A stretch of 64,000 nucleotides of DNA from Microbacterium sulfonylureivorans (GTDB taxonomy: Bacteria; Actinomycetota; Actinomycetes; Actinomycetales; Microbacteriaceae), in the NCBI RefSeq assembly GCF_003999995.1, contig NZ_RJAD01000001.1:1860001-1924000 (forward strand), given 5' to 3'. The translations under genes and the position numbers were made by a program. The first letter of the stretch is position 1; every line of letters starts with the position of its first letter. Of this stretch, positions 1 through 64,000 are shown piece by piece. Below the pieces are notes generated by a model, which was not told where the DNA came from, ran no database searches, and saw only the letters and a list, made by a program, of their open reading frames with translations.

Positions 1-1
1 C

Positions 2-112
2 GGCACCACGGTCGGAAACGCCATGAACGAGGGGATCGTCAACCTCTTCGGCGGCGTCGGCACTCCCGAGGACATCGTCACGAAGATGGAAGACGCTGCG
101 GCGACGCTCTAG
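2..112 (+). CDS. C-terminal end of an ABC sugar-binding lipoprotein (partial)
   Basis: The frame is open from the window edge to a TAG at 110-112 and encodes the last 36 residues, ending in a helix-rich tail (PEDIVTKMEDAAATL). The 5' part lies outside the window. It ends 2 nt before the ATG of a sugar-type ABC permease, which is the usual place for the solute-binding protein in a binding protein-permease-permease operon of the CUT1 type. The tail resembles the C-terminal helix of such binding proteins, but the assignment rests mainly on context. It would deliver an oligosaccharide to the two permeases downstream. Confidence 0.6.
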   Translation, partial: GTTVGNAMNEGIVNLFGGVGTPEDIVTKMEDAAATL

Positions 113-114
113 CG

Positions 115-1104
115 ATGACCACCACCACTGCACCCGGGTCCGCGGTCTCCGCGGGCCCGGGCCCCTCCTCCGTTCGTTCGAAGCGCGCCGCGGGCCGGCG
201 CACCCGGACCGAGATCGTCATCTTCGTCGGGCCCGCGCTGTTCCTCTTCGTCGGCTTCGTGATCCTCCCGGTGATCCTGGCCGCGGTCTACAGCTTCTAC
301 CGCCTCCCGTCCGCGTTCCAGTGGAGCGATCTGAACCCCGAGAACTTCCTCGGGCTCGACAACTACGTCAGGGCTCTGACGACTCCCGAGTTCACCCGCG
401 CGATCGGCAACAACTTCTTCATCCTCGTGATGTCGCTGCTCATCCAGGGGCCGATCGCCATCGGCGTCGCACTCCTGCTCAATCGCAGCCTCAAGGGGCG
501 CGGCGCGCTCCGGCTGCTCATCTTCGTGCCGTACGTCCTCGCCGAGGTCATCGCCGGCCTCGCGTGGAAGCTGCTCCTGCAGCCCAACGGAGCGGTCAAC
601 GCCACGCTCGAGGCCATCGGACTCGGAGGCCTGGCGCGCAACTGGCTGGCAGACCCCGCCATCGCGCTGTGGACGATCTTCTTCATCCTCACCTGGAAGT
701 ACATCGGGTTCGGCATCATCCTCATGCTCGCCGGGCTCCAGGGGGTGCCCGACGAGCTGGCCGAGGCGGCGCAGATCGACGGCGCGAGCTGGTGGCAGGT
801 GCAGCGGTACATCACGATCCCGCTGCTCGCGCCGACCATCCGCATCTGGGCGTTCCTGTCGATCATCGGGTCGCTCCAGGTGTTCGACATGGTGTGGGTG
901 ACGGTCTCGCCGACCGTCCGCGGGATCGCGACCGAGACCATGGCCACCTACATGGTCCAGCAGGGCCAGTTCGCCGGGCAGCCCGGCTACGGCAGCGCGA
1001 TCGCCGTCATCCTCTTCGTCATCTCGCTGGCGGTCGCCCTCGTCTACCAGCGCTTCGCTCTGCGCCGCGACCTCGTCGGCGCCATCACCTCAGGGGTCCG
1101 CTGA
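115..1104 (+). CDS. Sugar ABC transporter permease (MalF-like)
   Basis: This 329-residue protein has a basic cytoplasmic N-terminus (to about residue 35), a first membrane segment (about 38-62) and further hydrophobic segments, as in MalF/UgpA-type CUT1 permeases. The EAA-type coupling loop is visible near residues 218-235 (ELAEAAQIDGASWWQVQRY). Its TGA overlaps the ATG of the next permease (ATGA), so the two are translationally coupled. No ATPase gene is seen in the operon, so a shared MsiK-type ATPase encoded elsewhere is likely; this is typical of actinobacterial sugar importers. The linked glycosidase and xylose genes suggest xylo-oligosaccharides or a related beta-glycoside as substrate, which is an inference. 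Confidence 0.9.
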   Translation: MTTTTAPGSAVSAGPGPSSVRSKRAAGRRTRTEIVIFVGPALFLFVGFVILPVILAAVYSFYRLPSAFQWSDLNPENFLGLDNYVRALTTPEFTRAIGNNFFILVMSLLIQGPIAIGVALLLNRSLKGRGALRLLIFVPYVLAEVIAGLAWKLLLQPNGAVNATLEAIGLGGLARNWLADPAIALWTIFFILTWKYIGFGIILMLAGLQGVPDELAEAAQIDGASWWQVQRYITIPLLAPTIRIWAFLSIIGSLQVFDMVWVTVSPTVRGIATETMATYMVQQGQFAGQPGYGSAIAVILFVISLAVALVYQRFALRRDLVGAITSGVR

Positions 1105-2003
1105 TGTCCTCCACCGTCGAACTCGAGCGTGAACTCGAGCAGGAGCCGGCGCCCGCGGGCGTCGCGGGTCGGCGCTTCGACTGGGGGCAGCCCTTCGTCT
1201 ATCTCGTCGCCCTCGTCGTCGTCGCGGTCGCCGTCGGGCCTGTCCTCTACGTCTTCATCGGCGGCTTCCGCACCACCGCGGACCTCAATGCGGACCCTGC
1301 GGGCATGCCCGACCCGTGGACCCTGCAGAACTGGACGACCGTGCTCACGGCGCCGCGGTTCTGGGGCAACGTGCTGGCGAGCACGTTCCTCGCCGTCGCG
1401 ACCACGGCGGGCACGGTCATCGCCGGGATCATGGCGGCCTTCGTGATCGCGCGGTACAGCTTCCGCGGCCGCGGCTTCCTCTACACGATGTTCGCGGCGG
1501 GGCTGATGTTCCCGCTGACCGTCGCCGCCCTTCCGCTGACACTGCTGCTGCGCACCCTCGGGCTCCACGGCACCTATCTCGGCGTCATCATCCCCGGGAT
1601 CGCGTTCGCCCTGCCCACGACGATCATCATCCTGGTCCCGTTCCTCCGGGCGATCCCCGCGGAGCTCGAGGAGGCGGCCGTCATCGACGGCAGCACGCGC
1701 ATCGGGTTCTTCTGGCGGATCCTGCTCCCGCTGTCGAAGCCGGCGCTCGTGACCGTCGGGATCCTCGCGTTCGTGGGCAGCTGGAACGGGTACCTCCTCC
1801 CGCTCCTCGTCATCAGCACGGGCTCGCTGCCGCAGGAGCTCTGGCCGCTCCCGCTCGGAGTGACGCAGTTCTCCTCGCAGTACTCGCAGGACACCGGAGC
1901 GGTGCTCGCCTACACCTCGCTGGCGATGATCCCCGCTCTGGCGTTCTTCCTGGCGATGGAGAAGCAGATCGTCGGCGGTCTCACGGGGGCGGTGAAGGGA
2001 TGA
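1104..2003 (+). CDS. Sugar ABC transporter permease (MalG-like)
   Basis: The 299-residue second permease has a charged N-terminus (residues 1-28) followed by about six membrane segments. Its EAA-type loop reads ELEEAAVIDGSTRIGFFWRI. It starts inside the stop codon of the upstream permease, and its own TGA overlaps the ATG of the GH3 gene (ATGA at 2000-2003), so all three are tightly coupled. It should pair with the upstream permease to form the membrane channel of a CUT1 importer. The ATG start is chosen because it gives the 4-nt overlap and a normal family length. Confidence 0.9.
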   Translation: MSSTVELERELEQEPAPAGVAGRRFDWGQPFVYLVALVVVAVAVGPVLYVFIGGFRTTADLNADPAGMPDPWTLQNWTTVLTAPRFWGNVLASTFLAVATTAGTVIAGIMAAFVIARYSFRGRGFLYTMFAAGLMFPLTVAALPLTLLLRTLGLHGTYLGVIIPGIAFALPTTIIILVPFLRAIPAELEEAAVIDGSTRIGFFWRILLPLSKPALVTVGILAFVGSWNGYLLPLLVISTGSLPQELWPLPLGVTQFSSQYSQDTGAVLAYTSLAMIPALAFFLAMEKQIVGGLTGAVKG

Positions 2004-4384
2004 CGCTCGATCACACCGAGGCGCCGGCTCCCGTCGCCGCTCCGTGGCGGGATGCCTCGCTCCCGATCGCCGACCGCGTCGAGGCGCTGATCGGTGCGAT
2101 GACCGTCGCCGAGAAGGTGGCGCAGCTGTACGGCGTGTGGGTCGGAGCATCCGAGGACGGCGATGACGTCGCCCCGCACCAGCACGACATGGACGACGAC
2201 GTCGACCTCGACGCCATCCTGCCGTCGGGGCTCGGGCAGCTCACCCGGCCGTTCGGCACCGCACCGGTCGATCCGGCGATGGGGGCGCTCTCCCTGATGC
2301 GCGCACAGCAGCGGATCGTGGCGGCGAGCAGGTTCGGCATCCCGGCGCTCGCGCACGAGGAGTGCCTCGCCGGCTTCGCGACCTGGGGCGCCACCGCGTA
2401 CCCGGTGCCGCTGAGCTGGGGCGCGTCGTTCGACCCCGACCTGGTGCGCGAGGTGGGCCGCCGCATCGGCGCCGACATGCGCGCGGTCGGCGTGCACCAA
2501 GGCCTCGCGCCCGTTCTCGACGTCGTGCGCGACGCCCGCTGGGGGCGAGTGGAGGAGACCATCGGCGAGGACCCGTACCTCGTCGGCACCGTGGCCACCG
2601 CGTACATCCAGGGCGTGGAGTCGGCCGGGGTGGTCGCGACGCTGAAGCACTTCGTCGGATACTCGGCCTCGAAGGGCGGCCGCAACCTCGCGCCGGTCTC
2701 CGTCGGCCGACGCGAACTCGCCGACGTGCTCCTGCCGCCGTTCGAGATGGCGATCCGAGAGAGCGGCGTGCGGTCGGTGATGAACTCCTACACCGATGTC
2801 GACGGCATCCCGACGGCGGCCGACGCATCGCTGCTCACGGCTCTGCTGCGGGAGGAGTGGGGCTTCGAGGGCACGGTGGTCGCGGACTACTTCTCGATCG
2901 CCTTCCTCAAGGAGCTGCACGGCTACAGCGAGAGCTGGACGGATGCCGCGCGCGACGCGCTCGCCGCCGGCATCGACGTCGAGCTGCCCACCGTCAAGAC
3001 GTTCGGCCCGGCGCTCGTCCGCTCCGTCGAGGCCGGCGACGTGGACGAGAGGCTCGTCGATCGGGCGCTGCGCCGGGTGCTCCGTCAGAAGGCGGAGCTC
3101 GGGATGCTCGACCCCGACTGGTCGCCGATCCCACCGGCGCTCGCCGGCCGACCCGACGCGCTCGCCGGGACGGGCGACGACGTGCGGGGGAGCGTCGACC
3201 TCGACTCGCCGCAGAACCGGACCCTTGCCCGGCGGCTCGCCGAGGAGGCCGTGGTGCTGCTGTCGAACGACGGCGCGCTCCCCTTGGGGCGACCGCGAAG
3301 GATCGCGGTCGTCGGTCCCGTCGCCGCTGACCCGTACGCGGTGCTCGGCTGCTATTCGTTCCCCTCGCACGTGGGGGTGCGGCATCCGGAGACGCCCATC
3401 GGGATCTCGCTGCCGACCCTCCGCGATGCGGTCGGGGCAGAGTTCGCGGATGCCGAGATCGTCTTCGCGCTCGGAACGACCGTCGATGGGGGCGAGACCG
3501 ACGGATTCGACGAGGCGGTGGCCGCGGCATCCGGGGCCGACGTCGTCGTGATCGCGCTCGGCGACCGCGCGGGCCTGTTCGGCCGCGGCACGAGCGGCGA
3601 GGGGTGCGACGTCGCCGACCTCTCGCTGCCCGGGGCGCAGCAGCAGCTGCTCGACGCGGTGCTCGACGCTGGGACTCCGACGATCGTCACGCTGCTCGCC
3701 GGGCGTCCGTACGCGCTCGGCTCGGCGCCGGACCGCGCCGCGGCGATCGTGCAGACCTTCTTCGCCGGCGAGGAGGGGACGGGCGCGATCGCCGGGGTGC
3801 TCAGCGGTCGCGTCAACCCCAGCGGCCGGCTGCCGGTCAGCGTTCCGCGCGACCCCGGCGCGCAGCCGTCGACGTACCTCGCGGCGAAGCTGGCCCGGCG
3901 CAACGAGGTGTCCAACATCGACCCCACGGCTGCGTTCGCGTTCGGGCACGGTCTCGGATACGCGCCGTTCGTGTGGTCGGATGCCTCGGCCTCCGCCTCC
4001 GAGCTGTCCGTCGACGGCTCCGTCACCGTGTCGATCCACGTGGGCAACGCCGGTGACCGCGACGGCGTGGAGGTCGTCCAGCTGTACCTCCACGACCCGG
4101 TCGCGTCGGTCGTGCGCCCCGTCCAGCGACTCATCGCCTACGCCCGGGTGCCGCTCGCGGCCGGCGCGCGGGCACGCGTGTCGTTCGAGGTGCCCGCAGA
4201 CCTGGTGTCGTTCACGGGCGCGGACGGCCGGCGCATCGTCGAGCCGGGTGAGCTCGTGCTCGGCTTCGGCCGATCGAGCGCCGAGATCGTCGCCACGCGC
4301 GCGGTGCGCCTGGTCGGCGACACGCGCGTCGTCGGTCGGGACCGCGCGCTGCACGCGATCGTCGCGGTGACGCCCGACGCCTGA
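2000..4384 (+). CDS. Glycoside hydrolase family 3 (beta-glucosidase/beta-xylosidase)
   Basis: The 794-residue protein has a GH3 N-terminal barrel, a GH3 C-terminal domain and a fibronectin III-like C-terminal domain (about 670-770). The conserved KHF is at residues 216-218 and the nucleophile Asp is residue 296 in the motif TVVADYFS. No signal peptide is seen, so it should act in the cytoplasm on oligosaccharides brought in by the coupled permeases, releasing monosaccharides from the non-reducing end. Proximity to xylA and xylB favours a beta-xylosidase role, but GH3 members also cleave beta-glucosides or arabinosides, and sequence alone does not settle this. The start overlaps the upstream stop by 4 nt. 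Confidence 0.92.
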   Translation: MTLDHTEAPAPVAAPWRDASLPIADRVEALIGAMTVAEKVAQLYGVWVGASEDGDDVAPHQHDMDDDVDLDAILPSGLGQLTRPFGTAPVDPAMGALSLMRAQQRIVAASRFGIPALAHEECLAGFATWGATAYPVPLSWGASFDPDLVREVGRRIGADMRAVGVHQGLAPVLDVVRDARWGRVEETIGEDPYLVGTVATAYIQGVESAGVVATLKHFVGYSASKGGRNLAPVSVGRRELADVLLPPFEMAIRESGVRSVMNSYTDVDGIPTAADASLLTALLREEWGFEGTVVADYFSIAFLKELHGYSESWTDAARDALAAGIDVELPTVKTFGPALVRSVEAGDVDERLVDRALRRVLRQKAELGMLDPDWSPIPPALAGRPDALAGTGDDVRGSVDLDSPQNRTLARRLAEEAVVLLSNDGALPLGRPRRIAVVGPVAADPYAVLGCYSFPSHVGVRHPETPIGISLPTLRDAVGAEFADAEIVFALGTTVDGGETDGFDEAVAAASGADVVVIALGDRAGLFGRGTSGEGCDVADLSLPGAQQQLLDAVLDAGTPTIVTLLAGRPYALGSAPDRAAAIVQTFFAGEEGTGAIAGVLSGRVNPSGRLPVSVPRDPGAQPSTYLAAKLARRNEVSNIDPTAAFAFGHGLGYAPFVWSDASASASELSVDGSVTVSIHVGNAGDRDGVEVVQLYLHDPVASVVRPVQRLIAYARVPLAAGARARVSFEVPADLVSFTGADGRRIVEPGELVLGFGRSSAEIVATRAVRLVGDTRVVGRDRALHAIVAVTPDA

Positions 4385-4388
4385 CGAG

Positions 4389-4427
4389 GATGCCGGGGCT
4401 CCGCGTTCCCCGCGGGGCCCCGGCATC
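4389..4427. terminator. Strong 17-bp hairpin after the GH3 gene
   Basis: Arms 4389-4405 and 4411-4427 pair over 17 bp with one G-U pair and a 5-nt loop (TTCCC). It begins 4 nt after the GH3 stop. No T-run follows, as is common for actinobacterial terminators. The outer part of the stem is the GGATGCC/GGCATCC pair that recurs across this window. Confidence 0.7.
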
Positions 4428-4554
4428 CCGTCCCTGCCCGGCCCGCCCCGGCATCCCGTCCCTGCCCATCCCTGCCCGGCCCTGCCCGGCCCTGCCCGGC
4501 CCTGCCCGGCCCTGCCCTGCCCGGCCCTCTCCTCTCCTCTCCTCTCCTCTCCTC
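4422..4554. repeat. Simple-sequence repeat tract
   Basis: An 18-nt direct repeat (GGCATCCCGTCCCTGCCC) lies at about 4422-4439 and 4450-4467. It is followed by four perfect copies of the decamer CCTGCCCGGC (4471-4510), a degenerate copy, and then a pentamer run of CTCTC type (about 4527-4554). The tract is non-coding and lies between the convergent ends of the GH3 and LacI genes. The rest of the 385-nt spacer (4385-4769) shows only the flanking hairpins. Confidence 0.85.
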
Positions 4555-4573
4555 GGGTTTGGGGCGCGCTCTG

Positions 4574-4606
4574 TCGTTCGGGGCGTACCACGTGCGCCCC
4601 GAACGA
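4574..4606. repeat. Intergenic inverted repeat
   Basis: Arms TCGTTCGGGGCG (4574-4585) and CGCCCCGAACGA (4595-4606) are perfect complements around a 9-nt loop. The right-arm core CCCCGAACGAT is repeated at 4617-4627. It sits between convergent genes and may act as a bidirectional terminator. Confidence 0.6.
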
Positions 4607-4769
4607 TGTCGTGGGCCCCGAACGATCTCGTAGGACGCAGCCGAGCGCCAGCGGTCGCCGCACCGGTGCCGAGCGGGGGTCCGGGGCGCGTTCCGTGGCG
4701 GGTCGACGGCGTGTCACGGCGTGTTGTGGCGTGTTCGCGCCCCGGATCGACGGCGATGCCCTCGGGAGA

Positions 4770-5777
4770 TCAGCCCGGGAGCGGGGCCGTGCTGCCGCGC
4801 ACGACGAGGTGCGTCGCGAGGTCCATGCGGAGGGTGTCGACGGTGGCGCCGTCGGCGAGGCGAAGGGCCAGGCGGGTCGCCTCCTCGCCCATGCGGCGCA
4901 GCGGCTGGTGGACCGTGGTGAGCTGCGGGCTCATCCAGCGCGAGAGTGCGATGTCGTCGTAGCCGACGACGGAGAGGTCGTCGGGCACGCTCAGGCCGGC
5001 CGCCGAGCCTGCGGCGATCACGCCGAGCGCCTGCAGGTCGCTGCCGGCGAAGAACGCGGTCGGCGGGTCGGCGAGCTGGAGCAGATCGCGTGCGTGGGTC
5101 TCGCCACCGCCGGGGTGGAAGTCGCCGAAGCGGATCAGGTCGGGGTCGATCGGCAGTCCCGCCGCGTTCATCGCGGAGCGGTAGCCGTCGACCCGGGCCA
5201 GCGAGCACATCATGTCCTCCGGGCCGGTGATGGCCGCGATGCGCCGATGGCCGAGCTCGATGAGGTGGCGCGTGGCCATGAGCCCGCCCGACCAGTTGGC
5301 CGACCCGACCGACGGCACGTCGGGCGAGGGGTCGCCGGCGGGGTCGACGATGACGAAGGGGATGCCGCGGGACCGGAGCTTCTCGCGGTAGCGGGCCTCG
5401 ATGTCGGAGAACACCAGGATGACGCCCACCGGCCGCCGGCGCAGCACGCCGTCGATCCAGTCGGCGGAGGGGGCGTGCCGGTCGCCGCTGACGGTGAGGA
5501 CCACGGAGAGGCCGGCGGCGTGTGCGACGTCCTCCACACCCTCGATGACCTCCATCGACCAGCTCGGCTCGAGCTCGTGGAAGACGAGCTCGACGAACTC
5601 GCTGCGCTGCGCCGAGTTGCGTCGGCGGTATCCGTGACGGGCGAGATGCTCCTCGAGGCGGGCGCGGGTGGCCGGCGAGACGTCGGTGCGTCCGTTGAGC
5701 ACCTTCGACATCGTGGCCAGCGAGACGCCGGCCTCGGCCGCGATCTCGGCCAGAGTCACCCGTGGCGTATCGGACAT
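4770..5777 (-). CDS. LacI-family transcriptional repressor
   Basis: The 335-residue protein has an N-terminal LacI helix-turn-helix (about residues 7-35, [20 protein letters not shown]) and hinge, followed by a periplasmic-binding-protein-like sugar domain (about 60-330). It lies between the GH3/permease operon and xylA and is divergent from xylA, so it most likely controls the xylose or xylo-oligosaccharide genes, binding near 5865-5879. The ATG at 5775-5777 is preceded by TACCAT (ATGGTA on the plus strand, 5784-5789) with a 6-nt gap and no Shine-Dalgarno sequence, so the mRNA is probably leaderless. The effector sugar is not readable from sequence. Confidence 0.92.
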
Positions 5778-5829
5778 GCGTCGATGGTAGCGCCCGAAAG
5801 TATCGGACGCGCGACTCGCAAGTGTCGAC

Positions 5830-5879
5830 GGATGCCGGTGGACGCGGCATCCGTCATGGTATAGGTTGTCGTCAACAAC
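5830..5879 (+). promoter_or_regulatory. lacI-xylA divergent region with candidate operator
   Basis: An imperfect palindrome GTTGT-CGTCA-ACAAC lies at 5865-5879, overlapping a TATAGG box (5860-5865) that could be the xylA -10. Just upstream, GGATGCC (5830-5836) and GGCATCC (5846-5852) form an inverted pair. LacI-type proteins bind short palindromes, so the neighbouring repressor is the expected ligand. No footprint or second copy in the window supports this. Confidence 0.45.
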
Positions 5880-5926
5880 ATTTAGTTCACCGTCGAACCG
5901 TGTTCGTCGCCGAATCGAGGAGCGTC

Positions 5927-7114
5927 ATGCCCACCCCCACTCCCGCCGACAAGTTCTCCTTCGGCCTCTGGACCGTCGGCTACAACGGCACCGATCCCTT
6001 CGGCGGGCCGACCCGCAACGCCCTCGACGTCGTGCACGTGGTCGAGAAGCTCGCCGAGCTGGGCGCCTACGGGCTCACGTTCCACGACGACGACCTCTTC
6101 GCCTTCGGCTCGTCCGACGCGCAGCGCCAGAACCAGATCGACCGCCTGAAGGGCGCCCTCGCCGGCACCGGCCTCATCGTGCCGATGGTCACGACGAACC
6201 TCTTCTCCGCTCCGGTGTTCAAGGACGGCGGCTTCACGGCCAACGACCGCGACGTGCGTCGCTTCGCGCTGCGCAAGGTCTTCCGTCAGCTCGACCTCGG
6301 CGCCGAGCTCGGCGCCAAGACGTTCGTCATGTGGGGCGGCCGCGAGGGCGCCGAGTACGACTCGGCCAAGGACATCCGCCAGGCGCTCGAGCGCTACCGC
6401 GAGGCCGTGAACCTGCTCGGCGACTACGTGACCGACAAGGGTTACGACATCCGCTTCGCGATCGAGCCGAAGCCGAACGAGCCCCGCGGCGACATCCTCC
6501 TGCCCACGCTCGGCCACGCGATCGCGTTCATCGACTCGCTCGAGCGCCCCGAGCTCGTCGGACTCAACCCCGAGGTCGGCCACGAGCAGATGGCGGGGCT
6601 GAACTTCGCCGCCGGAATCGCGCAGGCGCTGTTCCACGGCAAGCTCTTCCACATCGACCTCAACGGCCAGCGCGGCATCAAGTACGACCAGGACCTCGTG
6701 TTCGGGCACGGCGACCTGCACAACGCGTTCGCGCTCGTCGATCTGCTCGAGAACGGCGGCCCCGGCGGGGTGCCGGCGTACGAGGGTCCGCGCCACTTCG
6801 ACTACAAGCCGAGCCGCACCGAGGACGAGAAGGGCGTATGGGAGTCCGCCGCGGCCAACATGACGACCTACCTCCTCCTCAAGGAGCGCGCGGCCGCGTT
6901 CCGCGCCGACCCCGAGGTGCAGGAGGCGCTCGAAGCCGCCAAGGTGTTCGAGCTGTCGACCCCGACCCTCAACCCCGGTGAGTCGTACGATGACTTCCTC
7001 GCGGACCGCTCCGCCTACGAGGAGTTCGACACCGGCGCGTACCTCGGCGGCAAGGGCGGCGGCTTCGTCCGTCTGCAGCAGCTCGCGACCGAGCACCTGC
7101 TCGGCGCCCGCTGA
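5927..7114 (+). CDS. xylA: Xylose isomerase
   Basis: The 395-residue protein interconverts D-xylose and D-xylulose in the cytoplasm and matches the group I (actinobacterial) xylose isomerases in length. Visible active-site residues are His53 and Asp56 in TFHDDDL, Glu180 and Lys182 in IEPKPNE, and the metal ligands Glu216 and His219 in NPEVGHE. Start ATG 5927 follows a GAGGAG-like site (5917-5922). The gene is followed by xylB after a 102-nt spacer containing a long inverted repeat, so co-transcription may be modulated. Repression by the divergent LacI-type protein is likely. Confidence 0.97.
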
Positions 7115-7132
7115 CCCCACCTCGCCAGACTT

Positions 7133-7194
7133 CGTTCGTGTGGAGTAGGTCGCGTTGCGTTCGCGCAGGCTGCGCGACCTACTCCACACAAACG
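7133..7194. repeat. 22-bp inverted repeat between xylA and xylB
   Basis: Arms 7133-7154 and 7173-7194 are complementary at 21 of 22 positions around an 18-nt loop; the inner 17 bp (7138-7154/7173-7189) are perfect. No T-tract follows. In the transcript it would fold into a very stable hairpin between the isomerase and kinase messages and could stabilise the xylA 3' end or reduce read-through. Confidence 0.85.
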
Positions 7195-7216
7195 GCCTGA
7201 GCTCGAAGGAGTGCAC

Positions 7217-8521
7217 GTGACTCTCGTGATGGGCGTCGACTCGTCGACCCAGTCCTGCAAGGTGCTGATCGCGGATGCCGCCACCGGCGCCGTCGTGCGC
7301 GAAGGGCGTGCCACCCACCCGGGCGGCACCGAGGTCGACCCGGCCGCGTGGTGGGAGGCGCTCCAGGCGGCGATCGCCGGCGCCGGCGGCCTCGACGACG
7401 TCGAGGCGTGGGCCATCGGCGGGCAGCAGCACGGCATGGTCGCGCTCGACGAGGCCGGGCGGGTCATCCGTCCCGCCCTGCTGTGGAACGACACCCGATC
7501 GGCGGGCGCGGCCGCCGATCTGACCGCGGAGTTCGGCGCCGAGGAGCTCGCGCGGCGCACCGGCCTCGTGCCCGTGGCGTCGTTCACCCTCACCAAGCTC
7601 CGGTGGCTGCGCGACAGCGAGCCCGAGAACGCGGCGCGCGTCGCGGCTGTCGCCCTGCCGCACGACTGGCTCACGTGGCGGATTCGCGGCTTCGGGCCGG
7701 TGGGCGAGTCGCCGCGCGGTCCCGTCCTCGACGAGCTCGTCACGGACCGATCGGATGCCTCGGGCACAGGCTACTGGGATCCGGCGACCGGCGGCTATGA
7801 CCGCGAGCTCCTCGTCGCGGCGCTCGGCCGCGACGCCGCGCTTCCGCGCGTGCTCGGCCCCGACGAATGGGTCGAGGACGAGGCCGGACGCCGCGTGGGC
7901 GGTGGGGCCGGCGACAACGCCGGCGCCGCGCTCGGTCTCGGAGCCGGGCCGGGCGACGTCGTCGTCTCGATCGGCACCAGCGGCACCGTCTTCGCCGTGA
8001 GCGACGAGCGCACGATCGACCCGACGGGCACGGTCGCCGGCTTCGCGGACTGCACGGGCCGGTTCCTGCCCCTCGTCGCGACGCTCAACGCCGCACGCGT
8101 GCTCGACGCCGTCGCGGGGCTGCTCGGAGTCGATCACGCCGAGCTCAGCCGCCTCGCGCTGGCCGCACAGCCCGGTGCGGGCGGGCTCGCGCTGGTGCCG
8201 TACTTCGAGGGCGAGCGCACCCCGAATCTCCCCGACGCGACGGCAGCGCTCACCGGCATGACGCTCGCCTCGACCACGCGCGAGAACCTCGCCCGCGCCG
8301 CTGTCGAGGGCATGCTGAGCGGCCTGGCCGCCGGTCTCGAGGCTCTGCGCGGACTCGGCGTCCCCCTCGACCGCGCCCTGCTCATCGGCGGCGGTGCCCA
8401 GTCCGAGGCCGTCCGTGCCATCGCTCCACTCGTGCTCGGGCTCGCCGTCGAGGTCCCCGTCCCGGGCGAGTACGTCGCGCTCGGCGCGGCGCGCCAGGCC
8501 GCCGCCGTGCTCGACGCCTGA
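7217..8521 (+). CDS. xylB: Xylulokinase (FGGY family)
   Basis: The 434-residue kinase phosphorylates D-xylulose to xylulose 5-phosphate, which feeds the pentose phosphate pathway. It has the N-terminal sugar-kinase motif [13 protein letters not shown], the IGGQQHGMV substrate segment (about residue 73), the second-domain [10 protein letters not shown] (about 253-262) and the C-terminal [17 protein letters not shown] 7217 is preferred because AAGGAG (7206-7211) lies 5 nt upstream; the earlier GTG at 7211 overlaps that ribosome-binding site. At 434 residues it is slightly shorter than many homologues, but the motifs are complete. Confidence 0.94.
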
Positions 8522-8530
8522 CCCGCGGTC

Positions 8531-8585
8531 GAGAGCGCACGAATCACGCTTCGGCGTGAACTGCGAGTGTGATTCGTGCGCTCTC
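8531..8585. repeat. 17-bp inverted repeat after xylB
   Basis: Arms GAGAGCGCACGAATCAC (8531-8547) and its perfect complement (8569-8585) flank a 21-nt loop. A competing small hairpin CACGC-TTCG-GCGTG (8545-8558) uses the end of the left arm. It sits 10 nt after the xylB stop and is a probable terminator or 3'-end stabiliser. Confidence 0.75.
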
Positions 8586-8647
8586 GGGCGCCGCGGTCGT
8601 TCGCGCGCCCCGGTGCGCGCACGAACGGCGTGGGGGAGGATGGGCGC

Positions 8648-9481
8648 GTGGCCGAGCGGAACGACCTCGACGAGATCGCGGCGGAGCTCTACGCGCTCCC
8701 GCCCGCGGAGTTCACTGCGGCCCGCAACGGCCGCGCCGGCATGGCCGACCGCGCGATCGCCGCGCAGGTCAAGGCGCTGCGCAAGCCCACGGTCGCGGCC
8801 TGGGCCGTGAACCTGCTCGCCCGCAACGGGCAGCTGGGCGATGCGCTCGAACTCGCGTCGGCGCTGCGCGAGGCACAGGAAGACCTCGACGCCGCAGAGC
8901 TCTCGCGCCTCGGTCGGCAGCGCCGAGCCCTCGTCGCCGCGCTCGCGACGCAGGCGGTCGGTCTCGCGAAGGACGCCGGGGTCGCCGTGAGCGCCGCCGC
9001 GCGCGACGACGTCGAGAAGACGATCAACGCGGCGGTGATGGATGCCTCGGCCGCCGCGGCCGTCATGACGGCGCGGCTCGTGACTCCGCTCGAGGCGGGG
9101 ACGTTCGAGGCGGCCGATCTCGCCGACGCCGTGGGCGGCTCCGTCCCCGGGGTCGTGGCCCCTCCGCAGCGCGACGACCTCGCCGAGCGCCGGGCGCGAA
9201 AGGCTGCCGAGAAGGCCGCGCGCGAGGCGGAGCGCGCCGCGAACGAGGCCGAGCGCGAGCTCGCGCGAGTGGACGCGCAGCGCCAGAAGCTCCAGGAGCG
9301 GGTCGACCACGTGGCGGAGCGGATCGACGACCTGCGCCGCGACCTGGAGCGGCTCGAGGGAGAGCAGGCGAAGGCGACGACCGCGCTCGCCGAGATCGAG
9401 GAGGAGCGGGATGCCGCGGCATCCCGTGCCCGCGCAGCGGTGAAGGACGCCGAGCGCGCACGCACCGCCATCGCCGACTGA
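8648..9481 (+). CDS. Conserved hypothetical coiled-coil protein
   Basis: Start GTG 8648 is chosen because GGGGAGGA (8634-8641) lies at proper spacing; the longer frame upstream is unusually Arg/Pro-rich. The protein has 277 residues. The N-terminal part contains ELYALPPAEF and an ALRKPTVAAWAVNLLAR segment that I recognise as typical of a widespread but uncharacterised actinobacterial family. Residues about 180-275 form a long Ala/Glu/Arg-rich coiled coil. There are no signal peptide or membrane segments. The function is unknown. Confidence 0.8.
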   Translation: MAERNDLDEIAAELYALPPAEFTAARNGRAGMADRAIAAQVKALRKPTVAAWAVNLLARNGQLGDALELASALREAQEDLDAAELSRLGRQRRALVAALATQAVGLAKDAGVAVSAAARDDVEKTINAAVMDASAAAAVMTARLVTPLEAGTFEAADLADAVGGSVPGVVAPPQRDDLAERRARKAAEKAAREAERAANEAERELARVDAQRQKLQERVDHVAERIDDLRRDLERLEGEQAKATTALAEIEEERDAAASRARAAVKDAERARTAIAD

Positions 9482-9528
9482 CCGCGATCTCACAGACGTT
9501 TCGTAGACGGCGTGCATAGCGTGGGGTC

Positions 9529-10272
9529 ATGGCGAACACGGCGCCCCTGGCGCACGCAGCGGATCCTGATGATGCATCGATCACGGTTTCGGCCGCTGAA
9601 CTCCGGGAGCTGCGCGACGAGTTCGAGCGATTCCTGATGGAGTACCGGTTCGGGATGCAGGAGGTCGAGACGAAGCTCGGCATCCTGCGGGACGAGTTCC
9701 AGCTGGTGCACGAGTACAACCCGATCGAGCACGTGTCGAGCCGCGTGAAGTCGCCCGACAGCCTCGTCGAGAAGGTCCAGCGCAAGGGCGTCGAGCCCGA
9801 CTTCGCGTCGATCCGCGACAGCATCACCGATATCGCGGGCGTGCGGGTGACGTGCAGCTTCGTCGCCGACGCGTACCGGCTCTTCAACCTGCTCACCGAG
9901 CAGGACGACATCCGTGTGATCTCGGTCAAGGACTACATCGCCCACCCGAAGCCCAACGGCTACAAGAGCCTGCACGCCATCGTGGCGGTGCCGGTGTTCC
10001 TGTCGAGCGGTCGTGTGGAGGTGCCCGTCGAGGTGCAGTTCCGCACGATCGCGATGGACTTCTGGGCGAGCCTCGAGCACAAGATCTACTACAAGTACGA
10101 CACCAACGTCCCGGTCGAGCTCCTCGACAGCCTGAAGGATGCCGCAGACACCGCCGCCGAGCTCGACGAGCGCATGGAGCGGCTGCACCGCGAGATCCGA
10201 GGCTCGTCGGCCACCGCGACCGCGCAGGTGCGCCCGCGCGTCCTCGGACCCGGTCGGGCCATCGAGGCGTGA
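9529..10272 (+). CDS. Small alarmone synthetase (RelA/SpoT-domain GTP pyrophosphokinase)
   Basis: The 247-residue protein carries only a RelA/SpoT synthetase domain (about residues 70-200), without the hydrolase, TGS or ACT domains of long Rel enzymes. Motifs include DSITDIAGVRVTCSF, HPKPNGYKSLHAIV and EVQFRTIAMDFWASLEHKIYY. It is expected to make (p)ppGpp-type alarmones from ATP and GTP/GDP in the cytoplasm. The ATG is preceded by TAGCGT (9517-9522) with a 6-nt gap, so the message looks leaderless and monocistronic. Confidence 0.93.
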   Translation: MANTAPLAHAADPDDASITVSAAELRELRDEFERFLMEYRFGMQEVETKLGILRDEFQLVHEYNPIEHVSSRVKSPDSLVEKVQRKGVEPDFASIRDSITDIAGVRVTCSFVADAYRLFNLLTEQDDIRVISVKDYIAHPKPNGYKSLHAIVAVPVFLSSGRVEVPVEVQFRTIAMDFWASLEHKIYYKYDTNVPVELLDSLKDAADTAAELDERMERLHREIRGSSATATAQVRPRVLGPGRAIEA

Positions 10273-10280
10273 CCGCGTTC

Positions 10281-10339
10281 GGGGCGCCATCCGTCAGTCG
10301 GGGCACGCAGTTCCCGCCCCGACTGACAGGATGCGCCCC
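10281..10339. repeat. Intergenic inverted repeat (candidate terminator)
   Basis: The perfect 12-bp core GTCAGTCGGGGC (10293-10304) pairs with 10316-10327. Outer arms extend the near-complementarity to 24 nt (10281-10304/10316-10339), ending in GGGGCG and CGCCCC. It lies 8 nt after the alarmone synthetase stop and 46 nt before the next start. Confidence 0.7.
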
Positions 10340-10385
10340 TGATCCGGGATCCTGACCACGCTCGCCCCGTCGCTAGGGTGAGTCC

Positions 10386-11585
10386 GTGGACCTCGAGCCG
10401 ACGCTGCTGATCATCCCGCTCCTCGGTGTGCTCGCACCGCTGCTCGCCCGCGGAATCGGCCGGTGGATCCGCGTGCCCATCGTCGTGTTCGAGCTCGTCC
10501 TCGGCATCCTGGTGGGTCCGAGCGTACTGGGCTGGGCGCAGCCGGATGCCTTCATCGACGTCCTGTCGGAGTTCGGTCTCGCGATGCTGTTCTTCGTCGC
10601 CGGGTCCGAGATCGAGTTCGCCGCGTTCCGCGGGCGAACCGGCCGGCGTGCCTCGTTCGGCTGGCTCCTCAGCCTCGCGGTCGGCGTCGGGCTCGCCTGG
10701 ATCTTCGTCCCCGGGGAGGAGGCGATCATCATCGGCGTCGCCCTCGCCTCGACCGCGCTCGGCACGATCCTCCCGATCCTCCGCGACGCCGGTGAGCTCA
10801 AGACCCCGTTCGGCCGCGCGCTCGGCGCGATCGGCGCGGTCGGCGAGTTCGGTCCGCTGATCGCGATCTCGATCTTCCTCGGCCAGCGCAACCCCGGGTA
10901 CTCGACGCTCGTGCTGGCGCTCTTCGGAGTCCTGGCCGGCCTCGCCATCTGGCTGGCCTTCCGCGTGCCGCGCGGGGCGATGCACCGCTTCGTCAGCTCG
11001 ACGCTGCACACGTCGGGGCAGTTCGCGATCCGGGTCGTCCTGCTCATCCTCTCGGGCCTCATCGCACTGAGCATCGTCCTCGACCTGGACATCCTGCTCG
11101 GCGCGTTCACCGCGGGCATCGTGTGGCGGCTCCTCATGCGCGATGCAGCCGAGCCCGACCGCGAGGCCGTCGAGAGCAAGGTCGAGGCGGTCGCCTTCGG
11201 CTTCCTCGTCCCGGTGTTCTTCATCTACACGGGTGTGACGTTCGACCTCGCCGCCCTCCTCGCGCAGCCGACTCTCTTCCTGCTGCTGCCGGTCGTCCTC
11301 GTGGTGCTGTTCGTCGTCCGAGGTCTGCCGTCGATGCTGGCGGCGCCGGAGGGGTCGACGGGCCGCGATCGACTCTCGATCGCGCTCCTCGGGGCCACCG
11401 CGCTGCCGATCATCGTCGCGGTGACGGCGATCGGCGTGGATGAGGGCATCCTGTCGACTGCGGCGTCGGCTCTCCTGGTCGGAGCCGGAATGCTCTCGGT
11501 GCTCCTCTTCCCGCTCATCGCGATGAGCATCCGCGGAGAGCGTGCGACCGGCGCCGCGCTGCCGGTGGAGGACGACGCGGCGTGA
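10386..11585 (+). CDS. Cation/proton antiporter (CPA2/KefB-like)
   Basis: The 399-residue protein is almost entirely hydrophobic with about 11-13 membrane segments and matches the Na+/H+ exchanger domain of CPA2 carriers. Characteristic stretches include ELVLGILVGPSVLGW, LAMLFFVAGSEIEF and FLVPVFFIYTGVTF. There is no C-terminal TrkA-N nucleotide-binding domain, so it is the short form. GTG 10386 follows TAGGGT (10374-10379) by 6 nt, suggesting a leaderless mRNA. The next gene starts inside its stop codon (GTGA overlap). The ion (K+ or Na+) cannot be told from sequence. Confidence 0.88.
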   Translation: MDLEPTLLIIPLLGVLAPLLARGIGRWIRVPIVVFELVLGILVGPSVLGWAQPDAFIDVLSEFGLAMLFFVAGSEIEFAAFRGRTGRRASFGWLLSLAVGVGLAWIFVPGEEAIIIGVALASTALGTILPILRDAGELKTPFGRALGAIGAVGEFGPLIAISIFLGQRNPGYSTLVLALFGVLAGLAIWLAFRVPRGAMHRFVSSTLHTSGQFAIRVVLLILSGLIALSIVLDLDILLGAFTAGIVWRLLMRDAAEPDREAVESKVEAVAFGFLVPVFFIYTGVTFDLAALLAQPTLFLLLPVVLVVLFVVRGLPSMLAAPEGSTGRDRLSIALLGATALPIIVAVTAIGVDEGILSTAASALLVGAGMLSVLLFPLIAMSIRGERATGAALPVEDDAA

Positions 11586-12067
11586 GCATCGACGCGCTCC
11601 TCGACGCCGCCCGCGAGCGGCTGGCCGGGGCGCCGCGCGAGGGCCTGGGCGAACTCGTCGAGCCGCGTCGCATCCTCGGGATCGCGCGCGCGGCCCGGAT
11701 CGTCCCGCGCGGGACCGCCTGGCACCTCGGCGCGCTGCTGCTGACCGACGACGGCGTCCTCGCGACGGGCGAGGTCGTGCGAGCGCGCACCGAGGCGGTC
11801 CGCGGATACACGGCCGAGTCGCAGCGCCGGCGCTCCGAGCTCGCCGCGGCCGCACGTCGCGGCGGATTCGACGAGGGCGCGACCGTGCACATCGGTTGGC
11901 GGATGCTCGATCCCGCCGCCGTCGACCGGGGAGAGGCATCCGATCCCCTCGCGGTGGTGGACGGCGTCGTGAGCATCCGCTGGAGCGCCGCGGCCGGCTA
12001 CATGCCTCTCGCGCGCTACCTCGACGAGCGGATCGCCCTGCTGCTCGATCCACCCGCCGGAGCGTGA
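11582..12067 (+). CDS. Hypothetical protein coupled to the antiporter
   Basis: The 161-residue protein starts at a GTG overlapping the antiporter stop by 4 nt, so the two are probably co-translated. It is soluble, with no signal peptide or membrane segment. A central region (residues about 42-68: RGTAWHLGALLLTDDGVLATGEVVR written in two parts, RGTAWHLGALLL and DDGVLATGEVVR) looks like a small beta-rich fold, followed by a basic helix rich in Arg. I do not recognise the family. An accessory role for the antiporter is possible only by position. Confidence 0.75.
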   Translation: MSIDALLDAARERLAGAPREGLGELVEPRRILGIARAARIVPRGTAWHLGALLLTDDGVLATGEVVRARTEAVRGYTAESQRRRSELAAAARRGGFDEGATVHIGWRMLDPAAVDRGEASDPLAVVDGVVSIRWSAAAGYMPLARYLDERIALLLDPPAGA

Positions 12068-12139
12068 CGGCGCCCTAGGGGACCGGCCCGAGCGTGTCAA
12101 CCGGGTGCGTGCCCGCGGAGGCATACGTAGCGTGGAGGC

Positions 12140-12940
12140 ATGGCCGCCAAGGACCTCACTCGCCAGATCGTCGTCATCAGCGCCTTCTGCTTCATGATCA
12201 TCGCCGCCATGGTCGGCACCGGACTGTTCGGCGGAACGCCGGTGCAGGACCTGCAGGACGGCGCCCTCGACGCAGACGGGTCGTTCCTCGCGCCGGCGCG
12301 TCCGGCGTTCTCCATCTGGACGGTCATCTACGTCGGCCTCTTCGCCTACACGGTATGGCAGGCGCTCCCCCGGCAGCGGTCGCGGTCGCGTCAGCGGGCC
12401 GTGGGGTGGCTCATCGCGGCGACGATGGTGCTCAACGGCGTGTGGCTGGTCACGGCGCAGTTCGCGACGCTGCCGCTCACGGTCCTCGCGATCGTCGTCC
12501 TGCTGGCGGTGCTCGGCCTGACTTTCCGGCGCACGGTGACCGACCCGGGGCGCGGATGGATCGACTCCCTGCTGATCGACGGCGTCACCGGGCTGCACCT
12601 CGGCTGGGTGACGCTCGCCACGGTCGCGAACACGACCGCGTGGCTCACCACGATCGTCGCCGACGACGCCGCGGACTCCGCGACGCTGTGGGGCGTCCTC
12701 GTCCTGGTCGTCGTCGCGGTCATCGGAGTCGGGATCGCGTGGGCGAGCGGCTGGCGCATCGCGCCGGGCCTGGCGATGGCGTGGGGCCTCTCCTGGATAG
12801 CTGTCGGGCGCCTGGCCTTCGAGCCGCCGAACACCGCGATCGGCGTCACTGCGATCGTCGTCGCGGCGATCGTCCTGCTCGTGCCGGTCGTCGGCACGGT
12901 GCTCCACCGCGCCGCCGATGTGCGCAACGCCGAGGTCTGA
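12140..12940 (+). CDS. TspO/tryptophan-rich sensory-like membrane protein
   Basis: The 266-residue protein has about eight hydrophobic segments. The motif FLAPARPAFSIWTVIYVGLF (about 50-69) matches the P(A/P)FxIWTxIY signature of a large actinobacterial TspO-like family, longer than the roughly 160-residue classical TspO. Such proteins are linked to tetrapyrrole binding or stress, but the role of this long form is not established. TAGCGT (12128-12133) lies 6 nt before the ATG, again a leaderless arrangement. The stop codon abuts the stop of the convergent amidotransferase with no spacer. Confidence 0.75.
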   Translation: MAAKDLTRQIVVISAFCFMIIAAMVGTGLFGGTPVQDLQDGALDADGSFLAPARPAFSIWTVIYVGLFAYTVWQALPRQRSRSRQRAVGWLIAATMVLNGVWLVTAQFATLPLTVLAIVVLLAVLGLTFRRTVTDPGRGWIDSLLIDGVTGLHLGWVTLATVANTTAWLTTIVADDAADSATLWGVLVLVVVAVIGVGIAWASGWRIAPGLAMAWGLSWIAVGRLAFEPPNTAIGVTAIVVAAIVLLVPVVGTVLHRAADVRNAEV

Positions 12941-13708
12941 TCAGTCGGCGTCGGCCGGGCCGAACCGCTGCGCGAACGCGCGCAGCAGGCGCACCGGCTC
13001 GGTGACGGATGACGCGAGCACGCGCGCTGCGACGACGTCGTAGTCGTTCGCCTCGAAGTAGCCGTCGTCGCGGTACACCGCCATGCGCTGCGTGAACGCC
13101 TTCGTGGTCGGCTCGGGGTGGAACTGCGTCGCGTAGAGCCGGTCGCCGACGACGTAGGCCTGGACGGGGCATCCGTCGTTCACCGCGAGGAGGGTCGCGC
13201 CCGGAGGCGGGACGGCCGTGCCCTCCTTGTGTGCCGTGAGCGCCGTGAAGCGCGTGGCGAGTCCGCCGAACAGCGGATCTCCCTGGCCTGCCCTGGTGAG
13301 CTCGATCGTCACCGGACCGGTGTCTTCGGGGTACGCGCGACTCACCTCGCCGCCGAGCATCCGCGTGACCACGCCGATGCCGTAGCACGTGAACAGCGCG
13401 GCGGGTGCGTCGTCGTCGCCGGGCGTCCCCTCGGCGACCCGGCGGGCGATGCGCTCGAGGCCGGCCTCGACGCGGCGCTGGACGTCGGTCTTGGTCGACT
13501 CGGGGTCGGCGAGGTTGAACGGGCTGCCGCCGACGAGGAAGCCGCTGTAGCGGTCGAACACGTCGTCGGGGAGCGGCTCGCGCACGAGGTCGAGATGGCC
13601 GAGCCGACTCTCGTCGAGCTTCATCGCGGTGCGGAACGATTCGTACTCGGCGGCCGCCGCTCCCTGTTGCGGCCGCACGCACACATAGAGCAGTGGCGCG
13701 GTCGTCAT
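12941..13708 (-). CDS. Class I glutamine amidotransferase-like protein
   Basis: The 255-residue protein has the GATase1 fold: the nucleophile-elbow segment LFTCYGIGVVTRMLGG provides the Cys, and ATQFHPEPT supplies the catalytic His-x-Glu. It resembles the free-standing GuaA-like amidotransferases of actinobacteria, which hydrolyse glutamine or gamma-glutamyl compounds; the acceptor is unknown. ATG 13706-13708 is selected because TAGAAT (plus strand 13716-13721) lies 7 nt upstream, indicating a leaderless transcript. The in-frame ATG further upstream would cover that promoter. Confidence 0.85.
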   Translation of the reverse strand: MTTAPLLYVCVRPQQGAAAAEYESFRTAMKLDESRLGHLDLVREPLPDDVFDRYSGFLVGGSPFNLADPESTKTDVQRRVEAGLERIARRVAEGTPGDDDAPAALFTCYGIGVVTRMLGGEVSRAYPEDTGPVTIELTRAGQGDPLFGGLATRFTALTAHKEGTAVPPPGATLLAVNDGCPVQAYVVGDRLYATQFHPEPTTKAFTQRMAVYRDDGYFEANDYDVVAARVLASSVTEPVRLLRAFAQRFGPADAD

Positions 13709-13766
13709 GCCGTGAATTCTAGGTCGCGGCATCCGCATCCGCATTCCCGGAGAAATCGCACGAGAC

Positions 13767-14438
13767 ATGTATCAGTCGCCACCTATCGCTCTCCACGTTG
13801 GTGTGGACACAATGGGCGTCATGATGCATGCGGGCGCTGGGGCATCCGCCGACTCGGTCGAGCCGGCGCGATGGGAGCGTGCCGCGGCGCTGTTCGTGCG
13901 CTGGCGCGACGGCGACAGCCGCGCGATGGACGAGCTCGTCCGGCTCATGACGCCGCCGCTGTGGCACGTCGTGCGCGCGTACGGGCTCGATGCGGCACTC
14001 GCGCAGGATGTCGTGCAGACGACGTGGCTGACGCTGGTGCGCCGTCACGAGACCATCCTCGACGCGCAGGCCGTGTCGGGATGGCTGACGATGTGCGCGC
14101 GCCGCGAGGCGTGGCGTGTCGGCAAGCAGCAGCGCCGCGCCGATCCGACCGAGGCCGAAGCGCTCGAACCCCATCTGCCGGTCCACGAATCCGCGGAGCA
14201 GACCGCCGCCACCGACGACGCCTCGCGTCGGCTGTGGATCGCGGTCGCGACGCTCAACGAACGATGCCAGCGCCTGCTGCGGATCGTCGCGTTCGAGGAC
14301 CGCCCCGACTATGCGCGCATCGCAGAGGATCTCGCGATGCCGATCGGGTCGATCGGACCGACCCGCCAGCGCTGTCTCGCCAAACTCCGGGCTGAACTCG
14401 AGGGCGCCGGATGGGGAGGAGATGATGATGGACACTGA
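13767..14438 (+). CDS. ECF-like sigma-70 family sigma factor
   Basis: The protein has up to 223 residues with a sigma region 2 (about residues 35-90; LAQDVVQTTWLTLVRR) and a region 4 helix-turn-helix (about 165-210; YARIAEDLAMPIGSIGPTRQRCLAKL). It resembles the group that is found beside subtilisin and CHAT genes. The start is uncertain: ATG 13767, 13812 or 13821 are all in frame, and none has a clear ribosome-binding site. It overlaps the next gene by 11 nt and heads a co-directional block with a subtilisin and a CHAT protease. It presumably directs transcription of this block or of partner genes, which is an inference. Confidence 0.85.
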   Translation: MYQSPPIALHVGVDTMGVMMHAGAGASADSVEPARWERAAALFVRWRDGDSRAMDELVRLMTPPLWHVVRAYGLDAALAQDVVQTTWLTLVRRHETILDAQAVSGWLTMCARREAWRVGKQQRRADPTEAEALEPHLPVHESAEQTAATDDASRRLWIAVATLNERCQRLLRIVAFEDRPDYARIAEDLAMPIGSIGPTRQRCLAKLRAELEGAGWGGDDDGH

Positions 14439-14895
14439 GGACTTCGCCGCGGATGCGGCGCTCTTCGCACGACTGCGCGCGGTGTGGGAGGAGGTGGATC
14501 CGGCGCCGGCCGACCTCGTCGATCGGATGGTGGCCGCCGTCGCCGTGGAAGACCTCTCTCGCGAGTACGCGCTGCTGACGCTCGTGGAAGGGACGCTCGC
14601 GGCGGTGCGCGGCGAAGCCGACACCGCGACGCTGCAGTTCAGCGACGGCTCGACGACGGTGCTCCTCCACGTCTCCGTGACGGAGGACGGCGGCCGCCGG
14701 GTCGACGGATGGGTGGATGCCGCGGCCCTCGCGATCCGCCTCACCCAGGGCGAGCGCGAGTGGTCCGCAGAGGCCGGCGAGCACGGCCGATTCGCGTTCG
14801 ACGAGGTCACGCCGGGGGTGGCGCGACTGCGCATGGTCGTGAAGGACGCCACCGGCGAGCTGCGCGACTTCCAGACGCCGCAGTTCGAAGTGTGA
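14428..14895 (+). CDS. Small unknown protein between sigma factor and subtilisin
   Basis: AGGAG (14417-14421) is 6 nt from ATG 14428; ATGs at 14422 and 14425 are alternatives. The 155-residue product has an acidic, helical N-terminus (residues 1-45), a beta-rich middle part (LQFSDGSTTVLLHVSV) and a C-terminal stretch (GRFAFDEVTPGVARLRMVV) that resembles a carboxypeptidase-regulatory/transthyretin-like strand pattern. It has no membrane segment, so it is not a classical membrane anti-sigma factor. Position suggests that it regulates the sigma factor or the proteases. The function is unknown. Confidence 0.75.
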   Translation: MDTEDFAADAALFARLRAVWEEVDPAPADLVDRMVAAVAVEDLSREYALLTLVEGTLAAVRGEADTATLQFSDGSTTVLLHVSVTEDGGRRVDGWVDAAALAIRLTQGEREWSAEAGEHGRFAFDEVTPGVARLRMVVKDATGELRDFQTPQFEV

Positions 14896-14960
14896 TCGAC
14901 CCCGACATCGGGGAGCGGCTGCGACGAAGGACGTCGCCCGCGATGAGGAGGTAGCGAGAG

Positions 14961-16595
14961 ATGGCAGCAGCAGGGGAACCCGGCTGGCGGAACAGAGTCG
15001 ATGCGGCACGACCCCGAGGCGTCCCCCTGGACCCGACGAGCGAACCGGTCGACGGCGTCCGCGCCTACCCGACCTCCTATGCGCCGGACCACCTCCTCGT
15101 TTCCGACGCCTCGCGTCTGCCGGAGATCCTCGAGACGCTCCGTGAAGCCGCCGCCGACTTCGGCTGGGGTGTGCGCCTGACTACGATCAAGGGCGAGCGC
15201 CTCGAGGAGCAGGACGCGATCGAGCGCGCGCGCCGAGAAGAGGCCGAGACGGGCCTGCCGATCGTGCTGCTCGCCGTCATCTTCCCGTCGCCGCGCGACG
15301 ACCGCGACGACCAGCCCGTTCCTCCGATCGACGCCTGGCGTCTGCTGCAGCGCGCCCGCGCCCGTCGAGGGACCGACATCGCCGGCGTGGGCCTCGATCA
15401 CGTGATCACCGTCGACCCGTTCGGCTCGACCAACCCCTTCGGTTCGACCAATCCGTTCGGCTCGACGAACCCGTTCGGATCGACCAACCCCTTCGGCTCG
15501 ACGAACCCGTTCGGCTCGACCAACGCTCCCGGCCCGGGAAGCTACGCCTACCCGGGATCCGGCGGTCGCGAGGTCGTGACCTACATCGGCGACCCGCCCC
15601 GCCGCGACGACTCGGCGATCAAGGGCCGGCGCCCCGTGGTCGCGTTCATGGACACCGGGTGCGGGACGCACCCCTGGCTCCCGGGCTCCATCGTCGAACG
15701 TCATCTCAAGCTCGACGGCGAACCCGTCGGCATCTCCGACCCCGCCACCGACCCGGAGGCCATCGGCGATCTCGCGGGGCCCTACGACGGATTCCTCGAC
15801 GGCGCGTCCGGACACGGGACGTTCGTCGCCGGAGTGATCCGGCAGGTCTGCCCCGACGCCGACCTGATCTCGATCCGCGTCGCCGACAGCCAGGGCGCTC
15901 TCCTCGAGGGCGAGTTCCTCGAGGCGGTCCGTGCGGTCGCCGTCCTGGTCATCCGCTACGCACGCGGCAAGGGCGGGCGTCCAATCGACGTGCTCAGCCT
16001 CTCGCTCAGCTACTACCACGAGACGCCCGACGACGGTCAGTTCGACCTGACCCTGATCAAGTACCTGCTCGCCGCACGGCGGCACGGCTGCGCCGTCGTC
16101 TGCTCGTCGGGCAATGACGCGACCGACCGGCCGGCGTTCCCGGCCGCACTGTGGGCGTGGCCGGGTGCCGACTTCGTCGTCGAGGATCCCTCGGATGCCG
16201 CGCCCCATGTCTCGGTCGGCGCGCTCAACCCGAACGGCACGTCGGTCGCCCTCTTCAGCAACGTCGGGCGGTGGGTGCGGTGCTACGCGCCGGGGGTCTC
16301 GGTCGTCAGCTCGCTCCCGCCCATGAACGGCGGAGTGCAGGCCGGCACGCGAAACGATCGATTCGGGCTGCGGCGCGAGACCGTCGATCCCGATGACTTC
16401 ACCGGCGGGTTCGCCGTCTGGAGCGGCACCTCGTTCGCCGCGCCGTACATCGCGGGCACCCTCGCCGAGATGGTCGGCGTCGGTCTGATCGACGGCCGCG
16501 CGAAGGAGGACGCCAAGGCGCGCGTCAAGGCCCTCGTGAAGGCCGGCGAGACGGTGCTGCGGGACTGGGACGGTCACCGGCGCGCTCCGGCCTGA
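14961..16595 (+). CDS. S8 subtilisin-like serine protease, apparently cytoplasmic
   Basis: This 544-residue protein has the complete S8 triad: Asp231 in FMDTGCG, His285 in GHGTFVAG and Ser491 in SGTSFAAP, with oxyanion Asn385 in SSGND. There is no signal peptide or C-terminal anchor, so it probably acts inside the cell. The N-terminal domain (about 1-150), which contains LLVSDASRLPEILETLREAA, may be an inhibitory or regulatory domain. It is joined to the protease by six tandem PFGSTN hexapeptides (residues 153-188). A GAGG-type site lies before ATG 14961. It is followed after 31 nt by the CHAT gene, so the two proteases are probably co-expressed. Substrates are unknown. Confidence 0.92.
   Translation: MAAAGEPGWRNRVDAARPRGVPLDPTSEPVDGVRAYPTSYAPDHLLVSDASRLPEILETLREAAADFGWGVRLTTIKGERLEEQDAIERARREEAETGLPIVLLAVIFPSPRDDRDDQPVPPIDAWRLLQRARARRGTDIAGVGLDHVITVDPFGSTNPFGSTNPFGSTNPFGSTNPFGSTNPFGSTNAPGPGSYAYPGSGGREVVTYIGDPPRRDDSAIKGRRPVVAFMDTGCGTHPWLPGSIVERHLKLDGEPVGISDPATDPEAIGDLAGPYDGFLDGASGHGTFVAGVIRQVCPDADLISIRVADSQGALLEGEFLEAVRAVAVLVIRYARGKGGRPIDVLSLSLSYYHETPDDGQFDLTLIKYLLAARRHGCAVVCSSGNDATDRPAFPAALWAWPGADFVVEDPSDAAPHVSVGALNPNGTSVALFSNVGRWVRCYAPGVSVVSSLPPMNGGVQAGTRNDRFGLRRETVDPDDFTGGFAVWSGTSFAAPYIAGTLAEMVGVGLIDGRAKEDAKARVKALVKAGETVLRDWDGHRRAPA
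15417..15524 (+). repeat. Six in-frame 18-bp repeats encoding PFGSTN
   Basis: Six contiguous 18-bp units encode PFGSTN x6 within the subtilisin gene. Units differ by synonymous changes only (for example ACC/ACG and AAC/AAT), so the peptide is kept while the DNA diverges. Copy number could vary between strains by slippage without a frameshift. Confidence 0.95.
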
Positions 16596-16626
16596 AACGC
16601 GGGGTGGACTGCGCCAAGATGAGGGA

Positions 16627-19095
16627 GTGACGCGCTCCGCCTCGGAACTCCATCGGCGCGCCGTTGATCTGTGCATCAACGGCAAGTACGCCCAGGCTCA
16701 GCGCGTCCTCGATCAGGCTGACGCGCGCACCGACGATCCCGACCTCCGGGCCAGGATCGTCGGCACGCGCGCCCTGGCGCTCCAGCGCACCGGATTCCCC
16801 GCGCAGGCGGAGGAGCTCCTCATGACCGCCGTCGCAGGGCCGGATCTCGCTCCGCACACGCAGGCGATCCTCCTCGGCCAGCTCGGGGCGATCGCGAACT
16901 ACGGCGGCCGGCTCGACGAGGCGGAGCGCTGGCTCACGCGGGCGATCGAGAGTCTCGCGGAGGACCCGGTCCCGGCGGCGCGCACGCGTGTGAACCGCAG
17001 CCTGGTGCGCATGCAGCAGCGCCGGCTGGGGGATGCCGCCGACGACCTGGAACGGGCATCGACGACGTTCGCCGACCACGACCTCGCCACCGACGAGGCC
17101 CAGGCGCGACACAACCTCGGCTACACCTCGCTCCTCGCGGGCGATCTGGTCGGTGCCCTGCGGGAGATGCTCGCCGCGCGGCCGGTCGCGGCATCCACCC
17201 CCGTCAACGCGGCGATCACCGACGTCGATCGCGCGGAAGTGCTGCGTGACGCCGGGCTCACGACCGAGGCGGAGCAGATTCTCGCCCGCGCGGCGACGGT
17301 GTTCGGATCGCACCGGATGCCGCAGTCCCGCGCCGAGGCGGAATTCCATCTCGCGCGTTCGCTGCTCTCGCACGACAGCTCCCGAGCGAGCCGGGTCGCC
17401 CTCTCGGCCTCACGGCGGTTCCGAGCCGTCGGCAACGATGCCTGGGCTGCCCGGGCCGACGCCGTGCGCCTGCGCGCGATGCTCGGCGGGCTCCGCGTCG
17501 AGCAGGCAGGCTCGTCTCGGCGGCGCATGCCGACGCCCGCGGAGGTCGACGGGGTCGCCGACGAGTTGATCTCCCGGGGATTCCGCGGTGAGGCGGCTGC
17601 GCTCCGCATGTCGGAGGCGCTCGCGCGCGCCCGCCGAGGAGAAGACGCGGGTCGCGACATCCGCGTGCCGTCGTCGGCGCCGATGGAGGTGCAGCTGCTC
17701 GCGGCCGAGCTGCGCTCCGCCCGGGCGGCCGCCGCGAACCGGGGCGCGGCTGCTCGTCGTCACGCGGCGAAGGGGCTCGACGTGCTCGCGGGCTGGCAGC
17801 GCACATTCGGGAGCCTCGACCTGCAGACCTCGGTCGCGATGCACGGCGGCAATCTCATCTTCGCCGGGCTCGATTCGGCCGTGCGCTCAGGTCGTCCCGA
17901 CGTCGTCTTCGAATGGTCGGAGCGCGCGCGCCACCTCAGTCAGCAGGTCGTCCCCCTGCGCCCGCCCCCCGATCCCGCGCTCGCGGAGGAGCTGGCCGAG
18001 CTGCGCATGCTCCGCGCCGAGAACCCCGGCGGCGACTGGCTCTCGGTGCCCCGGGCCGCGGCGCTGCGAGAGCGTGCCCGAGAGCGCCAGTGGTCGTCGA
18101 CGGGGGCCGTCGACGGCGAGGAGCGCATCGACCTGGAGCGGCTGCGCGGCGAGCTCACGGACGACACGGCGCTCATCGCCTACGTCTACTCGGGCTCGGC
18201 CCTCGTCGCGCTGGTCTGCACGCTCGAGCGCACCGTGGTCGTTCCCGTTGCCTCGGATGCCGCGGTGCGTCGCCTCCTCACCGGCCTCCGTGCCGACCTC
18301 GACATGTCGGCGTCGATCCGCACGCCGCCGATGGCCGACATCGTGCGCCGTGGCCTCGACGACCGGCTGCGCGCCCTCTCGGAGGCGCTTCTCGACGGGC
18401 CGGCAGCGATCGCCGGCACGCGCCGGCTCGTGCTGACCACGCCCGGTCTGCTCAACTCGATCCCGTGGGCGATGCTGCCGGCGATGCGGGGTCGCGTGTT
18501 CACCCTTGCGGTCTCCGCGACGCGGTGGGCGCATCTGCGGCCCCATGGCGCGTTCCCGAGCGAGACCGCCGGTTTCGCTGTCGGACCCCGTGTCGCGCGC
18601 GGCGAGGAGGAGGTCGAGACGGCGGCCGAGTCGTGGGGTGGGTCGGTGGTGTTGCAGGGGGATGCGGCATCCGTCGATCGGGTGACCGAGCTCGCGTCGC
18701 GCGTGGACGTCCTGCACGTCGCCGCGCACGGCCGCCACGCGGTCGACAACCCGCTGTTCTCGGGTCTCGAGCTCGCCGACGGCGCACTGTTCGGCTACGA
18801 CATCGACCTCATGCCGGAGGTGCCCGACACCGTCGTGCTCTCGGCGTGCGAGGTGGGACGATCGTCGGTGCGTTGGGGTGAGGAGGCGATCGGGATGACG
18901 CGCATCTGGCTGCACGCAGGCACCCGGTGCGTCGTGGCGGCACCGGTCATCGTCGCGGACGATGTCGCGTGCGAACTCCTGGGCGCGATGCACGAGGGCC
19001 TCGCGGCGGGCCGTGCGCCGTCGGAGGCGCTCGCGGCCGCGTCCGAGCACACCGGGATCGTGGCCCCGTTCCAGGTGCACGGGGCGGGGTTCTAG
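16627..19095 (+). CDS. TPR-CHAT protein (caspase-like protease)
   Basis: The 822-residue protein has N-terminal helical TPR-like repeats (for example GKYAQAQRVLDQADA and GRLDEAERWLTRAIE, spanning about 1-250), a mixed helical middle, and a C-terminal CHAT domain (about 500-822). The catalytic His-Cys dyad is visible: His701 in HVAAHGRH and Cys741 in VVLSACEVG. CHAT proteases are clan CD relatives of caspases and separase and are commonly effectors in bacterial conflict or regulated-death systems. It is cytoplasmic, with no membrane segment. GTG 16627 is 6 nt after CAAGAT (16615-16620), which may be a weak internal promoter. It is the last gene of the sigma-subtilisin block. Confidence 0.92.
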   Translation: MTRSASELHRRAVDLCINGKYAQAQRVLDQADARTDDPDLRARIVGTRALALQRTGFPAQAEELLMTAVAGPDLAPHTQAILLGQLGAIANYGGRLDEAERWLTRAIESLAEDPVPAARTRVNRSLVRMQQRRLGDAADDLERASTTFADHDLATDEAQARHNLGYTSLLAGDLVGALREMLAARPVAASTPVNAAITDVDRAEVLRDAGLTTEAEQILARAATVFGSHRMPQSRAEAEFHLARSLLSHDSSRASRVALSASRRFRAVGNDAWAARADAVRLRAMLGGLRVEQAGSSRRRMPTPAEVDGVADELISRGFRGEAAALRMSEALARARRGEDAGRDIRVPSSAPMEVQLLAAELRSARAAAANRGAAARRHAAKGLDVLAGWQRTFGSLDLQTSVAMHGGNLIFAGLDSAVRSGRPDVVFEWSERARHLSQQVVPLRPPPDPALAEELAELRMLRAENPGGDWLSVPRAAALRERARERQWSSTGAVDGEERIDLERLRGELTDDTALIAYVYSGSALVALVCTLERTVVVPVASDAAVRRLLTGLRADLDMSASIRTPPMADIVRRGLDDRLRALSEALLDGPAAIAGTRRLVLTTPGLLNSIPWAMLPAMRGRVFTLAVSATRWAHLRPHGAFPSETAGFAVGPRVARGEEEVETAAESWGGSVVLQGDAASVDRVTELASRVDVLHVAAHGRHAVDNPLFSGLELADGALFGYDIDLMPEVPDTVVLSACEVGRSSVRWGEEAIGMTRIWLHAGTRCVVAAPVIVADDVACELLGAMHEGLAAGRAPSEALAAASEHTGIVAPFQVHGAGF

Positions 19096-19207
19096 AACTC
19101 TCCGAGAATTCTTCGGATCCGATGTATCAGGGTCGTGGCGGTGTGCTCTTGGTCATCGGGTCTGTTCACGCGCGACGGCGACTCTGGGGGCGCCGGCACT
19201 GGGAGCA

Positions 19208-19303
19208 GAAGGTCACCTCATGGGGAGAGCGTCTGGGGACGTGTGACCTTCGGAGCAGATCCGACGGGGGATGTCGCAGAGACCCAGGTCGGCGACATCC
19301 CCC
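19208..19303. terminator. Two hairpins between convergent CHAT and LysR-domain genes
   Basis: GAAGGTCAC (19208-19216) pairs with 19243-19251, and GGGGGATGTCG (19266-19276) pairs perfectly with 19293-19303. The second has an 11-bp stem and a 16-nt loop and lies about 27 nt from the stop of the leftward gene. They probably terminate the two converging transcripts. Nothing else is seen in 19096-19329. Confidence 0.6.
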
Positions 19304-19329
19304 GGTTTCGTCCCCTCGGCGTGCCGGAG

Positions 19330-20124
19330 TCAGCCGCGCGACGAGTTCGCGGTGCGTCCGCGCACGATCCCGACGAACGCCTCCACCGCCGGTGTGGTCC
19401 GTTCGGCCACCCATGCGAGCGCGACCGTCGAGACGGGTCCGTCACGCAGCGGTCGATGTTCGACGTCCTTGCGCTGGTGCAGCCGGGCGAGCGACATCGG
19501 CACGATGACGACACCGACGCCGGCGGCGACCGTCGCGATCGCCTCGCCGGTATCGGCCGGGGGTGCGAACTTCGGTGCGACGGCGCCGGGCACCCGGATG
19601 CCGAGCACGTCGTCTTCGGCCGCGATCACGATCTCGCCGGAGAGGTCGTCGAGGCCGAGGTCGTCGGCGGCGGTGAGGTGCGATTCGGCCGCCGTCACCA
19701 CGACCGGGACCTCGTCGTAGAGCGGGATGACGTTGAGCCCGCCGGCTTCGATCGGCAGGCGCACGAGAGCGGCGTCGACCTCGGCCGCGTCGAGCGCGCG
19801 GCGCTGATCGGCGACCGCGAGGGCCACGAGCTCGAGGGCGATACCGGGAAGGCGGTCGTTCCAGAGGTCGATCCACTTGCCCGGCGTCGCACCCGGGATC
19901 GCCCCGAGGCGGAAGGGCCCCGTCACGACGGGGGCGGCGACGTGCTCGGGCTTCGGCGCCGCCTTCGCCTTCGGGTGGGGCTTCGCGCCGGGCTGGCCCT
20001 TGCCTCCGGGCTTGACGCCCTTGCCGCCCTTACCGCCGGCGCCGCCGGTCTTGCCGGAGCGGCGGGGTGCGGCATCCCGGCCCGACTTCCCCGGCCGCGC
20101 TCGCGAACCACCGCCCTTTGCCAT
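19330..20124 (-). CDS. Stand-alone LysR effector-binding domain with a basic tail, no HTH
   Basis: The 264-residue protein starts at ATG 20122-20124, with TACGCT (plus strand 20132-20137) 7 nt upstream, a leaderless arrangement. Residues 1-60 are a disordered Lys/Gly/Pro/Arg-rich tail (GGKGGKGVKPGGKGQPG). Residues about 65-255 match the LysR substrate-binding fold (FRLGAIPGATPGKWIDLWND and GVGVVIVPMSLARL). The winged HTH expected at the N-terminus of LysR proteins is absent, and no frameshifted HTH coding is visible upstream, where DUF1304 begins on the other strand. The basic tail could bind nucleic acid, but this is speculation. Confidence 0.8.
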   Translation of the reverse strand: MAKGGGSRARPGKSGRDAAPRRSGKTGGAGGKGGKGVKPGGKGQPGAKPHPKAKAAPKPEHVAAPVVTGPFRLGAIPGATPGKWIDLWNDRLPGIALELVALAVADQRRALDAAEVDAALVRLPIEAGGLNVIPLYDEVPVVVTAAESHLTAADDLGLDDLSGEIVIAAEDDVLGIRVPGAVAPKFAPPADTGEAIATVAAGVGVVIVPMSLARLHQRKDVEHRPLRDGPVSTVALAWVAERTTPAVEAFVGIVRGRTANSSRG

Positions 20125-20158
20125 GTCGTTCAGCGTAGCCGGGCGATATCGTTCGCTC

Positions 20159-20557
20159 ATGGTCGCGATCCTCGCCACGGTCTTCGCCGCACTCGCGGCG
20201 CTCCTGCACGTCTACATCTTCGTGATGGAGAGCGTCCAATGGACGCAGCCGAAGATCTGGAAGCGGTTCGGAGTCGCCGACCAGGCGGCGGCCGAGGTCA
20301 CCAGGCCGATGGCGTACAACCAGGGGTTCTACAACCTGTTCCTCGCGATCGGCACGGCGATCGGGCTCGTGCTGTTCCTGAGCGGATCCGACGACTCGGC
20401 GCTGCGCGCAGCCGGGCTCGCGCTCGTGCTGTTCAGCCTCGGATCGATGGTGGCGGCATCCCTCGTCCTGCTCACCACGGGGATGAAGTACCTGCGCGCC
20501 GCGCTCACGCAGGGCACGCTGCCGCTCATCGGCTTCGTGCTCTTCCTGTTCGCCTGA
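20159..20557 (+). CDS. DUF1304 family membrane protein
   Basis: The 132-residue protein has four hydrophobic segments and the family hallmark HVYIFVMESVQWTQPK (about residues 16-31) followed by NQGFYNLFLAIG. This is typical of DUF1304, a small integral membrane family of unknown function. TATCGT (20147-20152) lies 6 nt before the ATG. It is divergent from the LysR-domain gene with only 34 nt between their starts, so the two promoters are adjacent. Confidence 0.88.
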   Translation: MVAILATVFAALAALLHVYIFVMESVQWTQPKIWKRFGVADQAAAEVTRPMAYNQGFYNLFLAIGTAIGLVLFLSGSDDSALRAAGLALVLFSLGSMVAASLVLLTTGMKYLRAALTQGTLPLIGFVLFLFA

Positions 20558-20560
20558 GCG

Positions 20561-21136
20561 TCAGTCGCACGCGCTCCACCGGCCGGCTCCGGATGCCTCG
20601 GCCCCCGCCTGTGCCTCGCTGAGCAGGTCGGAGAAGGCGACGTTGGGCCGGACCGCCATCGCCTCGGCGTCGCCAGCGGCGACGAGCTCGTGGTTGACGA
20701 ACCGGCCGTCGTCGGTCCACAGGTTGAACAGCCGGCGCCCGTAGTCGTCCCACGTCTCGCGGTCGGGGGCAGCCCACACGGTCGAGCCCGGGGGCAGCAG
20801 GGTGCTCAGGTGTGCGCGGGCCTCCTCGGCCCAGCACTCCGGTGTCGGCGTTCCCTCGGGGGTGTCGATGCCGATCAGCCGGATGCGGATCGGGTTCGAG
20901 GTCGTGACGACGTCGTTGGGCTGCAGCATCCGCGCCTCGATGGTGTCTCCGTCGAAGACGTACTCCACGGTGAGGGGGAAGGCGTCGGTCGGACGGGGAG
21001 GGATGCCGAGGGCCGGCGTCGGCGCGGTCGTGGGCGCCGCGTCGCCGATCCGGCCGGTGCTCGAGGAGAGCCAGATCACCCCCGCGACAAGGGCGGCCGC
21101 GAGGAGGATCACGACGGCGGTGACGACGCGCTTCAC
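20561..21136 (-). CDS. Membrane-anchored or secreted SNase-like nuclease
   Basis: The 191-residue protein has an N-terminal hydrophobic helix (about 4-25, VVTAVVILLAAALVAGVIWL), a Pro/Thr-rich linker and a staphylococcal-nuclease-like domain (about 50-185). Catalytic landmarks are DGDTI, RIRLIGIDTPE (Arg, Asp and Glu) and DYGRRL (second Arg). It is expected to act outside the membrane on nucleic acids. GTG 21134-21136 is chosen because TAGGGT (ACCCTA at 21144-21149 on the plus strand) is 7 nt upstream. It ends 3 nt from the convergent DUF1304 stop. Confidence 0.85.
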   Translation of the reverse strand: MKRVVTAVVILLAAALVAGVIWLSSSTGRIGDAAPTTAPTPALGIPPRPTDAFPLTVEYVFDGDTIEARMLQPNDVVTTSNPIRIRLIGIDTPEGTPTPECWAEEARAHLSTLLPPGSTVWAAPDRETWDDYGRRLFNLWTDDGRFVNHELVAAGDAEAMAVRPNVAFSDLLSEAQAGAEASGAGRWSACD

Positions 21137-21201
21137 GCTCGGCACCCTAGTCGGCGCGGCAGACGTCGCCGTCCGACTCGTGCCGATCCGGATCGATGCG
21201 G

Positions 21202-21609
21202 TCAGGCCGCCAGACGGAGCCCTCGCTGGTCGGTCGCGACGCGCTCGCCGTCGGCGATGGTCTCGTCGTCTCCGATGAGGGATCCGACGGCCACGCGCGC
21301 CTCGCTGCCGACGTGGGTGCGGACGCCGATCTTCGCGCCTGCTCCGATGGCGGCGCGGGGGCCGATGTGGGCGTGCGGCGCGATGTCGGCGTCGGGGCCG
21401 ATCACGGCATCCGTCTCGACCCACACGCCGCGGCCGACGTGCGCTCCCGCGGCGATCTGCGCCCCGGGCTCGACATATGCTCCCGCTTCGACGATCGCGC
21501 TCGGGTGGACCTTCGCGCCGTGCGCGATGAGGCCTCGACCGTTGACGTGCTTGCGGTAGCGCAGCATCTCGCCCCGGTCGTTCTCGATGTCGATGTAGTT
21601 CTTGCCCAC
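21202..21609 (-). CDS. Left-handed beta-helix (hexapeptide repeat) protein
   Basis: The 135-residue product starts at GTG 21607-21609, 5 nt after an AGGAGGGG ribosome-binding site. From about residue 30 onward it consists of imperfect hexapeptides ([LIV]-G-x4 type; for example VEPGAQIAAGAHVGRGVWVE), which fold into a left-handed beta helix as in acetyltransferases and gamma-carbonic anhydrases. It is short and lacks an obvious acyltransferase catalytic region or C-terminal helix, so enzymatic activity is uncertain. The stretch 21610-21890 upstream holds no gene that I can support. Confidence 0.8.
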   Translation of the reverse strand: MGKNYIDIENDRGEMLRYRKHVNGRGLIAHGAKVHPSAIVEAGAYVEPGAQIAAGAHVGRGVWVETDAVIGPDADIAPHAHIGPRAAIGAGAKIGVRTHVGSEARVAVGSLIGDDETIADGERVATDQRGLRLAA

Positions 21610-21890
21610 AGTCCCCTCCTGCAGCAACGAATCGTGCTGAGTACAGGAATAACGACGATCCCCGGTGATTCATTCCCGTGCATCCGTCCCTCGGACGCAT
21701 CGGTTATTCGGTGCCGCGAGCCAGGCGGATTGCGAGCGGGCTCCGAGCCGCCCGACGAAGTCCCCGGTCGCCGACGCGCAACCGCCGCTGGACGACGGTC
21801 TCCTGCCAAACGTGCACGCCTTTCGGACACGTGCCGCCCGCATCCGCACGTTGTGAGCGTGTTCGCGCGCAGGCCGACCAGAATCGAGAC

Positions 21891-22211
21891 GTGCCCGCTC
21901 CTGACCCGATCACCGTCCACCTTCGCTATGAGATCGATCCCGACAAGCTCGAGGAGTTCACCCGCTACGGGCGGGAGTGGATCCGGCTGGTGACCAAGCT
22001 CGGGGGCACGCACCACGGGTACTTCATGCCCAGCGAGGGCGACAGCGACGAGGCGTTCGCCCTGTTCACCTTCCCCTCGCTCGCCGAGTACGAGGCTTAC
22101 CGCATCGCCTCTCGCTCCGACCCGGAATGCGTCGAGGCCTTCCGGTACGCCCGCGAGACGCAGTGCATCCGCCGGTACGAGCGGCGCTTCCAGACCCCGG
22201 TCTTCGCCTGA
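21891..22211 (+). CDS. NIPSNAP family protein
   Basis: The 106-residue protein is an antiparallel ferredoxin-like alpha/beta barrel of the NIPSNAP type, with VHLRYEIDPDKLEEFTRYGR near the start and HHGYFMP in the middle. Members are often dimeric and of unclear function. GTG 21891 lies 6 nt after CAGAAT (21879-21884) and lacks a strong ribosome-binding site, consistent with a leaderless message. Confidence 0.8.
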   Translation: MPAPDPITVHLRYEIDPDKLEEFTRYGREWIRLVTKLGGTHHGYFMPSEGDSDEAFALFTFPSLAEYEAYRIASRSDPECVEAFRYARETQCIRRYERRFQTPVFA

Positions 22212-22249
22212 GCGACACAGGGTCCGCCGGACGTCCGCGCGGAGTGCGG

Positions 22250-22322
22250 TACTATGGAGGGGATAGGCGGACTCTCATTCGTCTCGCCCCGGCCGCGTGG
22301 TAACGGTCGGGGCTTTCTCTTT
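22250..22322 (+). ncRNA. Candidate small RNA or attenuated leader ending in an intrinsic terminator
   Basis: A TACTAT -10 box (22250-22255) predicts transcription from about 22262. About 25 nt later a 9-bp stem GCCCCGGCC (22286-22294)/GGTCGGGGC (22305-22313) with loop GCGTGGTAAC is followed by TTTCTCTTTG, one of the few hairpins in this window with a real T-rich tail. An alternative pairing of GGCGGAC (22266-22272) with GTCTCGCC (22281-22288) would disrupt the terminator. It precedes the kinase-like gene by about 95 nt. I recognise no known riboswitch. Confidence 0.45.
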
Positions 22323-22415
22323 GCCCTCCCGGTTCAGGTCGTGGGGCCGAAGATCCCTGGGTTCCGTCCTGCCCGTCGGCTTGTGAGAGGACCGGAGGGT
22401 GAGAATACTGGGCGG

Positions 22416-23102
22416 ATGCTTCCCCCCTTGTCGCGCAGCGCCACGGCGGACGACACGCGCGAGGCTCTCGCCGCGGCAGGCTGGCGCGAGATCGGCTCGG
22501 GCGACTGGGCCTGGGTCTTCGCATCGCCCGATGACAGCGTCGTCGCCCGTGTGACGCCGTTCGACCCGGCCTTCCGCCTCTTCGCCGACGCCTGTCTCGC
22601 CGGACTGCCGAATCCATACCTCGTCCGCGTCGATGAGGTCGTCCCGCTTCGCCACCGGGGATACGTCGTCGTCATGGAGCGACTGCACCCGGCGGACGAA
22701 GGCCGGGCGCAGCGCCTCGCCGCAGCGCTCACCGTCGATGCGGCAGCCGCCCCGGCGCCGTCGGCGGACTCGACCGCCGCCCTCGCCGCCGATCCGGACG
22801 TCGTCGACCTGCGGCGTCGGATCGGCGAACTCGTGGCCGAGGGCGCACGCCGTTTCCTCCTGTGGGGCGGTGCGGACATCCGGCCGGACAACATCCTGCA
22901 GACCGCCGACGGTGGACTCCGCATCACCGATCCCGTCTTCGTCCGGGGTCTCGACATCTTCGCAGCCATCCGCGACGGCCGAGCCGACAGGCTGCGTGAC
23001 TTCTCCCGCGCCGACCTTCACGACTTCCTGTCGATCCCGGCCTTCCCGCCCGGCCCGGAGACGGATGCACTCCGGGAGAAGGCGGACGCCCTGACGGCGT
23101 AG
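22416..23102 (+). CDS. Kinase-like fold protein of unknown function
   Basis: The 228-residue protein (ATG 22416; AATACT at 22404-22409 upstream) shows a degenerate protein-kinase/aminoglycoside-phosphotransferase pattern: an N-lobe with DWAWVFASPDDSVVARVTPF, a hinge-like YVVVMERLHPADEG, and a catalytic-loop-like GADIRPDNILQTADGGLRI followed by TDP. The last two resemble the HxDxxxxN loop and DFG-like Asp of the fold, but the loop His is replaced (GADIRPDN). It could be an inactive or divergent kinase. I do not recognise a specific substrate. Confidence 0.65.
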   Translation: MLPPLSRSATADDTREALAAAGWREIGSGDWAWVFASPDDSVVARVTPFDPAFRLFADACLAGLPNPYLVRVDEVVPLRHRGYVVVMERLHPADEGRAQRLAAALTVDAAAAPAPSADSTAALAADPDVVDLRRRIGELVAEGARRFLLWGGADIRPDNILQTADGGLRITDPVFVRGLDIFAAIRDGRADRLRDFSRADLHDFLSIPAFPPGPETDALREKADALTA

Positions 23103-23109
23103 CCGGTAG

Positions 23110-23397
23110 ATGGAGGGCGGGACGACGTTCCACTTCGTCACCGACGGCTTCGACGCCGCATACGCGCGGGCGCGAGAGACCGCCGGCGACCTCGGCGTCG
23201 ACATCGCGGGCGGCGCCTCCACCGTGCGGCAGGCGCTCATCGCCGGGGTCGTCGACGAGCTCACACTCGACATCGCCCCCGTCCTGCTCGGATCGGGCGA
23301 GCGGATCTTCGACGGCGTCGCATCGTTCGGGTTCGAACCGGTCGAGGTGCTGCACTCGCCGCTGGCCACGCACATCCGCTACCGCCGGGTGGACTGA
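23110..23397 (+). pseudogene. Truncated dihydrofolate reductase/RibD-C-like protein
   Basis: The 95 residues correspond only to the C-terminal half of the DHFR/RibD-C family: GGTTFHFVTDGFDAAYARAR, then VDIAGGASTVRQALIAGVVD and LDIAPVLLGSGERIFDGV. Full-length members have about 180-220 residues with an N-terminal Rossmann strand and NADPH-binding parts, all missing here. A TAG stop lies directly before the ATG, and the upstream DNA encodes the kinase-like protein, so the 5' half was probably deleted when the two genes came together. It may still be translated as a short protein, but enzymatic function is doubtful. Confidence 0.7.
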
Positions 23398-23428
23398 AGC
23401 CGGATCTCCGCCCGCCCGACTCAGCGAG

Positions 23429-24835
23429 TCAGCGGGCGTGCTCGTCGGCGAGCGAGAGCGCGCGGTCGATCACGTCCAGTCCGCGCGCCAGGTCGTCCTC
23501 GGCGATGACGAGCGGCGGCGCCACGTGCACCCGGTTGAAGTGCGTGAAGGGCCAGACGCCGTCGCGCTTGCACGCTGCGGCGACTGCTGCGACGGGCGCG
23601 GCATCCGCTCCGCTCGCGTTGAACGGGACGAGCGGCTCGCGGGTCTCGCGGTCCTTCACCAGCTCGATGGCCCAGAACAGCCCCATGCCGCGCACGTCGC
23701 CGATGGACGGATGCCGCGTCGCCATGTCGCGCAGACGAGGCTCGACGACGCGCGAGCCGAGGTCGCGCACGCGCTCGAGGATGCCGTCGCGCTCGAACAC
23801 CTCGAACGTGGCGACCCCCGCGGCGCACGCGAGCGGGTGCCCGGAGTAGGTCAGACCGCCTGGGAAGGCGAGGGTGTCGAAATGCGCGGCGATGCGATCC
23901 GAGATGACGACGCCGCCGAGCGGCACGTAGCCCGAGTTGACGCCCTTCGCGAAGGTGATGAGGTCGGGCGCGACGTCGAACGCCTGGAAGGCGAACCACT
24001 CGCCCACGCGGCCGAAGCCGACCATGACCTCGTCGGCGATGTAGACGATGCCGAACCGGTCGCACAGCTCGCGGACGCCCGCGAGGTAGCCGGGCGGCGG
24101 GACGAGAACGCCGTTCGTGCCGACGATCGTCTCGATCACGATGGCCGCGATCGTCGACGCGCCCTCGAGGACGATCGTCTGCTCGAGGTGGTCGAGCGCA
24201 CGCTGCGCCTCCTCTTCGGGCGAGCTGGAGTGGAACGCCGACCGGTACGGGTAGGGGCCGAAGAACTTCGCGACCGAGCCGTCGGCCGGCTCGTTGGGCC
24301 AGCGTCGGGGGTCGCCGGTCAGGGCGATCGCGGTCGAGGTGTTGCCGTGGTAGCTGCGGTACATCGACAGCACTTTGCGACGCCCGGTGACGAGACGGGC
24401 CATGCGGACCGCGTTCTCGTTGGCGTCCGCGCCGCCGTTGGTGAAGAAGACCTTCTCCATGCCCTCGGGCGCGACCCCGGCGATGCGCCGGGCGAGCTCG
24501 CCGCGGACGTCGTTCGCCATGGACGGCTGGATCGTCGCGAGACGGCCCGCCTGTCGCCGGATCGCCTCGACCAGATCCGGATGCCGGTGCCCCAGGTTGA
24601 GGTTCACCAGCTGCGAGCTGAAGTCGAGGTAGGAGTTGCCGGCATAGTCCCAGAACGTCGAGCCCTCGCCCGCGGCCACGGGCAGCGGGTCGATCAGCGC
24701 CTGCGCGCTCCATGAGTGGAACACGTGGCCGCGATCGTCCGCGCGCACGCGTGCGTCGGCCTCGAGGTCGGGCAGAGGATGCGCGGAGCCGTCCATGGCG
24801 GTGAAGGCGGCGGTGCGGGAGAGGGTGTCGGTCAT
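23429..24835 (-). CDS. Class III (omega) aminotransferase
   Basis: The 468-residue PLP enzyme has fold-type I class III motifs: FFTNGGADANENAVRMAR (about residues 130-147), the SYHGNT segment, IYIADEVMVGFGR with the PLP-contacting Asp, and the Schiff-base Lys in TFAKGVNSGYVPLGG. Such enzymes move an amino group from beta-alanine, GABA, putrescine or related amines to pyruvate or 2-oxoglutarate. It lies 40 nt downstream of mmsA on the same strand, so the semialdehyde it makes is probably oxidised by that enzyme. The nearby PotABCD-like importer and amine oxidase support polyamine or omega-amino acid breakdown. Confidence 0.92.
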   Translation of the reverse strand: MTDTLSRTAAFTAMDGSAHPLPDLEADARVRADDRGHVFHSWSAQALIDPLPVAAGEGSTFWDYAGNSYLDFSSQLVNLNLGHRHPDLVEAIRRQAGRLATIQPSMANDVRGELARRIAGVAPEGMEKVFFTNGGADANENAVRMARLVTGRRKVLSMYRSYHGNTSTAIALTGDPRRWPNEPADGSVAKFFGPYPYRSAFHSSSPEEEAQRALDHLEQTIVLEGASTIAAIVIETIVGTNGVLVPPPGYLAGVRELCDRFGIVYIADEVMVGFGRVGEWFAFQAFDVAPDLITFAKGVNSGYVPLGGVVISDRIAAHFDTLAFPGGLTYSGHPLACAAGVATFEVFERDGILERVRDLGSRVVEPRLRDMATRHPSIGDVRGMGLFWAIELVKDRETREPLVPFNASGADAAPVAAVAAACKRDGVWPFTHFNRVHVAPPLVIAEDDLARGLDVIDRALSLADEHAR

Positions 24836-24875
24836 GGCGGCGGCTCCGGTCAGGGGGACGTGGCGGCGGGAGGGG

Positions 24876-26363
24876 TCAGTGGTTGCTCGGGAACCCGAGG
24901 TCGACCTGCGAGGGGGTGTGGTCGGGCCAGCGGGTGGTGACGACCTTGGACCGCGTGTAGAAGTGCACCGACTCCGGCCCGTAGATGTGCGAGTCGCCGA
25001 AGAGCGAGTTCTTCCACCCGCCGAACGAGTACGCGCCGACCGGCACGGGGATCGGCACGTTGATGCCCACCATGCCCACCTCGATGTCGACCTCGAACTG
25101 CCGGGCGGTGCCGCCGTCGCGGGTGAAGATCGCGGTGCCGTTGGCGTACGCGTTGGCGTTGATGAGGTCGACCGCCTCCGCGTAGGTCTCGACGCGCACG
25201 ACCGAGAGCACGGGGCCGAAGATCTCGTCGTCGTACACCTTCATGCCGGGCGTGACGTGGTCGACGAGCGAGACGCCGATGAAGAACCCGTCGGAGTCGA
25301 AGTGCTTCGTCGTGCCGTCGATCACGACCGTGGCGCCCTCGGCAGCAGCGCCGGTGACGTACGAGGCGACCTTGTCGCGGTGCTCGCGGGTGATCAGCGG
25401 CCCCATCTCCGAGGCCGGGTCGGTGCCCGCGCCGATCTTCAGCTCGGCCACGCGCTCCGCGACCTTGGCCACGAGCGCGTCGGCGACGTCGTCACCGACG
25501 GCGACGAGCACCGACACGGCCATGCAGCGCTCGCCGGCCGAACCGTATGCTGCCGAGACGGCGGCGTCGGCAGCGGCGTCGAGGTCGGCATCCGCCATCA
25601 CGACCATGTGGTTCTTGGCGCCGCCGAGGGCCTGCACGCGCTTGCCCTGCGCCGTGGCGCGCTGGTAGATCGAGCGCGCGACGGGGGTCGAGCCGACGAA
25701 GCTGACGGCACGGACGTCGGGGGAGTCGATGATGGCGTCGACGGCCTCCTTGTCGCCGTGGACCACGTTGAGCACCCCGGCCGGCAGCCCGGCCTCCTCG
25801 TACAGCTTCGCGAGGAACACAGACGCGCTCGGGTCCTTCTCGCTCGGCTTCAGCACGACCGTGTTGCCGCACGCGATGGCGGATGCCGTCATCCACAGCG
25901 GGACCATCACGGGGAAGTTGAACGGCGTGATCGCGCCCACCACGCCCACGGGCTGCTTGACCGAGTGCACGTCGACGCCCCGCGCGACCTGCTCGCTGCG
26001 CTCGCCCTTGAGCAGGTGCACCAGCCCGGCCGCGAACTCGATGTTCTCGATGCCTCGGCTGATCTCGCCCTTCGCGTCGGAGAGCACCTTGCCGTGCTCG
26101 GCCGTGATGATCGCGGCGAGCTCGTCCTGACGCTCGACGAGCAGCTGGCGCAGGCGGAAGAACACGTCGGCGCGCTTGATCAGCCCCGTCGCACGCCACC
26201 CCGGGAGTGCCGCCTTGGCGGCGGCGATGGCCAGCTCGACCTCCGCGCTCGTGGCGAAGGCGACCTCCCTCTGCACGGCGCCCGTCGCCGGGTCGAACAC
26301 GCGGCCGGTGCGGTGGCTGCTGCCGGTCTCGCGACCGTCGACGAGGTGGCGGATGAGGCTCAT
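24876..26363 (-). CDS. mmsA: CoA-acylating (methyl)malonate-semialdehyde dehydrogenase
   Basis: The 495-residue ALDH-superfamily enzyme has the MmsA/IolA features: PFNFPVMVPLWM, the nucleotide-fold FVGSTPVAR, and the catalytic Cys in SAGERCMAVS. It lacks the general-base Glu context of ordinary ALDHs, as the CoA-acylating group does. It converts malonate or methylmalonate semialdehyde to acetyl- or propionyl-CoA with NAD+ and CoA. It is the first gene of a two-gene operon with the aminotransferase and is divergent from pucR. A candidate operator lies 26 nt before its ATG. A second, related gene occupies the right edge of the window. Confidence 0.93.
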   Translation of the reverse strand: MSLIRHLVDGRETGSSHRTGRVFDPATGAVQREVAFATSAEVELAIAAAKAALPGWRATGLIKRADVFFRLRQLLVERQDELAAIITAEHGKVLSDAKGEISRGIENIEFAAGLVHLLKGERSEQVARGVDVHSVKQPVGVVGAITPFNFPVMVPLWMTASAIACGNTVVLKPSEKDPSASVFLAKLYEEAGLPAGVLNVVHGDKEAVDAIIDSPDVRAVSFVGSTPVARSIYQRATAQGKRVQALGGAKNHMVVMADADLDAAADAAVSAAYGSAGERCMAVSVLVAVGDDVADALVAKVAERVAELKIGAGTDPASEMGPLITREHRDKVASYVTGAAAEGATVVIDGTTKHFDSDGFFIGVSLVDHVTPGMKVYDDEIFGPVLSVVRVETYAEAVDLINANAYANGTAIFTRDGGTARQFEVDIEVGMVGINVPIPVPVGAYSFGGWKNSLFGDSHIYGPESVHFYTRSKVVTTRWPDHTPSQVDLGFPSNH

Positions 26364-26388
26364 GAAGGGCTCCTGAAAGGGGTGTCCG

Positions 26389-26500
26389 GACAGATCGACC
26401 GGAGTGGTCTAGGCTGTGTGGGACCCAGCCTGGCAGAGCAGAAAGGGTGGCAACGGTGCCCGACCGTCGCGAAGATCGAATGAACCAGACGGATCGTCCG
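26389..26500 (+). promoter_or_regulatory. Candidate PucR sites in the mmsA-pucR intergenic/5' region
   Basis: GACAGATCGACCG (26389-26401) lies between the divergent mmsA and pucR starts, and GACGGATCGTCCG (26488-26500) lies in the first codons of pucR. Each differs at one position from GACAGATCGTCCG, found twice upstream of potA. The first site extends to a 15/16 match with 36283-36298. Confidence 0.5.
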
Positions 26501-28120
26501 ATCGACAGATCAGCCCAGGAGACCCTCCCGACGGTGCGTGAGGTGATCTCCCTCGACGCCGTCGTCCAGGGCGTCCCGGAGGTGCTCGTCGGCGACGACG
26601 CCCTCGACGCGCGGGTGCGCTGGCTGCACGTCTCCGACAGCGCCGGCGTGGCCCGCCTGCTCGACGGCGGCGAGCTGCTGCTGTCGACCGGGTCCTCCTG
26701 GCCCGAAGATCCCGCCGACCTCCGCCGGTTCGTCGGAGAGCTCGCCGACGCCGGGCTCTCGGGTCTCATCCTCGAGCTCGGCACGCACTACCGCTACGTC
26801 CCCGCGGTGCTCGCCGAGGCGGCCCGCGAGCGCGGGCTCGCATTCATCGTGCTCCACCGCGAGCTGAAGTTCGTCACGATCACCGAAGCCGTCCACGGCC
26901 GGATCATCGCCGGTCAGACCGACGCTCTGCGCGCACGAGACGAGGTGCGTGAGCGCTTCACCGCCCTCGTGCTGCGCGGGTCGCCGGCGGACTTCATCGT
27001 GCACCAGCTGGCCCAGACCCTCGGCGCCCCGGTGATCCTGGAGAACCGCGGGCACGAGGTCGTCGCGGCCGAGGTGCCCCTCGCGCTCGAGGAGGAGCTG
27101 TTCACCGAGTGGGAGCTGCGCTCCCGGTCCGCCCACCGCCGCGCCGAACAGCGGCGCGAGCGCGCAGCGGTGCCGGGACCCGAGGACTGGCTCATCGTGC
27201 CCGTCGAGGCGCGAGGCATCCGCTGGGGCACCCTCATCGCGCTTCCGGGACCCGACCATGCCGCCGGTCGCACGGCCGTGCTCGAGCAGGGAGCGATCGC
27301 GCTCGCGGTCGGCCGCCTCGCCGACGGCGAGTCCGACGAGTGGGGCCGGATCGGCCGCCGCCGGCTGATCGACGGACTGCTCTCCGGGCGCTTCGCGGGA
27401 GCGGGCGGGGCCGCCGCCCGGCTCGAGGCCGCCGGTCTGCCCCTGCGCACCGCGACGCTGTACGGCATCGTCGTGTCGGGTGGCGTCGTGCCGGCGGAGC
27501 GAGCGGATGCCGCGGCTCGCGCCCTCCGCGGCCGGACGGTCGCCGGATCGGCGCCCGACGGCGTCGCCGCGCCCGCGACGGCGATGCTGCTCTCGGTGCC
27601 CGCAGACACCGTGTTCGACGATGCCGCGGCCGTCTCGTTCGCGGCGGCGCTCGTCGAGCCGGGAGGCGACGCCGACCGGATGACCGTCTCGGTCGGGCGC
27701 GCGGCCGAAGGACTCGATGCCGCGCTCGCCTCGCTTCACGACGCCGTCGACCTCGCCCGCGGACGCCGTCGCCGCACCGGCAAGGGGCCGCACCTGCGCC
27801 GTGCCGAGAACCGGCCGCTCGTCCAGCTCGTCACCGCGCTGCGCGACGACCATCGCGTGCTCGAGCACGGGGAGCGGATGCTCGCCCCGCTGATCGTGCA
27901 CGACCTGACGCGCGGCGGCGACCTGCTCGACGTGCTGGAGGCGATGCTGGCGCATCCGGGCAACCGGACGGCCGCGGCATCCGCGTCCCACCTGTCCCGT
28001 TCGGTGTTCTACCAGCGGATCGCGCTCATCGAGGAGCTCCTCGGCGTCGATCTCGACGACGGCGAGACGCAGACCGCGCTTCACATCGCGCTGCTGGTCC
28101 GGCGCTCCGCGGGGCGCTGA
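26456..28120 (+). CDS. PucR-family transcriptional regulator
   Basis: The regulator has about 554 residues. The N-terminal PucR domain (about 20-140; ARLLDGGELLLSTGSSWPED) is followed by a degenerate GGDEF-like middle and a C-terminal helix-turn-helix (about 490-545; HPGNRTAAASASHLSRSVFY). PucR proteins commonly activate purine, polyamine or amino-acid catabolic genes. It is divergent from the mmsA-aminotransferase pair, and its likely targets share a motif with the potA upstream region. GTG 26456 has AAAGGG (26442-26447) at 8-nt spacing; GTG 26447 and ATG 26480 are alternatives. Confidence 0.9.
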   Translation: MPDRREDRMNQTDRPIDRSAQETLPTVREVISLDAVVQGVPEVLVGDDALDARVRWLHVSDSAGVARLLDGGELLLSTGSSWPEDPADLRRFVGELADAGLSGLILELGTHYRYVPAVLAEAARERGLAFIVLHRELKFVTITEAVHGRIIAGQTDALRARDEVRERFTALVLRGSPADFIVHQLAQTLGAPVILENRGHEVVAAEVPLALEEELFTEWELRSRSAHRRAEQRRERAAVPGPEDWLIVPVEARGIRWGTLIALPGPDHAAGRTAVLEQGAIALAVGRLADGESDEWGRIGRRRLIDGLLSGRFAGAGGAAARLEAAGLPLRTATLYGIVVSGGVVPAERADAAARALRGRTVAGSAPDGVAAPATAMLLSVPADTVFDDAAAVSFAAALVEPGGDADRMTVSVGRAAEGLDAALASLHDAVDLARGRRRRTGKGPHLRRAENRPLVQLVTALRDDHRVLEHGERMLAPLIVHDLTRGGDLLDVLEAMLAHPGNRTAAASASHLSRSVFYQRIALIEELLGVDLDDGETQTALHIALLVRRSAGR

Positions 28121-28260
28121 CCCGAGCGCACTCCGCCCGATGCCGGCGGGCGCCGACGTTCCACAATCAGGAGAAACGCCGCGCCGTCACCTCAGGACCA
28201 TGGGTGGGGCCGGCTTCTGGATCTGGAACGCTCCTGGGCAGCTCCCGGCACGGAGGGCCG

Positions 28261-28611
28261 CTATGGCGCGATGCAGACCTTGCGGAGGGTCTCGCGCACG
28301 GTCCAGACCGTGCGCATCCCCGCCTCGAGGCGGACGATCGACCCCGGTCGCAGCTCGATCGCCGGCAGTGCGGCGTCGTCGAACTCCACGGTCGCGTCGC
28401 CCGCGAGCACGACGAACACCTCGTCGGCCTCGACGTCGCGCATCGCGCCGGCGGTCATCTCCCACACGCCGATCGAGCGGCCGGACGCCTCGTCCAACTC
28501 GACGTACCGGGTCGCGGGCGCTCCCGCCACGACCTGGTCGTCGTCGACGGGCTCGTACGCGACCGGAAGGTGCGCGGCATCCGTCACCGTCCCCGCGCTC
28601 AGGCGGGTCAT
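28261..28611 (-). CDS. Cupin-domain protein
   Basis: The 116-residue single-domain cupin (cupin_3/DUF861-like) shows the two barrel motifs around GVWEMTAGAMRDVEADEVFV and LRPGSIVRLEAGMRTVW. The typical His metal ligands are largely absent, so catalysis is uncertain. Its ATG overlaps the stop of the FAD oxidoreductase by 4 nt (ATGA), so it is the last gene of the seven-gene pot operon. Similar small cupins accompany amine-catabolism enzymes. The 140 nt between it and the convergent pucR end show no gene. Confidence 0.82.
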   Translation of the reverse strand: MTRLSAGTVTDAAHLPVAYEPVDDDQVVAGAPATRYVELDEASGRSIGVWEMTAGAMRDVEADEVFVVLAGDATVEFDDAALPAIELRPGSIVRLEAGMRTVWTVRETLRKVCIAP

Positions 28612-30044
28612 GAGTCGAACCCCAGCCCGAGGGCGTCGAGGGTCTTCAGCAGCACGTTGCGTCGGCCGCGGTCGTGGTCGGCGCGGTCGAGCGACCACCG
28701 GGTCGCGTTGATGCCCATCGCGGCGGCCGGCTCTGGCGGGAACGGCAGCGGGCGCCTGCGCACCATCTCCAGCTCGGTGCGCTCGGTGCGCTCGCCCGAC
28801 AGCATATCGAGCATCACGTCGGCGGCGAAGCGGGTCGCGGCGACGCCGAGCCCGGTGAAGCCCGCGGCGTAGGCGATCCGGCCCTTGCGCGCCGTTCCGA
28901 AGAACGCGCAGAACTGCGTCGACGTGTCGATGGCGCCCGCCCACTTATGGGTGAATCGCAGGCCCTCGAGCTGTGGGAACGTCGTGAAGAAGTGGCTCGC
29001 GAGCCGCTCGAAGGTCTCGGGACGCTCCTCGTACTGCGAGCGGACGCGGCGCCCGTAGTGGTAGACGGCATCGTAGCCGCCGAACAGCACGCGGTTGTCG
29101 CGGCTGAGGCGGTAGTAGTGGAACTGGTTCGCCAGATCGCTGATCCCCTGACGGTCGCCCCAGCCGATCTCGTCGAGCTGGTCGTCCGTGAGGGGCTCGG
29201 TCATCAGCACGTAGTCGTAGACCGGCACGGTCATGAGCCGGTTGCGCTTGAGGATCGAGGGGAACACGTTCGTCGCGAGCGCGACCCGCTTCGCAGTGAT
29301 GCGGCCGTGGGTCGTCACGACCTTGACGGACTCGCCCGCCTCGTCGATCGCGTGGACCGGCGATCCCTCGAAGATCTCCACGCCGGCCTCCTCGGCGGCG
29401 CGGGCGAGGCCGGACGCGAGCTTGCCGGGGTGCACGAGCGCGGTCGACTCGGTCTCCCACACGGCGCCGAGATACGTCGGAGAGGCGATGGATGCCTGGA
29501 TCTCGGCCTGGGTGAGGCGCTTCACGGAGTCGTCGCCGCGGGCCGCGGCATCCGCCGCCCAGTCGTCGAGCCATTCGATCTGGTGCGGCTCGGTGGCGAC
29601 GCCGAGCGAACCGGTGCGCTCCCAGTCGGCGTCGATGCCGTAGCGGGCGATGTCTTCGCCCATCGCGTCGAGGTTCGCGAGACCCAGCTCGTCGAGACGG
29701 TCGATCTCGGTGGGCCAGCGGCTCAGGCCGTTGTCGCGGCCGTGCGTGAGGCTCGCCTCGCAGAAGCCGCCGTTGCGACCGGACGCCGCCCAGCCGACCG
29801 TGCGCGCCTCCACCACGACGACCCGGCTCCCGGGGTCGCGGCGCTTCGCCTGGAGCGCGGTCCACAGGCCGGTATACCCGGCGCCGACGACCACGAGGTC
29901 GGCCGTCGACTCGGCCGGCACGCGGGGCCGCGTGGGCGGCTCGGGCAGGTCGTCGAGCCAGAACACGCTCTGACGCGCCTGCGCGAGGCTGTGCTGGATG
30001 GCGGATGCTGCCGGCCGCTGTCGTTCGAAGACGGTCGTGCCCAC
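28608..30044 (-). CDS. FAD-dependent amine oxidase (DAO family, PuuB/OrdL-like)
   Basis: The 478-residue flavoprotein has a dinucleotide-binding motif VVVGAGYTGLWTALQAKRR at about residue 50, followed by the family-specific GWAASGRNGGFCE and a C-terminal FAD-contact region (AYAAGFTGLGVAATRFAADV). It resembles gamma-glutamylputrescine oxidases and related DadA-like enzymes that oxidise a primary or secondary amine to an aldehyde plus H2O2. GTG 30042-30044 follows a GGAAG site at 8-nt spacing. It lies downstream of a polyamine-type importer, so an imported amine is the probable substrate. The exact substrate is not determinable. Confidence 0.88.
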   Translation of the reverse strand: MGTTVFERQRPAASAIQHSLAQARQSVFWLDDLPEPPTRPRVPAESTADLVVVGAGYTGLWTALQAKRRDPGSRVVVVEARTVGWAASGRNGGFCEASLTHGRDNGLSRWPTEIDRLDELGLANLDAMGEDIARYGIDADWERTGSLGVATEPHQIEWLDDWAADAAARGDDSVKRLTQAEIQASIASPTYLGAVWETESTALVHPGKLASGLARAAEEAGVEIFEGSPVHAIDEAGESVKVVTTHGRITAKRVALATNVFPSILKRNRLMTVPVYDYVLMTEPLTDDQLDEIGWGDRQGISDLANQFHYYRLSRDNRVLFGGYDAVYHYGRRVRSQYEERPETFERLASHFFTTFPQLEGLRFTHKWAGAIDTSTQFCAFFGTARKGRIAYAAGFTGLGVAATRFAADVMLDMLSGERTERTELEMVRRRPLPFPPEPAAAMGINATRWSLDRADHDRGRRNVLLKTLDALGLGFDS

Positions 30045-30147
30045 GGGTATCACTTCCCTGTTCGGTCGTTGTTCCCATCCTCGCCGCGCGCGCCGAGGCA
30101 CGCGAGCCCCGGCCTGTCGCGAACCCGGCGACCCACCGGACGGCCTG

Positions 30148-31803
30148 TCAGGCGTCGGGCGCCGCGTACACGCGCTGTCCTTCGACATAGGTCTGCAGCA
30201 CGCGGGTCGCGCCGATCTCGTCCACCGGGCGATCGAAGGGATCGCGATCGAGCACCACGAGGTCGGCGTGCTTGCCGAGCTCGACGGTGCCGGTCGTCTC
30301 CTCGAGGTGGTTCACCCAGGCCGACCCGGCGGTGTACGCGGTGAGCGACGTCGCGAGGTCGATCGCCTGCTCCGGGAGGAACGCCTCGTACTCGCCCTCC
30401 TCGTGCCCGGGCGCGGCGATGCGGTTGACGGCGACGTGAATCGCTGCGAGCGGGTCGGGCGTCGACACCGACCAGTCGCTCCCGGCGGCGAGCACGGCGC
30501 CGGCGCGGAGCAGGTCGCCGAACGGGTACTGCCACGCATCGCGCGGCGAGCCCAGGAAGGGCAGGGTGAGATCGACCATCTGCGGCTCGAGGGCGGCCCA
30601 CAGCGACTGCATGTTCGCGGCGACGTCGAGCTCGCGGAAGCGGGGGATGTCTTCGGGGTGGACGACCTGGATATGCGCGATGTGGTGTCGGTTGTCGCCG
30701 CGGCCGTTGCGGGCGATCGCGTGCTCGACCGCGTCGAGGCACTCGCGGACGGCGCGGTCTCCGATGGCATGGAAGTGCACCTGGAAGCCCTCGGCGTCGA
30801 GGAGCGGCACGGCCTCGTTGAGGATCTCGGGCGGGACGAACGAGATGCCCGAGTTGTCGGTGAAGTGGCCGTGCCCGTCGCAGTAAGGCTCGAGCATCGC
30901 GGCGGTGAAGTTCTCGGCCACCCCGTCCTGCATGACCTTCACGCTCGTCGCGGCGAAGCGGCCGCCGCGGTAGCGCTCGCGGCGTTCGAGGATCGAGGGG
31001 ATCTGCTCGAGGCCCCGCGTGCGGTCCCACCAGATCGCGCCGACGACGCGGGCGGTCAGCGTGCCGTCCGCCGCGGCCCGGAGGTACGCCGGTGCGGGGT
31101 CGCCGGCGTCGCCGTACGACCCGACGATCGCGTCCTGCCAGGCCGTGACCCCGTACGAGTGCAGGTACCGCTGTCCGACGAGGAGGGCCTCCGTCAGCCG
31201 CTCCAGCGGCTCCTCCGGCAGGTGCCGGTTGACGAGACCCATCGCGCCCTCGTGCAGCGTGCCCGACGGGCGGCCGCCGGCATCGCGCTCGATGCGGCCG
31301 TCGGCCGGATCGGGGGTGTCGCGGTCGATGCCGGCGAGGCGCAGCGCGGCGGAGTTGACCCATGCCCCGTGGCCGTCGCGATTGGGGAAGAACGCCGGAC
31401 GATCGGGCACGACGGCGTCGAGTGCGGCGGCGGTCGGCGTGCCGCCGGGGAACGCCGACATCTGCCACCCGCCGCCGAGGACCCACTCATCGTGCGGGTG
31501 ATCGGCGGCGTATGCGCCGATGGCCTCGAGGTACTCCGCGGCGGTCCCGAGACCGGCGAGGTCGCAGCGCAGCATGTCGAGCCCGCCCCAGACCGGATGC
31601 ACGTGCGCGTCCTGGAACCCCGGCAGCAGCATCCGCCCGCGCAGATCCACGAGCTCGGTCTTCGGGCCGACGAGGTCATGGACCTCGTCGCCGCCGACCG
31701 CGACGATGCGCCCGCCCGACACGGCCACGGCGCTCGCGCGCGAGCGGACCGTATTCGCCGTGAAGACGGGGCCGCCCGAGAAGACGAGGTCGGCGTAGGG
31801 CAT
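30148..31803 (-). CDS. Amidohydrolase 3 family protein (YtcJ-like)
   Basis: The 551-residue metal-dependent hydrolase has the family signatures FQDAHVHP (metal His pair, about residue 64), SVKVMQDGVAEN, HFHAIGDRAVRE and AAGSDWSVSTPDP (metal Asp). The family cleaves N-substituted amides or formamides, but most members are uncharacterised. ATG 31801-31803 has GGAGG 7 nt upstream. It is the fifth gene of the pot operon, between the PotC-like permease and the amine oxidase, so it may release an amine from an imported amide. A paralogue with the same motifs is at 45765-47444 beside a peptide-type importer. Confidence 0.88.
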   Translation of the reverse strand: MPYADLVFSGGPVFTANTVRSRASAVAVSGGRIVAVGGDEVHDLVGPKTELVDLRGRMLLPGFQDAHVHPVWGGLDMLRCDLAGLGTAAEYLEAIGAYAADHPHDEWVLGGGWQMSAFPGGTPTAAALDAVVPDRPAFFPNRDGHGAWVNSAALRLAGIDRDTPDPADGRIERDAGGRPSGTLHEGAMGLVNRHLPEEPLERLTEALLVGQRYLHSYGVTAWQDAIVGSYGDAGDPAPAYLRAAADGTLTARVVGAIWWDRTRGLEQIPSILERRERYRGGRFAATSVKVMQDGVAENFTAAMLEPYCDGHGHFTDNSGISFVPPEILNEAVPLLDAEGFQVHFHAIGDRAVRECLDAVEHAIARNGRGDNRHHIAHIQVVHPEDIPRFRELDVAANMQSLWAALEPQMVDLTLPFLGSPRDAWQYPFGDLLRAGAVLAAGSDWSVSTPDPLAAIHVAVNRIAAPGHEEGEYEAFLPEQAIDLATSLTAYTAGSAWVNHLEETTGTVELGKHADLVVLDRDPFDRPVDEIGATRVLQTYVEGQRVYAAPDA

Positions 31804-31865
31804 GGGGGTACCTCCGGTGTCGAGGGGACGGATGCCGCGCCACGGCCGTGCGGCGCAGGGGCGGG

Positions 31866-32783
31866 TCAGCCGCCGGTCATCGTGCGGGCGATCTGCGTCG
31901 CCGAGTCTCCTGCACGCTTGAGCACCAGCGCGACCAGGGCGAGGGCCACGAGAGTGAGCAGCAGCATGATCGTCGACACGGCCGCGATCTCGGGGCGCAG
32001 TCCCGAGCGCACCGCGCTCAGCACGTACACCGGCCACGGCGTCGTGCCCGAGACCTGCACGAAGGCCGCGACGATCGTGTTGTCGAGGCTCAGGGTGAAC
32101 GCCAGCAGGAAGCCGGCGAGCACGGCCGGCATCGCAAGGGCGAGCGTGACGCGGCGGAACGTCGTGATCGGCTTCGCGTAGAGGTCGGCCGACGCCTCTT
32201 CGAGATTCGCGTCCATGCCGACGAGGCGCGCGCGCACGATGTACGACACGACGGCGGTCGCGAACAGCGACGAGCCGATCGAGAGGCGCACGATGCCGTC
32301 GTTGAACATGCCGAGTCCGACGTCCTGGCCGAGGAACACCATCCAGGGCAGCAGCGCCACCGCGTCGACGATCTCGGGGGTGACCGACACGAGGAGGAGG
32401 AGCCCGAGGAACCACCACACCCACTTGCCGGGATGGCGCGCCATTGCGATGCCGGCGAGCGTGCCGAGCACGGTCGCGATGATCGCGGCGATGAACGCCG
32501 TGATCAGCGAGACGCGCACGGCGCTCTGGATCGCCGGCTTCTCGAGGATCGTGAGGAAGGCGTCGAAGCCGAAGCCGTCCCACGACACGAGCAGTCGCCC
32601 GGTGTTGAACGAGTAGATGACGATGACGATGATCGGCAGGAACAGGAAGAGCATGACGATCACGCCCCACACGGCGAACGCGACATCCGACCAGGAGCGG
32701 GTGGCCTTCGGCGCTTTGACGCGTGCGCCCGGCTGTGCTGCGGACTGAGCGCGGAGCATCGTCTCGGTCTCGGTGCTGGTCAT
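31866..32783 (-). CDS. potC: Polyamine-type ABC permease (PotC-like)
   Basis: The 305-residue protein has a cytoplasmic N-terminus (1-35), six membrane segments and the EAA-type loop EEASADLYAKPITTFRRVTL. The segment AFTLSLDNTIVAAFVQVSG is characteristic of PotC/PotI permeases. Its ATG overlaps the PotB-like stop by 4 nt. With the PotB-like partner it forms the channel for putrescine, spermidine or a related compound. The symbol is by similarity; the substrate is unproven. Confidence 0.88.
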   Translation of the reverse strand: MTSTETETMLRAQSAAQPGARVKAPKATRSWSDVAFAVWGVIVMLFLFLPIIVIVIYSFNTGRLLVSWDGFGFDAFLTILEKPAIQSAVRVSLITAFIAAIIATVLGTLAGIAMARHPGKWVWWFLGLLLLVSVTPEIVDAVALLPWMVFLGQDVGLGMFNDGIVRLSIGSSLFATAVVSYIVRARLVGMDANLEEASADLYAKPITTFRRVTLALAMPAVLAGFLLAFTLSLDNTIVAAFVQVSGTTPWPVYVLSAVRSGLRPEIAAVSTIMLLLTLVALALVALVLKRAGDSATQIARTMTGG

Positions 32784-33721
32784 GACGCCACCTCCGCGGG
32801 GGTCGTGGTCGCGGCATCCGCTCGCACCGACTCGGGAGCCGGCCCGAGCACGAGACGGCTGCGCATGCGCAACGGCAGCGTCGCGAGCCAGATGACGACG
32901 GCCGCGAAGCCGATCGTGAGCATGATCACGAGCATGAGCAGCACGGCCATCGCCGAGCCGAGCGCCCAGTTCTGTGCGGTCTGGAACTGGCTCGCGACGA
33001 GCTGGCCGACCATGTTGCCCTGTGCGCCGCCCAGCACGGTGGCCGTGATGTAATCGCCCATGAGCGGGATGAAGACGAGAAGCACGCCGGCGATGATGCC
33101 CGGCTGCGACAGTGGCAGCGTGACGCGGAAGAACGTCGTCCACTTGCCGGCGCCGAGGTCCTTCGACGCTTCACGCAGCGCCGGGCCGACGCGGTCGAAC
33201 GCGACGAACAGGGGCAGGATCATCAGCGGCAGGTAGTTGTAGACGACGCCGATGACCACGGCGGTCCTCGTGTACATCAGGGCCAGCGGCCCGTCCAGGA
33301 CGCCGATGCCCTGCAGGACCGTCGAGAGCCACCCCTCCGGGGCCAGGATGACCTGCCACCCGATCGTCCGGACGAGGAAGTTCGTCCAGAACGGCACCAG
33401 GACGAGGGCGATGAGGATGCCGCGGCGCGACGGGCGCACCTTGAAGGCCATCCAGTACGCGACCGGGGCCCCGATGAGGAAGCACAGGACCGTGCCGAGG
33501 ATGCCGACCCACAGCGTGTTCTGGAACGTCGCGAAGAACGTGGGCGAGAGGGCCTCGCCATAGCGGTCGAACGACAGGATGTCGGTCGCGTGCGTGCCGA
33601 ACACGCCGGGCTTGTACCCGAAGCTGAAGTACACGACCATCGCGACGGGGGCGACGAAGAAAAGCAGGAGCCACGCCCACGCCGGAGCGGCGAGCGCGGC
33701 CCCCGCAGAGCGACTACGCAC
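32780..33721 (-). CDS. potB: Polyamine-type ABC permease (PotB-like)
   Basis: The 313-residue membrane protein has six segments, and the EAA loop reads LREASKDLGAGKWTTFFRVTL. FIPLMGDYITATVLGG is a typical PotB/PotH stretch. It starts at a GTG overlapping the end of the potD-like gene by 8 nt and ends overlapping potC, so expression of the three is coupled. The extended C-terminal tail (about 30 residues) is polar and probably cytoplasmic. Confidence 0.88.
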   Translation of the reverse strand: MRSRSAGAALAAPAWAWLLLFFVAPVAMVVYFSFGYKPGVFGTHATDILSFDRYGEALSPTFFATFQNTLWVGILGTVLCFLIGAPVAYWMAFKVRPSRRGILIALVLVPFWTNFLVRTIGWQVILAPEGWLSTVLQGIGVLDGPLALMYTRTAVVIGVVYNYLPLMILPLFVAFDRVGPALREASKDLGAGKWTTFFRVTLPLSQPGIIAGVLLVFIPLMGDYITATVLGGAQGNMVGQLVASQFQTAQNWALGSAMAVLLMLVIMLTIGFAAVVIWLATLPLRMRSRLVLGPAPESVRADAATTTPAEVAS

Positions 33722-34898
33722 CAGCCGCGGCCTTCATCTCGTTGTAGATCTCCACGCGGGTGGTCTGCGAGTCGTTGAGCTCCTGCTCGTGCATCGTCTC
33801 GAGCTGCTCGGGCGTGAAGAAGATCAGGTCGGTGTAGTCGAGGCCGGCCTCGACCGCTGCGGCCTCCATGTCCTTGCCCCCGACGTTGTAGCCGATGTAG
33901 TCGAGATTGAGCGCGAGGCTCTCGGGCGACATCGAGTAGTCGATGAACGCGTGCGCCGCCTCCGGGTGCGGGGCGCCCGCGGCGATGGCCCAGTTGTCCA
34001 TCCACAGTTCGGTGACGGGGCCGGGGAGCACCCACTGCCAGCGATCGGGGTCGCTGCTCTCCTGGAGTCCGAGTCGCGCGTCACCGTTCCACGCCTGCAG
34101 CAGCACCTGCGTCCCCTGCGGAATGGCGTTGGTGCCGGGGTAGGAGTCGAACGCCGAGATGTGCGGCGCGATCTCCTCGACGAGGAACTGGCGGGCAGCC
34201 TCGAGCTCCTCCGGGTCCTCGGTGTTCCAATCCATGTCGTTCGCCCAGAAGTACGAGCCGATGATGCCGGCCGGGTCGTCCGACATCGACGTCTTGCCGC
34301 TCGCCTCGTTCTGCGCGGCGTCGAAGAAGTCGGCCCACGTGGTGAGCTCGCGCGTGATCACGGTCTTGTCGTAGACGTAGCCGGTGGTGCCCCACGCCTT
34401 GCAGACGGAGTAGTCGTTGCCCGGGTCCCAGGCGCGACCGAGGTACGCCGGATCCATGTTCGCCATGTTCGGCAGGAGGTCCTTGTTGAACTTCGTCAGG
34501 AGGCCGTTCTCGATCATCTGCGGGATGAAGACGCCCGTCGGCACGACGATGTCGTATCCCGACGTGCCCTTCGCCGCGACGAGCTTGGCGATGAGCTCCT
34601 CGTTGGAGCTGTACGAGTCGAGCGTGACCTTCGGGCCGAGCTCCGACGTGAACGACGACACGACGTCGGGCGAGTCGTAGTCGCCCCACGTGTACACCGA
34701 GACGTTGTCTTCGAGCGTGCCGCCGGTCGCCTGAGGCTGCGGCGATCCTCCGCCGGACGGCGAGCACGCCGCCAGCGCGGCCGCGCCGCCCGCGATCGCC
34801 GCGATGCTGAGGAAGCGGCGACGCGAGAGTTCGCGGACGATGGCCGGGGCCGAGCCCTCGGGGGCGAGGATGCGGAGAGGGTTGGGGGAATCGGTCAT
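33714..34898 (-). CDS. potD: Polyamine-type substrate-binding lipoprotein (PotD-like), Tat signal
   Basis: The 394-residue binding protein has a twin-arginine motif SRRRFLSIAAIAGG (about residues 25-38) followed by a lipobox LAAC, so it should be exported folded through Tat and anchored as a lipoprotein. The mature domain begins with SVYTWGDYDSPDVVSSF, a common PotD/PotF opening, and has DYSMSPESLALNLDYIGYN near the end. It captures the transported amine outside the membrane and hands it to the PotB/PotC permeases. It lies 72 nt after the ATPase gene. Confidence 0.9.
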   Translation of the reverse strand: MTDSPNPLRILAPEGSAPAIVRELSRRRFLSIAAIAGGAAALAACSPSGGGSPQPQATGGTLEDNVSVYTWGDYDSPDVVSSFTSELGPKVTLDSYSSNEELIAKLVAAKGTSGYDIVVPTGVFIPQMIENGLLTKFNKDLLPNMANMDPAYLGRAWDPGNDYSVCKAWGTTGYVYDKTVITRELTTWADFFDAAQNEASGKTSMSDDPAGIIGSYFWANDMDWNTEDPEELEAARQFLVEEIAPHISAFDSYPGTNAIPQGTQVLLQAWNGDARLGLQESSDPDRWQWVLPGPVTELWMDNWAIAAGAPHPEAAHAFIDYSMSPESLALNLDYIGYNVGGKDMEAAAVEAGLDYTDLIFFTPEQLETMHEQELNDSQTTRVEIYNEMKAAAGA

Positions 34899-34970
34899 CG
34901 GGGTCTCCTGGTTCGGGTCGGGGAGCCGGGGGGACAGCGGATGCTGCGGCTGTGGTGTTGTGCAGGAAGG

Positions 34971-36140
34971 TCAGAGCGTCGGCGGTGCGACGTAGCCGCC
35001 CTCCTGGGCGGCGTCGTCGGCGGGGAAGAGCATCACGTGGTGCGCGGCCCAGCTGCAGACGACGGCATCGCCGACCTGCAGCGACGGCGCGTCGGGTGTG
35101 GGGCGGCGGACGATGAGGCTCTGGTCGTCGCCGAGTCGCACCAGGTACTGCATCGTGTCGCCGAGGTGGGAGACACCGATGAGCTCGCCTCGCGCCACGT
35201 TGGGCGCGGAGGTCGTCGCGCCGCCGTCGGCCTCGATGCGGATGTACTCCGGCCGGACGGCCGCCTCGCCCTGCGCGACGCCGGAGAGCGTCGCGCCCGC
35301 GGCTCGCACGAGTGCGTGCGGCGAGGCGATGGCGGCGCCCGACTCGGCGATCCCGCCGCGGAAGAAGTTCTGCTGCCCGACGAACGCGGCGACGTACGCC
35401 GACGCCGGTCGTGCGTAGACGGTGTCGGCGTCGGCGAGCTGCTCGATGCGGCCCGCGCGCATGATCGCGATCCGGTCGCTCATCGAGAGCGCCTCGCCCT
35501 GATCGTGGGTCACGAAGACGAACGTGATGCCCAGACGCGACTGGAGCAGCTTGAGCTCGAGCTGCATCTCTTCACGCAGCTGGCGGTCGAGGGCGCCGAG
35601 CGGCTCGTCGAGGAGGAGCACGGCGGGGCGGTTGACGAGGGCGCGGGCGAGCGCGATGCGCTGCTGCTGCCCGCCCGAGAGCTGCGTGGGCTTGCGGTCG
35701 CCGAACCGGCGCATCTGCACGAGATCGAGGGCCTGCGTCACCTTCTCGCGGATCTCGGACTTCGGAGTCCGTCGCTGCTGAAGGCCGTAGGCGACGTTCT
35801 CGGCCACCGACAGGTGCGGGAAGAGCGCGTACGCCTGGAAGACGGTGTTGACGTCGCGGCGGTACGGCGGTGCGTTCAGCACCGAGCGTCCCGACACGCT
35901 GATGTCTCCGGAGTCCGGATGCTCGAACCCGGCGATCATGCGCAGGGTCGTGGTCTTTCCACAGCCGGATGGACCCAGCAGCGAGATGAACTCGCCTGGC
36001 TGGATCGTCAGTGACAGGTCGTCGACGGCGAGCTGATCCCCGTACCGCTTCGTGATCCTGTCGAGGATCACCGCACCGCGGCCCTCTGTCGAGACGGGGT
36101 TGGTCGCCGGAGCCGTCTCCGCGTCAGTCGCCGTGGTCAC
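34971..36140 (-). CDS. potA: Polyamine-type ABC ATPase (PotA-like)
   Basis: The 389-residue ATPase has Walker A GPSGCGKTT (about residue 56), a Q-loop, signature LSGGQQQRIALARAL, Walker B LLLDEPLGALD and the switch His in FVTHDQ, followed by a C-terminal TOBE-type regulatory domain (about 280-380). It is the first gene of the leftward operon that runs to 28261. GTG 36138-36140 is the only start that retains the normal N-terminus, although the ribosome-binding site is weak. The 280-nt region upstream holds repeated candidate operator sites. Confidence 0.9.
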   Translation of the reverse strand: MTTATDAETAPATNPVSTEGRGAVILDRITKRYGDQLAVDDLSLTIQPGEFISLLGPSGCGKTTTLRMIAGFEHPDSGDISVSGRSVLNAPPYRRDVNTVFQAYALFPHLSVAENVAYGLQQRRTPKSEIREKVTQALDLVQMRRFGDRKPTQLSGGQQQRIALARALVNRPAVLLLDEPLGALDRQLREEMQLELKLLQSRLGITFVFVTHDQGEALSMSDRIAIMRAGRIEQLADADTVYARPASAYVAAFVGQQNFFRGGIAESGAAIASPHALVRAAGATLSGVAQGEAAVRPEYIRIEADGGATTSAPNVARGELIGVSHLGDTMQYLVRLGDDQSLIVRRPTPDAPSLQVGDAVVCSWAAHHVMLFPADDAAQEGGYVAPPTL

Positions 36141-36204
36141 CTGGTGAGGTCCTCTTGCTCGCGGGCCGCGCGACGTTGCGCGGCCGGGGGTGGATGTGTG
36201 GGGT

Positions 36205-36397
36205 ATTCAATATCGGCCGCTCGCACCCCGCAATGCGGCGGTCGCCGAACCGGACGATCCGGGGTGCGCAGGGCCTCGCCCTGACAGATCGTCCGGAGTT
36301 GTGTAACGGTCAGGAAACCGCGGGGTTTCGGGCCGCTCCCGACGGAGCGGCGTCTCATGAGCCTGACATCGGCGAAGAACCGCCGACAGATCGTCCG
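36205..36397 (-). promoter_or_regulatory. potA upstream region with repeated GACAGATCGTCCG sites
   Basis: Identical 13-mers GACAGATCGTCCG lie at 36283-36295 and 36385-36397, and an inverted partial copy CGGACGATCCGG lies at 36251-36262. An AT-rich patch (36205-36216, TATTCAATATCG) may hold the promoter. The sites match the ones beside pucR, so PucR is the likely ligand. No gene is seen in 36141-36420. Confidence 0.5.
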
Positions 36398-36420
36398 TGG
36401 TGGCTGCCCCGCGCGTGCTG

Positions 36421-37224
36421 TCACGGGGGCCCGGGCGATGTCTGGCACACCGGGCACCAGAACACGATCCGCTCCTTCGTCGGGTCGGCGCCGAGTGCGC
36501 CGCCGCGGATGAGCGTGCCGCATCGCCGGCACGGACGCCCTTTCCGTCCATACACCCAGGTCGTCCGGCCGGGTCTCGCGTCGCCGGTGAACGTGCGGTC
36601 ACGGCGGTCGCGGTTCGCGCGGATCATGCGGGCGCCGAGGTCGACGAGTGCCGCGGCATCCGTCCCGCTCGCCGGAGCAGTGGGCAGGATGCCGCGGACG
36701 AACAGGATCTCGTTGGCGTACTCGTTGCCGAACCCCGCGACGTTGCGCTGGTCCTGGATCGCGACGTGCACCGGGCGGTCGTCGGCGGCGAGGCGCCGCG
36801 CCGCCTCGCCCGGGTCCCACTCCTCGGAGAGCGGGTCGGGGCCGAGGTGACCGACGAGCGAGGCCTCGTCGGTCGAGGGGACGACGGCGATGTCGGCGAG
36901 GTCGAAGCCGACGGTCTCCCATTCGGTGCCGCCGGGCGCCGTGGCGCCGATCACCGCGCGTGCCTTGAACCCTGCAGCCCGCCAGCGCTCGCCGCGGCGG
37001 TAGACGTGCCACTCGCCCTCCATCTTGAGGTGCGAGTGCAGCGTGTGATCGCCGATGCGATGGAGCAGGTGCTTGCCGCGGGCCACCACGCCGTGCACGG
37101 TCCGACCGGTCAGGTCGACCGTCGCGACCTGCGGCACCCGCAGTTCGAATCGGGTGACCTCCGCTCCCGCGAGCACGTCGTCGAGCCGGCGGGCGGTGCG
37201 GTAGACGGTGTCGCCCTCAGGCAT
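36421..37224 (-). CDS. Fpg/Nei-family DNA glycosylase (Nei-like)
   Basis: The 267-residue base-excision repair enzyme begins PEGDTVYRTA after Met, with catalytic Pro2 and Glu3, which is the endonuclease VIII/Nei form. It has the helix-two-turn-helix region with AGFGNEYANEILF and a C-terminal zinc finger (CRRCGTLIRGG ... WCPVC). It removes oxidised bases and cuts the AP site. Its ATG overlaps the end of the lhr gene by 8 nt, so the two repair genes are probably co-expressed. Confidence 0.93.
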   Translation of the reverse strand: MPEGDTVYRTARRLDDVLAGAEVTRFELRVPQVATVDLTGRTVHGVVARGKHLLHRIGDHTLHSHLKMEGEWHVYRRGERWRAAGFKARAVIGATAPGGTEWETVGFDLADIAVVPSTDEASLVGHLGPDPLSEEWDPGEAARRLAADDRPVHVAIQDQRNVAGFGNEYANEILFVRGILPTAPASGTDAAALVDLGARMIRANRDRRDRTFTGDARPGRTTWVYGRKGRPCRRCGTLIRGGALGADPTKERIVFWCPVCQTSPGPP

Positions 37225-40200
37225 TCGGCGATCCTGCGGCCTGGCGTGCCGCACGTTCGGCGTCGCCCGCGGTCAGCCGCCGGAGCGTCAGGCCGCGCGG
37301 CGACTCGACGAATCCGGCATCGCGGAGGGATCGGCCCCAGCCCGTCCCGTGCACGAACGCGCCGTTGACCTGTTCGATCGTGAGCGTGTCGAGTCGGCGG
37401 GCCCGCGCGGTCGCGGCGAGGTCGCGCGTGGCTGCCGTGATCTCGCCCTCGTCTCCGGTGAATGCGAGCGCGGACTTGCCGCCGCGCTCGAGGTACAGCA
37501 CCAGCGCCCCGTCGACGAGCACCACCAGCGCCCCCGCCTTGCGCCCGGGGCGATGCCCGACCCCCTCGAGGGCCGGCCACGCGAGCGCCGCGCCGTACGG
37601 GTTCGCGGGATCGGTGGCCGCGAGGGTCACGGCCCGCAGCGGCGGCGGATCAGGGAGCCCGGCGTACTCGCGCAGCCGGTCGACGGTGGCGGATGCCGCG
37701 AACTGCGCCGCTCCCAGCTTCTCCACGACGTACCCGCGGCGGCAGTGCCCGGCCTCTTCGAATCCTGCGAGCACCCGGTACGCCTGGGCGAAGCCGCCAG
37801 GGAGGCCCTCTGCCTGCACCGCTCCGCGCGTGACGACGCCGTACCGGTCGAGCAGCAGGCTCGCGGCCGCCGTCGCCCGCAGGGCCGCGTCGGCCTCGGG
37901 CGAGGGAAGCAGCGACCAGCGTCCGCCGATGGCCGGCGGACGGGGCGGGACCGACGCCGCGACGGTCCGTACCGCCGCGCCGCGGTAGAGCCGTGTGCGC
38001 GGTGCCTTGCGCGCGACGCGGTGAGCCTGCGATCCGCCGCCGACGAGAGTGCGGACGGGAGCGAATGTGTCGTTCGAGACCCGCCCCGCCCAGGTCAGGC
38101 GCCAGAGCGCCTCGACGACGGACTGTTCGTTCTCGGCTCCGGTGAGTCCGCGCAGCTGGGCCGCGAAGTAGCCGCCGCCCGCGCTCAGCGCCGACAGGAG
38201 CTGCTCGTCGAGCGAGCCGGGGGCGATCTCGTCGTCCGCCGCGGTGAGGGTGAGCGGCAGGGCGTCGGCCGGATGCAGCGCCACCCACCCGTCACGGCCG
38301 GGAAGGCTTCCGTGCCCCGACCAGACGACCTCGCCCGACGCCGTGAGCTCGTCGAGCATGGCGGGCGCGTAGTCGGCGACGCGGGCGGGGAGGATCAGCG
38401 ATTCCCAGGCACTCGCGGGGATCGGCACTCCGGCGAGCTGCTCCACCACCGCGGCGACGCCGTCGACGCCTTCGAGAGGCCTCGTGATGTGCTGCCACAC
38501 CGGGAGGAAGCGCGCGTAGGCGTCCTGCGGCACGGGCTCGACGCTGCCCCGGATGGCCGCGAGCGAACGCATCCGGAGTCGTCGGAGCACCTCGGTGTCG
38601 CACCATTCGGTGTCGTCGCCGGCCCCCGCGGTCGACGTCGGCAGGAAGAAGCCGCTCGTCAGCCTCCCCTGCGATTCGAGGCGCTGCAGGGTGTGGCGCG
38701 CGACGGCGATGCCGATGCCGAGGCGCTGGGCCACGGCATCGGCCGTGAACGGCCCGTGGGTACGGGCATGCCGTGCGACGAGGTCGCCCAGCGGATCTGC
38801 CAGAGGTTCGAGGAATGCGGTGGGGATGCCGACGGGCAGCGCCACGCCGATCGCATCGCGCAGGCGTCCGGCGTCTTCGATCGCAGCGCCGCGGCGGACG
38901 CCGGCGATCGTGACCGGGATCGCGCGACGCGCCTCGATCAGAGCGTCGAGGAGAGCGGATGCCTCGCCCTCCGTCGCCGTGCCGAGCGGGTCGTCGGCGG
39001 GCTGGAGCCGGGCCGCGATCTCGGCCGCGTCGAGCGGGCCGAGCAGGCGGAGGAGGTCGGCGACGCCTTCGATCCCGCGGGCGCGGCGCTCGGGATCGAG
39101 CCGCTGCGCCTCGCGCTCGAACTGCGCCATGACGTCGGGGTCGAGCAGTTCCCGCATCTCGATCTTGCCCAGCAGCTCCGACAGGAGCGCCGGGTCGACC
39201 GACAGGGCGGCTGCGCGCCGCTCGGCGAGGGGCGAGTCGCCCTCGTACATGAACGCGCCGACATATCCGAACAGGAGGTCGCGCGCGAAGGGCGACGGCT
39301 GGGCGGGCTCGGTCTCGATGAGGCGGATGCGGCGATCGCCGATGCTGCGCGCGATCCGCAGGAGTGACGGCACGTCGTAGACGTCCTGCAGGACCTCGCG
39401 GAGCGTCTCGAGGATGATAGGGAACGTCGGGTAGCGCCGGGCGACCTCGAGCAGCTGCGCGGAGCGCTGGCGCTGCTGCCAGAGCGGACTGCGCCGGCCG
39501 GGGTTGCGCCGCGGCATGAGGAGAGCTCGCGCCGCGCACTCCCGGAATCGCGAGGCGAACAGCGCCGACCCGCCCACCTCGTCGGTCACGATCTGCTCGA
39601 GCTCGTCGGGATCGAAGACGAACAGTTCGGCACCGGGGGGCTCGGCCGAGGCATCCGGAATCCGGGCGATGATGCCGTCGTCGCTCGCCACGGCGGATCC
39701 TTCGACACCGAGACGCTCGCGGATGCGCGCGTTCACGGCCAGCGCCCACGGTGCGTGCACCTGCATGCCGTACGGGGAATGCAGGATCACGCGCCAGTCG
39801 CCGACCTCGTCGCGGCCGCGCTCGACGGTCAGCTGCCGGTCGGTCGGGAGCGTGCCGGTCGACTCGCGCTGCTCGGCCAGATAGGCGAGCAGGTTGCCCT
39901 GCGCGTTGTCGTCGAGGCCGGCGTCGCGCAGGCGCTCCTCCGCTCTGTCGGGCTTGGCGGTCGACACCTCGCGGGAGAACTTTCCGAGCGCCTCGCCGAG
40001 CTCGGCGGGGCGGCCGATGCCGTCGCCGTGCCAGAACGGCACCTTGCCGGGCTGCCCGAAGGCCGGCACGACGTTGACCCTGTCGTGCGTGATCTCGACG
40101 ATGCGCCAGCTCGTGGTGCCGAGCGTGAACACGTCGTTGACGCGTGACTCGTAGACCATCTCCTCGTCGAGCTCGCCGACGCGGGCGTTCTGCGACTCGC

Positions 40201-41956
40201 CCGCGACGAACACCCCGAACAGGCCGCGGTCGGGGATGGTGCCGCCGCTGGTCACGGCGATCCGCTGCGATCCCGGTCTGCCCGTCAGCGTGCCGTGATC
40301 GCGGTCCCAGATGAGTCGAGGGCGGAGCTCGGCGAACTCGTCGGACGGGAAGCGGCCGGCGAGGAGATCGAGCGTGGCCTCGTAGGCCGAGCGCGGCAGC
40401 GAGCGGAACGGCGCGCTGCGCTTGAGCGTCTCGTACCAGCCTTCGACGTCGACAGGTCCGAGGGCGGAGGCGGCGACGGTCTGCTGAGCCAGGATGTCGA
40501 GCGGGTTCTGCGGGATCGAGATCGCCTCGATCTGGCCGGCGAGCATCCGCTCGGTGACGATCGCCGTGTGCAGCACGTCGCCGCGGTGCTTGGGGAAGAG
40601 CGCCGCGCGGCTGACCTCGCCGACCTGGTGACCTGCGCGGCCGATGCGCTGGAGACCGGATGCCGCGCTCGGCGGCGCCTCGACCTGGATGACGAGATCG
40701 ACCGCGCCCATGTCGATGCCGAGCTCGAGGCTGCTCGTCGCCACCACGCACCGCAGCACGCCCGACTTGAGCTCCTCCTCGACCTGGGCCCGCTGCTCCT
40801 TCGACACCGAGCCGTGGTGGGCCTTGGCCAGGACGGGATCGGCGCCGGCCGTCGCACCTGCCTGCGCCATCATGGCCGCGGGGACGGATGCCTCGGGCAG
40901 GTCGAGCCCGAGGCGCTCGGAGTAGATCTCGTTGAGCCGGCCGGTCAGACGCTCGGCCAGCCGTCGCGAGTTGCAGAACACGATGGTCGACCGCTGCTGC
41001 AGGATGCGGTCGACGATCGCCTCCTCGACGTGCGGCCACACCGAGCCGGTCATCTCGGTCTCGCCGGAGCCGCTCGCGCGGGTCTTCGCGCCGGTCGCGC
41101 CTTCGGCGAACCAGTCCTCGTCGACCGGATCGCCCTCGTCGGCGGGCAGCGGAGCAGTTCCCGGCGGAGGGGGCGGATTGAGCATGTCGTCGATGGGCAC
41201 GACGACGCGCATGTCGAACGCCTTCGTCGCCCGGGGCGCGACGATCTCGACGGGCGCCGATCCGCCGAGGAACCGGGCGACCTCGTCGATCGGGCGGACC
41301 GTGGCGGACAGGCCGATGCGCTGCGCCGGCCGCTCAAGGGTCGCGTCGAGGCGCTCGAGGCTCACCGCGAGGTGCGCGCCGCGCTTGGTCGCGGCGACCG
41401 CGTGCACCTCGTCGACGATGACGGTGTGCACGTTCTTGAGCGTCTCGCCGGCGGCGCTCGTGAGCATGAGGTACAGCGACTCGGGCGTCGTGATGAGGAT
41501 GTCGGGTGGAGCGGTGACCAGCTTGCGGCGATCGCTCGACGTCGTGTCGCCGGAGCGGACGCCCACGCTGACGTCGGGCACGGCGATGCCGAGGCGGCGC
41601 CCGGACTGGCCGATCCCCACGAGGGGCGAGCGGAGGTTGCGCTCGACGTCGACGCCGAGTGCCTTGAGCGGTGAGATGTAGAGGATGCGGGTGGGGGAGG
41701 CCGAGGCATCCGCCCGGCGCTTGCGCGCGGTCGCCGCGGACGAGGGCTTCGTCGCCTGCTTCTCGCGGAAGACCCGGTCGATCGCCCAGAGGAACGCCGA
41801 CAGCGTCTTGCCCGAGCCGGTCGGGGCGACCACGAGCGCGTGCTTTCCGTGCGAGATCGCGTCCCACGCGCCGATCTGCGCGTCGGTCGGCCGCGGGAAG
41901 GCGCCGCGGAACCAGTCCTGTGTGGCAGGGCCGAACCGCTCGAGCACGTCGCTCAT
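37217..41956 (-). CDS. lhr: Lhr-type ATP-dependent DNA helicase
   Basis: The 1579-residue SF2 helicase has Walker A APTGSGKT at residues 44-51, a DEVH box in TVIVDEVHAVAATKRG, helicase C motifs (FCNSRRLAERL and QRIGRAGHQ), and the very long C-terminal extension found in full-length Lhr of actinobacteria and proteobacteria. Lhr translocates 3'-5' on DNA and unwinds DNA and RNA-DNA hybrids; in mycobacteria it belongs to the DNA-damage response. CAAGAT lies 6 nt before the ATG, with a GGAGGG abutting the ATG. It is followed by the Nei-like gene. Confidence 0.96.
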   Translation of the reverse strand: MSDVLERFGPATQDWFRGAFPRPTDAQIGAWDAISHGKHALVVAPTGSGKTLSAFLWAIDRVFREKQATKPSSAATARKRRADASASPTRILYISPLKALGVDVERNLRSPLVGIGQSGRRLGIAVPDVSVGVRSGDTTSSDRRKLVTAPPDILITTPESLYLMLTSAAGETLKNVHTVIVDEVHAVAATKRGAHLAVSLERLDATLERPAQRIGLSATVRPIDEVARFLGGSAPVEIVAPRATKAFDMRVVVPIDDMLNPPPPPGTAPLPADEGDPVDEDWFAEGATGAKTRASGSGETEMTGSVWPHVEEAIVDRILQQRSTIVFCNSRRLAERLTGRLNEIYSERLGLDLPEASVPAAMMAQAGATAGADPVLAKAHHGSVSKEQRAQVEEELKSGVLRCVVATSSLELGIDMGAVDLVIQVEAPPSAASGLQRIGRAGHQVGEVSRAALFPKHRGDVLHTAIVTERMLAGQIEAISIPQNPLDILAQQTVAASALGPVDVEGWYETLKRSAPFRSLPRSAYEATLDLLAGRFPSDEFAELRPRLIWDRDHGTLTGRPGSQRIAVTSGGTIPDRGLFGVFVAGESQNARVGELDEEMVYESRVNDVFTLGTTSWRIVEITHDRVNVVPAFGQPGKVPFWHGDGIGRPAELGEALGKFSREVSTAKPDRAEERLRDAGLDDNAQGNLLAYLAEQRESTGTLPTDRQLTVERGRDEVGDWRVILHSPYGMQVHAPWALAVNARIRERLGVEGSAVASDDGIIARIPDASAEPPGAELFVFDPDELEQIVTDEVGGSALFASRFRECAARALLMPRRNPGRRSPLWQQRQRSAQLLEVARRYPTFPIILETLREVLQDVYDVPSLLRIARSIGDRRIRLIETEPAQPSPFARDLLFGYVGAFMYEGDSPLAERRAAALSVDPALLSELLGKIEMRELLDPDVMAQFEREAQRLDPERRARGIEGVADLLRLLGPLDAAEIAARLQPADDPLGTATEGEASALLDALIEARRAIPVTIAGVRRGAAIEDAGRLRDAIGVALPVGIPTAFLEPLADPLGDLVARHARTHGPFTADAVAQRLGIGIAVARHTLQRLESQGRLTSGFFLPTSTAGAGDDTEWCDTEVLRRLRMRSLAAIRGSVEPVPQDAYARFLPVWQHITRPLEGVDGVAAVVEQLAGVPIPASAWESLILPARVADYAPAMLDELTASGEVVWSGHGSLPGRDGWVALHPADALPLTLTAADDEIAPGSLDEQLLSALSAGGGYFAAQLRGLTGAENEQSVVEALWRLTWAGRVSNDTFAPVRTLVGGGSQAHRVARKAPRTRLYRGAAVRTVAASVPPRPPAIGGRWSLLPSPEADAALRATAAASLLLDRYGVVTRGAVQAEGLPGGFAQAYRVLAGFEEAGHCRRGYVVEKLGAAQFAASATVDRLREYAGLPDPPPLRAVTLAATDPANPYGAALAWPALEGVGHRPGRKAGALVVLVDGALVLYLERGGKSALAFTGDEGEITAATRDLAATARARRLDTLTIEQVNGAFVHGTGWGRSLRDAGFVESPRGLTLRRLTAGDAERAARQAAGSPNA

Positions 41957-42017
41957 CCCTCCATCTTGGTCGCTGGCGGCGACATCCGGGCGGGGTTGCG
42001 CGGGGAGCGGGGCGCTG

Positions 42018-42200
42018 TCAAGCCTCCGAGGGGATGAGGACCCAGAGCAGCAGGTATACCCAGATCGACAGGCCGAAGAAGACCATCGCGAGGACGGTGA
42101 GGATGCGCACCGCCGTGACGTTCACGCCGAACCTGTTGGCGACGGCGAGGCACGCGCCGGCGATCATGCGCCCCTCGCGGGGCCGGACGAGTTGGTTCAT
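42018..42200 (-). CDS. PspC-domain protein (small)
   Basis: The 60-residue protein is one PspC domain: a basic N-terminus (NQLVRPREGRMIAGACLAVA), the NVTAVRILTVL motif, and one hydrophobic segment (about 36-56). Stand-alone PspC proteins sit in the cytoplasmic membrane and are linked to envelope stress. ATG 42198-42200 is preferred; GTG 42204-42206 is two codons upstream. CATGAT lies 6 nt before the ATG in a leaderless arrangement. Confidence 0.85.
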   Translation of the reverse strand: MNQLVRPREGRMIAGACLAVANRFGVNVTAVRILTVLAMVFFGLSIWVYLLLWVLIPSEA

Positions 42201-42272
42201 GTGCACATCATGGCCGATCGCGCCCCCGCCCGACACCCGGTCCTCCAAGGGGACCGGGCGTCGAGCGACGGG

Positions 42273-43928
42273 TCACCTCTCGGTGAGGCTCCCGTCTGGC
42301 GCGAGCTCGAGCGTCGTGTCGATCCCGAGCCGGTTCAGGAACGCGTCGTCGTGGCTGACGACCAGCACCGCGCCGCGGTAGGCGGCGAGGGCGTCGACGA
42401 GCTGCCCGACCGTGTCGAGGTCGAGGTTGTTCGTCGGCTCGTCGAGCACGATGAGCTGCGGCGCGGGATCGGCGAGCAGGAGCCGCGCCAGGGCGACCCG
42501 GAACCGCTCACCGCCCGACAGCGTCGACACCGGCCGCTCGACCGCGGACCCTCGGATGAGGAATCGCGCGAGCCGGTTGCGCAGCTCGGGGATCGGCACG
42601 GCGGATGCCGCGGCCCCGACGTTGTCGAGCACCGACGCGTCGTCGTCGAGGCCGTCGACCCGCTGCGGCAGGTAGCCGACGCGGTCGGTGTGGAGCATCG
42701 CGTGTGAAACGGGCGGGACGAACGCAACCGTCGATGCCCCGGCATCTCCGAAGGCGTCGATTCCTCCCGGCCGTTTCACCGCGCCGCGGACCAGTCGCTC
42801 GAGCAGCGTCGTCTTGCCGACCCCGTTCGGCCCGATGATCGCGACGCGCTCCGGACCCTGGACGACCCACGAGTGCTCGCCGTCGCCGACCGTCGCGATG
42901 CGGCGCCCGGCCGGCACATCCGGATCGGGCAGGTCGATGCGGATCGTGGCATCGTCGCGCACCCGTCGCTCTGCGGCGTCGAGCGCCTCGCGCGCCGAGG
43001 CCTCTCGATCGGCCTTCTCGCCGCGGAGCTTTCCGGCCGAGACCTGCGCGGCGCGCTGGAGGTTGCCCGCGACGATGGGCGGCACGCGCTTCTCCGCCTG
43101 CGCCTTGCGCCCCATCGCCTGGCGGTGGGCGATGGTGGTCTCGGCCTCGATCCGCTGACGCTTCTCGCGCCGCACGGCCTGGGCGGCGGTCTTCTCCGCT
43201 CGCTTCGCCGCATCCTGCTCGGCGTCGAGCCACGCGCGCCACTCGGAGTACGCACCTCCGTAGACCGACAGCGCGTTCGCGTAGAGCTCGGCGGTGTCGT
43301 CCATCAGCTCGAGCAGCGTCACGTCGTGGCTGACCACGATGAGCGTGCCGCGCCATCCCCGGATCATGTCTCCGAGGCGGGCACGGGCGACGCGGTCGAG
43401 GTTGTTCGTCGGCTCGTCGAGAAGGGTCACCGGCGCCGCGCGCAGCCGGATCCCGGCGATCGCGGTGAGCACGGCCTCCCCGCCCGAGAGCTCGCCGATG
43501 CGACGGTCGAGCATCTCGGGGGAGAGTCCCGCCTCCGCGAGGGCCGCGTGCGAGCGCGCCTCGATGTCCCAGTCGGAGCCGACGGCGTCGAAGTGGCGCG
43601 GGTCGACGTCGCCGGACTCGATGGCGCGCAGCGCCGCGAGCGGCCGGGACACGCCGAGGAGCTCGGCGACGGGTCGATCGACGTCGAGGGTGAGCTGCTG
43701 CGGGAGGTACGCGACATCCGCGGACGTCGTGATCTGGCCTGCGGCGGGCGTGAGCTCCCCGGCGATGAGCCGGAGCAGCGTGGACTTGCCGGAGCCGTTG
43801 CGGCCGACGAGGCCGGTGCGGCCGGCGCCGAACGCGCCGGAGATCTCCGTCAGTGCGGGGGTGCCGTCCTGCCACGCGAACGAGACGCGGTCGAGGAGGA
43901 CGGACGGGGTGAGGGTATGAGCGGTCAT
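42273..43928 (-). CDS. ABC-F family ATPase
   Basis: The 551-residue protein has two ABC cassettes without membrane segments: GRNGSGKST and LSGGEAVL in the first, GPNGVGKTT and LSGGERFR in the second, each with LLDEPTNNLD or VLDEPTNNLD. The charged linker (about 225-320) is the P-site tRNA interaction motif region of ABC-F translation factors. It is a candidate ribosome-protection or translation factor. ATG 43926-43928 has GGAGG 5 nt upstream; GTG 43959-43961 is in frame upstream. A 282-nt leader with a possible upstream reading frame suggests attenuation. Confidence 0.9.
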   Translation of the reverse strand: MTAHTLTPSVLLDRVSFAWQDGTPALTEISGAFGAGRTGLVGRNGSGKSTLLRLIAGELTPAAGQITTSADVAYLPQQLTLDVDRPVAELLGVSRPLAALRAIESGDVDPRHFDAVGSDWDIEARSHAALAEAGLSPEMLDRRIGELSGGEAVLTAIAGIRLRAAPVTLLDEPTNNLDRVARARLGDMIRGWRGTLIVVSHDVTLLELMDDTAELYANALSVYGGAYSEWRAWLDAEQDAAKRAEKTAAQAVRREKRQRIEAETTIAHRQAMGRKAQAEKRVPPIVAGNLQRAAQVSAGKLRGEKADREASAREALDAAERRVRDDATIRIDLPDPDVPAGRRIATVGDGEHSWVVQGPERVAIIGPNGVGKTTLLERLVRGAVKRPGGIDAFGDAGASTVAFVPPVSHAMLHTDRVGYLPQRVDGLDDDASVLDNVGAAASAVPIPELRNRLARFLIRGSAVERPVSTLSGGERFRVALARLLLADPAPQLIVLDEPTNNLDLDTVGQLVDALAAYRGAVLVVSHDDAFLNRLGIDTTLELAPDGSLTER

Positions 43929-44033
43929 GAGGGCCTCCGTGGTGTCGGAATGCGCTGACACCGGATGCCGCGAATCGCCCGACGCCGGCGGATGGGCCGG
44001 CAGAAGCCGAGGAGGAAGCGGCAGGATCGACGG

Positions 44034-44157
44034 TCAGCGCGGAATCGGAAGCGCTGGCACGTCGAGGGATCGACGGAGCAGCGCGATTACAGCGCGGTCG
44101 CGACGATCAGCTTCAAGGGAGTTCCTCACAGAGGGGACAAGGCCAGGAGCCACGATA
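44034..44157 (-). promoter_or_regulatory. ABC-F leader: candidate promoter and upstream reading frame
   Basis: On the minus strand, TATCGT (plus strand 44152-44157) could be a -10, giving a leader of about 215 nt. Within it a 31-codon frame runs from GTG 44127-44129 to TGA 44034-44036. It begins VRNSLEADRRDRAVIALLRR and ends PALPIPR. A GCCGGC hairpin (43984-43989/43996-44001) follows before the ABC-F start. Ribosome stalling on such frames is known to control some ABC-F genes. This example is inferred only from layout. Confidence 0.35.
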
Positions 44158-44210
44158 GCGGATGCCTCGGCCTGCTGTGCTGGGAGATCTCTCCACGAAT
44201 CGGCGACGCC

Positions 44211-44882
44211 CTAGGTCGGGTCGCCGTCCCGCAGGGCCTCGAGCCGCTTGTCGAGGAACACCCGGACGTCGGCCAGCTCCTGCTCCGACACGCTGTGCGT
44301 GAGGCCGGGGTAGACCCGCCCGCTCAGGTCGGCGTATCCGGGAAGCCACTGCGTCGTGTGGTCGACGAGGAACCCGGGGATGACGTCGTCGTTGGTCCCG
44401 CGTCCCCAGAACACCGGCGGCCGGAGCTCCGCGAGCTCGGCATCGCCGGGGAGGTCGCCAGGGGTCGCGTAGCCCGAGAGGTTCACCGCGAAGGCGAAGC
44501 GCTGCGGGTCGAGACGCATCGCCTGCAGCGCGACGGCGGCACCCTGCGAGAAGCCGAGCAGCCCGACGGACGGGTGGGCGGATGCCGCGGCATCCGTCCA
44601 TTCGAGGAGCCGGGAGGCCGCGGCGGTGGTGTGCACGGGGTCGCGGCCGTCCAGCCCCTCGATCGGATACCAGGAGTAGCCCGGGGCGGGGAAGGGGGGT
44701 GCGAGCGGCGCGCGCACCGCGGCGACCGTGAACTCGGGCGGCAGATAGGGCACGAGCCCGAACAGGTCGCGCTCGTCGGCACCGTAGCCGTGGAGCAGCA
44801 CCAGCAGCGGACGGCCCTCTCGCTCGGCCGGTCCGGCGGACCACAGCACGGCGTCGGCGTCGAGGGGCGGGTGGATGCTCAC
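44211..44882 (-). CDS. Phospholipase/carboxylesterase-type alpha/beta hydrolase
   Basis: The 223-residue hydrolase has the oxyanion-region LLVLLHGYGADERD near the start, the nucleophile elbow GFSQGAAVALQ (Ser), Asp in GRGTNDDVIPG and His in LTHSVSEQE, matching the abhydrolase_2 carboxylesterase/lysophospholipase family. It has no signal peptide, so it should be cytoplasmic. GTG 44880-44882 follows GGAG. It is the last gene before the leftward TetR gene and shares its direction, with 46 nt between them. Confidence 0.88.
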   Translation of the reverse strand: MSIHPPLDADAVLWSAGPAEREGRPLLVLLHGYGADERDLFGLVPYLPPEFTVAAVRAPLAPPFPAPGYSWYPIEGLDGRDPVHTTAAASRLLEWTDAAASAHPSVGLLGFSQGAAVALQAMRLDPQRFAFAVNLSGYATPGDLPGDAELAELRPPVFWGRGTNDDVIPGFLVDHTTQWLPGYADLSGRVYPGLTHSVSEQELADVRVFLDKRLEALRDGDPT

Positions 44883-44928
44883 GGCTCCATCCTGCCGCGC
44901 CTCGTGCGGACGGCGCACTCTCCTCGGG

Positions 44929-45612
44929 TCAGCGTGCGAGGGCGGCTCGTTCGGCGGACTCGATCACGAGCTCGACGCCGGCCGCGAACAGCTCGCGGTC
45001 CTGGAGCGCCGCCAGCTCCCCGGCGTGCGCGGCGAGCAGCGGGAACTCGCGGGGATCGGCGAGGATCGGCCGGTCGAGCCACGTTTCGGCGACCTCGGGG
45101 TCCGATCCGCGCTCGATGCGGGCGCGGGCCATGTTCGCTGCGCCGGCGAGCGAGTGCAGAGCGAGCAGCGCGTAGTGGCGCACGAGGTCCTCGCCGTCGA
45201 GGCCGGCACGCGAGAACGCGTCGAGCATCAGCTCGATCGCGCGCCGTTCGGCGGCGCCGTGCGTGGTGATCGACATCGCCTCGACGCCGATCGCCGGGTA
45301 GCGCTCGAACTCCGTCAGCGTCGCGTGGGCGAGCTGGCGAAGGCGGTCGCGCCAGTCCTCGGGCGGGGCAGTCACTCGGGCGAGCGCCTGCTCGGTGAGC
45401 TGCTCCAGGAGAGCGGCGTTCAGCTCGTCCTTGCTGCGGAAGTGCCGGTACATCGCCGTCGGGTCGACGCCGAGGTGCGCGCCGAGCTCGCGGAACGAGA
45501 TGACGGCGACTCCCGGCGTCTCGGCGAGCTCGAGCGCGCCGGCGACGATCGTCTGCCGGTCCAGGCGCGGCTTCCTGGCCGCCGTTGCGCCCCGCGCGCC
45601 GTCGTTCGCCAT
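44929..45612 (-). CDS. TetR-family transcriptional regulator
   Basis: The 227-residue protein has an N-terminal TetR helix-turn-helix (about 18-62; ISFRELGAHLGVDPTAMYRHF) and a helical ligand domain. ATG 45610-45612 follows a GGAGAGG site. It is divergent from the amidohydrolase-Dpp operon. Palindromes overlap both candidate -35 boxes in the shared region, so it should repress itself and the operon until a ligand, perhaps the transported compound, binds. Confidence 0.92.
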   Translation of the reverse strand: MANDGARGATAARKPRLDRQTIVAGALELAETPGVAVISFRELGAHLGVDPTAMYRHFRSKDELNAALLEQLTEQALARVTAPPEDWRDRLRQLAHATLTEFERYPAIGVEAMSITTHGAAERRAIELMLDAFSRAGLDGEDLVRHYALLALHSLAGAANMARARIERGSDPEVAETWLDRPILADPREFPLLAAHAGELAALQDRELFAAGVELVIESAERAALAR

Positions 45613-45657
45613 CGTCGCCTCTCCGGGCCGGGTCCGCCCCGGCTGATTCGGCTCCAC

Positions 45658-45721
45658 CTTATCCGAGTCCGCAACAGTTCAGTCAACAGTGTTGACACTA
45701 CTGTTGTCACCGGCATAGTCT
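45658..45721. promoter_or_regulatory. Divergent TetR/operon promoters with overlapping palindromes
   Basis: Rightward: TTGACA (45692-45697), 16-bp spacer, CATAGT (45714-45719). Leftward: TTGACT (plus strand 45681-45686), 17-bp spacer, GATAAG (plus strand 45658-45663). The perfect palindrome GTCAAC-AGT-GTTGAC (45682-45696) covers both -35 boxes, and CAACAGT (45684-45690) is mirrored by ACTGTTG (45700-45706). This is the clearest promoter pair in the window and an expected TetR operator. Confidence 0.75.
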
Positions 45722-45764
45722 CCCCCGCAGCAAGCATCGATCTCAGCGAGGAAGCGAGGCGGCG

Positions 45765-47444
45765 ATGGCCGTTGCGGAAGTCCTGTTCACCGGCGGACGC
45801 GTGTTCACCGGATCCGGCGAACCCCTGACGGGCATGAGCGTCGCCGTCGTCGGCGAGCGCATCGCCGCGATCGTGCCCGACGCCGCGATCGCCGAGCTCG
45901 TCGGACCGGAGACGCGGGTCGTGGACCTCGACGGCGCGCTCCTGGCGCCCGGATTCCAGGACGCGCACATCCACCCCGTCGGCGGCGGAATGGAGCTGCT
46001 GCAGTGCGACCTCAGTGAGGCGGAGGATGCCGCGGACGCCGTCGAGCGCGTGCGACGCTACGCCGACGAGAACCCCGATGAGCCGTGGATCCTCGGCGGC
46101 GGATGGTCGATGGACCACTTCCCCGGCGGCGCCCCCCTGCGGGGGCTGCTCGACGCGGTGGTGCCCGATCGGCCGGTCCTGCTCCTCAGCCGCGACCACC
46201 ACAGCACGTGGGCGAACACGACGGCGATCGCCCTCGCCCGGATCGACGCAGACACTTCGGATCCGGTCGACGGGCGCATCGAGCGCGAGGCCGACGGCAC
46301 TCCGGCGGGCACCTTCCACGAGGGCGCCGGCGAGCTGTTCACCGGGGTGCGGCCCCCGCACGACTCCGAGCTCGCCTACCGCGGCCTGCTCGCCGCGCAG
46401 GAGAAGCTCATCGCCCTCGGGATCACCGGCTGGCAGGATGCCGCAGTCGGGGCGATCTCGATCATCGCCGACCCCCTCGACGCCTACCTCCGCGCCGTCC
46501 GCGAGGGGCGCCTGCAGGTGCATGTCACAGGGGCGCAGTGGTGGGAGCGCGACGGCGGGCTCGAGCAGGTCGAGCACATGACGGCGCGGCGCGACGCGAT
46601 CGAGGCCCTCGTCCCCGCGTCGAGGCTCACGATCGGCGCGACGAAGATCATGGTCGACGGCGTCGCCGAGAACCAGACGGCCGCGATGCTCACGCCGTAC
46701 AAGGACGCCGATGGTCACGCGACCCACAACTGCGGACTGTCGTTCGTCGACCCGGCGCTCGTCGCGGCCGCCGTCACCGCGCTCGACGCCGCCGGGATGC
46801 AGGTGCACTTCCACGCGCTGGGCGATCGGGCGGTCCGCGAGGCGCTCGACGCCGTCGCCGCCGCGCGCGCCGCGAACGGCCCGAGCGATGCGCGCCATCA
46901 CCTCGCACATCTCCAGGTCGTCGACGAGGCCGACGTTCCGCGGTTCGCCGACGCCGACGCCGTCGCGAACATGCAGGCGCTGTGGGCGACGCACGAGGCG
47001 CAGCTGGACGAGCTGACCCTGCCGTTCCTGCGCGACGGTGCCGAGGCGCGGCAGTACCCGTTCGGCGACCTGGCTCGAGCAGGCGCCCGCCTCGCCGCGG
47101 GGAGCGACTGGCCCGTCTCGAGCGCCGACCCGATCGACGCCATCCACATCGCGGTCAACCGCGCCTACCCGGGCAGCGATCGGCCGCCGCTGGGCGGCGC
47201 CCACCAGCGACTCGACCTCGTCACCGCGATGACCGCCTACACGTCGGGATCCGCGTACGTGAACCACCGCGACCACGACACCGGGCACATTCGCGAGGGG
47301 TACCTCGCGAACCTCGTCGTGCTCTCCCCCGACCCCTTCTCCCTTCCGGAGGAGGACATCCACCTCGCCACCGTCGACTCCACATGGATCCAGGGCCGGC
47401 CCGCCTACGACCGCACCGCCGCCAGGGAAAGGGACTTCGCATGA
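45765..47444 (+). CDS. Amidohydrolase 3 family protein (second copy)
   Basis: The 559-residue enzyme parallels the protein at 30148-31803: FQDAHIHP, GATKIMVDGVAENQ, HFHALGDRAVRE and AAGSDWPVSSADP provide the metal-site motifs. It is the first gene of a rightward operon under the divergent TetR protein, and its stop overlaps the ATG of a peptide-type binding lipoprotein (ATGA). It presumably acts on the compound imported by the downstream ABC system, perhaps an N-acyl amine or amide. No signal peptide is present. Confidence 0.88.
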   Translation: MAVAEVLFTGGRVFTGSGEPLTGMSVAVVGERIAAIVPDAAIAELVGPETRVVDLDGALLAPGFQDAHIHPVGGGMELLQCDLSEAEDAADAVERVRRYADENPDEPWILGGGWSMDHFPGGAPLRGLLDAVVPDRPVLLLSRDHHSTWANTTAIALARIDADTSDPVDGRIEREADGTPAGTFHEGAGELFTGVRPPHDSELAYRGLLAAQEKLIALGITGWQDAAVGAISIIADPLDAYLRAVREGRLQVHVTGAQWWERDGGLEQVEHMTARRDAIEALVPASRLTIGATKIMVDGVAENQTAAMLTPYKDADGHATHNCGLSFVDPALVAAAVTALDAAGMQVHFHALGDRAVREALDAVAAARAANGPSDARHHLAHLQVVDEADVPRFADADAVANMQALWATHEAQLDELTLPFLRDGAEARQYPFGDLARAGARLAAGSDWPVSSADPIDAIHIAVNRAYPGSDRPPLGGAHQRLDLVTAMTAYTSGSAYVNHRDHDTGHIREGYLANLVVLSPDPFSLPEEDIHLATVDSTWIQGRPAYDRTAARERDFA

Positions 47445-49075
47445 TCCGCTCCACCGCACCACGCTCGCTCGCACTCGCCGCGGGGATCGCGGCATCCGCT
47501 CTGGCTCTCAGCGCGTGCGCGCCCGCCGCGCCCGCCGACGGCCCCGTCGAATGGGAGCTCACCGAGACGACCGCGGATCCCTCGGGCGACATCGACTCGT
47601 TCTCGTGGGCGTCGTACGCCGAGCCGTTCTCCCTCGACTACGCCTACGCGTTCGACTACGCCGACAACCAGGTGCTCGCGAACGTGTGCGAGTCGCTCCT
47701 GCGGCTGAACCCCGACTACACCCTCGGCCCGGGGCTCGCCGAATCGTGGGAGAACCCGACTCCGACGACGTCGGTCTTCACGATCCGCGACGGGGTCACC
47801 TTCCACGACGGCACGCCCCTCACGGCCGCCGACGTGGTCGCCTCGCTCAGCCGCCACCTCGATCCGGCGGTGGGCTCGTTCTGGTACTCGGTGTACCAGA
47901 ACGTCGTCTCGATCGAGCAGACCGGCGACCGTGAGGTGACGGTCACCACCGCGGTCCCCGACGTGCAGTTCGCGCTCTCCATGGGCGGATCAGCCGGCGT
48001 CATCGAGTCGGCGGCCGCGCTCGCCGCCGCCGGCGCTGACTACGGCAACTCGACCGGCGGAGTGAACTGCACCGGGCCGTTCGAGCTCGCCGAGTGGAAG
48101 TCGGGCGAGTCGATCACACTGACGCGCTACGACGACTACTGGGACCCGGAGCTCGCGGCCCGCGCGGGCGAGGTCGAGTTCCTCTTCATGACCGATGCGA
48201 ACGCGCGCGTCAACGCACTGAAGTCGGGCGACGTGGACGGGTCGTGGATGATCCCGCCTGCCTCGTACCGGCAGCTGCAGGACTCGTCGGACGGCGACCT
48301 GTACTTCGGTCTCACGTCGGCGGTCTCGAGCCTCGTCGTGAGCGACCTCGAAGGCCCGCTCGGCGATCTCCGGGTGCGCAAGGCCCTGCTCATGGCGCTC
48401 GACCGGCAGGGGATCGTGGATGCCGCGGCCGAGGGCGTCGGCGAGGTCACCGACGTGCTCACCACCGAGTCGGTGTGGGGCGCGGCGGACGACGCGACCC
48501 GCACCACGGCGTTCGACGACATCGAGTCGTACCCGTACGACGTCGAGGCGGCGAAGGCGCTCGTCGAGGAGGCCGGCGCCGCAGGCGGCGAGATCGTGAT
48601 CGCCACCGCGCCGCTCGGACCCGACGTGACGATGCTCGCCCAGGCCACGGCCGCCGCCGCGGAGTCGATCGGCCTCACCGCCACGATCGAGACCGTGACC
48701 CCCGGTGCGTACACGGCGCTCTTCTCCGACCCGAGCGCGCGGGAGGGCATCGACCTCTTCTACACGAACTGGTACCTCTCCAGCCCCGACCCGCTCGAGA
48801 TGTACAGCGTGCTGCGCACGGGGGAGTTCAGCAACTACGGCGGGTGGAGCGATCCGGAGTTCGACGAGATCGTCACCGCGGCGTCGGGCATGAAGGATGC
48901 CGAGGAGCGCAACGCCGAGACGGCCAAGGCGCAGCAGATCGCGAACGAGCAGCTGCCGTGGCTGCCGATCTACACCGCGCCGATGTCGGTGTTCGTCGGC
49001 GAGCGCATCACCGGCGTCGCCCCCTCGATCGCCTTCCTCTACTACCCGTGGGCGGCGACCGTCGGCGCGCGGTAG
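47441..49075 (+). CDS. Oligopeptide-type substrate-binding lipoprotein (DppA/OppA family)
   Basis: The 544-residue SBP_bac_5 protein has a signal peptide with lipobox LSAC at about residues 22-25. The mature protein has the family motif FTIRDGVTFHDGTPLTAADV near residue 110, which is characteristic of peptide/nickel binding proteins. It is translationally coupled to the amidohydrolase and followed by two permeases and a fused ATPase. The ligand is unknown; the family also carries opines, sugars and amides. Confidence 0.92.
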   Translation: MIRSTAPRSLALAAGIAASALALSACAPAAPADGPVEWELTETTADPSGDIDSFSWASYAEPFSLDYAYAFDYADNQVLANVCESLLRLNPDYTLGPGLAESWENPTPTTSVFTIRDGVTFHDGTPLTAADVVASLSRHLDPAVGSFWYSVYQNVVSIEQTGDREVTVTTAVPDVQFALSMGGSAGVIESAAALAAAGADYGNSTGGVNCTGPFELAEWKSGESITLTRYDDYWDPELAARAGEVEFLFMTDANARVNALKSGDVDGSWMIPPASYRQLQDSSDGDLYFGLTSAVSSLVVSDLEGPLGDLRVRKALLMALDRQGIVDAAAEGVGEVTDVLTTESVWGAADDATRTTAFDDIESYPYDVEAAKALVEEAGAAGGEIVIATAPLGPDVTMLAQATAAAAESIGLTATIETVTPGAYTALFSDPSAREGIDLFYTNWYLSSPDPLEMYSVLRTGEFSNYGGWSDPEFDEIVTAASGMKDAEERNAETAKAQQIANEQLPWLPIYTAPMSVFVGERITGVAPSIAFLYYPWAATVGAR

Positions 49076-49112
49076 CGCCGGCCGTCGCCTCCTCCACCCC
49101 GAACGGCCGGAC

Positions 49113-50069
49113 ATGATCGCAGCACGTCGCGTCGCGGGGAAGCTGGGCGGGCTCCTGCTCACCCTCTTCCTCGCCTCGCTCCTCGTCTTCTTCTCCCGCT
49201 TCCTGGTGCCGGGGGATCCCGTGCAGTTCCTGCTGCGCGGTCGCAAGCCCAGCCCCGAGGCGGTCGCCGAGGTCACGGCGATGTACGGGCTCGACCTGCC
49301 GCCGTGGCAGCAGTACCTGAACTGGGTGACCGGGGTGCTGCACGGCGACTTCGGACGCTCGCTGCAGTTCCGCCAGGACGTCACGACGGTGATCGGGGAT
49401 CGGCTGCCGGTCACCCTGATGCTCGTCGTCATGGCGGGCACGATGATCGCGGTCGTCGGGATCGCCGCAGGCGCCCTCGCCGCGGTGAGCCAGGGGAGGG
49501 CGCTCGACCGGGCCGTGCTGATCGGGCTGACGATCCTCGGCGCGATCCCGTCGTTCGTCGGCTCGATCGTCCTCATCGCGGTGTTCGCGGTCCAGCTCGG
49601 CTGGTTCCCGTCGTTCGGCGCCGGCGAGGGGTTCTTCGACCAGCTCTACCACCTCGTGCTGCCGGCGACGGCGCTCGCGATCGTGTTCACCGTGCTCGTC
49701 GGCAAGGTCACCCGCTCGGCGATGGTCGAGCAGCTCGACCGCGAGCACGTCGAGGTGGCGACGAGCCGGGGCATCCGTCGCGGCACCGTCGTGCGGCGGC
49801 ACGTGTTCCGCAACGCGCTGTGGCCGATCCTGACGGTCAGCGGACTCCTGGTCGCGGGTCTTCTCGTGGCCAGCTCGATCGTCGAGGCCGCGTTCGGCCT
49901 GGCCGGCATCGGGTCGCTGCTCGTGCAGTCCGTCGATCGCCTGGACTTCCCGGTCGTGCAGGCGATCGTCCTCCTCATCGTCACGGCGTTCGTGCTCGTC
50001 AACGCCGTCGTCGACGTGCTCGAGCCGTGGATCGATCCGCGCACGGCGGCGGGAGCGGGTGCCCGATGA
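49113..50069 (+). CDS. Peptide-type ABC permease (DppB-like)
   Basis: The 318-residue protein begins with a membrane helix (about 9-30), then the family segment FGRSLQFRQDV and five more helices. The coupling loop reads VEVATSRGIRRGTVVRRHVFRNA. It is the first channel subunit of a DppBC pair. ATG 49113 is chosen because upstream codons are Pro/Arg-rich and no ribosome-binding site is visible; translation may depend on the upstream gene. Its stop overlaps the DppC-like start. Confidence 0.9.
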   Translation: MIAARRVAGKLGGLLLTLFLASLLVFFSRFLVPGDPVQFLLRGRKPSPEAVAEVTAMYGLDLPPWQQYLNWVTGVLHGDFGRSLQFRQDVTTVIGDRLPVTLMLVVMAGTMIAVVGIAAGALAAVSQGRALDRAVLIGLTILGAIPSFVGSIVLIAVFAVQLGWFPSFGAGEGFFDQLYHLVLPATALAIVFTVLVGKVTRSAMVEQLDREHVEVATSRGIRRGTVVRRHVFRNALWPILTVSGLLVAGLLVASSIVEAAFGLAGIGSLLVQSVDRLDFPVVQAIVLLIVTAFVLVNAVVDVLEPWIDPRTAAGAGAR

Positions 50070-50929
50070 CCACGCCCACCCCCACGCTCGCGATGCGCGT
50101 GCTGCGCACATCCCGGGCCGCCCGCGGCGATCTGGTGCTGTGGGTCGCCGTCGGCGTGCTCGCGGCCTTCGCGCTCGCCGCCGTGTTCGCGCCATTCCTC
50201 GCACCCTACGACCCGGACGCCGTCGACTTCGCGGCCGTGCACGCCGGCCCGAGCCCGGCGCACTGGCTCGGCACCGACGCGCTGGGGCGCGACATCCTGA
50301 GCCGCCTCATCTTCGGCGCCCGCACGGCGCTGCTCGGCCCGCTCCTCGTCGTGCTGCTGTCGACCGTGCTCGGCGCCCTGCTGGGCCTCGTCGCCGGCTG
50401 GCGGGGCGGATGGCTCGACGCCGCCCTCGCACGCCTGTTCGACGTGGTGTTCGCCTTCCCGTCGCTGCTCATCGCGATCATGGCCGTCGCCCTCTTCGGC
50501 AAGGGCCTCGTCGCCCCCGTGATCGCCATGACCATCGCGTACATCCCGTTCGTCGCACGTCTGACGCGAACGCTCGTCACCTCGGAGAAGCACCGGCCGT
50601 ACGTCTCGGCGTACCGGGTGCAGGGCTTCTCGGGACCGTGGATCGCCGCCCGGCGGGTGCTGCCCAACGTCACACCCGTCGTCGGCGCGCAGTCCACCCT
50701 GAACTTCGGCTACGTCCTCGCCGAGCTCGCGGCGCTGTCGTTCCTGGGGCTCGGCGTGCAGCCGCCGACCCCGGACTGGGGATCGATGATCAACGAGGCG
50801 CAGCCGGGGCTCGTCGGCGGGTACTTCCTGCCTGCGCTCGTGCCGGCGGTCGCGGTCGTGATCGTCGTCGTCGCCGTCAACATCGTCGGCGAGGAGCTCT
50901 CCCGCCGAGTCGGAGGGAGAGCGTCATGA
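50066..50929 (+). CDS. Peptide-type ABC permease (DppC-like)
   Basis: The 287-residue protein has a short cytoplasmic tail, six membrane helices, the hallmark HWLGTDALGRDILSRLIFG (about residues 66-84), and an ELAALSFLGLGVQPPTPDWG segment near the end. Both ends overlap neighbouring genes by 4 nt (ATGA), which ties it to the DppB-like permease and the fused ATPase. Confidence 0.92.
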   Translation: MTTPTPTLAMRVLRTSRAARGDLVLWVAVGVLAAFALAAVFAPFLAPYDPDAVDFAAVHAGPSPAHWLGTDALGRDILSRLIFGARTALLGPLLVVLLSTVLGALLGLVAGWRGGWLDAALARLFDVVFAFPSLLIAIMAVALFGKGLVAPVIAMTIAYIPFVARLTRTLVTSEKHRPYVSAYRVQGFSGPWIAARRVLPNVTPVVGAQSTLNFGYVLAELAALSFLGLGVQPPTPDWGSMINEAQPGLVGGYFLPALVPAVAVVIVVVAVNIVGEELSRRVGGRAS

Positions 50930-52518
50930 GCCTGCTCGAGATCGAGGGGCTCGGCATCCGACTCCCCGACGGCACCGCGCTGCTGCGCGGGATCTCCCTG
51001 TCGGTCGCGGCGGGGGAGACCGTCGGGCTCGTGGGCGAGTCCGGGTCGGGCAAGTCCCTGACCGCCCGCGCGGTGCTCGGCCTCCTCCCCGACCGCGCGG
51101 GCACCGACGGATCGGTCCTCGTCGAAGGACGCGAGGTGCTCGCCGCGCGCACGGGCGAGCTGCTCGACCTGCGCCGGCATCGCGCCGCGATGGTCTTCCA
51201 GGATCCGCGGGCCGGCATCAACCCGATGCGCACGATCGGCGACCACATGACCGAGTCGCTGCGGCTGTGCGAGGGATGGCCCGCGGCGCGCGCGAGGGGG
51301 CGGGCTCTCGAGCTGCTCGAGGCCGTCGGCCTGCCGCGGCCCGAGGAGCACCTGCGCCAGTTCCCCCACGAGCTCTCCGGCGGGATGCTGCAGCGCGTGA
51401 TGATCGCGGGCGCGCTGACGAGCGACCCCCGGCTGCTCGTCTGCGACGAGCCGACGACCGCGCTCGACGTGACGACCCAGGCCGACATCATCGCCTTGCT
51501 CGGCGACCTCCGCGACGCGCGCGGGATGGGGATGCTCTTCATCACGCACGACCTCAACCTCGCGGCATCCCTGTGCGATCGTGTCGTGGTCATGCGGGCC
51601 GGCAGCGTCGTCGAGGAGGGGGAAGCGGCCACGGTGTTCCGGCACCCGAAGGCGGAGTACACCCAGCGCCTCGTCGCGACGACCCCCACCCTCACGGGGA
51701 CGATCGGTCCGGTCGCGTCGGCCGCTCCCGCAGGCGCGGAGCCCCAGCTCGTCGCGCGGGGCGTCTCGAAGACGTACCACCGTCGGGGGAAGCCTCCGGT
51801 CGCCGCCGTCCGCGACGTGTCGATCGAGATCGCACCCGGCGCGGCGCTCGCGGTCGTGGGCGAGTCAGGATCGGGCAAGTCGACCCTCGCACGCATGATC
51901 GTCGGCCTCGAGCAGCCCGATGAGGGCGACATCCGCATCGGAGGCGGCGAGCGAACCGCGCTCCCGCGCTCACGCGCCGAGCGCCTCGCCCGCGCCCGCA
52001 GCGTGCAGATGGTGTTCCAGGACCCGTACCTCTCGCTCGACCCGCGGATCACGGCCGGTCGTGCGATCGAGGACGCGCTGCGCCTGCACGCGACGCTGAC
52101 GACGGCGGATGCCCGCGCCCGCGTCGTCACGCTCCTCGAGTCGGTCGGGCTCGAGGAGAAGCACGCAGCCGCTCGGCCCCGCACCCTGTCGGGCGGCCAG
52201 CGGCAGCGCGTCGCGATCGCCCGGGCGCTCGCGGTGGGGCCGGACCTGCTCGTGATGGACGAGGCGACCAGCGCGCTCGACGTGTCGGTGCAGGCGCAGG
52301 TGCTCGACGTCGTCGCGGAGGTGCGGCGAGATCGCGGACTCACGCTGCTCTTCATCAGCCACGACCTCGCCGTCGTCCGGCGGGTGTGCGACGAGACCGT
52401 GGTCATGCGCCACGGCGAGATCGTCGAACGCGGTGCGACGGCACAGCTGCTCGCCGCGCCGTCCCACGCGTACACGCGGCGGCTCATCGAGTCGGTGCCC
52501 GCGCCCGTCGCCGGCTGA
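50926..52518 (+). CDS. Fused dual-cassette peptide-type ABC ATPase (DppD-DppF in one chain)
   Basis: The 530-residue protein contains two complete ATPase domains. Domain 1 (about 1-255) has GESGSGKSL, LSGGMLQRVMIAGAL and LVCDEPTTALDV; domain 2 (about 280-530) has GESGSGKST, LSGGQRQRVAIARAL and LVMDEATSALDV. This merges the separate DppD and DppF subunits. In domain 2 the usual DEP of Walker B is DEA, which is seen in some other ABC ATPases. It powers the permeases directly upstream and closes the operon. Confidence 0.93.
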   Translation: MSLLEIEGLGIRLPDGTALLRGISLSVAAGETVGLVGESGSGKSLTARAVLGLLPDRAGTDGSVLVEGREVLAARTGELLDLRRHRAAMVFQDPRAGINPMRTIGDHMTESLRLCEGWPAARARGRALELLEAVGLPRPEEHLRQFPHELSGGMLQRVMIAGALTSDPRLLVCDEPTTALDVTTQADIIALLGDLRDARGMGMLFITHDLNLAASLCDRVVVMRAGSVVEEGEAATVFRHPKAEYTQRLVATTPTLTGTIGPVASAAPAGAEPQLVARGVSKTYHRRGKPPVAAVRDVSIEIAPGAALAVVGESGSGKSTLARMIVGLEQPDEGDIRIGGGERTALPRSRAERLARARSVQMVFQDPYLSLDPRITAGRAIEDALRLHATLTTADARARVVTLLESVGLEEKHAAARPRTLSGGQRQRVAIARALAVGPDLLVMDEATSALDVSVQAQVLDVVAEVRRDRGLTLLFISHDLAVVRRVCDETVVMRHGEIVERGATAQLLAAPSHAYTRRLIESVPAPVAG

Positions 52519-52590
52519 GCGACGCGCCTCGAGGCGAGACCTCGCGCCCGTTCCTCGGTGTGCGCGCCCGCGCTGGGGTATACAGGAACC

Positions 52591-53259
52591 ATGCCGGTCC
52601 GCACCCCCGACCCCGACCCCAACGAGCGCGACGACGACGGCACGCCCCGTGATCCGCTCGGCGGCGTCGGCGCGTCGTTCGGCACAGGGGGACGGCCGCT
52701 GGGCGACGGATCCTTCGGGTCGCCGTCGCCGGAGGCCGCCGGGAACCCCGGCTGGCTGAGCGACGTCGAGCTCGCCGAGGCCCGTCGCCGGCTGCCGATG
52801 CTGTACGTCGAGGCGCTCCCCGTGCGCACCGACGGGGTCGGCGCCGTCACGGAGGTCGGGATCCTGCTGCGCGCGACGCCGCTCGGCGAGATGACGCGCA
52901 CCCTCGTCTCCGGCCGCGTCCGCTACGGCGAGACCGTGCGCGACGCGCTCTTCCGTCACGTCGAGAACGATCTCGGTCCGATGGCCTTCCCGCTCCTCCC
53001 GCCGCAGCCGACGCCGTTCACGGTCGCCGAGTACTTCCCGCTCCCGGGGATGAGCGCGTTCCACGACGACCGCCAGCACGCCGTCTCGCTCGCCTTCGTC
53101 GTACCCGTGACCGGCACGTGCGAGCCGCGTCAGGACGCGCTCGAGGTCACATGGCTGAAGCCGGAGGAAGCGGCATCCGACGCCCTCTCGGCCGAGATGG
53201 AGGGCGGCCGCGGCACGCTCGTGCGCCTGGCACTGGCGAGCGTCGGCGCACTGCGCTGA
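52591..53259 (+). CDS. NUDIX-like DUF4916 family protein
   Basis: The 222-residue protein has a disordered Gly/Pro/Asp-rich N-terminus (1-60), then a NUDIX-like fold (about 65-215) with VEALPVRTDGVGAVTEVGIL and a Nudix-box-like stretch around RVRYGETVRDALFRHVENDLG. The canonical REUXEE Glu residues of the box are not clearly conserved, so hydrolase activity is uncertain. TATACA (52579-52584) is 6 nt before the ATG, a leaderless layout. Confidence 0.8.
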   Translation: MPVRTPDPDPNERDDDGTPRDPLGGVGASFGTGGRPLGDGSFGSPSPEAAGNPGWLSDVELAEARRRLPMLYVEALPVRTDGVGAVTEVGILLRATPLGEMTRTLVSGRVRYGETVRDALFRHVENDLGPMAFPLLPPQPTPFTVAEYFPLPGMSAFHDDRQHAVSLAFVVPVTGTCEPRQDALEVTWLKPEEAASDALSAEMEGGRGTLVRLALASVGALR

Positions 53260-53284
53260 CGGGCCCGCGTCGTAGGCTCGTCGG

Positions 53285-55207
53285 GTGAGCACGGACGCCC
53301 TCGAACCTCTGTCCTTCCCGACCGACGCGGAGGGATGGCTCGCCTTCGCGTCAGACAGGCCGGCCGAACGGATCGCGCGCGTCGCCCGGATCGACGCGGA
53401 GCTGAAAGGCGCGCACGACCTCTCCACGGTCGCGCTGCTCGAGTTGTGGAACGACACCGAGATCGCGCTCGCCGAGGCGCTGAGCGGGGCATACCTGCTC
53501 AGCGAGGCGCACCCCGACCCGGCCGTGCGCGAGGCCGCCGAGGCGCAGGTGCAGGCCGTCGAGGCGCTCAGCAGCTCACGACTGCTCGATCGCGAGCTGT
53601 GGGCGGTCTTCGCGGATGCCGACGCCACCGGCCTCGACGACGCCGCCGCGCGGCTCCTCGCCCACCTGCTCCGCGACTTCCGCCGCGGGGGCGTCGACCT
53701 CGACGACGACGCCCGCGAGCGCGTCCGCGCCCTGACGGACCGCGATACCGAGCTGTCGCTGACCTTCTCGCGGAACGTGCGCGACGGCCGCCGCGAGATC
53801 ACCGTGCCTGCCGCTGGGCTCGCCGGTCTCCCGCAGGACTTCGTCGACGCCCACCCCGTCGACGCCGACGGGCGCGTGACCCTCACGACCGAGTACACCG
53901 ACCTCATGCCGGTGCGCGAATACGCGTCCGACCGCGACACCCGCATCGCGCTGCTCAGCGCCTACAACGACCTCGCCTGGCCGGACAACGATGCCGTCCT
54001 CGCGGAGCTCCTCGCGGTGCGCGCCGAGCGCGCCGAGCTGCTCGGCTTCGGCGGCTGGGCGGACTACGAGACCGAGACGCGCATGATCGGCTCGGGTGCC
54101 GGGATCCTCGCCTTCCTGTCGAGACTGGATGCCGCGTCCGCCGATGCCGCCGCCGCGGAGTACGCACGGCTCGAGGAGCGGCTGCGCCGCGACATCCCCG
54201 ATGCCGGACCCGTGACGATCGCCGATTTCTGGTACCTGCTGAGCGCGCTCAAGCGCGAGGAGTACGACGTCGACGCGCAGCTGGTGCGCTCCTACTTCCC
54301 GTTCGACCGGGTCAAGCGCGGAGTGCTCGACGTGACGGCCCGACTGCTGGGCGTCGAGTACGTGCCCGTCGATGTGCCGACGTGGCATGAGGACGTCTCG
54401 AGCTTCGACGTCGTCCGCGACGGCGTGCGGATCGGCCGCATCCACCTCGACCTGCACCCGCGTGACGGAAAGTTCAACCACGCCGCGTGCTTCCCGCTCG
54501 CTCCCGGTGTCACGGGCCGCTCGCTGCCGGAGGCCGTGCTCCTGTGCAACTTCTCGCGCGGGCTCCTGGAGCACGACGAGGTCGTGACCTACTTCCACGA
54601 GTTCGGGCACCTCGTGCACGACATCCTCGGCGGCGACCACCGGTGGGTGCGCTTCAGCGGGGTCGCCACCGAATGGGACTTCGTCGAGGCCCCGAGCCAG
54701 CTCCTCGAGGAGTGGGCGTGGGACGCCGACGTCCTCGGCTCCTTCACGGCGAACGCCGCGGGCGAGCCGATCCCGGCCGCGCTCGTGGAGAGGATGCGGG
54801 TGGCCGACGCGTTCGGCCGCGCGCTGGAGGTCCGGCGCCAGCTGGGGCACGCGAACGTCTCGTACCACCTGCACGCCGACCGCCCGGCAGACCTTCAGGC
54901 CGAGACGGAGCGGCTCTACGCCACGACCAGCCCGGTGCAGCCACTGCCCGGGCTCCACCCCTACGCGGGATTCGGCCACCTGACCGGGTACGGCGCCTGC
55001 TACTACACGTACCAGTGGAGCCTGGTGATCGCTCGCGACCTGCTGTCGGCCTTCGACGACGGGCTGATGGACGAGGAGACCGCGCATCGCTACCGTCGCG
55101 AGATCCTCGAGCCCGGCGGGTCGCGCGACGCGCGCGATCTCGTCGAGGCGTTCCTCGGCCGGGAATACTCCTTCGAGGCCTACCGGAGCTGGCTCGAAGG
55201 GGAGTGA
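53285..55207 (+). CDS. M3-family oligopeptidase (zinc metallopeptidase)
   Basis: The 640-residue enzyme has the thimet-oligopeptidase fold and zinc motif HEFGH (about residue 439) in VVTYFHEFGHLVHD, with the downstream zinc Glu in FVEAPSQLLEEW and the substrate-loop stretch HPYAGFGHLTGYGACYYTY near the end. It cleaves short peptides in the cytoplasm. GTG 53285 is 6 nt after TAGGCT (53273-53278), suggesting a leaderless message. It is probably independent of the NUDIX-like gene. Confidence 0.95.
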   Translation: MSTDALEPLSFPTDAEGWLAFASDRPAERIARVARIDAELKGAHDLSTVALLELWNDTEIALAEALSGAYLLSEAHPDPAVREAAEAQVQAVEALSSSRLLDRELWAVFADADATGLDDAAARLLAHLLRDFRRGGVDLDDDARERVRALTDRDTELSLTFSRNVRDGRREITVPAAGLAGLPQDFVDAHPVDADGRVTLTTEYTDLMPVREYASDRDTRIALLSAYNDLAWPDNDAVLAELLAVRAERAELLGFGGWADYETETRMIGSGAGILAFLSRLDAASADAAAAEYARLEERLRRDIPDAGPVTIADFWYLLSALKREEYDVDAQLVRSYFPFDRVKRGVLDVTARLLGVEYVPVDVPTWHEDVSSFDVVRDGVRIGRIHLDLHPRDGKFNHAACFPLAPGVTGRSLPEAVLLCNFSRGLLEHDEVVTYFHEFGHLVHDILGGDHRWVRFSGVATEWDFVEAPSQLLEEWAWDADVLGSFTANAAGEPIPAALVERMRVADAFGRALEVRRQLGHANVSYHLHADRPADLQAETERLYATTSPVQPLPGLHPYAGFGHLTGYGACYYTYQWSLVIARDLLSAFDDGLMDEETAHRYRREILEPGGSRDARDLVEAFLGREYSFEAYRSWLEGE

Positions 55208-55297
55208 CTCAGGGGCCGCGGAGGGGGTGCCCGCGCCCTGCGTTCGCGTTCGCGCCCTTCCGGACGGCTCTGTCCACACGGTGCATCCGTCGCATGC

Positions 55298-55324
55298 CTG
55301 ACACACAGGTCGGGGAGGTATTCT
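55298..55324 (+). promoter_or_regulatory. Possible promoter for the DivIVA-like gene
   Basis: CTGACA (55298-55303) and TATTCT (55319-55324) are separated by 15 bp, about 180 nt before the DivIVA-like ATG. The 294-nt spacer 55208-55501 also contains a 15-codon frame (GTG at about 55329, ending WCR). I saw no other feature there. The box spacing is short, so confidence is low. Confidence 0.3.
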
Positions 55325-55501
55325 TCACGTGCCCGAGCCGCAGATTCCTGCGCCCCGAACCCCCTGGTGTCGCTGAGGGCGTCGTCCCACCCGTGATCTC
55401 CGCCGCCGCCGAAAGCACCCGCCGCCGGCACGAGGATCCGGGACGCCGCCTCCGCCCCCCGATGCTCGACGACACCGCATCCGAAGAAGCGGAGACACCC
55501 G

Positions 55502-57142
55502 ATGTCCGACAACGCCTCGCCCGCCCGTAATGACGCGGCCGAAGACACCAGCACCCACCCGTTCGACCGGCTGATCGGCAGCAGCAGCAGCGCGACCGCT
55601 GCGGCCACGCCGGCCGAGGCCGCTTTCACCACTGCCTTCCGCGGCTACGACAAGGACGAGGTCGACACCGCGATCGCCGGCCTCAACGCGCGCGTGCGTG
55701 CCGCGAGCGAGCAGGTCGCGCTTCTGAAGCAGAACCAGCGCCGCGCCGGCGCCGCCGTGTCGCAGAGCCGGGAGAAGGCCGAGCGCCTCGAGTCCGAGCT
55801 CGCCGCCGCGACCGCGCAGCGCGAGGAGGCGCTCGCGCGTCTCGAGTCCGAGGTCGCCGAGGCCGGCTCCCGCGACCGCGACGCCGTGGCGCGACTGGAG
55901 TCCGAGCTCTCCGCAGCGCAGGCGAAGCTCGCTTCGGCCGAGCACCGCGTGCAGGCGCTCACCGAGGAGCTCGTCAGCGCGACCGAGGAGTCGTCGTCGC
56001 CGAACCGCCCGCAGTTCGAGGAGATCCTGCGCGTCGCCGAGGACCAGGCAGGCGTCGTGCTCCGCAACGCCACGGTCCAGGGCGAGCGCCTCCTCGCGGC
56101 CGCCCTCGAGGAGATCGAGAACCGCCGCAAGGACGCGAAGGTCGAGGCGGAGGCGATCGTCTCGCAGGCACAGAGCGAGGCGCAGCAGACGCGCCTGCGC
56201 ATCGAGACCGAGCTGACCGCGCATCAGGCCCGCATCGAGCGCGAGGCCGCGCACGCCGCCGAGAAGGTCTCCCAGGCCGAGCGCGAGGCTGCCGCCATCC
56301 GCTCGGAGGCGGAGAAGGGCGTCGCGACGCTGCGCTCGATGGTGGCGCGTGAGACCGCGCACTCGCGCTCCGAGGCCGAGGAGGCCGTCCGCGAGCTGCG
56401 CGTGCGCGCCCTCGAGTTCGAGGCATCCCTCACCCGTCGCCAGGACGACGCGCAGCAGGAGTTCCTCGTGCTCCACAACCAGGCCGTCGCGCACGCCGAG
56501 CGCATCACGCAGGACGCCAACGACCAGGTCGCGGCATCGCTCGAGCACGCTCAGCGCGTGTCGGCGAAGGCCGACGACTTCGAGCGCCTCGTGCGAGCGC
56601 AGGCGCAGCAGGTCGAGGCCGACGCGAACGTCCGCGCCCGCGAGCAGCTCGACCAGGCCCGTGCCAAGGCGCAGCAGATCATCGACCTCGTCACGACCCA
56701 CTCGCAGGCCGTTCTCCGCGACGCCGAGGACCGCACCCGCACGCTGCGCTGGCAGCAGCACCAGCTGACGAGCTTCATGGCCGAGGTCAAGGATCTCATC
56801 CGTCCCGCCGCGCCGCTCGACCTGTCGGACTCGTCCGCGCAGCCGGTGGTCGACACCCTCGACGACGCCGCGCCGATCGAGCACGTGCTCCACTCCGAAG
56901 ACGTCGACGCCGAGCACGAGGCGCAGGATGCCGCGGCCGAGGCCGCTGAGGACGCTCCGGCGGAGACGGCCGAGGATTCCGAGACCGCCGAGGTTTCCGA
57001 GATCGCCGAGGGCTCCGAGGCCGGCGAGGGAGAGCAGGCGGCCGAGGGCTCGGATGGTTCCGAGGCCGGTGAGGGCGAGCAGGCGGCCGAGGGCTCGGAT
57101 GGTTCCGAGGCCGGCGAGGAGCTCGAGCGCGTCGAAGGCTGA
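55502..57142 (+). CDS. DivIVA/Wag31-like coiled-coil cell-division or polarity protein
   Basis: The 546-residue protein starts with a low-complexity tail, then FTTAFRGYDKDEVDTAIAGL (about 42-61), the N-terminal DivIVA-type membrane-binding signature. Residues about 65-430 are nearly continuous coiled coil. The last 80 residues are acidic, with a 16-residue unit (GSEAGEGEQAAEGSDG) repeated twice plus a partial copy. Actinobacterial DivIVA relatives organise polar growth, septation or cytoskeletal scaffolds. This is longer than Wag31 and closer to the scaffold-type paralogues. A strong terminator follows. Confidence 0.85.
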   Translation: MSDNASPARNDAAEDTSTHPFDRLIGSSSSATAAATPAEAAFTTAFRGYDKDEVDTAIAGLNARVRAASEQVALLKQNQRRAGAAVSQSREKAERLESELAAATAQREEALARLESEVAEAGSRDRDAVARLESELSAAQAKLASAEHRVQALTEELVSATEESSSPNRPQFEEILRVAEDQAGVVLRNATVQGERLLAAALEEIENRRKDAKVEAEAIVSQAQSEAQQTRLRIETELTAHQARIEREAAHAAEKVSQAEREAAAIRSEAEKGVATLRSMVARETAHSRSEAEEAVRELRVRALEFEASLTRRQDDAQQEFLVLHNQAVAHAERITQDANDQVAASLEHAQRVSAKADDFERLVRAQAQQVEADANVRAREQLDQARAKAQQIIDLVTTHSQAVLRDAEDRTRTLRWQQHQLTSFMAEVKDLIRPAAPLDLSDSSAQPVVDTLDDAAPIEHVLHSEDVDAEHEAQDAAAEAAEDAPAETAEDSETAEVSEIAEGSEAGEGEQAAEGSDGSEAGEGEQAAEGSDGSEAGEELERVEG

Positions 57143-57158
57143 GCCCCGCGCACGAACG

Positions 57159-57195
57159 GAAGGGGATCCTCGCATCGGGTGCGAGGATCCCCTTC
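57159..57195. terminator. Bidirectional intrinsic-type terminator
   Basis: A perfect 16-bp stem (57159-57174/57180-57195; left arm GAAGGGGATCCTCGCA) with a 5-nt loop TCGGG lies between the convergent DivIVA-like and threonine aldolase genes. The flanking A and T pairs give short U-rich 3' ends in both directions. Confidence 0.85.
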
Positions 57196-57235
57196 GTCGT
57201 CGGAGCGGTCGGGCGCCGCCGCCGCACGAAAGCCG

Positions 57236-58306
57236 TCAGTCGCGCGTGGTCTCGCGCGCGATCGCCGCGAGGAACGCGTCGATGTCGTTCTCGGAGGTGT
57301 CGAACGCGCACATCCACCGGACCTCGTTCCTCGCGGCATCCCAGTCGTAGAAGCGGAACGACTCGCGCAGTCGATCGGCGACTCCGTCGGGAAGGGTCGC
57401 GAAGACGCCGTTCGCCTGCGTCGGCTGGGTGAACGCCACGCCCCGGATCGACCCGTCGGCGAGGCCGGCCTCGACGCCCGTGCGCAGACGCTGCGCCATC
57501 GCGTTGGAGTGCGACGCGTTGCGCAGCCACAGGTCGCCCTCGAGCAGCGCCACGAGCTGGGCCGACACGAACCGCATCTTCGACGAGAGCTGCATGTCGA
57601 GCTTGCGCAGGTACGTGAGTCCCTGGGATGCCTCGGGGTTGAGCACGACGATCGCCTCGCCGAGCATCGCCCCGTTCTTGGTGCCGCCGAAGCTGAGCAC
57701 GTCGACGCCGACGTCACGGGTGATCGCCGCCAGGGGGACTCCGAGGGATGCGGCCGCGTTCGAGATGCGCGAGCCGTCCATGTGGAGGCGCATGCCGTGC
57801 CCGTGGACGTGGTCGGCGATCGTGCGGAGCTCGTCGGGCGTGTAGAGCGTGCCGAGCTCGGTCGACTGCGTGATGGACACCACGAGCGGCTGCGCGCGGT
57901 GCTCGTCGCCCCAGCCCCACGCCTCGCGGTCGATGAGCTCGGGGGTGAGCTTGCCGTCGTCGGTCGGGACGTTGAGGATCTTGATGCCGCCGACGCGCTC
58001 CGGCGCCCCGCCCTCGTCGACGTTGATGTGCGCCGTCGTCGCCGCGATCACGGCGCCCCAGCGGGGGAGCATCGACTGCAGGCCCACGACGTTCGCCCCG
58101 GTGCCGTTGAACACGGGGTACGCCTCGACGCCGTCGCCGAAGTGACGGGCCATGACGTCCTGCAGCCGCTCTGTGTACACGTCCTCGCCGTAGGCCACCT
58201 GGTGGCCGTCGTTGGCGGCGGCGATGGCCGCGAGCACCTCGGGGTGGATGCCGGAGTAGTTGTCGGAGGCGAAGCCGCGGAGGTTCGGGTCGTGGATCGT
58301 GGTCAC
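57236..58306 (-). CDS. Low-specificity L-threonine aldolase
   Basis: The 356-residue PLP enzyme has the aldolase pattern FASDNYSGIHPEV at the start, HMDGSRISNAAASLG (Asp and Arg of the cofactor site) and the Schiff-base Lys in VLSFGGTKNGAM. It splits threonine or allo-threonine and related beta-hydroxy amino acids to glycine and an aldehyde. GTG 58304-58306 gives the family N-terminus; the longer ATG frame adds 12 unconserved residues. A TAGATT box lies 8 nt upstream. The 152 nt before the next gene hold nothing that I can name. Confidence 0.92.
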   Translation of the reverse strand: MTTIHDPNLRGFASDNYSGIHPEVLAAIAAANDGHQVAYGEDVYTERLQDVMARHFGDGVEAYPVFNGTGANVVGLQSMLPRWGAVIAATTAHINVDEGGAPERVGGIKILNVPTDDGKLTPELIDREAWGWGDEHRAQPLVVSITQSTELGTLYTPDELRTIADHVHGHGMRLHMDGSRISNAAASLGVPLAAITRDVGVDVLSFGGTKNGAMLGEAIVVLNPEASQGLTYLRKLDMQLSSKMRFVSAQLVALLEGDLWLRNASHSNAMAQRLRTGVEAGLADGSIRGVAFTQPTQANGVFATLPDGVADRLRESFRFYDWDAARNEVRWMCAFDTSENDIDAFLAAIARETTRD

Positions 58307-58458
58307 GGTGTTCCAATCTAGCTGCGTGTCACAACTCAGCATGAGCGGTCGGGGTCGGGATCAGGGATCCCGGATTCATGCGGGCGGGCCGCGCCGTCGA
58401 GCGTGCGGAGCCTGAATACGGTACGCGTCGGCGCCGCGCAGTCCGGTGTCCTGGCTGT

Positions 58459-59154
58459 CTATTGCGCGGGGTCGGTCAGCTCGACGATCGTGTCGTTCCC
58501 CTCGGCCGCATCTGCCGCCCACAGGCCGGCGAACCGCTGCGCGAGGGCGTCCTCGAGCCCGGAGAGCGCCTTGACCCGGAAGACGACGGATGCCGCGGCC
58601 GGCGGGGTGCCGGCATCCCGGGCCGCCTTGGCGAAGCCCTGCGCGACCGCGCGCGTCCACGCCTCGGTCGCCGCCTTGACCGCTGCGTAGTTGGCGCCTC
58701 CCGCGAGGGGACGGGCCACCGCCGTCGAAGACACCACCGCGAGCCGGCCGGCGCTCGAGGCGCGGAGGTCGGCGTCGAAGGCGCGGCTGACGTGCCGCAG
58801 CGCGGAGAACGAACCTTCCAGGAAGCGGTAGTCGGCCTCGGTCTGCCCGGCGAGTCCGCCGCCGCCGCGCCACCCGCCGACGAGATGCAGGATGCCGTCG
58901 ACCCGGCCGTCGGCAGCGTGCACGCGCTCGGCCAGACCGGCCACGTCGGCCTCGTCGGTCAGGTCGCACGCCTCGGTGCGGATGCCCGGCACGGCCGCCG
59001 CGAGCTCGTCGAGCTTCGCGGCATCCCGGCCGACGGCGACGACCCGCGCCCCGGCCGACGCCAGGACGCGGGCCGCCGCGAGGCCGGAGGCGCTGGTCGC
59101 GCCCGCGATCAGGACGAGCCGTCCCTCGACGCTGCGCGTGACGTCGTCAGGCAT
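58459..59154 (-). CDS. Short-chain dehydrogenase/reductase family protein
   Basis: The 231-residue Rossmann protein has an atypical glycine motif GATSASGLAAARVL (usual TGxxxGxG), a DLTDEADVAGL segment, and a YAAVKAATE active-site region (Tyr and Lys) with upstream Ser in VVSSTAVA. It starts inside the end of the DUF6421 gene (8-nt overlap), so the two are a unit. Substrate unknown. Confidence 0.85.
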   Translation of the reverse strand: MPDDVTRSVEGRLVLIAGATSASGLAAARVLASAGARVVAVGRDAAKLDELAAAVPGIRTEACDLTDEADVAGLAERVHAADGRVDGILHLVGGWRGGGGLAGQTEADYRFLEGSFSALRHVSRAFDADLRASSAGRLAVVSSTAVARPLAGGANYAAVKAATEAWTRAVAQGFAKAARDAGTPPAAASVVFRVKALSGLEDALAQRFAGLWAADAAEGNDTIVELTDPAQ

Positions 59155-60589
59155 CGGCGCCGGTGATGCCCGTCGTCGACTCGATGACCGGCTTCATCTT
59201 CTTGTCGAGCGCCTCGAAGAACATCGAGAGCGGGAACTCGTCGTCCATGACCGCGTCGGTGTAGCCCTTCGGGGGTCCGGCGAGGATCTCGTCGGACAGG
59301 CCGCGGGCCCACACCGACGCCGGGTTCGGCGTGAGCGTGCCGCGCACGAGGTCGTACGCGGCGAGCCAGTGCGCGACCTTCGGCCGGTCGATCGAGCGCC
59401 AGTAGAGCTCGTCGATCGCGTCGGCCAAGGCGACGACCGCGGCGGGGACCTCGGGCCAGTCGAACGCGAGCGACGTGTCGGTCCAGTGCAGCACGCCGCG
59501 CTGGTGCAGCCAGGCGAACAGCAGCTGACCCCCGAGCCCGTCGTAGTTGCGCACGCGCGAACCGGTGATCGAGAAGCGGAAGATCCGGTCGAAGATCACC
59601 GCGTACTGGACGAGCACCGCGTGCTCGAGCATCTCTGCCTCGGCGGCGTCCAGCACCTCGCCGGCGTCGACGCGCGCCCGCAGGCGGGACGTGATCGCGA
59701 CGCACTCGCGGAACGCCGTCAGGTCGCACCGGAGCTCTTCCAGCGAGTACAGGAAGTACGGCATCCGCTGCTTGATCATGAACGGGTCGAACGGCAGGTC
59801 GCCGCGCATGTGCGTGCGGTCGTGGATGATGTCCCACATCACGAAGGTCTTCTCCGTGAGCGCCTGGTCGTCGAGCATGCGCGCCGCGTCGGCGGGCAGC
59901 TCGAGCTTCGTGACCTCTGCTGCCGCGCGCACCACGCGCCGGTAGCGCGCGGCCTCGCGGTCCTGGAAGATCGCCCCCCAGGTGAACGGCGGGATCTCGC
60001 GCATCGCGACCGTCTCGGGGAACAGCACGGCCGAGTTGGTGTCGTAGCCGGGCGTGAAGTCGAGGAACCGCAGCGAAACGAAGAGCTTGTTCGTGTACTC
60101 GGTCTCGAGCTCCGCAATGAACTCCGGCCAGATCACCTCGACGAGCACCGCCTCGACGAAGCGGTCCGACGAGCCGTTCTGCGTGTACATCGGGAACACG
60201 ACGAGGTGACGGATGCCGTCGACGCGGTGTCGCTGCGGCTGGAAGGCGACCAGCGAGTCGAGGAAGTCGGGCACGCCGAAGCCGCCCTCCGCCCAGCGCT
60301 CGAAGTCGCGGACGCTCGCGGCGAGGTACTCCGCGTCGTGCGGGAAGCGCGGAGCGAGCTCCACGATCGCCGCGACGATCGTGCGGACGTGCTCGCGGGC
60401 GGCCGGATGATCGGATGCCTCGGGCACCGAGCCGTCCTTGATCTGCAGCGCCTGCAGCGAGGTGGCGGCCGTCTTGAGCGAGATCCAGGCCGAGGAGGTC
60501 TCGACGCCGTCGACGGAGGCGCGGGCGTCCTCCACGACCTCGGGCTCGCCGACGATCGCCTTCGTCATCGACGTGGGGCTGCTGGGCAT
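59147..60589 (-). CDS. DUF6421 family protein
   Basis: The 480-residue protein matches my recollection of the actinobacterial DUF6421 family. It is soluble, with no signal peptide. A conserved-looking patch, DIIHDRTHMRGDLPFDPFMI (residues about 258-277), contains two His and several Asp residues and could bind a metal. ATG 60587-60589 has GGAGG at 7-nt spacing. It is divergent from an Lrp regulator across a 29-bp palindrome and is coupled to an SDR enzyme, which suggests an Lrp-controlled metabolic step. Function unknown. Confidence 0.8.
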   Translation of the reverse strand: MPSSPTSMTKAIVGEPEVVEDARASVDGVETSSAWISLKTAATSLQALQIKDGSVPEASDHPAAREHVRTIVAAIVELAPRFPHDAEYLAASVRDFERWAEGGFGVPDFLDSLVAFQPQRHRVDGIRHLVVFPMYTQNGSSDRFVEAVLVEVIWPEFIAELETEYTNKLFVSLRFLDFTPGYDTNSAVLFPETVAMREIPPFTWGAIFQDREAARYRRVVRAAAEVTKLELPADAARMLDDQALTEKTFVMWDIIHDRTHMRGDLPFDPFMIKQRMPYFLYSLEELRCDLTAFRECVAITSRLRARVDAGEVLDAAEAEMLEHAVLVQYAVIFDRIFRFSITGSRVRNYDGLGGQLLFAWLHQRGVLHWTDTSLAFDWPEVPAAVVALADAIDELYWRSIDRPKVAHWLAAYDLVRGTLTPNPASVWARGLSDEILAGPPKGYTDAVMDDEFPLSMFFEALDKKMKPVIESTTGITGADA

Positions 60590-60637
60590 GGTGAACCTCC
60601 GATCCTGGATGGGCTTGCGGCCAAGTCTACGGGAGAA

Positions 60638-60682
60638 CTTCCTGTGCTTCATCCCTCCGACAGGAAGACTTCCTGTCGGAGG
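60638..60682. promoter_or_regulatory. Candidate Lrp operator between DUF6421 and lrp
   Basis: A perfect palindrome with 14-nt arms around one base occupies 60654-60682 (left arm CCTCCGACAGGAAG, centre A at 60668). A half-site CTTCCTGT (60638-60645) repeats the right-arm sequence (60669-60676) exactly 31 bp upstream, about three helical turns. TAGGGT (60695-60700) is the likely -10 of the lrp gene. Confidence 0.75.
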
Positions 60683-60706
60683 TCGGTGGATTGGTAGGGT
60701 CGGACC

Positions 60707-61189
60707 ATGCTGAGTCCCGAGGAGACCCCGAGCACCGCGTCGATCGACGACTCCATCGACGCGGTGATCGTGCGCGAGGTCTCGCTGAACGCGCGAGCGA
60801 CGCTCGCCGAGCTGTCGACCGCCGCAGGGCTCTCCGTCTCCGCCGTCCAGACGCGGCTGCGTCGGCTCGAGTCGCGCGGCGTCATCACCGGCTACCGCGC
60901 CGTCGTCGACGCCGAGGCTGTGGGCAAGCCGCTCTCGGCCTTCATCGAGATCACCCCCCTCGACCCCGCGCAGCCCGACAACGCCCCCGAGATGCTCGAG
61001 CACCTCGCCGAGATCGAGGCGTGCCACTCGATCGCCGGCGACGCCAGTTACATCCTGTTCGTCCGGGTGAGCTCGCCGCGCCACCTCGAGTCGCTGATCC
61101 GCGACATCCGCCTCGCCGCCTCGGTGAACACGCGGACGACCGTCGTGCTCCAGACGTTCTACGAGAACCGGCCGATCCTTCCCGCCTGA
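60707..61189 (+). CDS. Lrp/AsnC-family regulator
   Basis: The 160-residue protein has an N-terminal winged HTH (about 18-65; ATLAELSTAAGLSVSAVQTR) and a RAM ligand domain (about 78-155), the standard AsnC layout. It usually senses an amino acid. It starts 6 nt after TAGGGT without a Shine-Dalgarno sequence. The adjacent palindrome suggests autoregulation and control of the divergent DUF6421-SDR pair. Confidence 0.93.
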   Translation: MLSPEETPSTASIDDSIDAVIVREVSLNARATLAELSTAAGLSVSAVQTRLRRLESRGVITGYRAVVDAEAVGKPLSAFIEITPLDPAQPDNAPEMLEHLAEIEACHSIAGDASYILFVRVSSPRHLESLIRDIRLAASVNTRTTVVLQTFYENRPILPA

Positions 61190-61191
61190 TC

Positions 61192-61504
61192 CGGACGGCC
61201 CGCCGCCCGGCGTCTCTACCGCCCGGAGTCCCACCCCGCCCGGAATCCCCGCCCGGCGTCCCCCGCCCGGCGTCCCCCGCCCGGCGTCTCCGCCGCCCGG
61301 CGCCCCACCCCGCCCGGAGTCCCCGCCGCCCGGCGCCCCCCCCGGAGTCACCGCCGCGCCAGGAGTCCCCGCCCGGCGTCCCACCCCGCCCTGAGTCCCC
61401 GCAGCGCCCGGCGTCCCACCCCGCCCGGAGTCCCCGCGCCCGGAATCCCCGCCCGGAGTCCCCGCCGCCCGGAGTCCCCGCGCCCGGCGTCCCCGCCGCC
61501 CGGC
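61192..61504. repeat. GC-rich minisatellite-like spacer
   Basis: The 313-nt stretch is built from imperfect short units around CCCGGCGTCC and CCCGGAGTCCCCGC, repeated more than 15 times with varied spacing. All frames read as Pro/Arg-rich low complexity, so I do not consider it coding even though one plus-strand frame stays open into the next gene. Confidence 0.85.
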
Positions 61505-61580
61505 GTCAAGGATTCAGGAAACACGCCGTGCGGAACCCGCCGAACGGCACCCGCGGCGGCGTGTCTCCTGAATCCTTGAC
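61505..61580. repeat. 24-bp inverted repeat
   Basis: Arms 61505-61528 and 61557-61580 are complementary at 23 of 24 positions (left arm begins GTCAAGGATTCAGGA) around a 28-nt loop. It follows the minisatellite and lies about 55 nt before the lipid-kinase-like start. Its size resembles that of the hairpin after xylA. Confidence 0.85.
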
Positions 61581-61635
61581 ATCGCCCGTCGACGCTCGCC
61601 GGTTCGCGCCCTTCCGCCGGGGTACGCTCAGCCCT

Positions 61636-62598
61636 GTGGAGGGGTCCAGCGAGATCGGCACGCCCGCGTCCGGACGTGGGGTGCTCATCGTGCGCAACAC
61701 GCAGTCGGGTACCGCGGTGATACGCGCAGATCCCGCCGACACGTTCGCGCAACGGCTGCCGGATGCCGTGGTGCACGTGCTCGCGGACGGAGAAGACGTC
61801 GACGACGTCGTGGTCGCGGCGATGGAATCGGATGCCCCGCCCGATGTGCTCGGCGTCTACGGCGGCGACGGCTCGGTGTCGCGCCTGGCGCACCTCGCCC
61901 GCCGCCACGAGCGTCCGCTGCTCGCGATGCCCGGCGGGACGTTCAACCATTTCGTCCGCGCGCTCGGCATCGACAGCGTCGACATCGCGATCGACGCGCT
62001 CCTGGCCGGGTCCGCCGTGACCACGGGTGTCGTGGAGGCGACCGCGGACGGCGGCGAACCGATCACCGTGCTCAACGTCGTGTCGGTGGGCGCCTACCCG
62101 GAGCTGATCGAGGAGCGCGAGCGACGCAGCAGCCTCGGCAAATGGCTCGGCGGCGTAGCGGCCACGTGGACGGCCCTGCGACGCGCGGAACCGCTGACCG
62201 TCGTGCGCGACGGCCGGCGGGCACGGGTGTGGTCGGTGTTCGTCAGCGTCGGTCGCAACGACCCCGAGCGCGTCGCGACGATGCAGCGGCAGGATCTCGC
62301 CGCCGATGTGCTCGACGTCCGCATCCACCACGCCCGAGGGTCCCGGCTGCGAGCCCTCGCGTCGCTCGCATTCGGCAAGCGCACCGCCGCGGTGCTGCGG
62401 GCGGTGCGGCTGTTCCCGCGCGACGCCGACATCGAGCGTCTCGTCGTGCCCGAGATCGAGCTCCTCGTGAGGCCGCAGCCCGGGCGTCCGTCCGTCTTCG
62501 TGCACGACGGCGAACTCGTCGAGCGCGACGCCGCGGGATTCACCCTGCACTGCGTCGCCGTCCCCGCGTCGCTCCGGGTCTACGCCCCCGCGCCCTAG
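61636..62598 (+). CDS. Diacylglycerol kinase-like (DAGK catalytic domain) protein
   Basis: The 320-residue protein has the DAGK/sphingosine-kinase catalytic fold: VLGVYGGDGSVSRLAHLA (the GGDG motif) at about residue 75, LLAMPGGTFNHFVRALGI, and a C-terminal lobe with VFVHDGELVERD. It is a cytoplasmic lipid kinase or a related enzyme (lipid substrate unknown). GTG 61636 is 7 nt after TACGCT (61623-61628), supporting a leaderless start and excluding the low-complexity open frame upstream. An alternative GTG lies at 61681. Confidence 0.85.
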   Translation: MEGSSEIGTPASGRGVLIVRNTQSGTAVIRADPADTFAQRLPDAVVHVLADGEDVDDVVVAAMESDAPPDVLGVYGGDGSVSRLAHLARRHERPLLAMPGGTFNHFVRALGIDSVDIAIDALLAGSAVTTGVVEATADGGEPITVLNVVSVGAYPELIEERERRSSLGKWLGGVAATWTALRRAEPLTVVRDGRRARVWSVFVSVGRNDPERVATMQRQDLAADVLDVRIHHARGSRLRALASLAFGKRTAAVLRAVRLFPRDADIERLVVPEIELLVRPQPGRPSVFVHDGELVERDAAGFTLHCVAVPASLRVYAPAP

Positions 62599-62658
62599 GC
62601 CCCGCGTCCCCCTGGGTCGACGCCCCTCGGCGCCCTAGGCCCCGCGCCCTAGGTCCAG

Positions 62659-62940
62659 CCCCGGGCCGCAGCCAGCGCGTCAGCCGCAGGTCCGTGCAAC
62701 TTCCGCAGCAGTTCCTGCGGCCGATGTCCCGAGATGCGGCTACGCCGAGTGCGTCGCCCCGGGCCGTAGCGCGCTTCGCGTCAGCCGTAGGTCCGTGCAA
62801 CTTCCGCAGCAGTTCCTGCGGCCGATGTCCCGAGATGCGGTCACGCCGAGTGCCTCGCCCCGGGCCGCAGCCACCGCGTCAGCCGCAGGTCCGTGCAACT
62901 TCCGCAGCAGTTCCTGCGGCCGATGTCCCGAATTGCGGCC
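62659..62940. repeat. Three tandem copies of a ~100-bp non-coding repeat
   Basis: Copies start at 62659, 62757 and 62858 (lengths 98, 101 and about 83 nt). The highly conserved core runs from GTCAGCCG through GTCCGTGCAACTTCCGCAGC to GGCCGATGTCCCGA and holds a hairpin CCGCAG-CAGTTC-CTGCGG (62703-62720 in copy 1). The flanks vary more. Just upstream (about 62580-62652) GCGCCCTAGG is itself repeated. I see no coding sense in either strand. Confidence 0.9.
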
Positions 62941-62941
62941 G

Positions 62942-63036
62942 ACAGCGGATCCCCCGGCGAACGACGGATCCCCCGGCGAACAGCGGATCCCTCGGCGAAC
63001 GGCGGATCCCTCGGCGAACGACGGATGCCGCGGCCC
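62942..63036. repeat. 19-bp tandem repeat (five copies)
   Basis: Units start at 62942, 62961, 62980, 62999 and 63018, with consensus ACRRCGGATCCCYCGGCGA. The last copy diverges to GGATGCCGCGG. The array abuts the 100-bp repeats and ends 30 nt before the mmsA-like stop. Confidence 0.9.
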
Positions 63037-63056
63037 GGCGTGGGTCGCGGCATCCG
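63022..63056 (-). terminator. Hairpin after the right-edge mmsA gene
   Basis: CGGATGCCGCG (63022-63032) pairs perfectly with 63046-63056 around a 13-nt loop, 10 nt after the leftward mmsA-like stop. It uses the GGATGCC/GGCATCC pair. No T-tract follows. Confidence 0.55.
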
Positions 63057-63066
63057 GGAATCGCAC

Positions 63067-64000
63067 TCAGTCGTGCTGCGGGAAGCCCAGGTTCAGGCCT
63101 CCGTGCGACGGGTCGAGCCAGCGCGACGTGATCGCCTTCTCGGCCGTGAAGAACTCGAAGCCGTGCGGACCGTACGCCTTCGCGTCGCCGAACAGCGAGG
63201 CCTTCCAGCCGCCGAACGAGTGGTACGCGACCGGGACGGGGATCGGCACGTTGATGCCGATCATGCCGACCTGCGCTTCGCGCTGGAAGCGCCGGGCTGC
63301 GCCGCCGTCGTTCGTGAAGATCGCGGTGCCGTTGCCGTAGAGGCTCGAGTTGATGATGCCGAGGCCGTCCTCGTAGCCCTCGACGCGGACGACCGAGAGC
63401 ACCGGGCCGAAGATCTCGTCCTTGTACACGGACGAGGTCGTCGGCACCTTGTCGATGAGGGTGGGTCCGAGCCAGAAGCCGCCGGGGTCGCCGTCGATCT
63501 CGACGTCGCGGCCGTCGACGACGACGGAGGCGCCGTCGGACGAGGCGACGTCGATGTAGGACGTGACCTTGTCGCGGTGCTGGCCGGTGATGAGCGGGCC
63601 CATGTCGCAGCCGCGCATGCCGTCGCCGGTGCGCAGGGTCGCCATGCGCTCGGACACCTTCTGCACGAACTCGTCGGCGATCGTGTCGACGGCGAGGACG
63701 ACCGAGATCGCCATGCAGCGCTCGCCCGCCGAGCCGAAGCCGGCGTTGACCGCGGCGTCGGCGGCGAGGTCGAGGTCGGCGTCCGGGAGGATCAGCATGT
63801 GGTTCTTGGCGCCGCCGAGGGCCTGCACGCGCTTGCCGTGACCGGTCGCCGTCTCGTAGACGTACTTCGCGATCGGCGTCGAGCCGACGAAAGAGATCGC
63901 CTTGACGTCGGGGTGCTCGAGGAGGGCGTCGACCGCCTCCTTGTCGCCGTGCACGACGTTCAGCACGCCGTCGGGGAGCCCTGCCTCCTTGAGGAGCGCC
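63067..64000 (-). CDS. mmsA: CoA-acylating semialdehyde dehydrogenase, second copy (partial)
   Basis: The 3' 934 nt (about 311 residues) lie in the window; the 5' end is beyond 64000. The visible part has FVGSTPIAKY, the catalytic Cys in SAGERCMAISVV, ALGGAKNHMLILPDADLD, and the C-terminal GYDFF-like region (HGFEFFTAEKAI). It is clearly similar to the protein at 24876-26363, ending FPQHD versus FPSNH. It probably acts in valine, inositol or beta-alanine degradation. A repeat-rich spacer follows its stop. Confidence 0.9.
   Translation of the reverse strand, partial: ALLKEAGLPDGVLNVVHGDKEAVDALLEHPDVKAISFVGSTPIAKYVYETATGHGKRVQALGGAKNHMLILPDADLDLAADAAVNAGFGSAGERCMAISVVLAVDTIADEFVQKVSERMATLRTGDGMRGCDMGPLITGQHRDKVTSYIDVASSDGASVVVDGRDVEIDGDPGGFWLGPTLIDKVPTTSSVYKDEIFGPVLSVVRVEGYEDGLGIINSSLYGNGTAIFTNDGGAARRFQREAQVGMIGINVPIPVPVAYHSFGGWKASLFGDAKAYGPHGFEFFTAEKAITSRWLDPSHGGLNLGFPQHD

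Follow-up and report, generated by a model that had tools for sequence, protein, structure and literature searches.

The 64,000-nucleotide stretch of Microbacterium sulfonylureivorans DNA analysed here (the window) holds a locus in which a sigma factor gene is followed by a gene for a small protein and by two protease genes. How might two proteases that look intracellular be connected to transcription? As an answer, we propose an intracellular protease-gated switch of an ECF54-type sigma factor, a reading of the whole locus to which we give an even chance. The gene set, the catalytic residues, a peptide array and the promoter-like motifs are established at the level of sequence; the binding of the sigma factor by the small protein, the assignment of cuts to proteases, the signal, the use of these promoters by the sigma factor and the target of an RNA are what we infer. 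The first-pass annotation had called four co-directional genes, and all four proved intact and on one strand. Its gene limits held only in part, as the start of the small gene and probably that of the sigma gene had to be revised, and the array, the two promoter motifs and an RNA gene 3' of CHAT had escaped it (Table 1).

Table 1. Features of the locus, with positions counted from the first letter of the window
Feature	Position	Strand	Remarks
Sigma factor gene	13767-14438	+	
Promoter-like motif 1	13768-13792	+	TGTATCA (-35-like) N13 GCTCT (-10-like); inside originally called first sigma codons
Small protein gene	14422-14895	+	157 aa
S8 subtilase gene	14961-16595	+	
Tandem peptide array	15417-15527	+	P-(FGSTNP)5-FGSTNA; aa 153-189, propeptide/catalytic junction
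TPR-CHAT gene	16627-19095	+	
CHAT dyad, H701	18727-18729	+	
CHAT dyad, C741	18847-18849	+	
Promoter-like motif 2	19123-19149	+	TGTATCA N15 GCTCT; 27 bp 3' of CHAT stop
Structured non-coding RNA	19155-19312 (about)	+	UGGGG loops; start site inferred
Terminator-like 3' hairpin of RNA	19265-19304	+	GGGGGATGTCGC...GCGACATCCCCC

Conservation and context of the gene set

With CHAT as the sole query, 39 loci were retrieved, and 33 of them contained the complete four-gene set; four of the six incomplete loci were truncated by contig ends. A class-wide survey of 246 genomes gave 25 matches to the S8 subtilase at E 1e-30, eleven of which, including that of the genome under study, were full-length. The gene unit was kept in all ten further genomes with a full-length S8. 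In the remaining 14 matches, the alignment covered no more than the catalytic half, and we set them aside as probable ordinary subtilases; one of them, in G006, sits at the end of a contig and may be a truncated relative. Within the genus, the subtilase was patchily distributed (60 of 119 genomes), and S8 and small protein occurred together in 59 of the 119. The four-gene set was found in about half of the surveyed relatives. Since the four genes are conserved as a unit, they are not the usually unlinked genes that the first-pass annotation had allowed for. Two genomes kept the sigma factor, the small protein and CHAT where no such S8 was found, indicating that the subtilase is not obligatory. 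A common chromosomal site, between GATase/TspO-side and LysR-like/DUF1304-side genes, was occupied by 26 of 49 loci, and a Pfam scan of six flanking proteins assigned them to GATase, TspO, LysR-like, DUF1304 and nuclease, with one lacking a match.

The locus had been put forward as a candidate for an undescribed system. Its neighbourhood, however, matches the published context of the ECF54 group (Huang 2015; Casas-Pastor 2021; both via the 2022 review PMC8999054), which comprises carboxypeptidase-like, subtilase and CHAT proteins and no recognised anti-sigma factor. The available text of the review proposes proteolytic control, and we found no mechanism for it there. In common with ECF54, subtilase, CHAT and weakly carboxypeptidase-regulatory-like genes lie beside the sigma gene, an assignment made by gene context. 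In contrast, the "carboxypeptidase" of the present locus is, in our reading, a two-helix and beta-sandwich protein and no enzyme, and the available text of PMC8999054 makes no mention of the array, the shared promoter or the small RNA.

The sigma factor and the small protein

The sigma protein matched Pfam Sigma70_r2 (E 1e-7) and the general sigma70-ECF model TIGR02937 (54.6 bits). The small gene, with possible ATG starts at 14422, 14425 and 14428, overlaps the sigma gene. Overlap is the usual layout of genes for sigma and anti-sigma factors. The predicted build of the small protein consists of two N-terminal helices, a low-confidence linker (residues 52-62) and a C-terminal beta-sandwich. A sub-threshold match to CarboxypepD_reg was the sole Pfam match, and 8 of 29 members gave weak matches of this kind (E ≤ 0.05; lowest 2e-4). 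As these are weak, regulatory-like beta-sandwich matches, the label of carboxypeptidase was rejected. We regard the small protein as a candidate anti-sigma factor and not as an enzyme.

In the proposed switch, the small protein would bind and silence the sigma factor through its two N-terminal helices, and the flexible linker leading to its beta-sandwich would be its vulnerable spot. The CHAT protease would be activated once the TPR part senses a signal, and CHAT, together with the subtilase in most species, would then destroy the small protein. The release of an ECF sigma factor by a protease has its model in RseA/DegS/RseP, a likeness of the model only; the parts of the present locus look soluble and intracellular, and protease and inhibitor belong to other families.

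The anti-sigma step could be dispensed with if the proteases degraded or trimmed the sigma factor itself, the small protein being an adaptor or folding partner. Regulation without an anti-sigma factor has been proposed for ECF54 (PMC8999054, available text). In agreement with this, Pfam, PDB sequence and Foldseek searches detected no anti-sigma similarity in the small protein, and sequence-family searches recognised no anti-sigma domain in the locus. On the other hand, co-variation was strongest between sigma factor and small protein (rho 0.82), the two stay together where S8-CHAT sits elsewhere, and their genes show the overlap described above. Moreover, no long C-terminal extension was present among the sigma sequences listed. 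We consider direct proteolysis of the sigma factor unlikely, yet worth keeping in mind. As a point against the proposed switch, co-variation extended across the gene set with distant loci included (41 loci), reaching 0.53 for small protein and S8 and 0.63 for sigma factor and CHAT (both 0/500).

The two proteases and the peptide array

The CHAT protein was identified by Pfam CHAT (E 5e-26) and a sub-threshold TPR_12 match. The His701/Cys741 dyad behind the TPR repeats, already noted in the first-pass annotation, was kept in 20 of 20 CHAT sequences. Similar to the Craspase/CASP system (Cas7-11-Csx29-Csx30-Csx31-CASP-sigma), TPR precedes CHAT with a His-Cys dyad, an ECF sigma gene adjoins CHAT together with a protein that would sit between the two, and the transcriptional output would be autoregulated. 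The locus differs by its extra subtilase and its RNA output, and no Cas7-11 (gRAMP) or CRISPR genes were found among the six flanking proteins scanned. PDB profile searches returned neither Csx29 nor Csx30, only TPR-type proteins, and nothing significant.

The subtilase matched Pfam Peptidase_S8 (E 1e-20), and the intact triad claimed for it (Asp231, His285, Ser491) was invariant across 78 aligned sequences. Regarding the claimed absence of an export signal, a simple hydropathy test revealed an N-terminal signal-like hydrophobic stretch in none of 46 S8 and none of 47 CHAT proteins, but internal hydrophobic stretches in 9 and 22 of them, respectively, the window's included. Of the earlier picture of a dedicated sigma factor with intracellular proteases, we retain the apparently intracellular location and intact state of both proteases and a likely link between proteolysis and sigma factor; the conflict or regulated-death role found little support (see below).

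The S8 protein is predicted to be a propeptide-type zymogen, whose N-domain (residues 39-150) is propeptide-like and packed N-terminally. Triad and predicted propeptide are shared with pro-subtilisins and PCSK9, from which it differs in lacking an export signal and in having, where propeptide and catalytic domain meet, an array of 5-8-residue units repeated in tandem. In the predicted model, this array falls within a low-confidence linker. It was detected in 133 of 166 S8 relatives, while several of the 33 scored without it are fragments. Copies inside one protein are nearly identical; between species the unit sequence differs, with 67 unit strings among the 133 arrays and copy numbers of about 3 to 9. 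A Pro-aromatic/aliphatic/His core was present in 127 of 133 arrays, whereas the other residues vary from G-S-T to G-K-T or G-R-T. Differences between copies were silent in 335 and non-silent in 72 cases, and selection acts on the array as judged from its coding sequence. We found no description of the array in the open-licence literature searched. Use of the unit as a tag on other proteins of the same genome was rejected: the FGSTNPFG DNA pattern (first codon TTC only) occurred five times, always in the S8 gene.

According to our proposal, the subtilase would be held as a zymogen whose propeptide is tethered by near-identical subtilisin-like sites (core x-Pro-Phe/Tyr). The array most likely fills the subtilase's own active site, and cutting would be needed to free the enzyme. 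The first-pass annotation had suggested a cascade, for example with CHAT cleaving the N-domain of the subtilase or the small protein. In the form considered here, the array would be the CHAT cleavage site and CHAT would switch the subtilase on by cutting the tether. S8 and CHAT are indeed neighbours and co-vary at rho 0.51, the linker position of the array is compatible with such a cut, the unit distance follows the TPR part (0.42 in 36 loci, 0.60 in 41), and three reported Craspases cut non-conserved sites. In contrast, unit distance tracks the S8 catalytic domain (0.49) more than the CHAT domain (0.21); with distant loci included, it followed the catalytic domain (0.59) and the TPR part (0.60) alike, with the sigma factor at 0.37, a point against our proposal. 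The shifts from G-S-T to G-K-T or G-R-T would leave CHAT no constant charge, and the Pro-aromatic/aliphatic/His core suits the S1 pocket of subtilisins. Cleavage of the array by CHAT appears improbable, though a real contender.

Could the proteases instead kill the cell in phage defence or regulated cell death, with the sigma factor merely tuning their level? Craspase provides a precedent, and PADLOC matched the S8 protein to a generic subtilase (E 2e-9) and, partially, to IetS (E 7e-6). The distribution is patchy, 23 of 49 loci were not shown at the common site (some merely through cut contigs), and the two proteases evolve more rapidly (median distance 0.52 for S8, 0.45 for CHAT) than sigma factor (0.32) and small protein (0.31). 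However, PADLOC matched neither CHAT nor the small protein and gave just a stray Cas12f match for the sigma factor (E 0.005), the occupation of one site by 26 loci is unlike a typical defence island, and the clearest output is the regulatory-looking RNA described below. We judge a defence role distinctly unlikely. That the array is a slippage-prone neutral linker, as its variable copy number and unit turnover might suggest, is very improbable given the silent excess, its presence in most relatives and the conserved Pro-hydrophobic core.

Promoter-like motifs and a structured RNA

A motif of the common form TGTATCA-N12-16-GCTC occurs before the sigma gene and again just 3' of CHAT. As the called sigma start at 13767 falls on the -35-like element of this motif, the true translation start is probably at 13803-13824, a position deduced from that of the promoter. 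A ATGTATCAG-like block was found upstream of sigma in 42 regions; a strict -10 search upstream of sigma listed no motif for L002, L006, L028, L038, L073, L074 and L075. In Leekyejoonella, the same promoter-like motif precedes each of two unlinked operons. At the other end, 42 of 49 loci had a GTATCA no more than 130 nt from the CHAT stop, and none had it on the opposite strand. The genome under study contains four TGTATCA-N12-16-GCTC sites, two of them at the locus, and a reversed-pattern control also gave four, so we claim no regulon beyond the locus.

The RNA model R1 matched positions 19146-19312 (140.7 bits). The structure of the RNA is backed by covariation: in the 3' hairpin, all 12 pairs were paired in 100% of cells and six had changed on both sides (30 sequences), and a second closing helix also covaries. 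The RNA alignment A6 comprises 24 of 40 cut sequences, five further ones having been excluded earlier as unlike or cut. UGGGG occurred 95 times in 40 RNA sequences (28.4 expected) and 47 times in 25 others (14.8 expected), with two occurrences on the opposite strand of these 25. As points against our proposal, only twelve of the 25 divergent RNAs folded better than z -2, and R1 recovered only 6 of 16 cut copies left out of its building (E < 1e-4) and matched just 26 of the 60 S8-positive genomes. Among the R1-negative loci that include the end of CHAT, 31 in all and with the S8-less G277 in their number, 6 lacked the motif 3' of CHAT. R1 also matches the reverse strand weakly, on the palindromic hairpin. 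While a small structured RNA with a terminator-like hairpin resembles Rfam families, an Rfam 15 covariance search of 18900-19500 yielded three matches (E ≤ 5), none of which overlapped 19155-19312, and the RNA is undescribed in the open-licence literature searched. In two relatives (L069 and L071), the motif precedes a 105-aa ORF instead of the RNA; a role of this ORF as protease inhibitor was not supported, the ORF126-like match being below the cut-off.

That this region is merely an operon terminator plus a promoter for a short peptide, as its terminator-like end would allow, is highly unlikely in view of the second covarying helix, the UGGGG excess and the lack of a conserved complete ORF among the 40 copies.

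In the sigma switch, the freed sigma factor would fire the TGTATCA/GCTC promoters, the step best supported by sequence. The promoter before sigma would drive its own operon in positive feedback, and that 3' of CHAT the UGGGG-loop RNA, the main output found. More tentatively, and with considerable reservation, the locus may represent a CRISPR-independent circuit leading from a caspase-like protease via a sigma factor to an RNA, with a zymogen whose lineage-specific, self-homogenised peptide barcode, a counted fuse, is matched to the zymogen's own active site, and with a new class of UGGGG-loop small RNAs as main output.

The promoter motif, the RNA as reporter, the candidate anti-sigma factor and the zymogen tether make the ECF54 mechanism directly testable. 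If the proposal is true, the array would be an unusual protein repeat, uniform within each protein with sequence turnover between species, and the RNA one more new structured RNA. Control of sigma factors by CHAT proteases, known from the CRISPR Craspases, would then occur outside CRISPR, too.

The four-gene unit and its conservation

Domain matches and catalytic residues agreed with the first-pass annotation of four co-directional genes in the window (see table), and its gene limits needed adjustment. The start of the small gene was corrected to 14422-14428, overlapping the sigma gene, and the sigma start previously assigned falls on a promoter-like element. The CHAT protein of the locus is the sole CHAT match in its own genome at E up to 0.001.

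Features of the locus and its surroundings in the window
Feature	Position	Strand
ECF-type sigma factor	13767-14438	+
Small protein, 157 aa	14422-14895	+
S8 subtilase	14961-16595	+
Tandem repeat array between S8 propeptide-like and catalytic domains	15417-15527	
TPR-CHAT protein	16627-19095	+
Structured RNA after CHAT	~19155-19312	
Counterparts of flanking GATase and LysR-substrate genes	12140-13768, 19330-20557	
ORF near the locus with C-terminal staphylococcal-nuclease-like domain	20561-21700	-

Using only the CHAT protein as query yielded 39 loci, and Microbacterium was nearest among the relatives bearing names. All four genes were present in 33 of them; L005, L012, L024, and L040 are truncated by contig ends, L028 has no S8, and L034 lacks sigma and the small protein. 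An S8 profile survey of 246 genomes across the class returned 10 full-length relatives besides our own, all with the four genes in varying order. The proposal that the genes form a unit is thus borne out in both samples. Within the genus (119 genomes), S8 and the small protein were each found in 60 genomes and together in 59; 30 of the 31 S8-positive genomes fetched hold all four genes, and the other is truncated by a contig end. No such S8 was detected in genome G277 or in that of L028 at E up to 1e-20. L028 and L125 combine sigma, small protein, and CHAT, their genomes yielded no such subtilase, and the usual motif is absent directly after their CHAT genes. The Leekyejoonella small protein is encoded on a separate contig, with sigma adjoining.

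The same two flanking genes, homologues of the window's GATase and LysR-substrate genes, enclose 26 of 49 loci. They adjoin each other, with the locus just outside, in L019 and L022; the remaining loci miss one or both flanks, some owing to truncated contigs. In L035 (Microbacterium elymi), sigma, S8, and CHAT seem split into shorter frames, whether through genuine decay or through errors in sequencing. The Microbacterium-type locus of L024 lies at a contig end in a record whose title reads Planococcus sp., and contig or title may be misassigned.

Promoter-like motif and structured RNA

In many loci, TGTATCA followed by GCTC-like bases occurs upstream of or within the first sigma codons and again after CHAT. 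For 42 of 49 loci, GTATCA occurs no more than 130 nt from the CHAT stop, compared with 101 of 5658 background windows; on the opposite strand, none of the 49 has it. Both unlinked Leekyejoonella operons carry the motif, and therefore it is likely the promoter of this sigma itself. Matches elsewhere in our genome did not exceed the control. At L034:4161-4374 (Leekyejoonella), the motif heads a leader of ~190 nt preceding S8; this leader contains CTGGGG and stretches resembling hairpins and may include an RNA-like element.

The second promoter is followed by ~150 nt with a hairpin at the end. For the copy in the window, the folding energy is -84.9 kcal/mol (z -4.5), and z was below -2 in 35 of 40 copies. 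A 24-sequence alignment gave a closing helix and a terminal hairpin, from which the covariance model R1 was built. At E < 1e-4, R1 recovered 6 of the 16 copies outside its build (L006, L008, L016, L027, L017, L040); L039 and L030 matched weakly, and the other 8 were unlisted at E up to 1. Across 30 copies, in an alignment that had been fitted to the structure, 97.2% of cells were paired and 11 of 19 pairs had changes on both sides; none of 500 shuffles equalled this, and slid structures dropped to 41-64%. UGGGG occurred 95 times in the 40 copies (28.4 expected) and was unpaired in 51%, against an average of 31%.

R1 matched 26 of 119 genus genomes, some probably sources of the model itself; every one was S8-positive, with 0 of 59 among S8-negative genomes. 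The end of CHAT was available for 31 R1-negative loci, some sharing species with earlier ones (e.g., L119 and L021); the promoter follows CHAT in 25 and is absent there in 6. The 25 divergent RNAs contain UGGGG 47 times (14.8 expected; 2 on the other strand), one RNA has none, and only 12 have z < -2. No conserved ORF was found among the copies compared, and Rfam gave no match. Our genome holds a single strong match (E 9e-22; next place, E 0.05). The RNA gene is very probably real, and its transcription by this sigma is likely, if somewhat less secure. In L032 (Microbacterium allomyrinae), the RNA gene occurs twice (L032:8494, L032:11541), at a spacing of ~3 kb, and both copies have a promoter motif of their own. 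L069 (minus strand) and L071 also have a promoter-like motif downstream of CHAT, but in place of the RNA it precedes a 105-aa ORF whose ORF126-like match is sub-threshold.

Possible partner pairs and the small protein

Pairwise distances in 36 Microbacterium-type loci correlated for sigma and small protein (rho 0.82) and for S8 and CHAT (0.51), both with 0/500 permutations, compared with 0.18 for small protein-S8 (39/500) and 0.20 for sigma-CHAT (31/500). Because the small protein and S8 are mostly neighbours (save in L011, L029, L035, L074, and L075), adjacency alone does not explain the pair correlations. With distant loci included (41), small protein-S8 reached 0.53 and sigma-CHAT 0.63 (both 0/500), which runs against a division into two pairs and is what deep relatedness would give; sigma-small protein remained top (0.91). 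From these distances we infer that sigma-small protein and S8-CHAT would be two functional pairs with reshuffled alleles.

An AlphaFold model of the small protein (29 sequences, pLDDT 86.7) has helices at 3-25 and 32-56, a low-confidence stretch at 52-62, and a beta-sandwich from 68. Its fold matches were weak CopC/Ig-like sandwiches, and 8 of 29 members matched Pfam CarboxypepD_reg (E up to 0.05). Sequence and fold comparisons gave no link to known anti-sigma factors. Linkage, co-variation, and precedent incline us towards an anti-sigma role. That the array is a cis substrate or plug is a nearly balanced but slightly doubtful proposal, and cleavage of the small protein by CHAT is more tentative still.

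Relation to known systems

The first-pass observation is confirmed and its interpretation partly supported overall; its suggestion of an undescribed system was not supported. The review PMC8999054 places carboxypeptidase, subtilase, and CHAT proteins in the ECF54 sigma context, a known kind of context that the locus matches, and proposes proteolytic control without an anti-sigma as possible. Two features of the locus were found described nowhere in the literature searched. The closest working analogue is CASP/Craspase; according to PMC10028731 and PMC11106740, CASP-sigma is bound and blocked by Csx30, which Csx29 cuts. In contrast to Craspase, CRISPR parts are missing among the flanking genes scanned here. 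Going by these flanking genes, the locus is not a Craspase, yet by analogy its mechanism may be Craspase-like.
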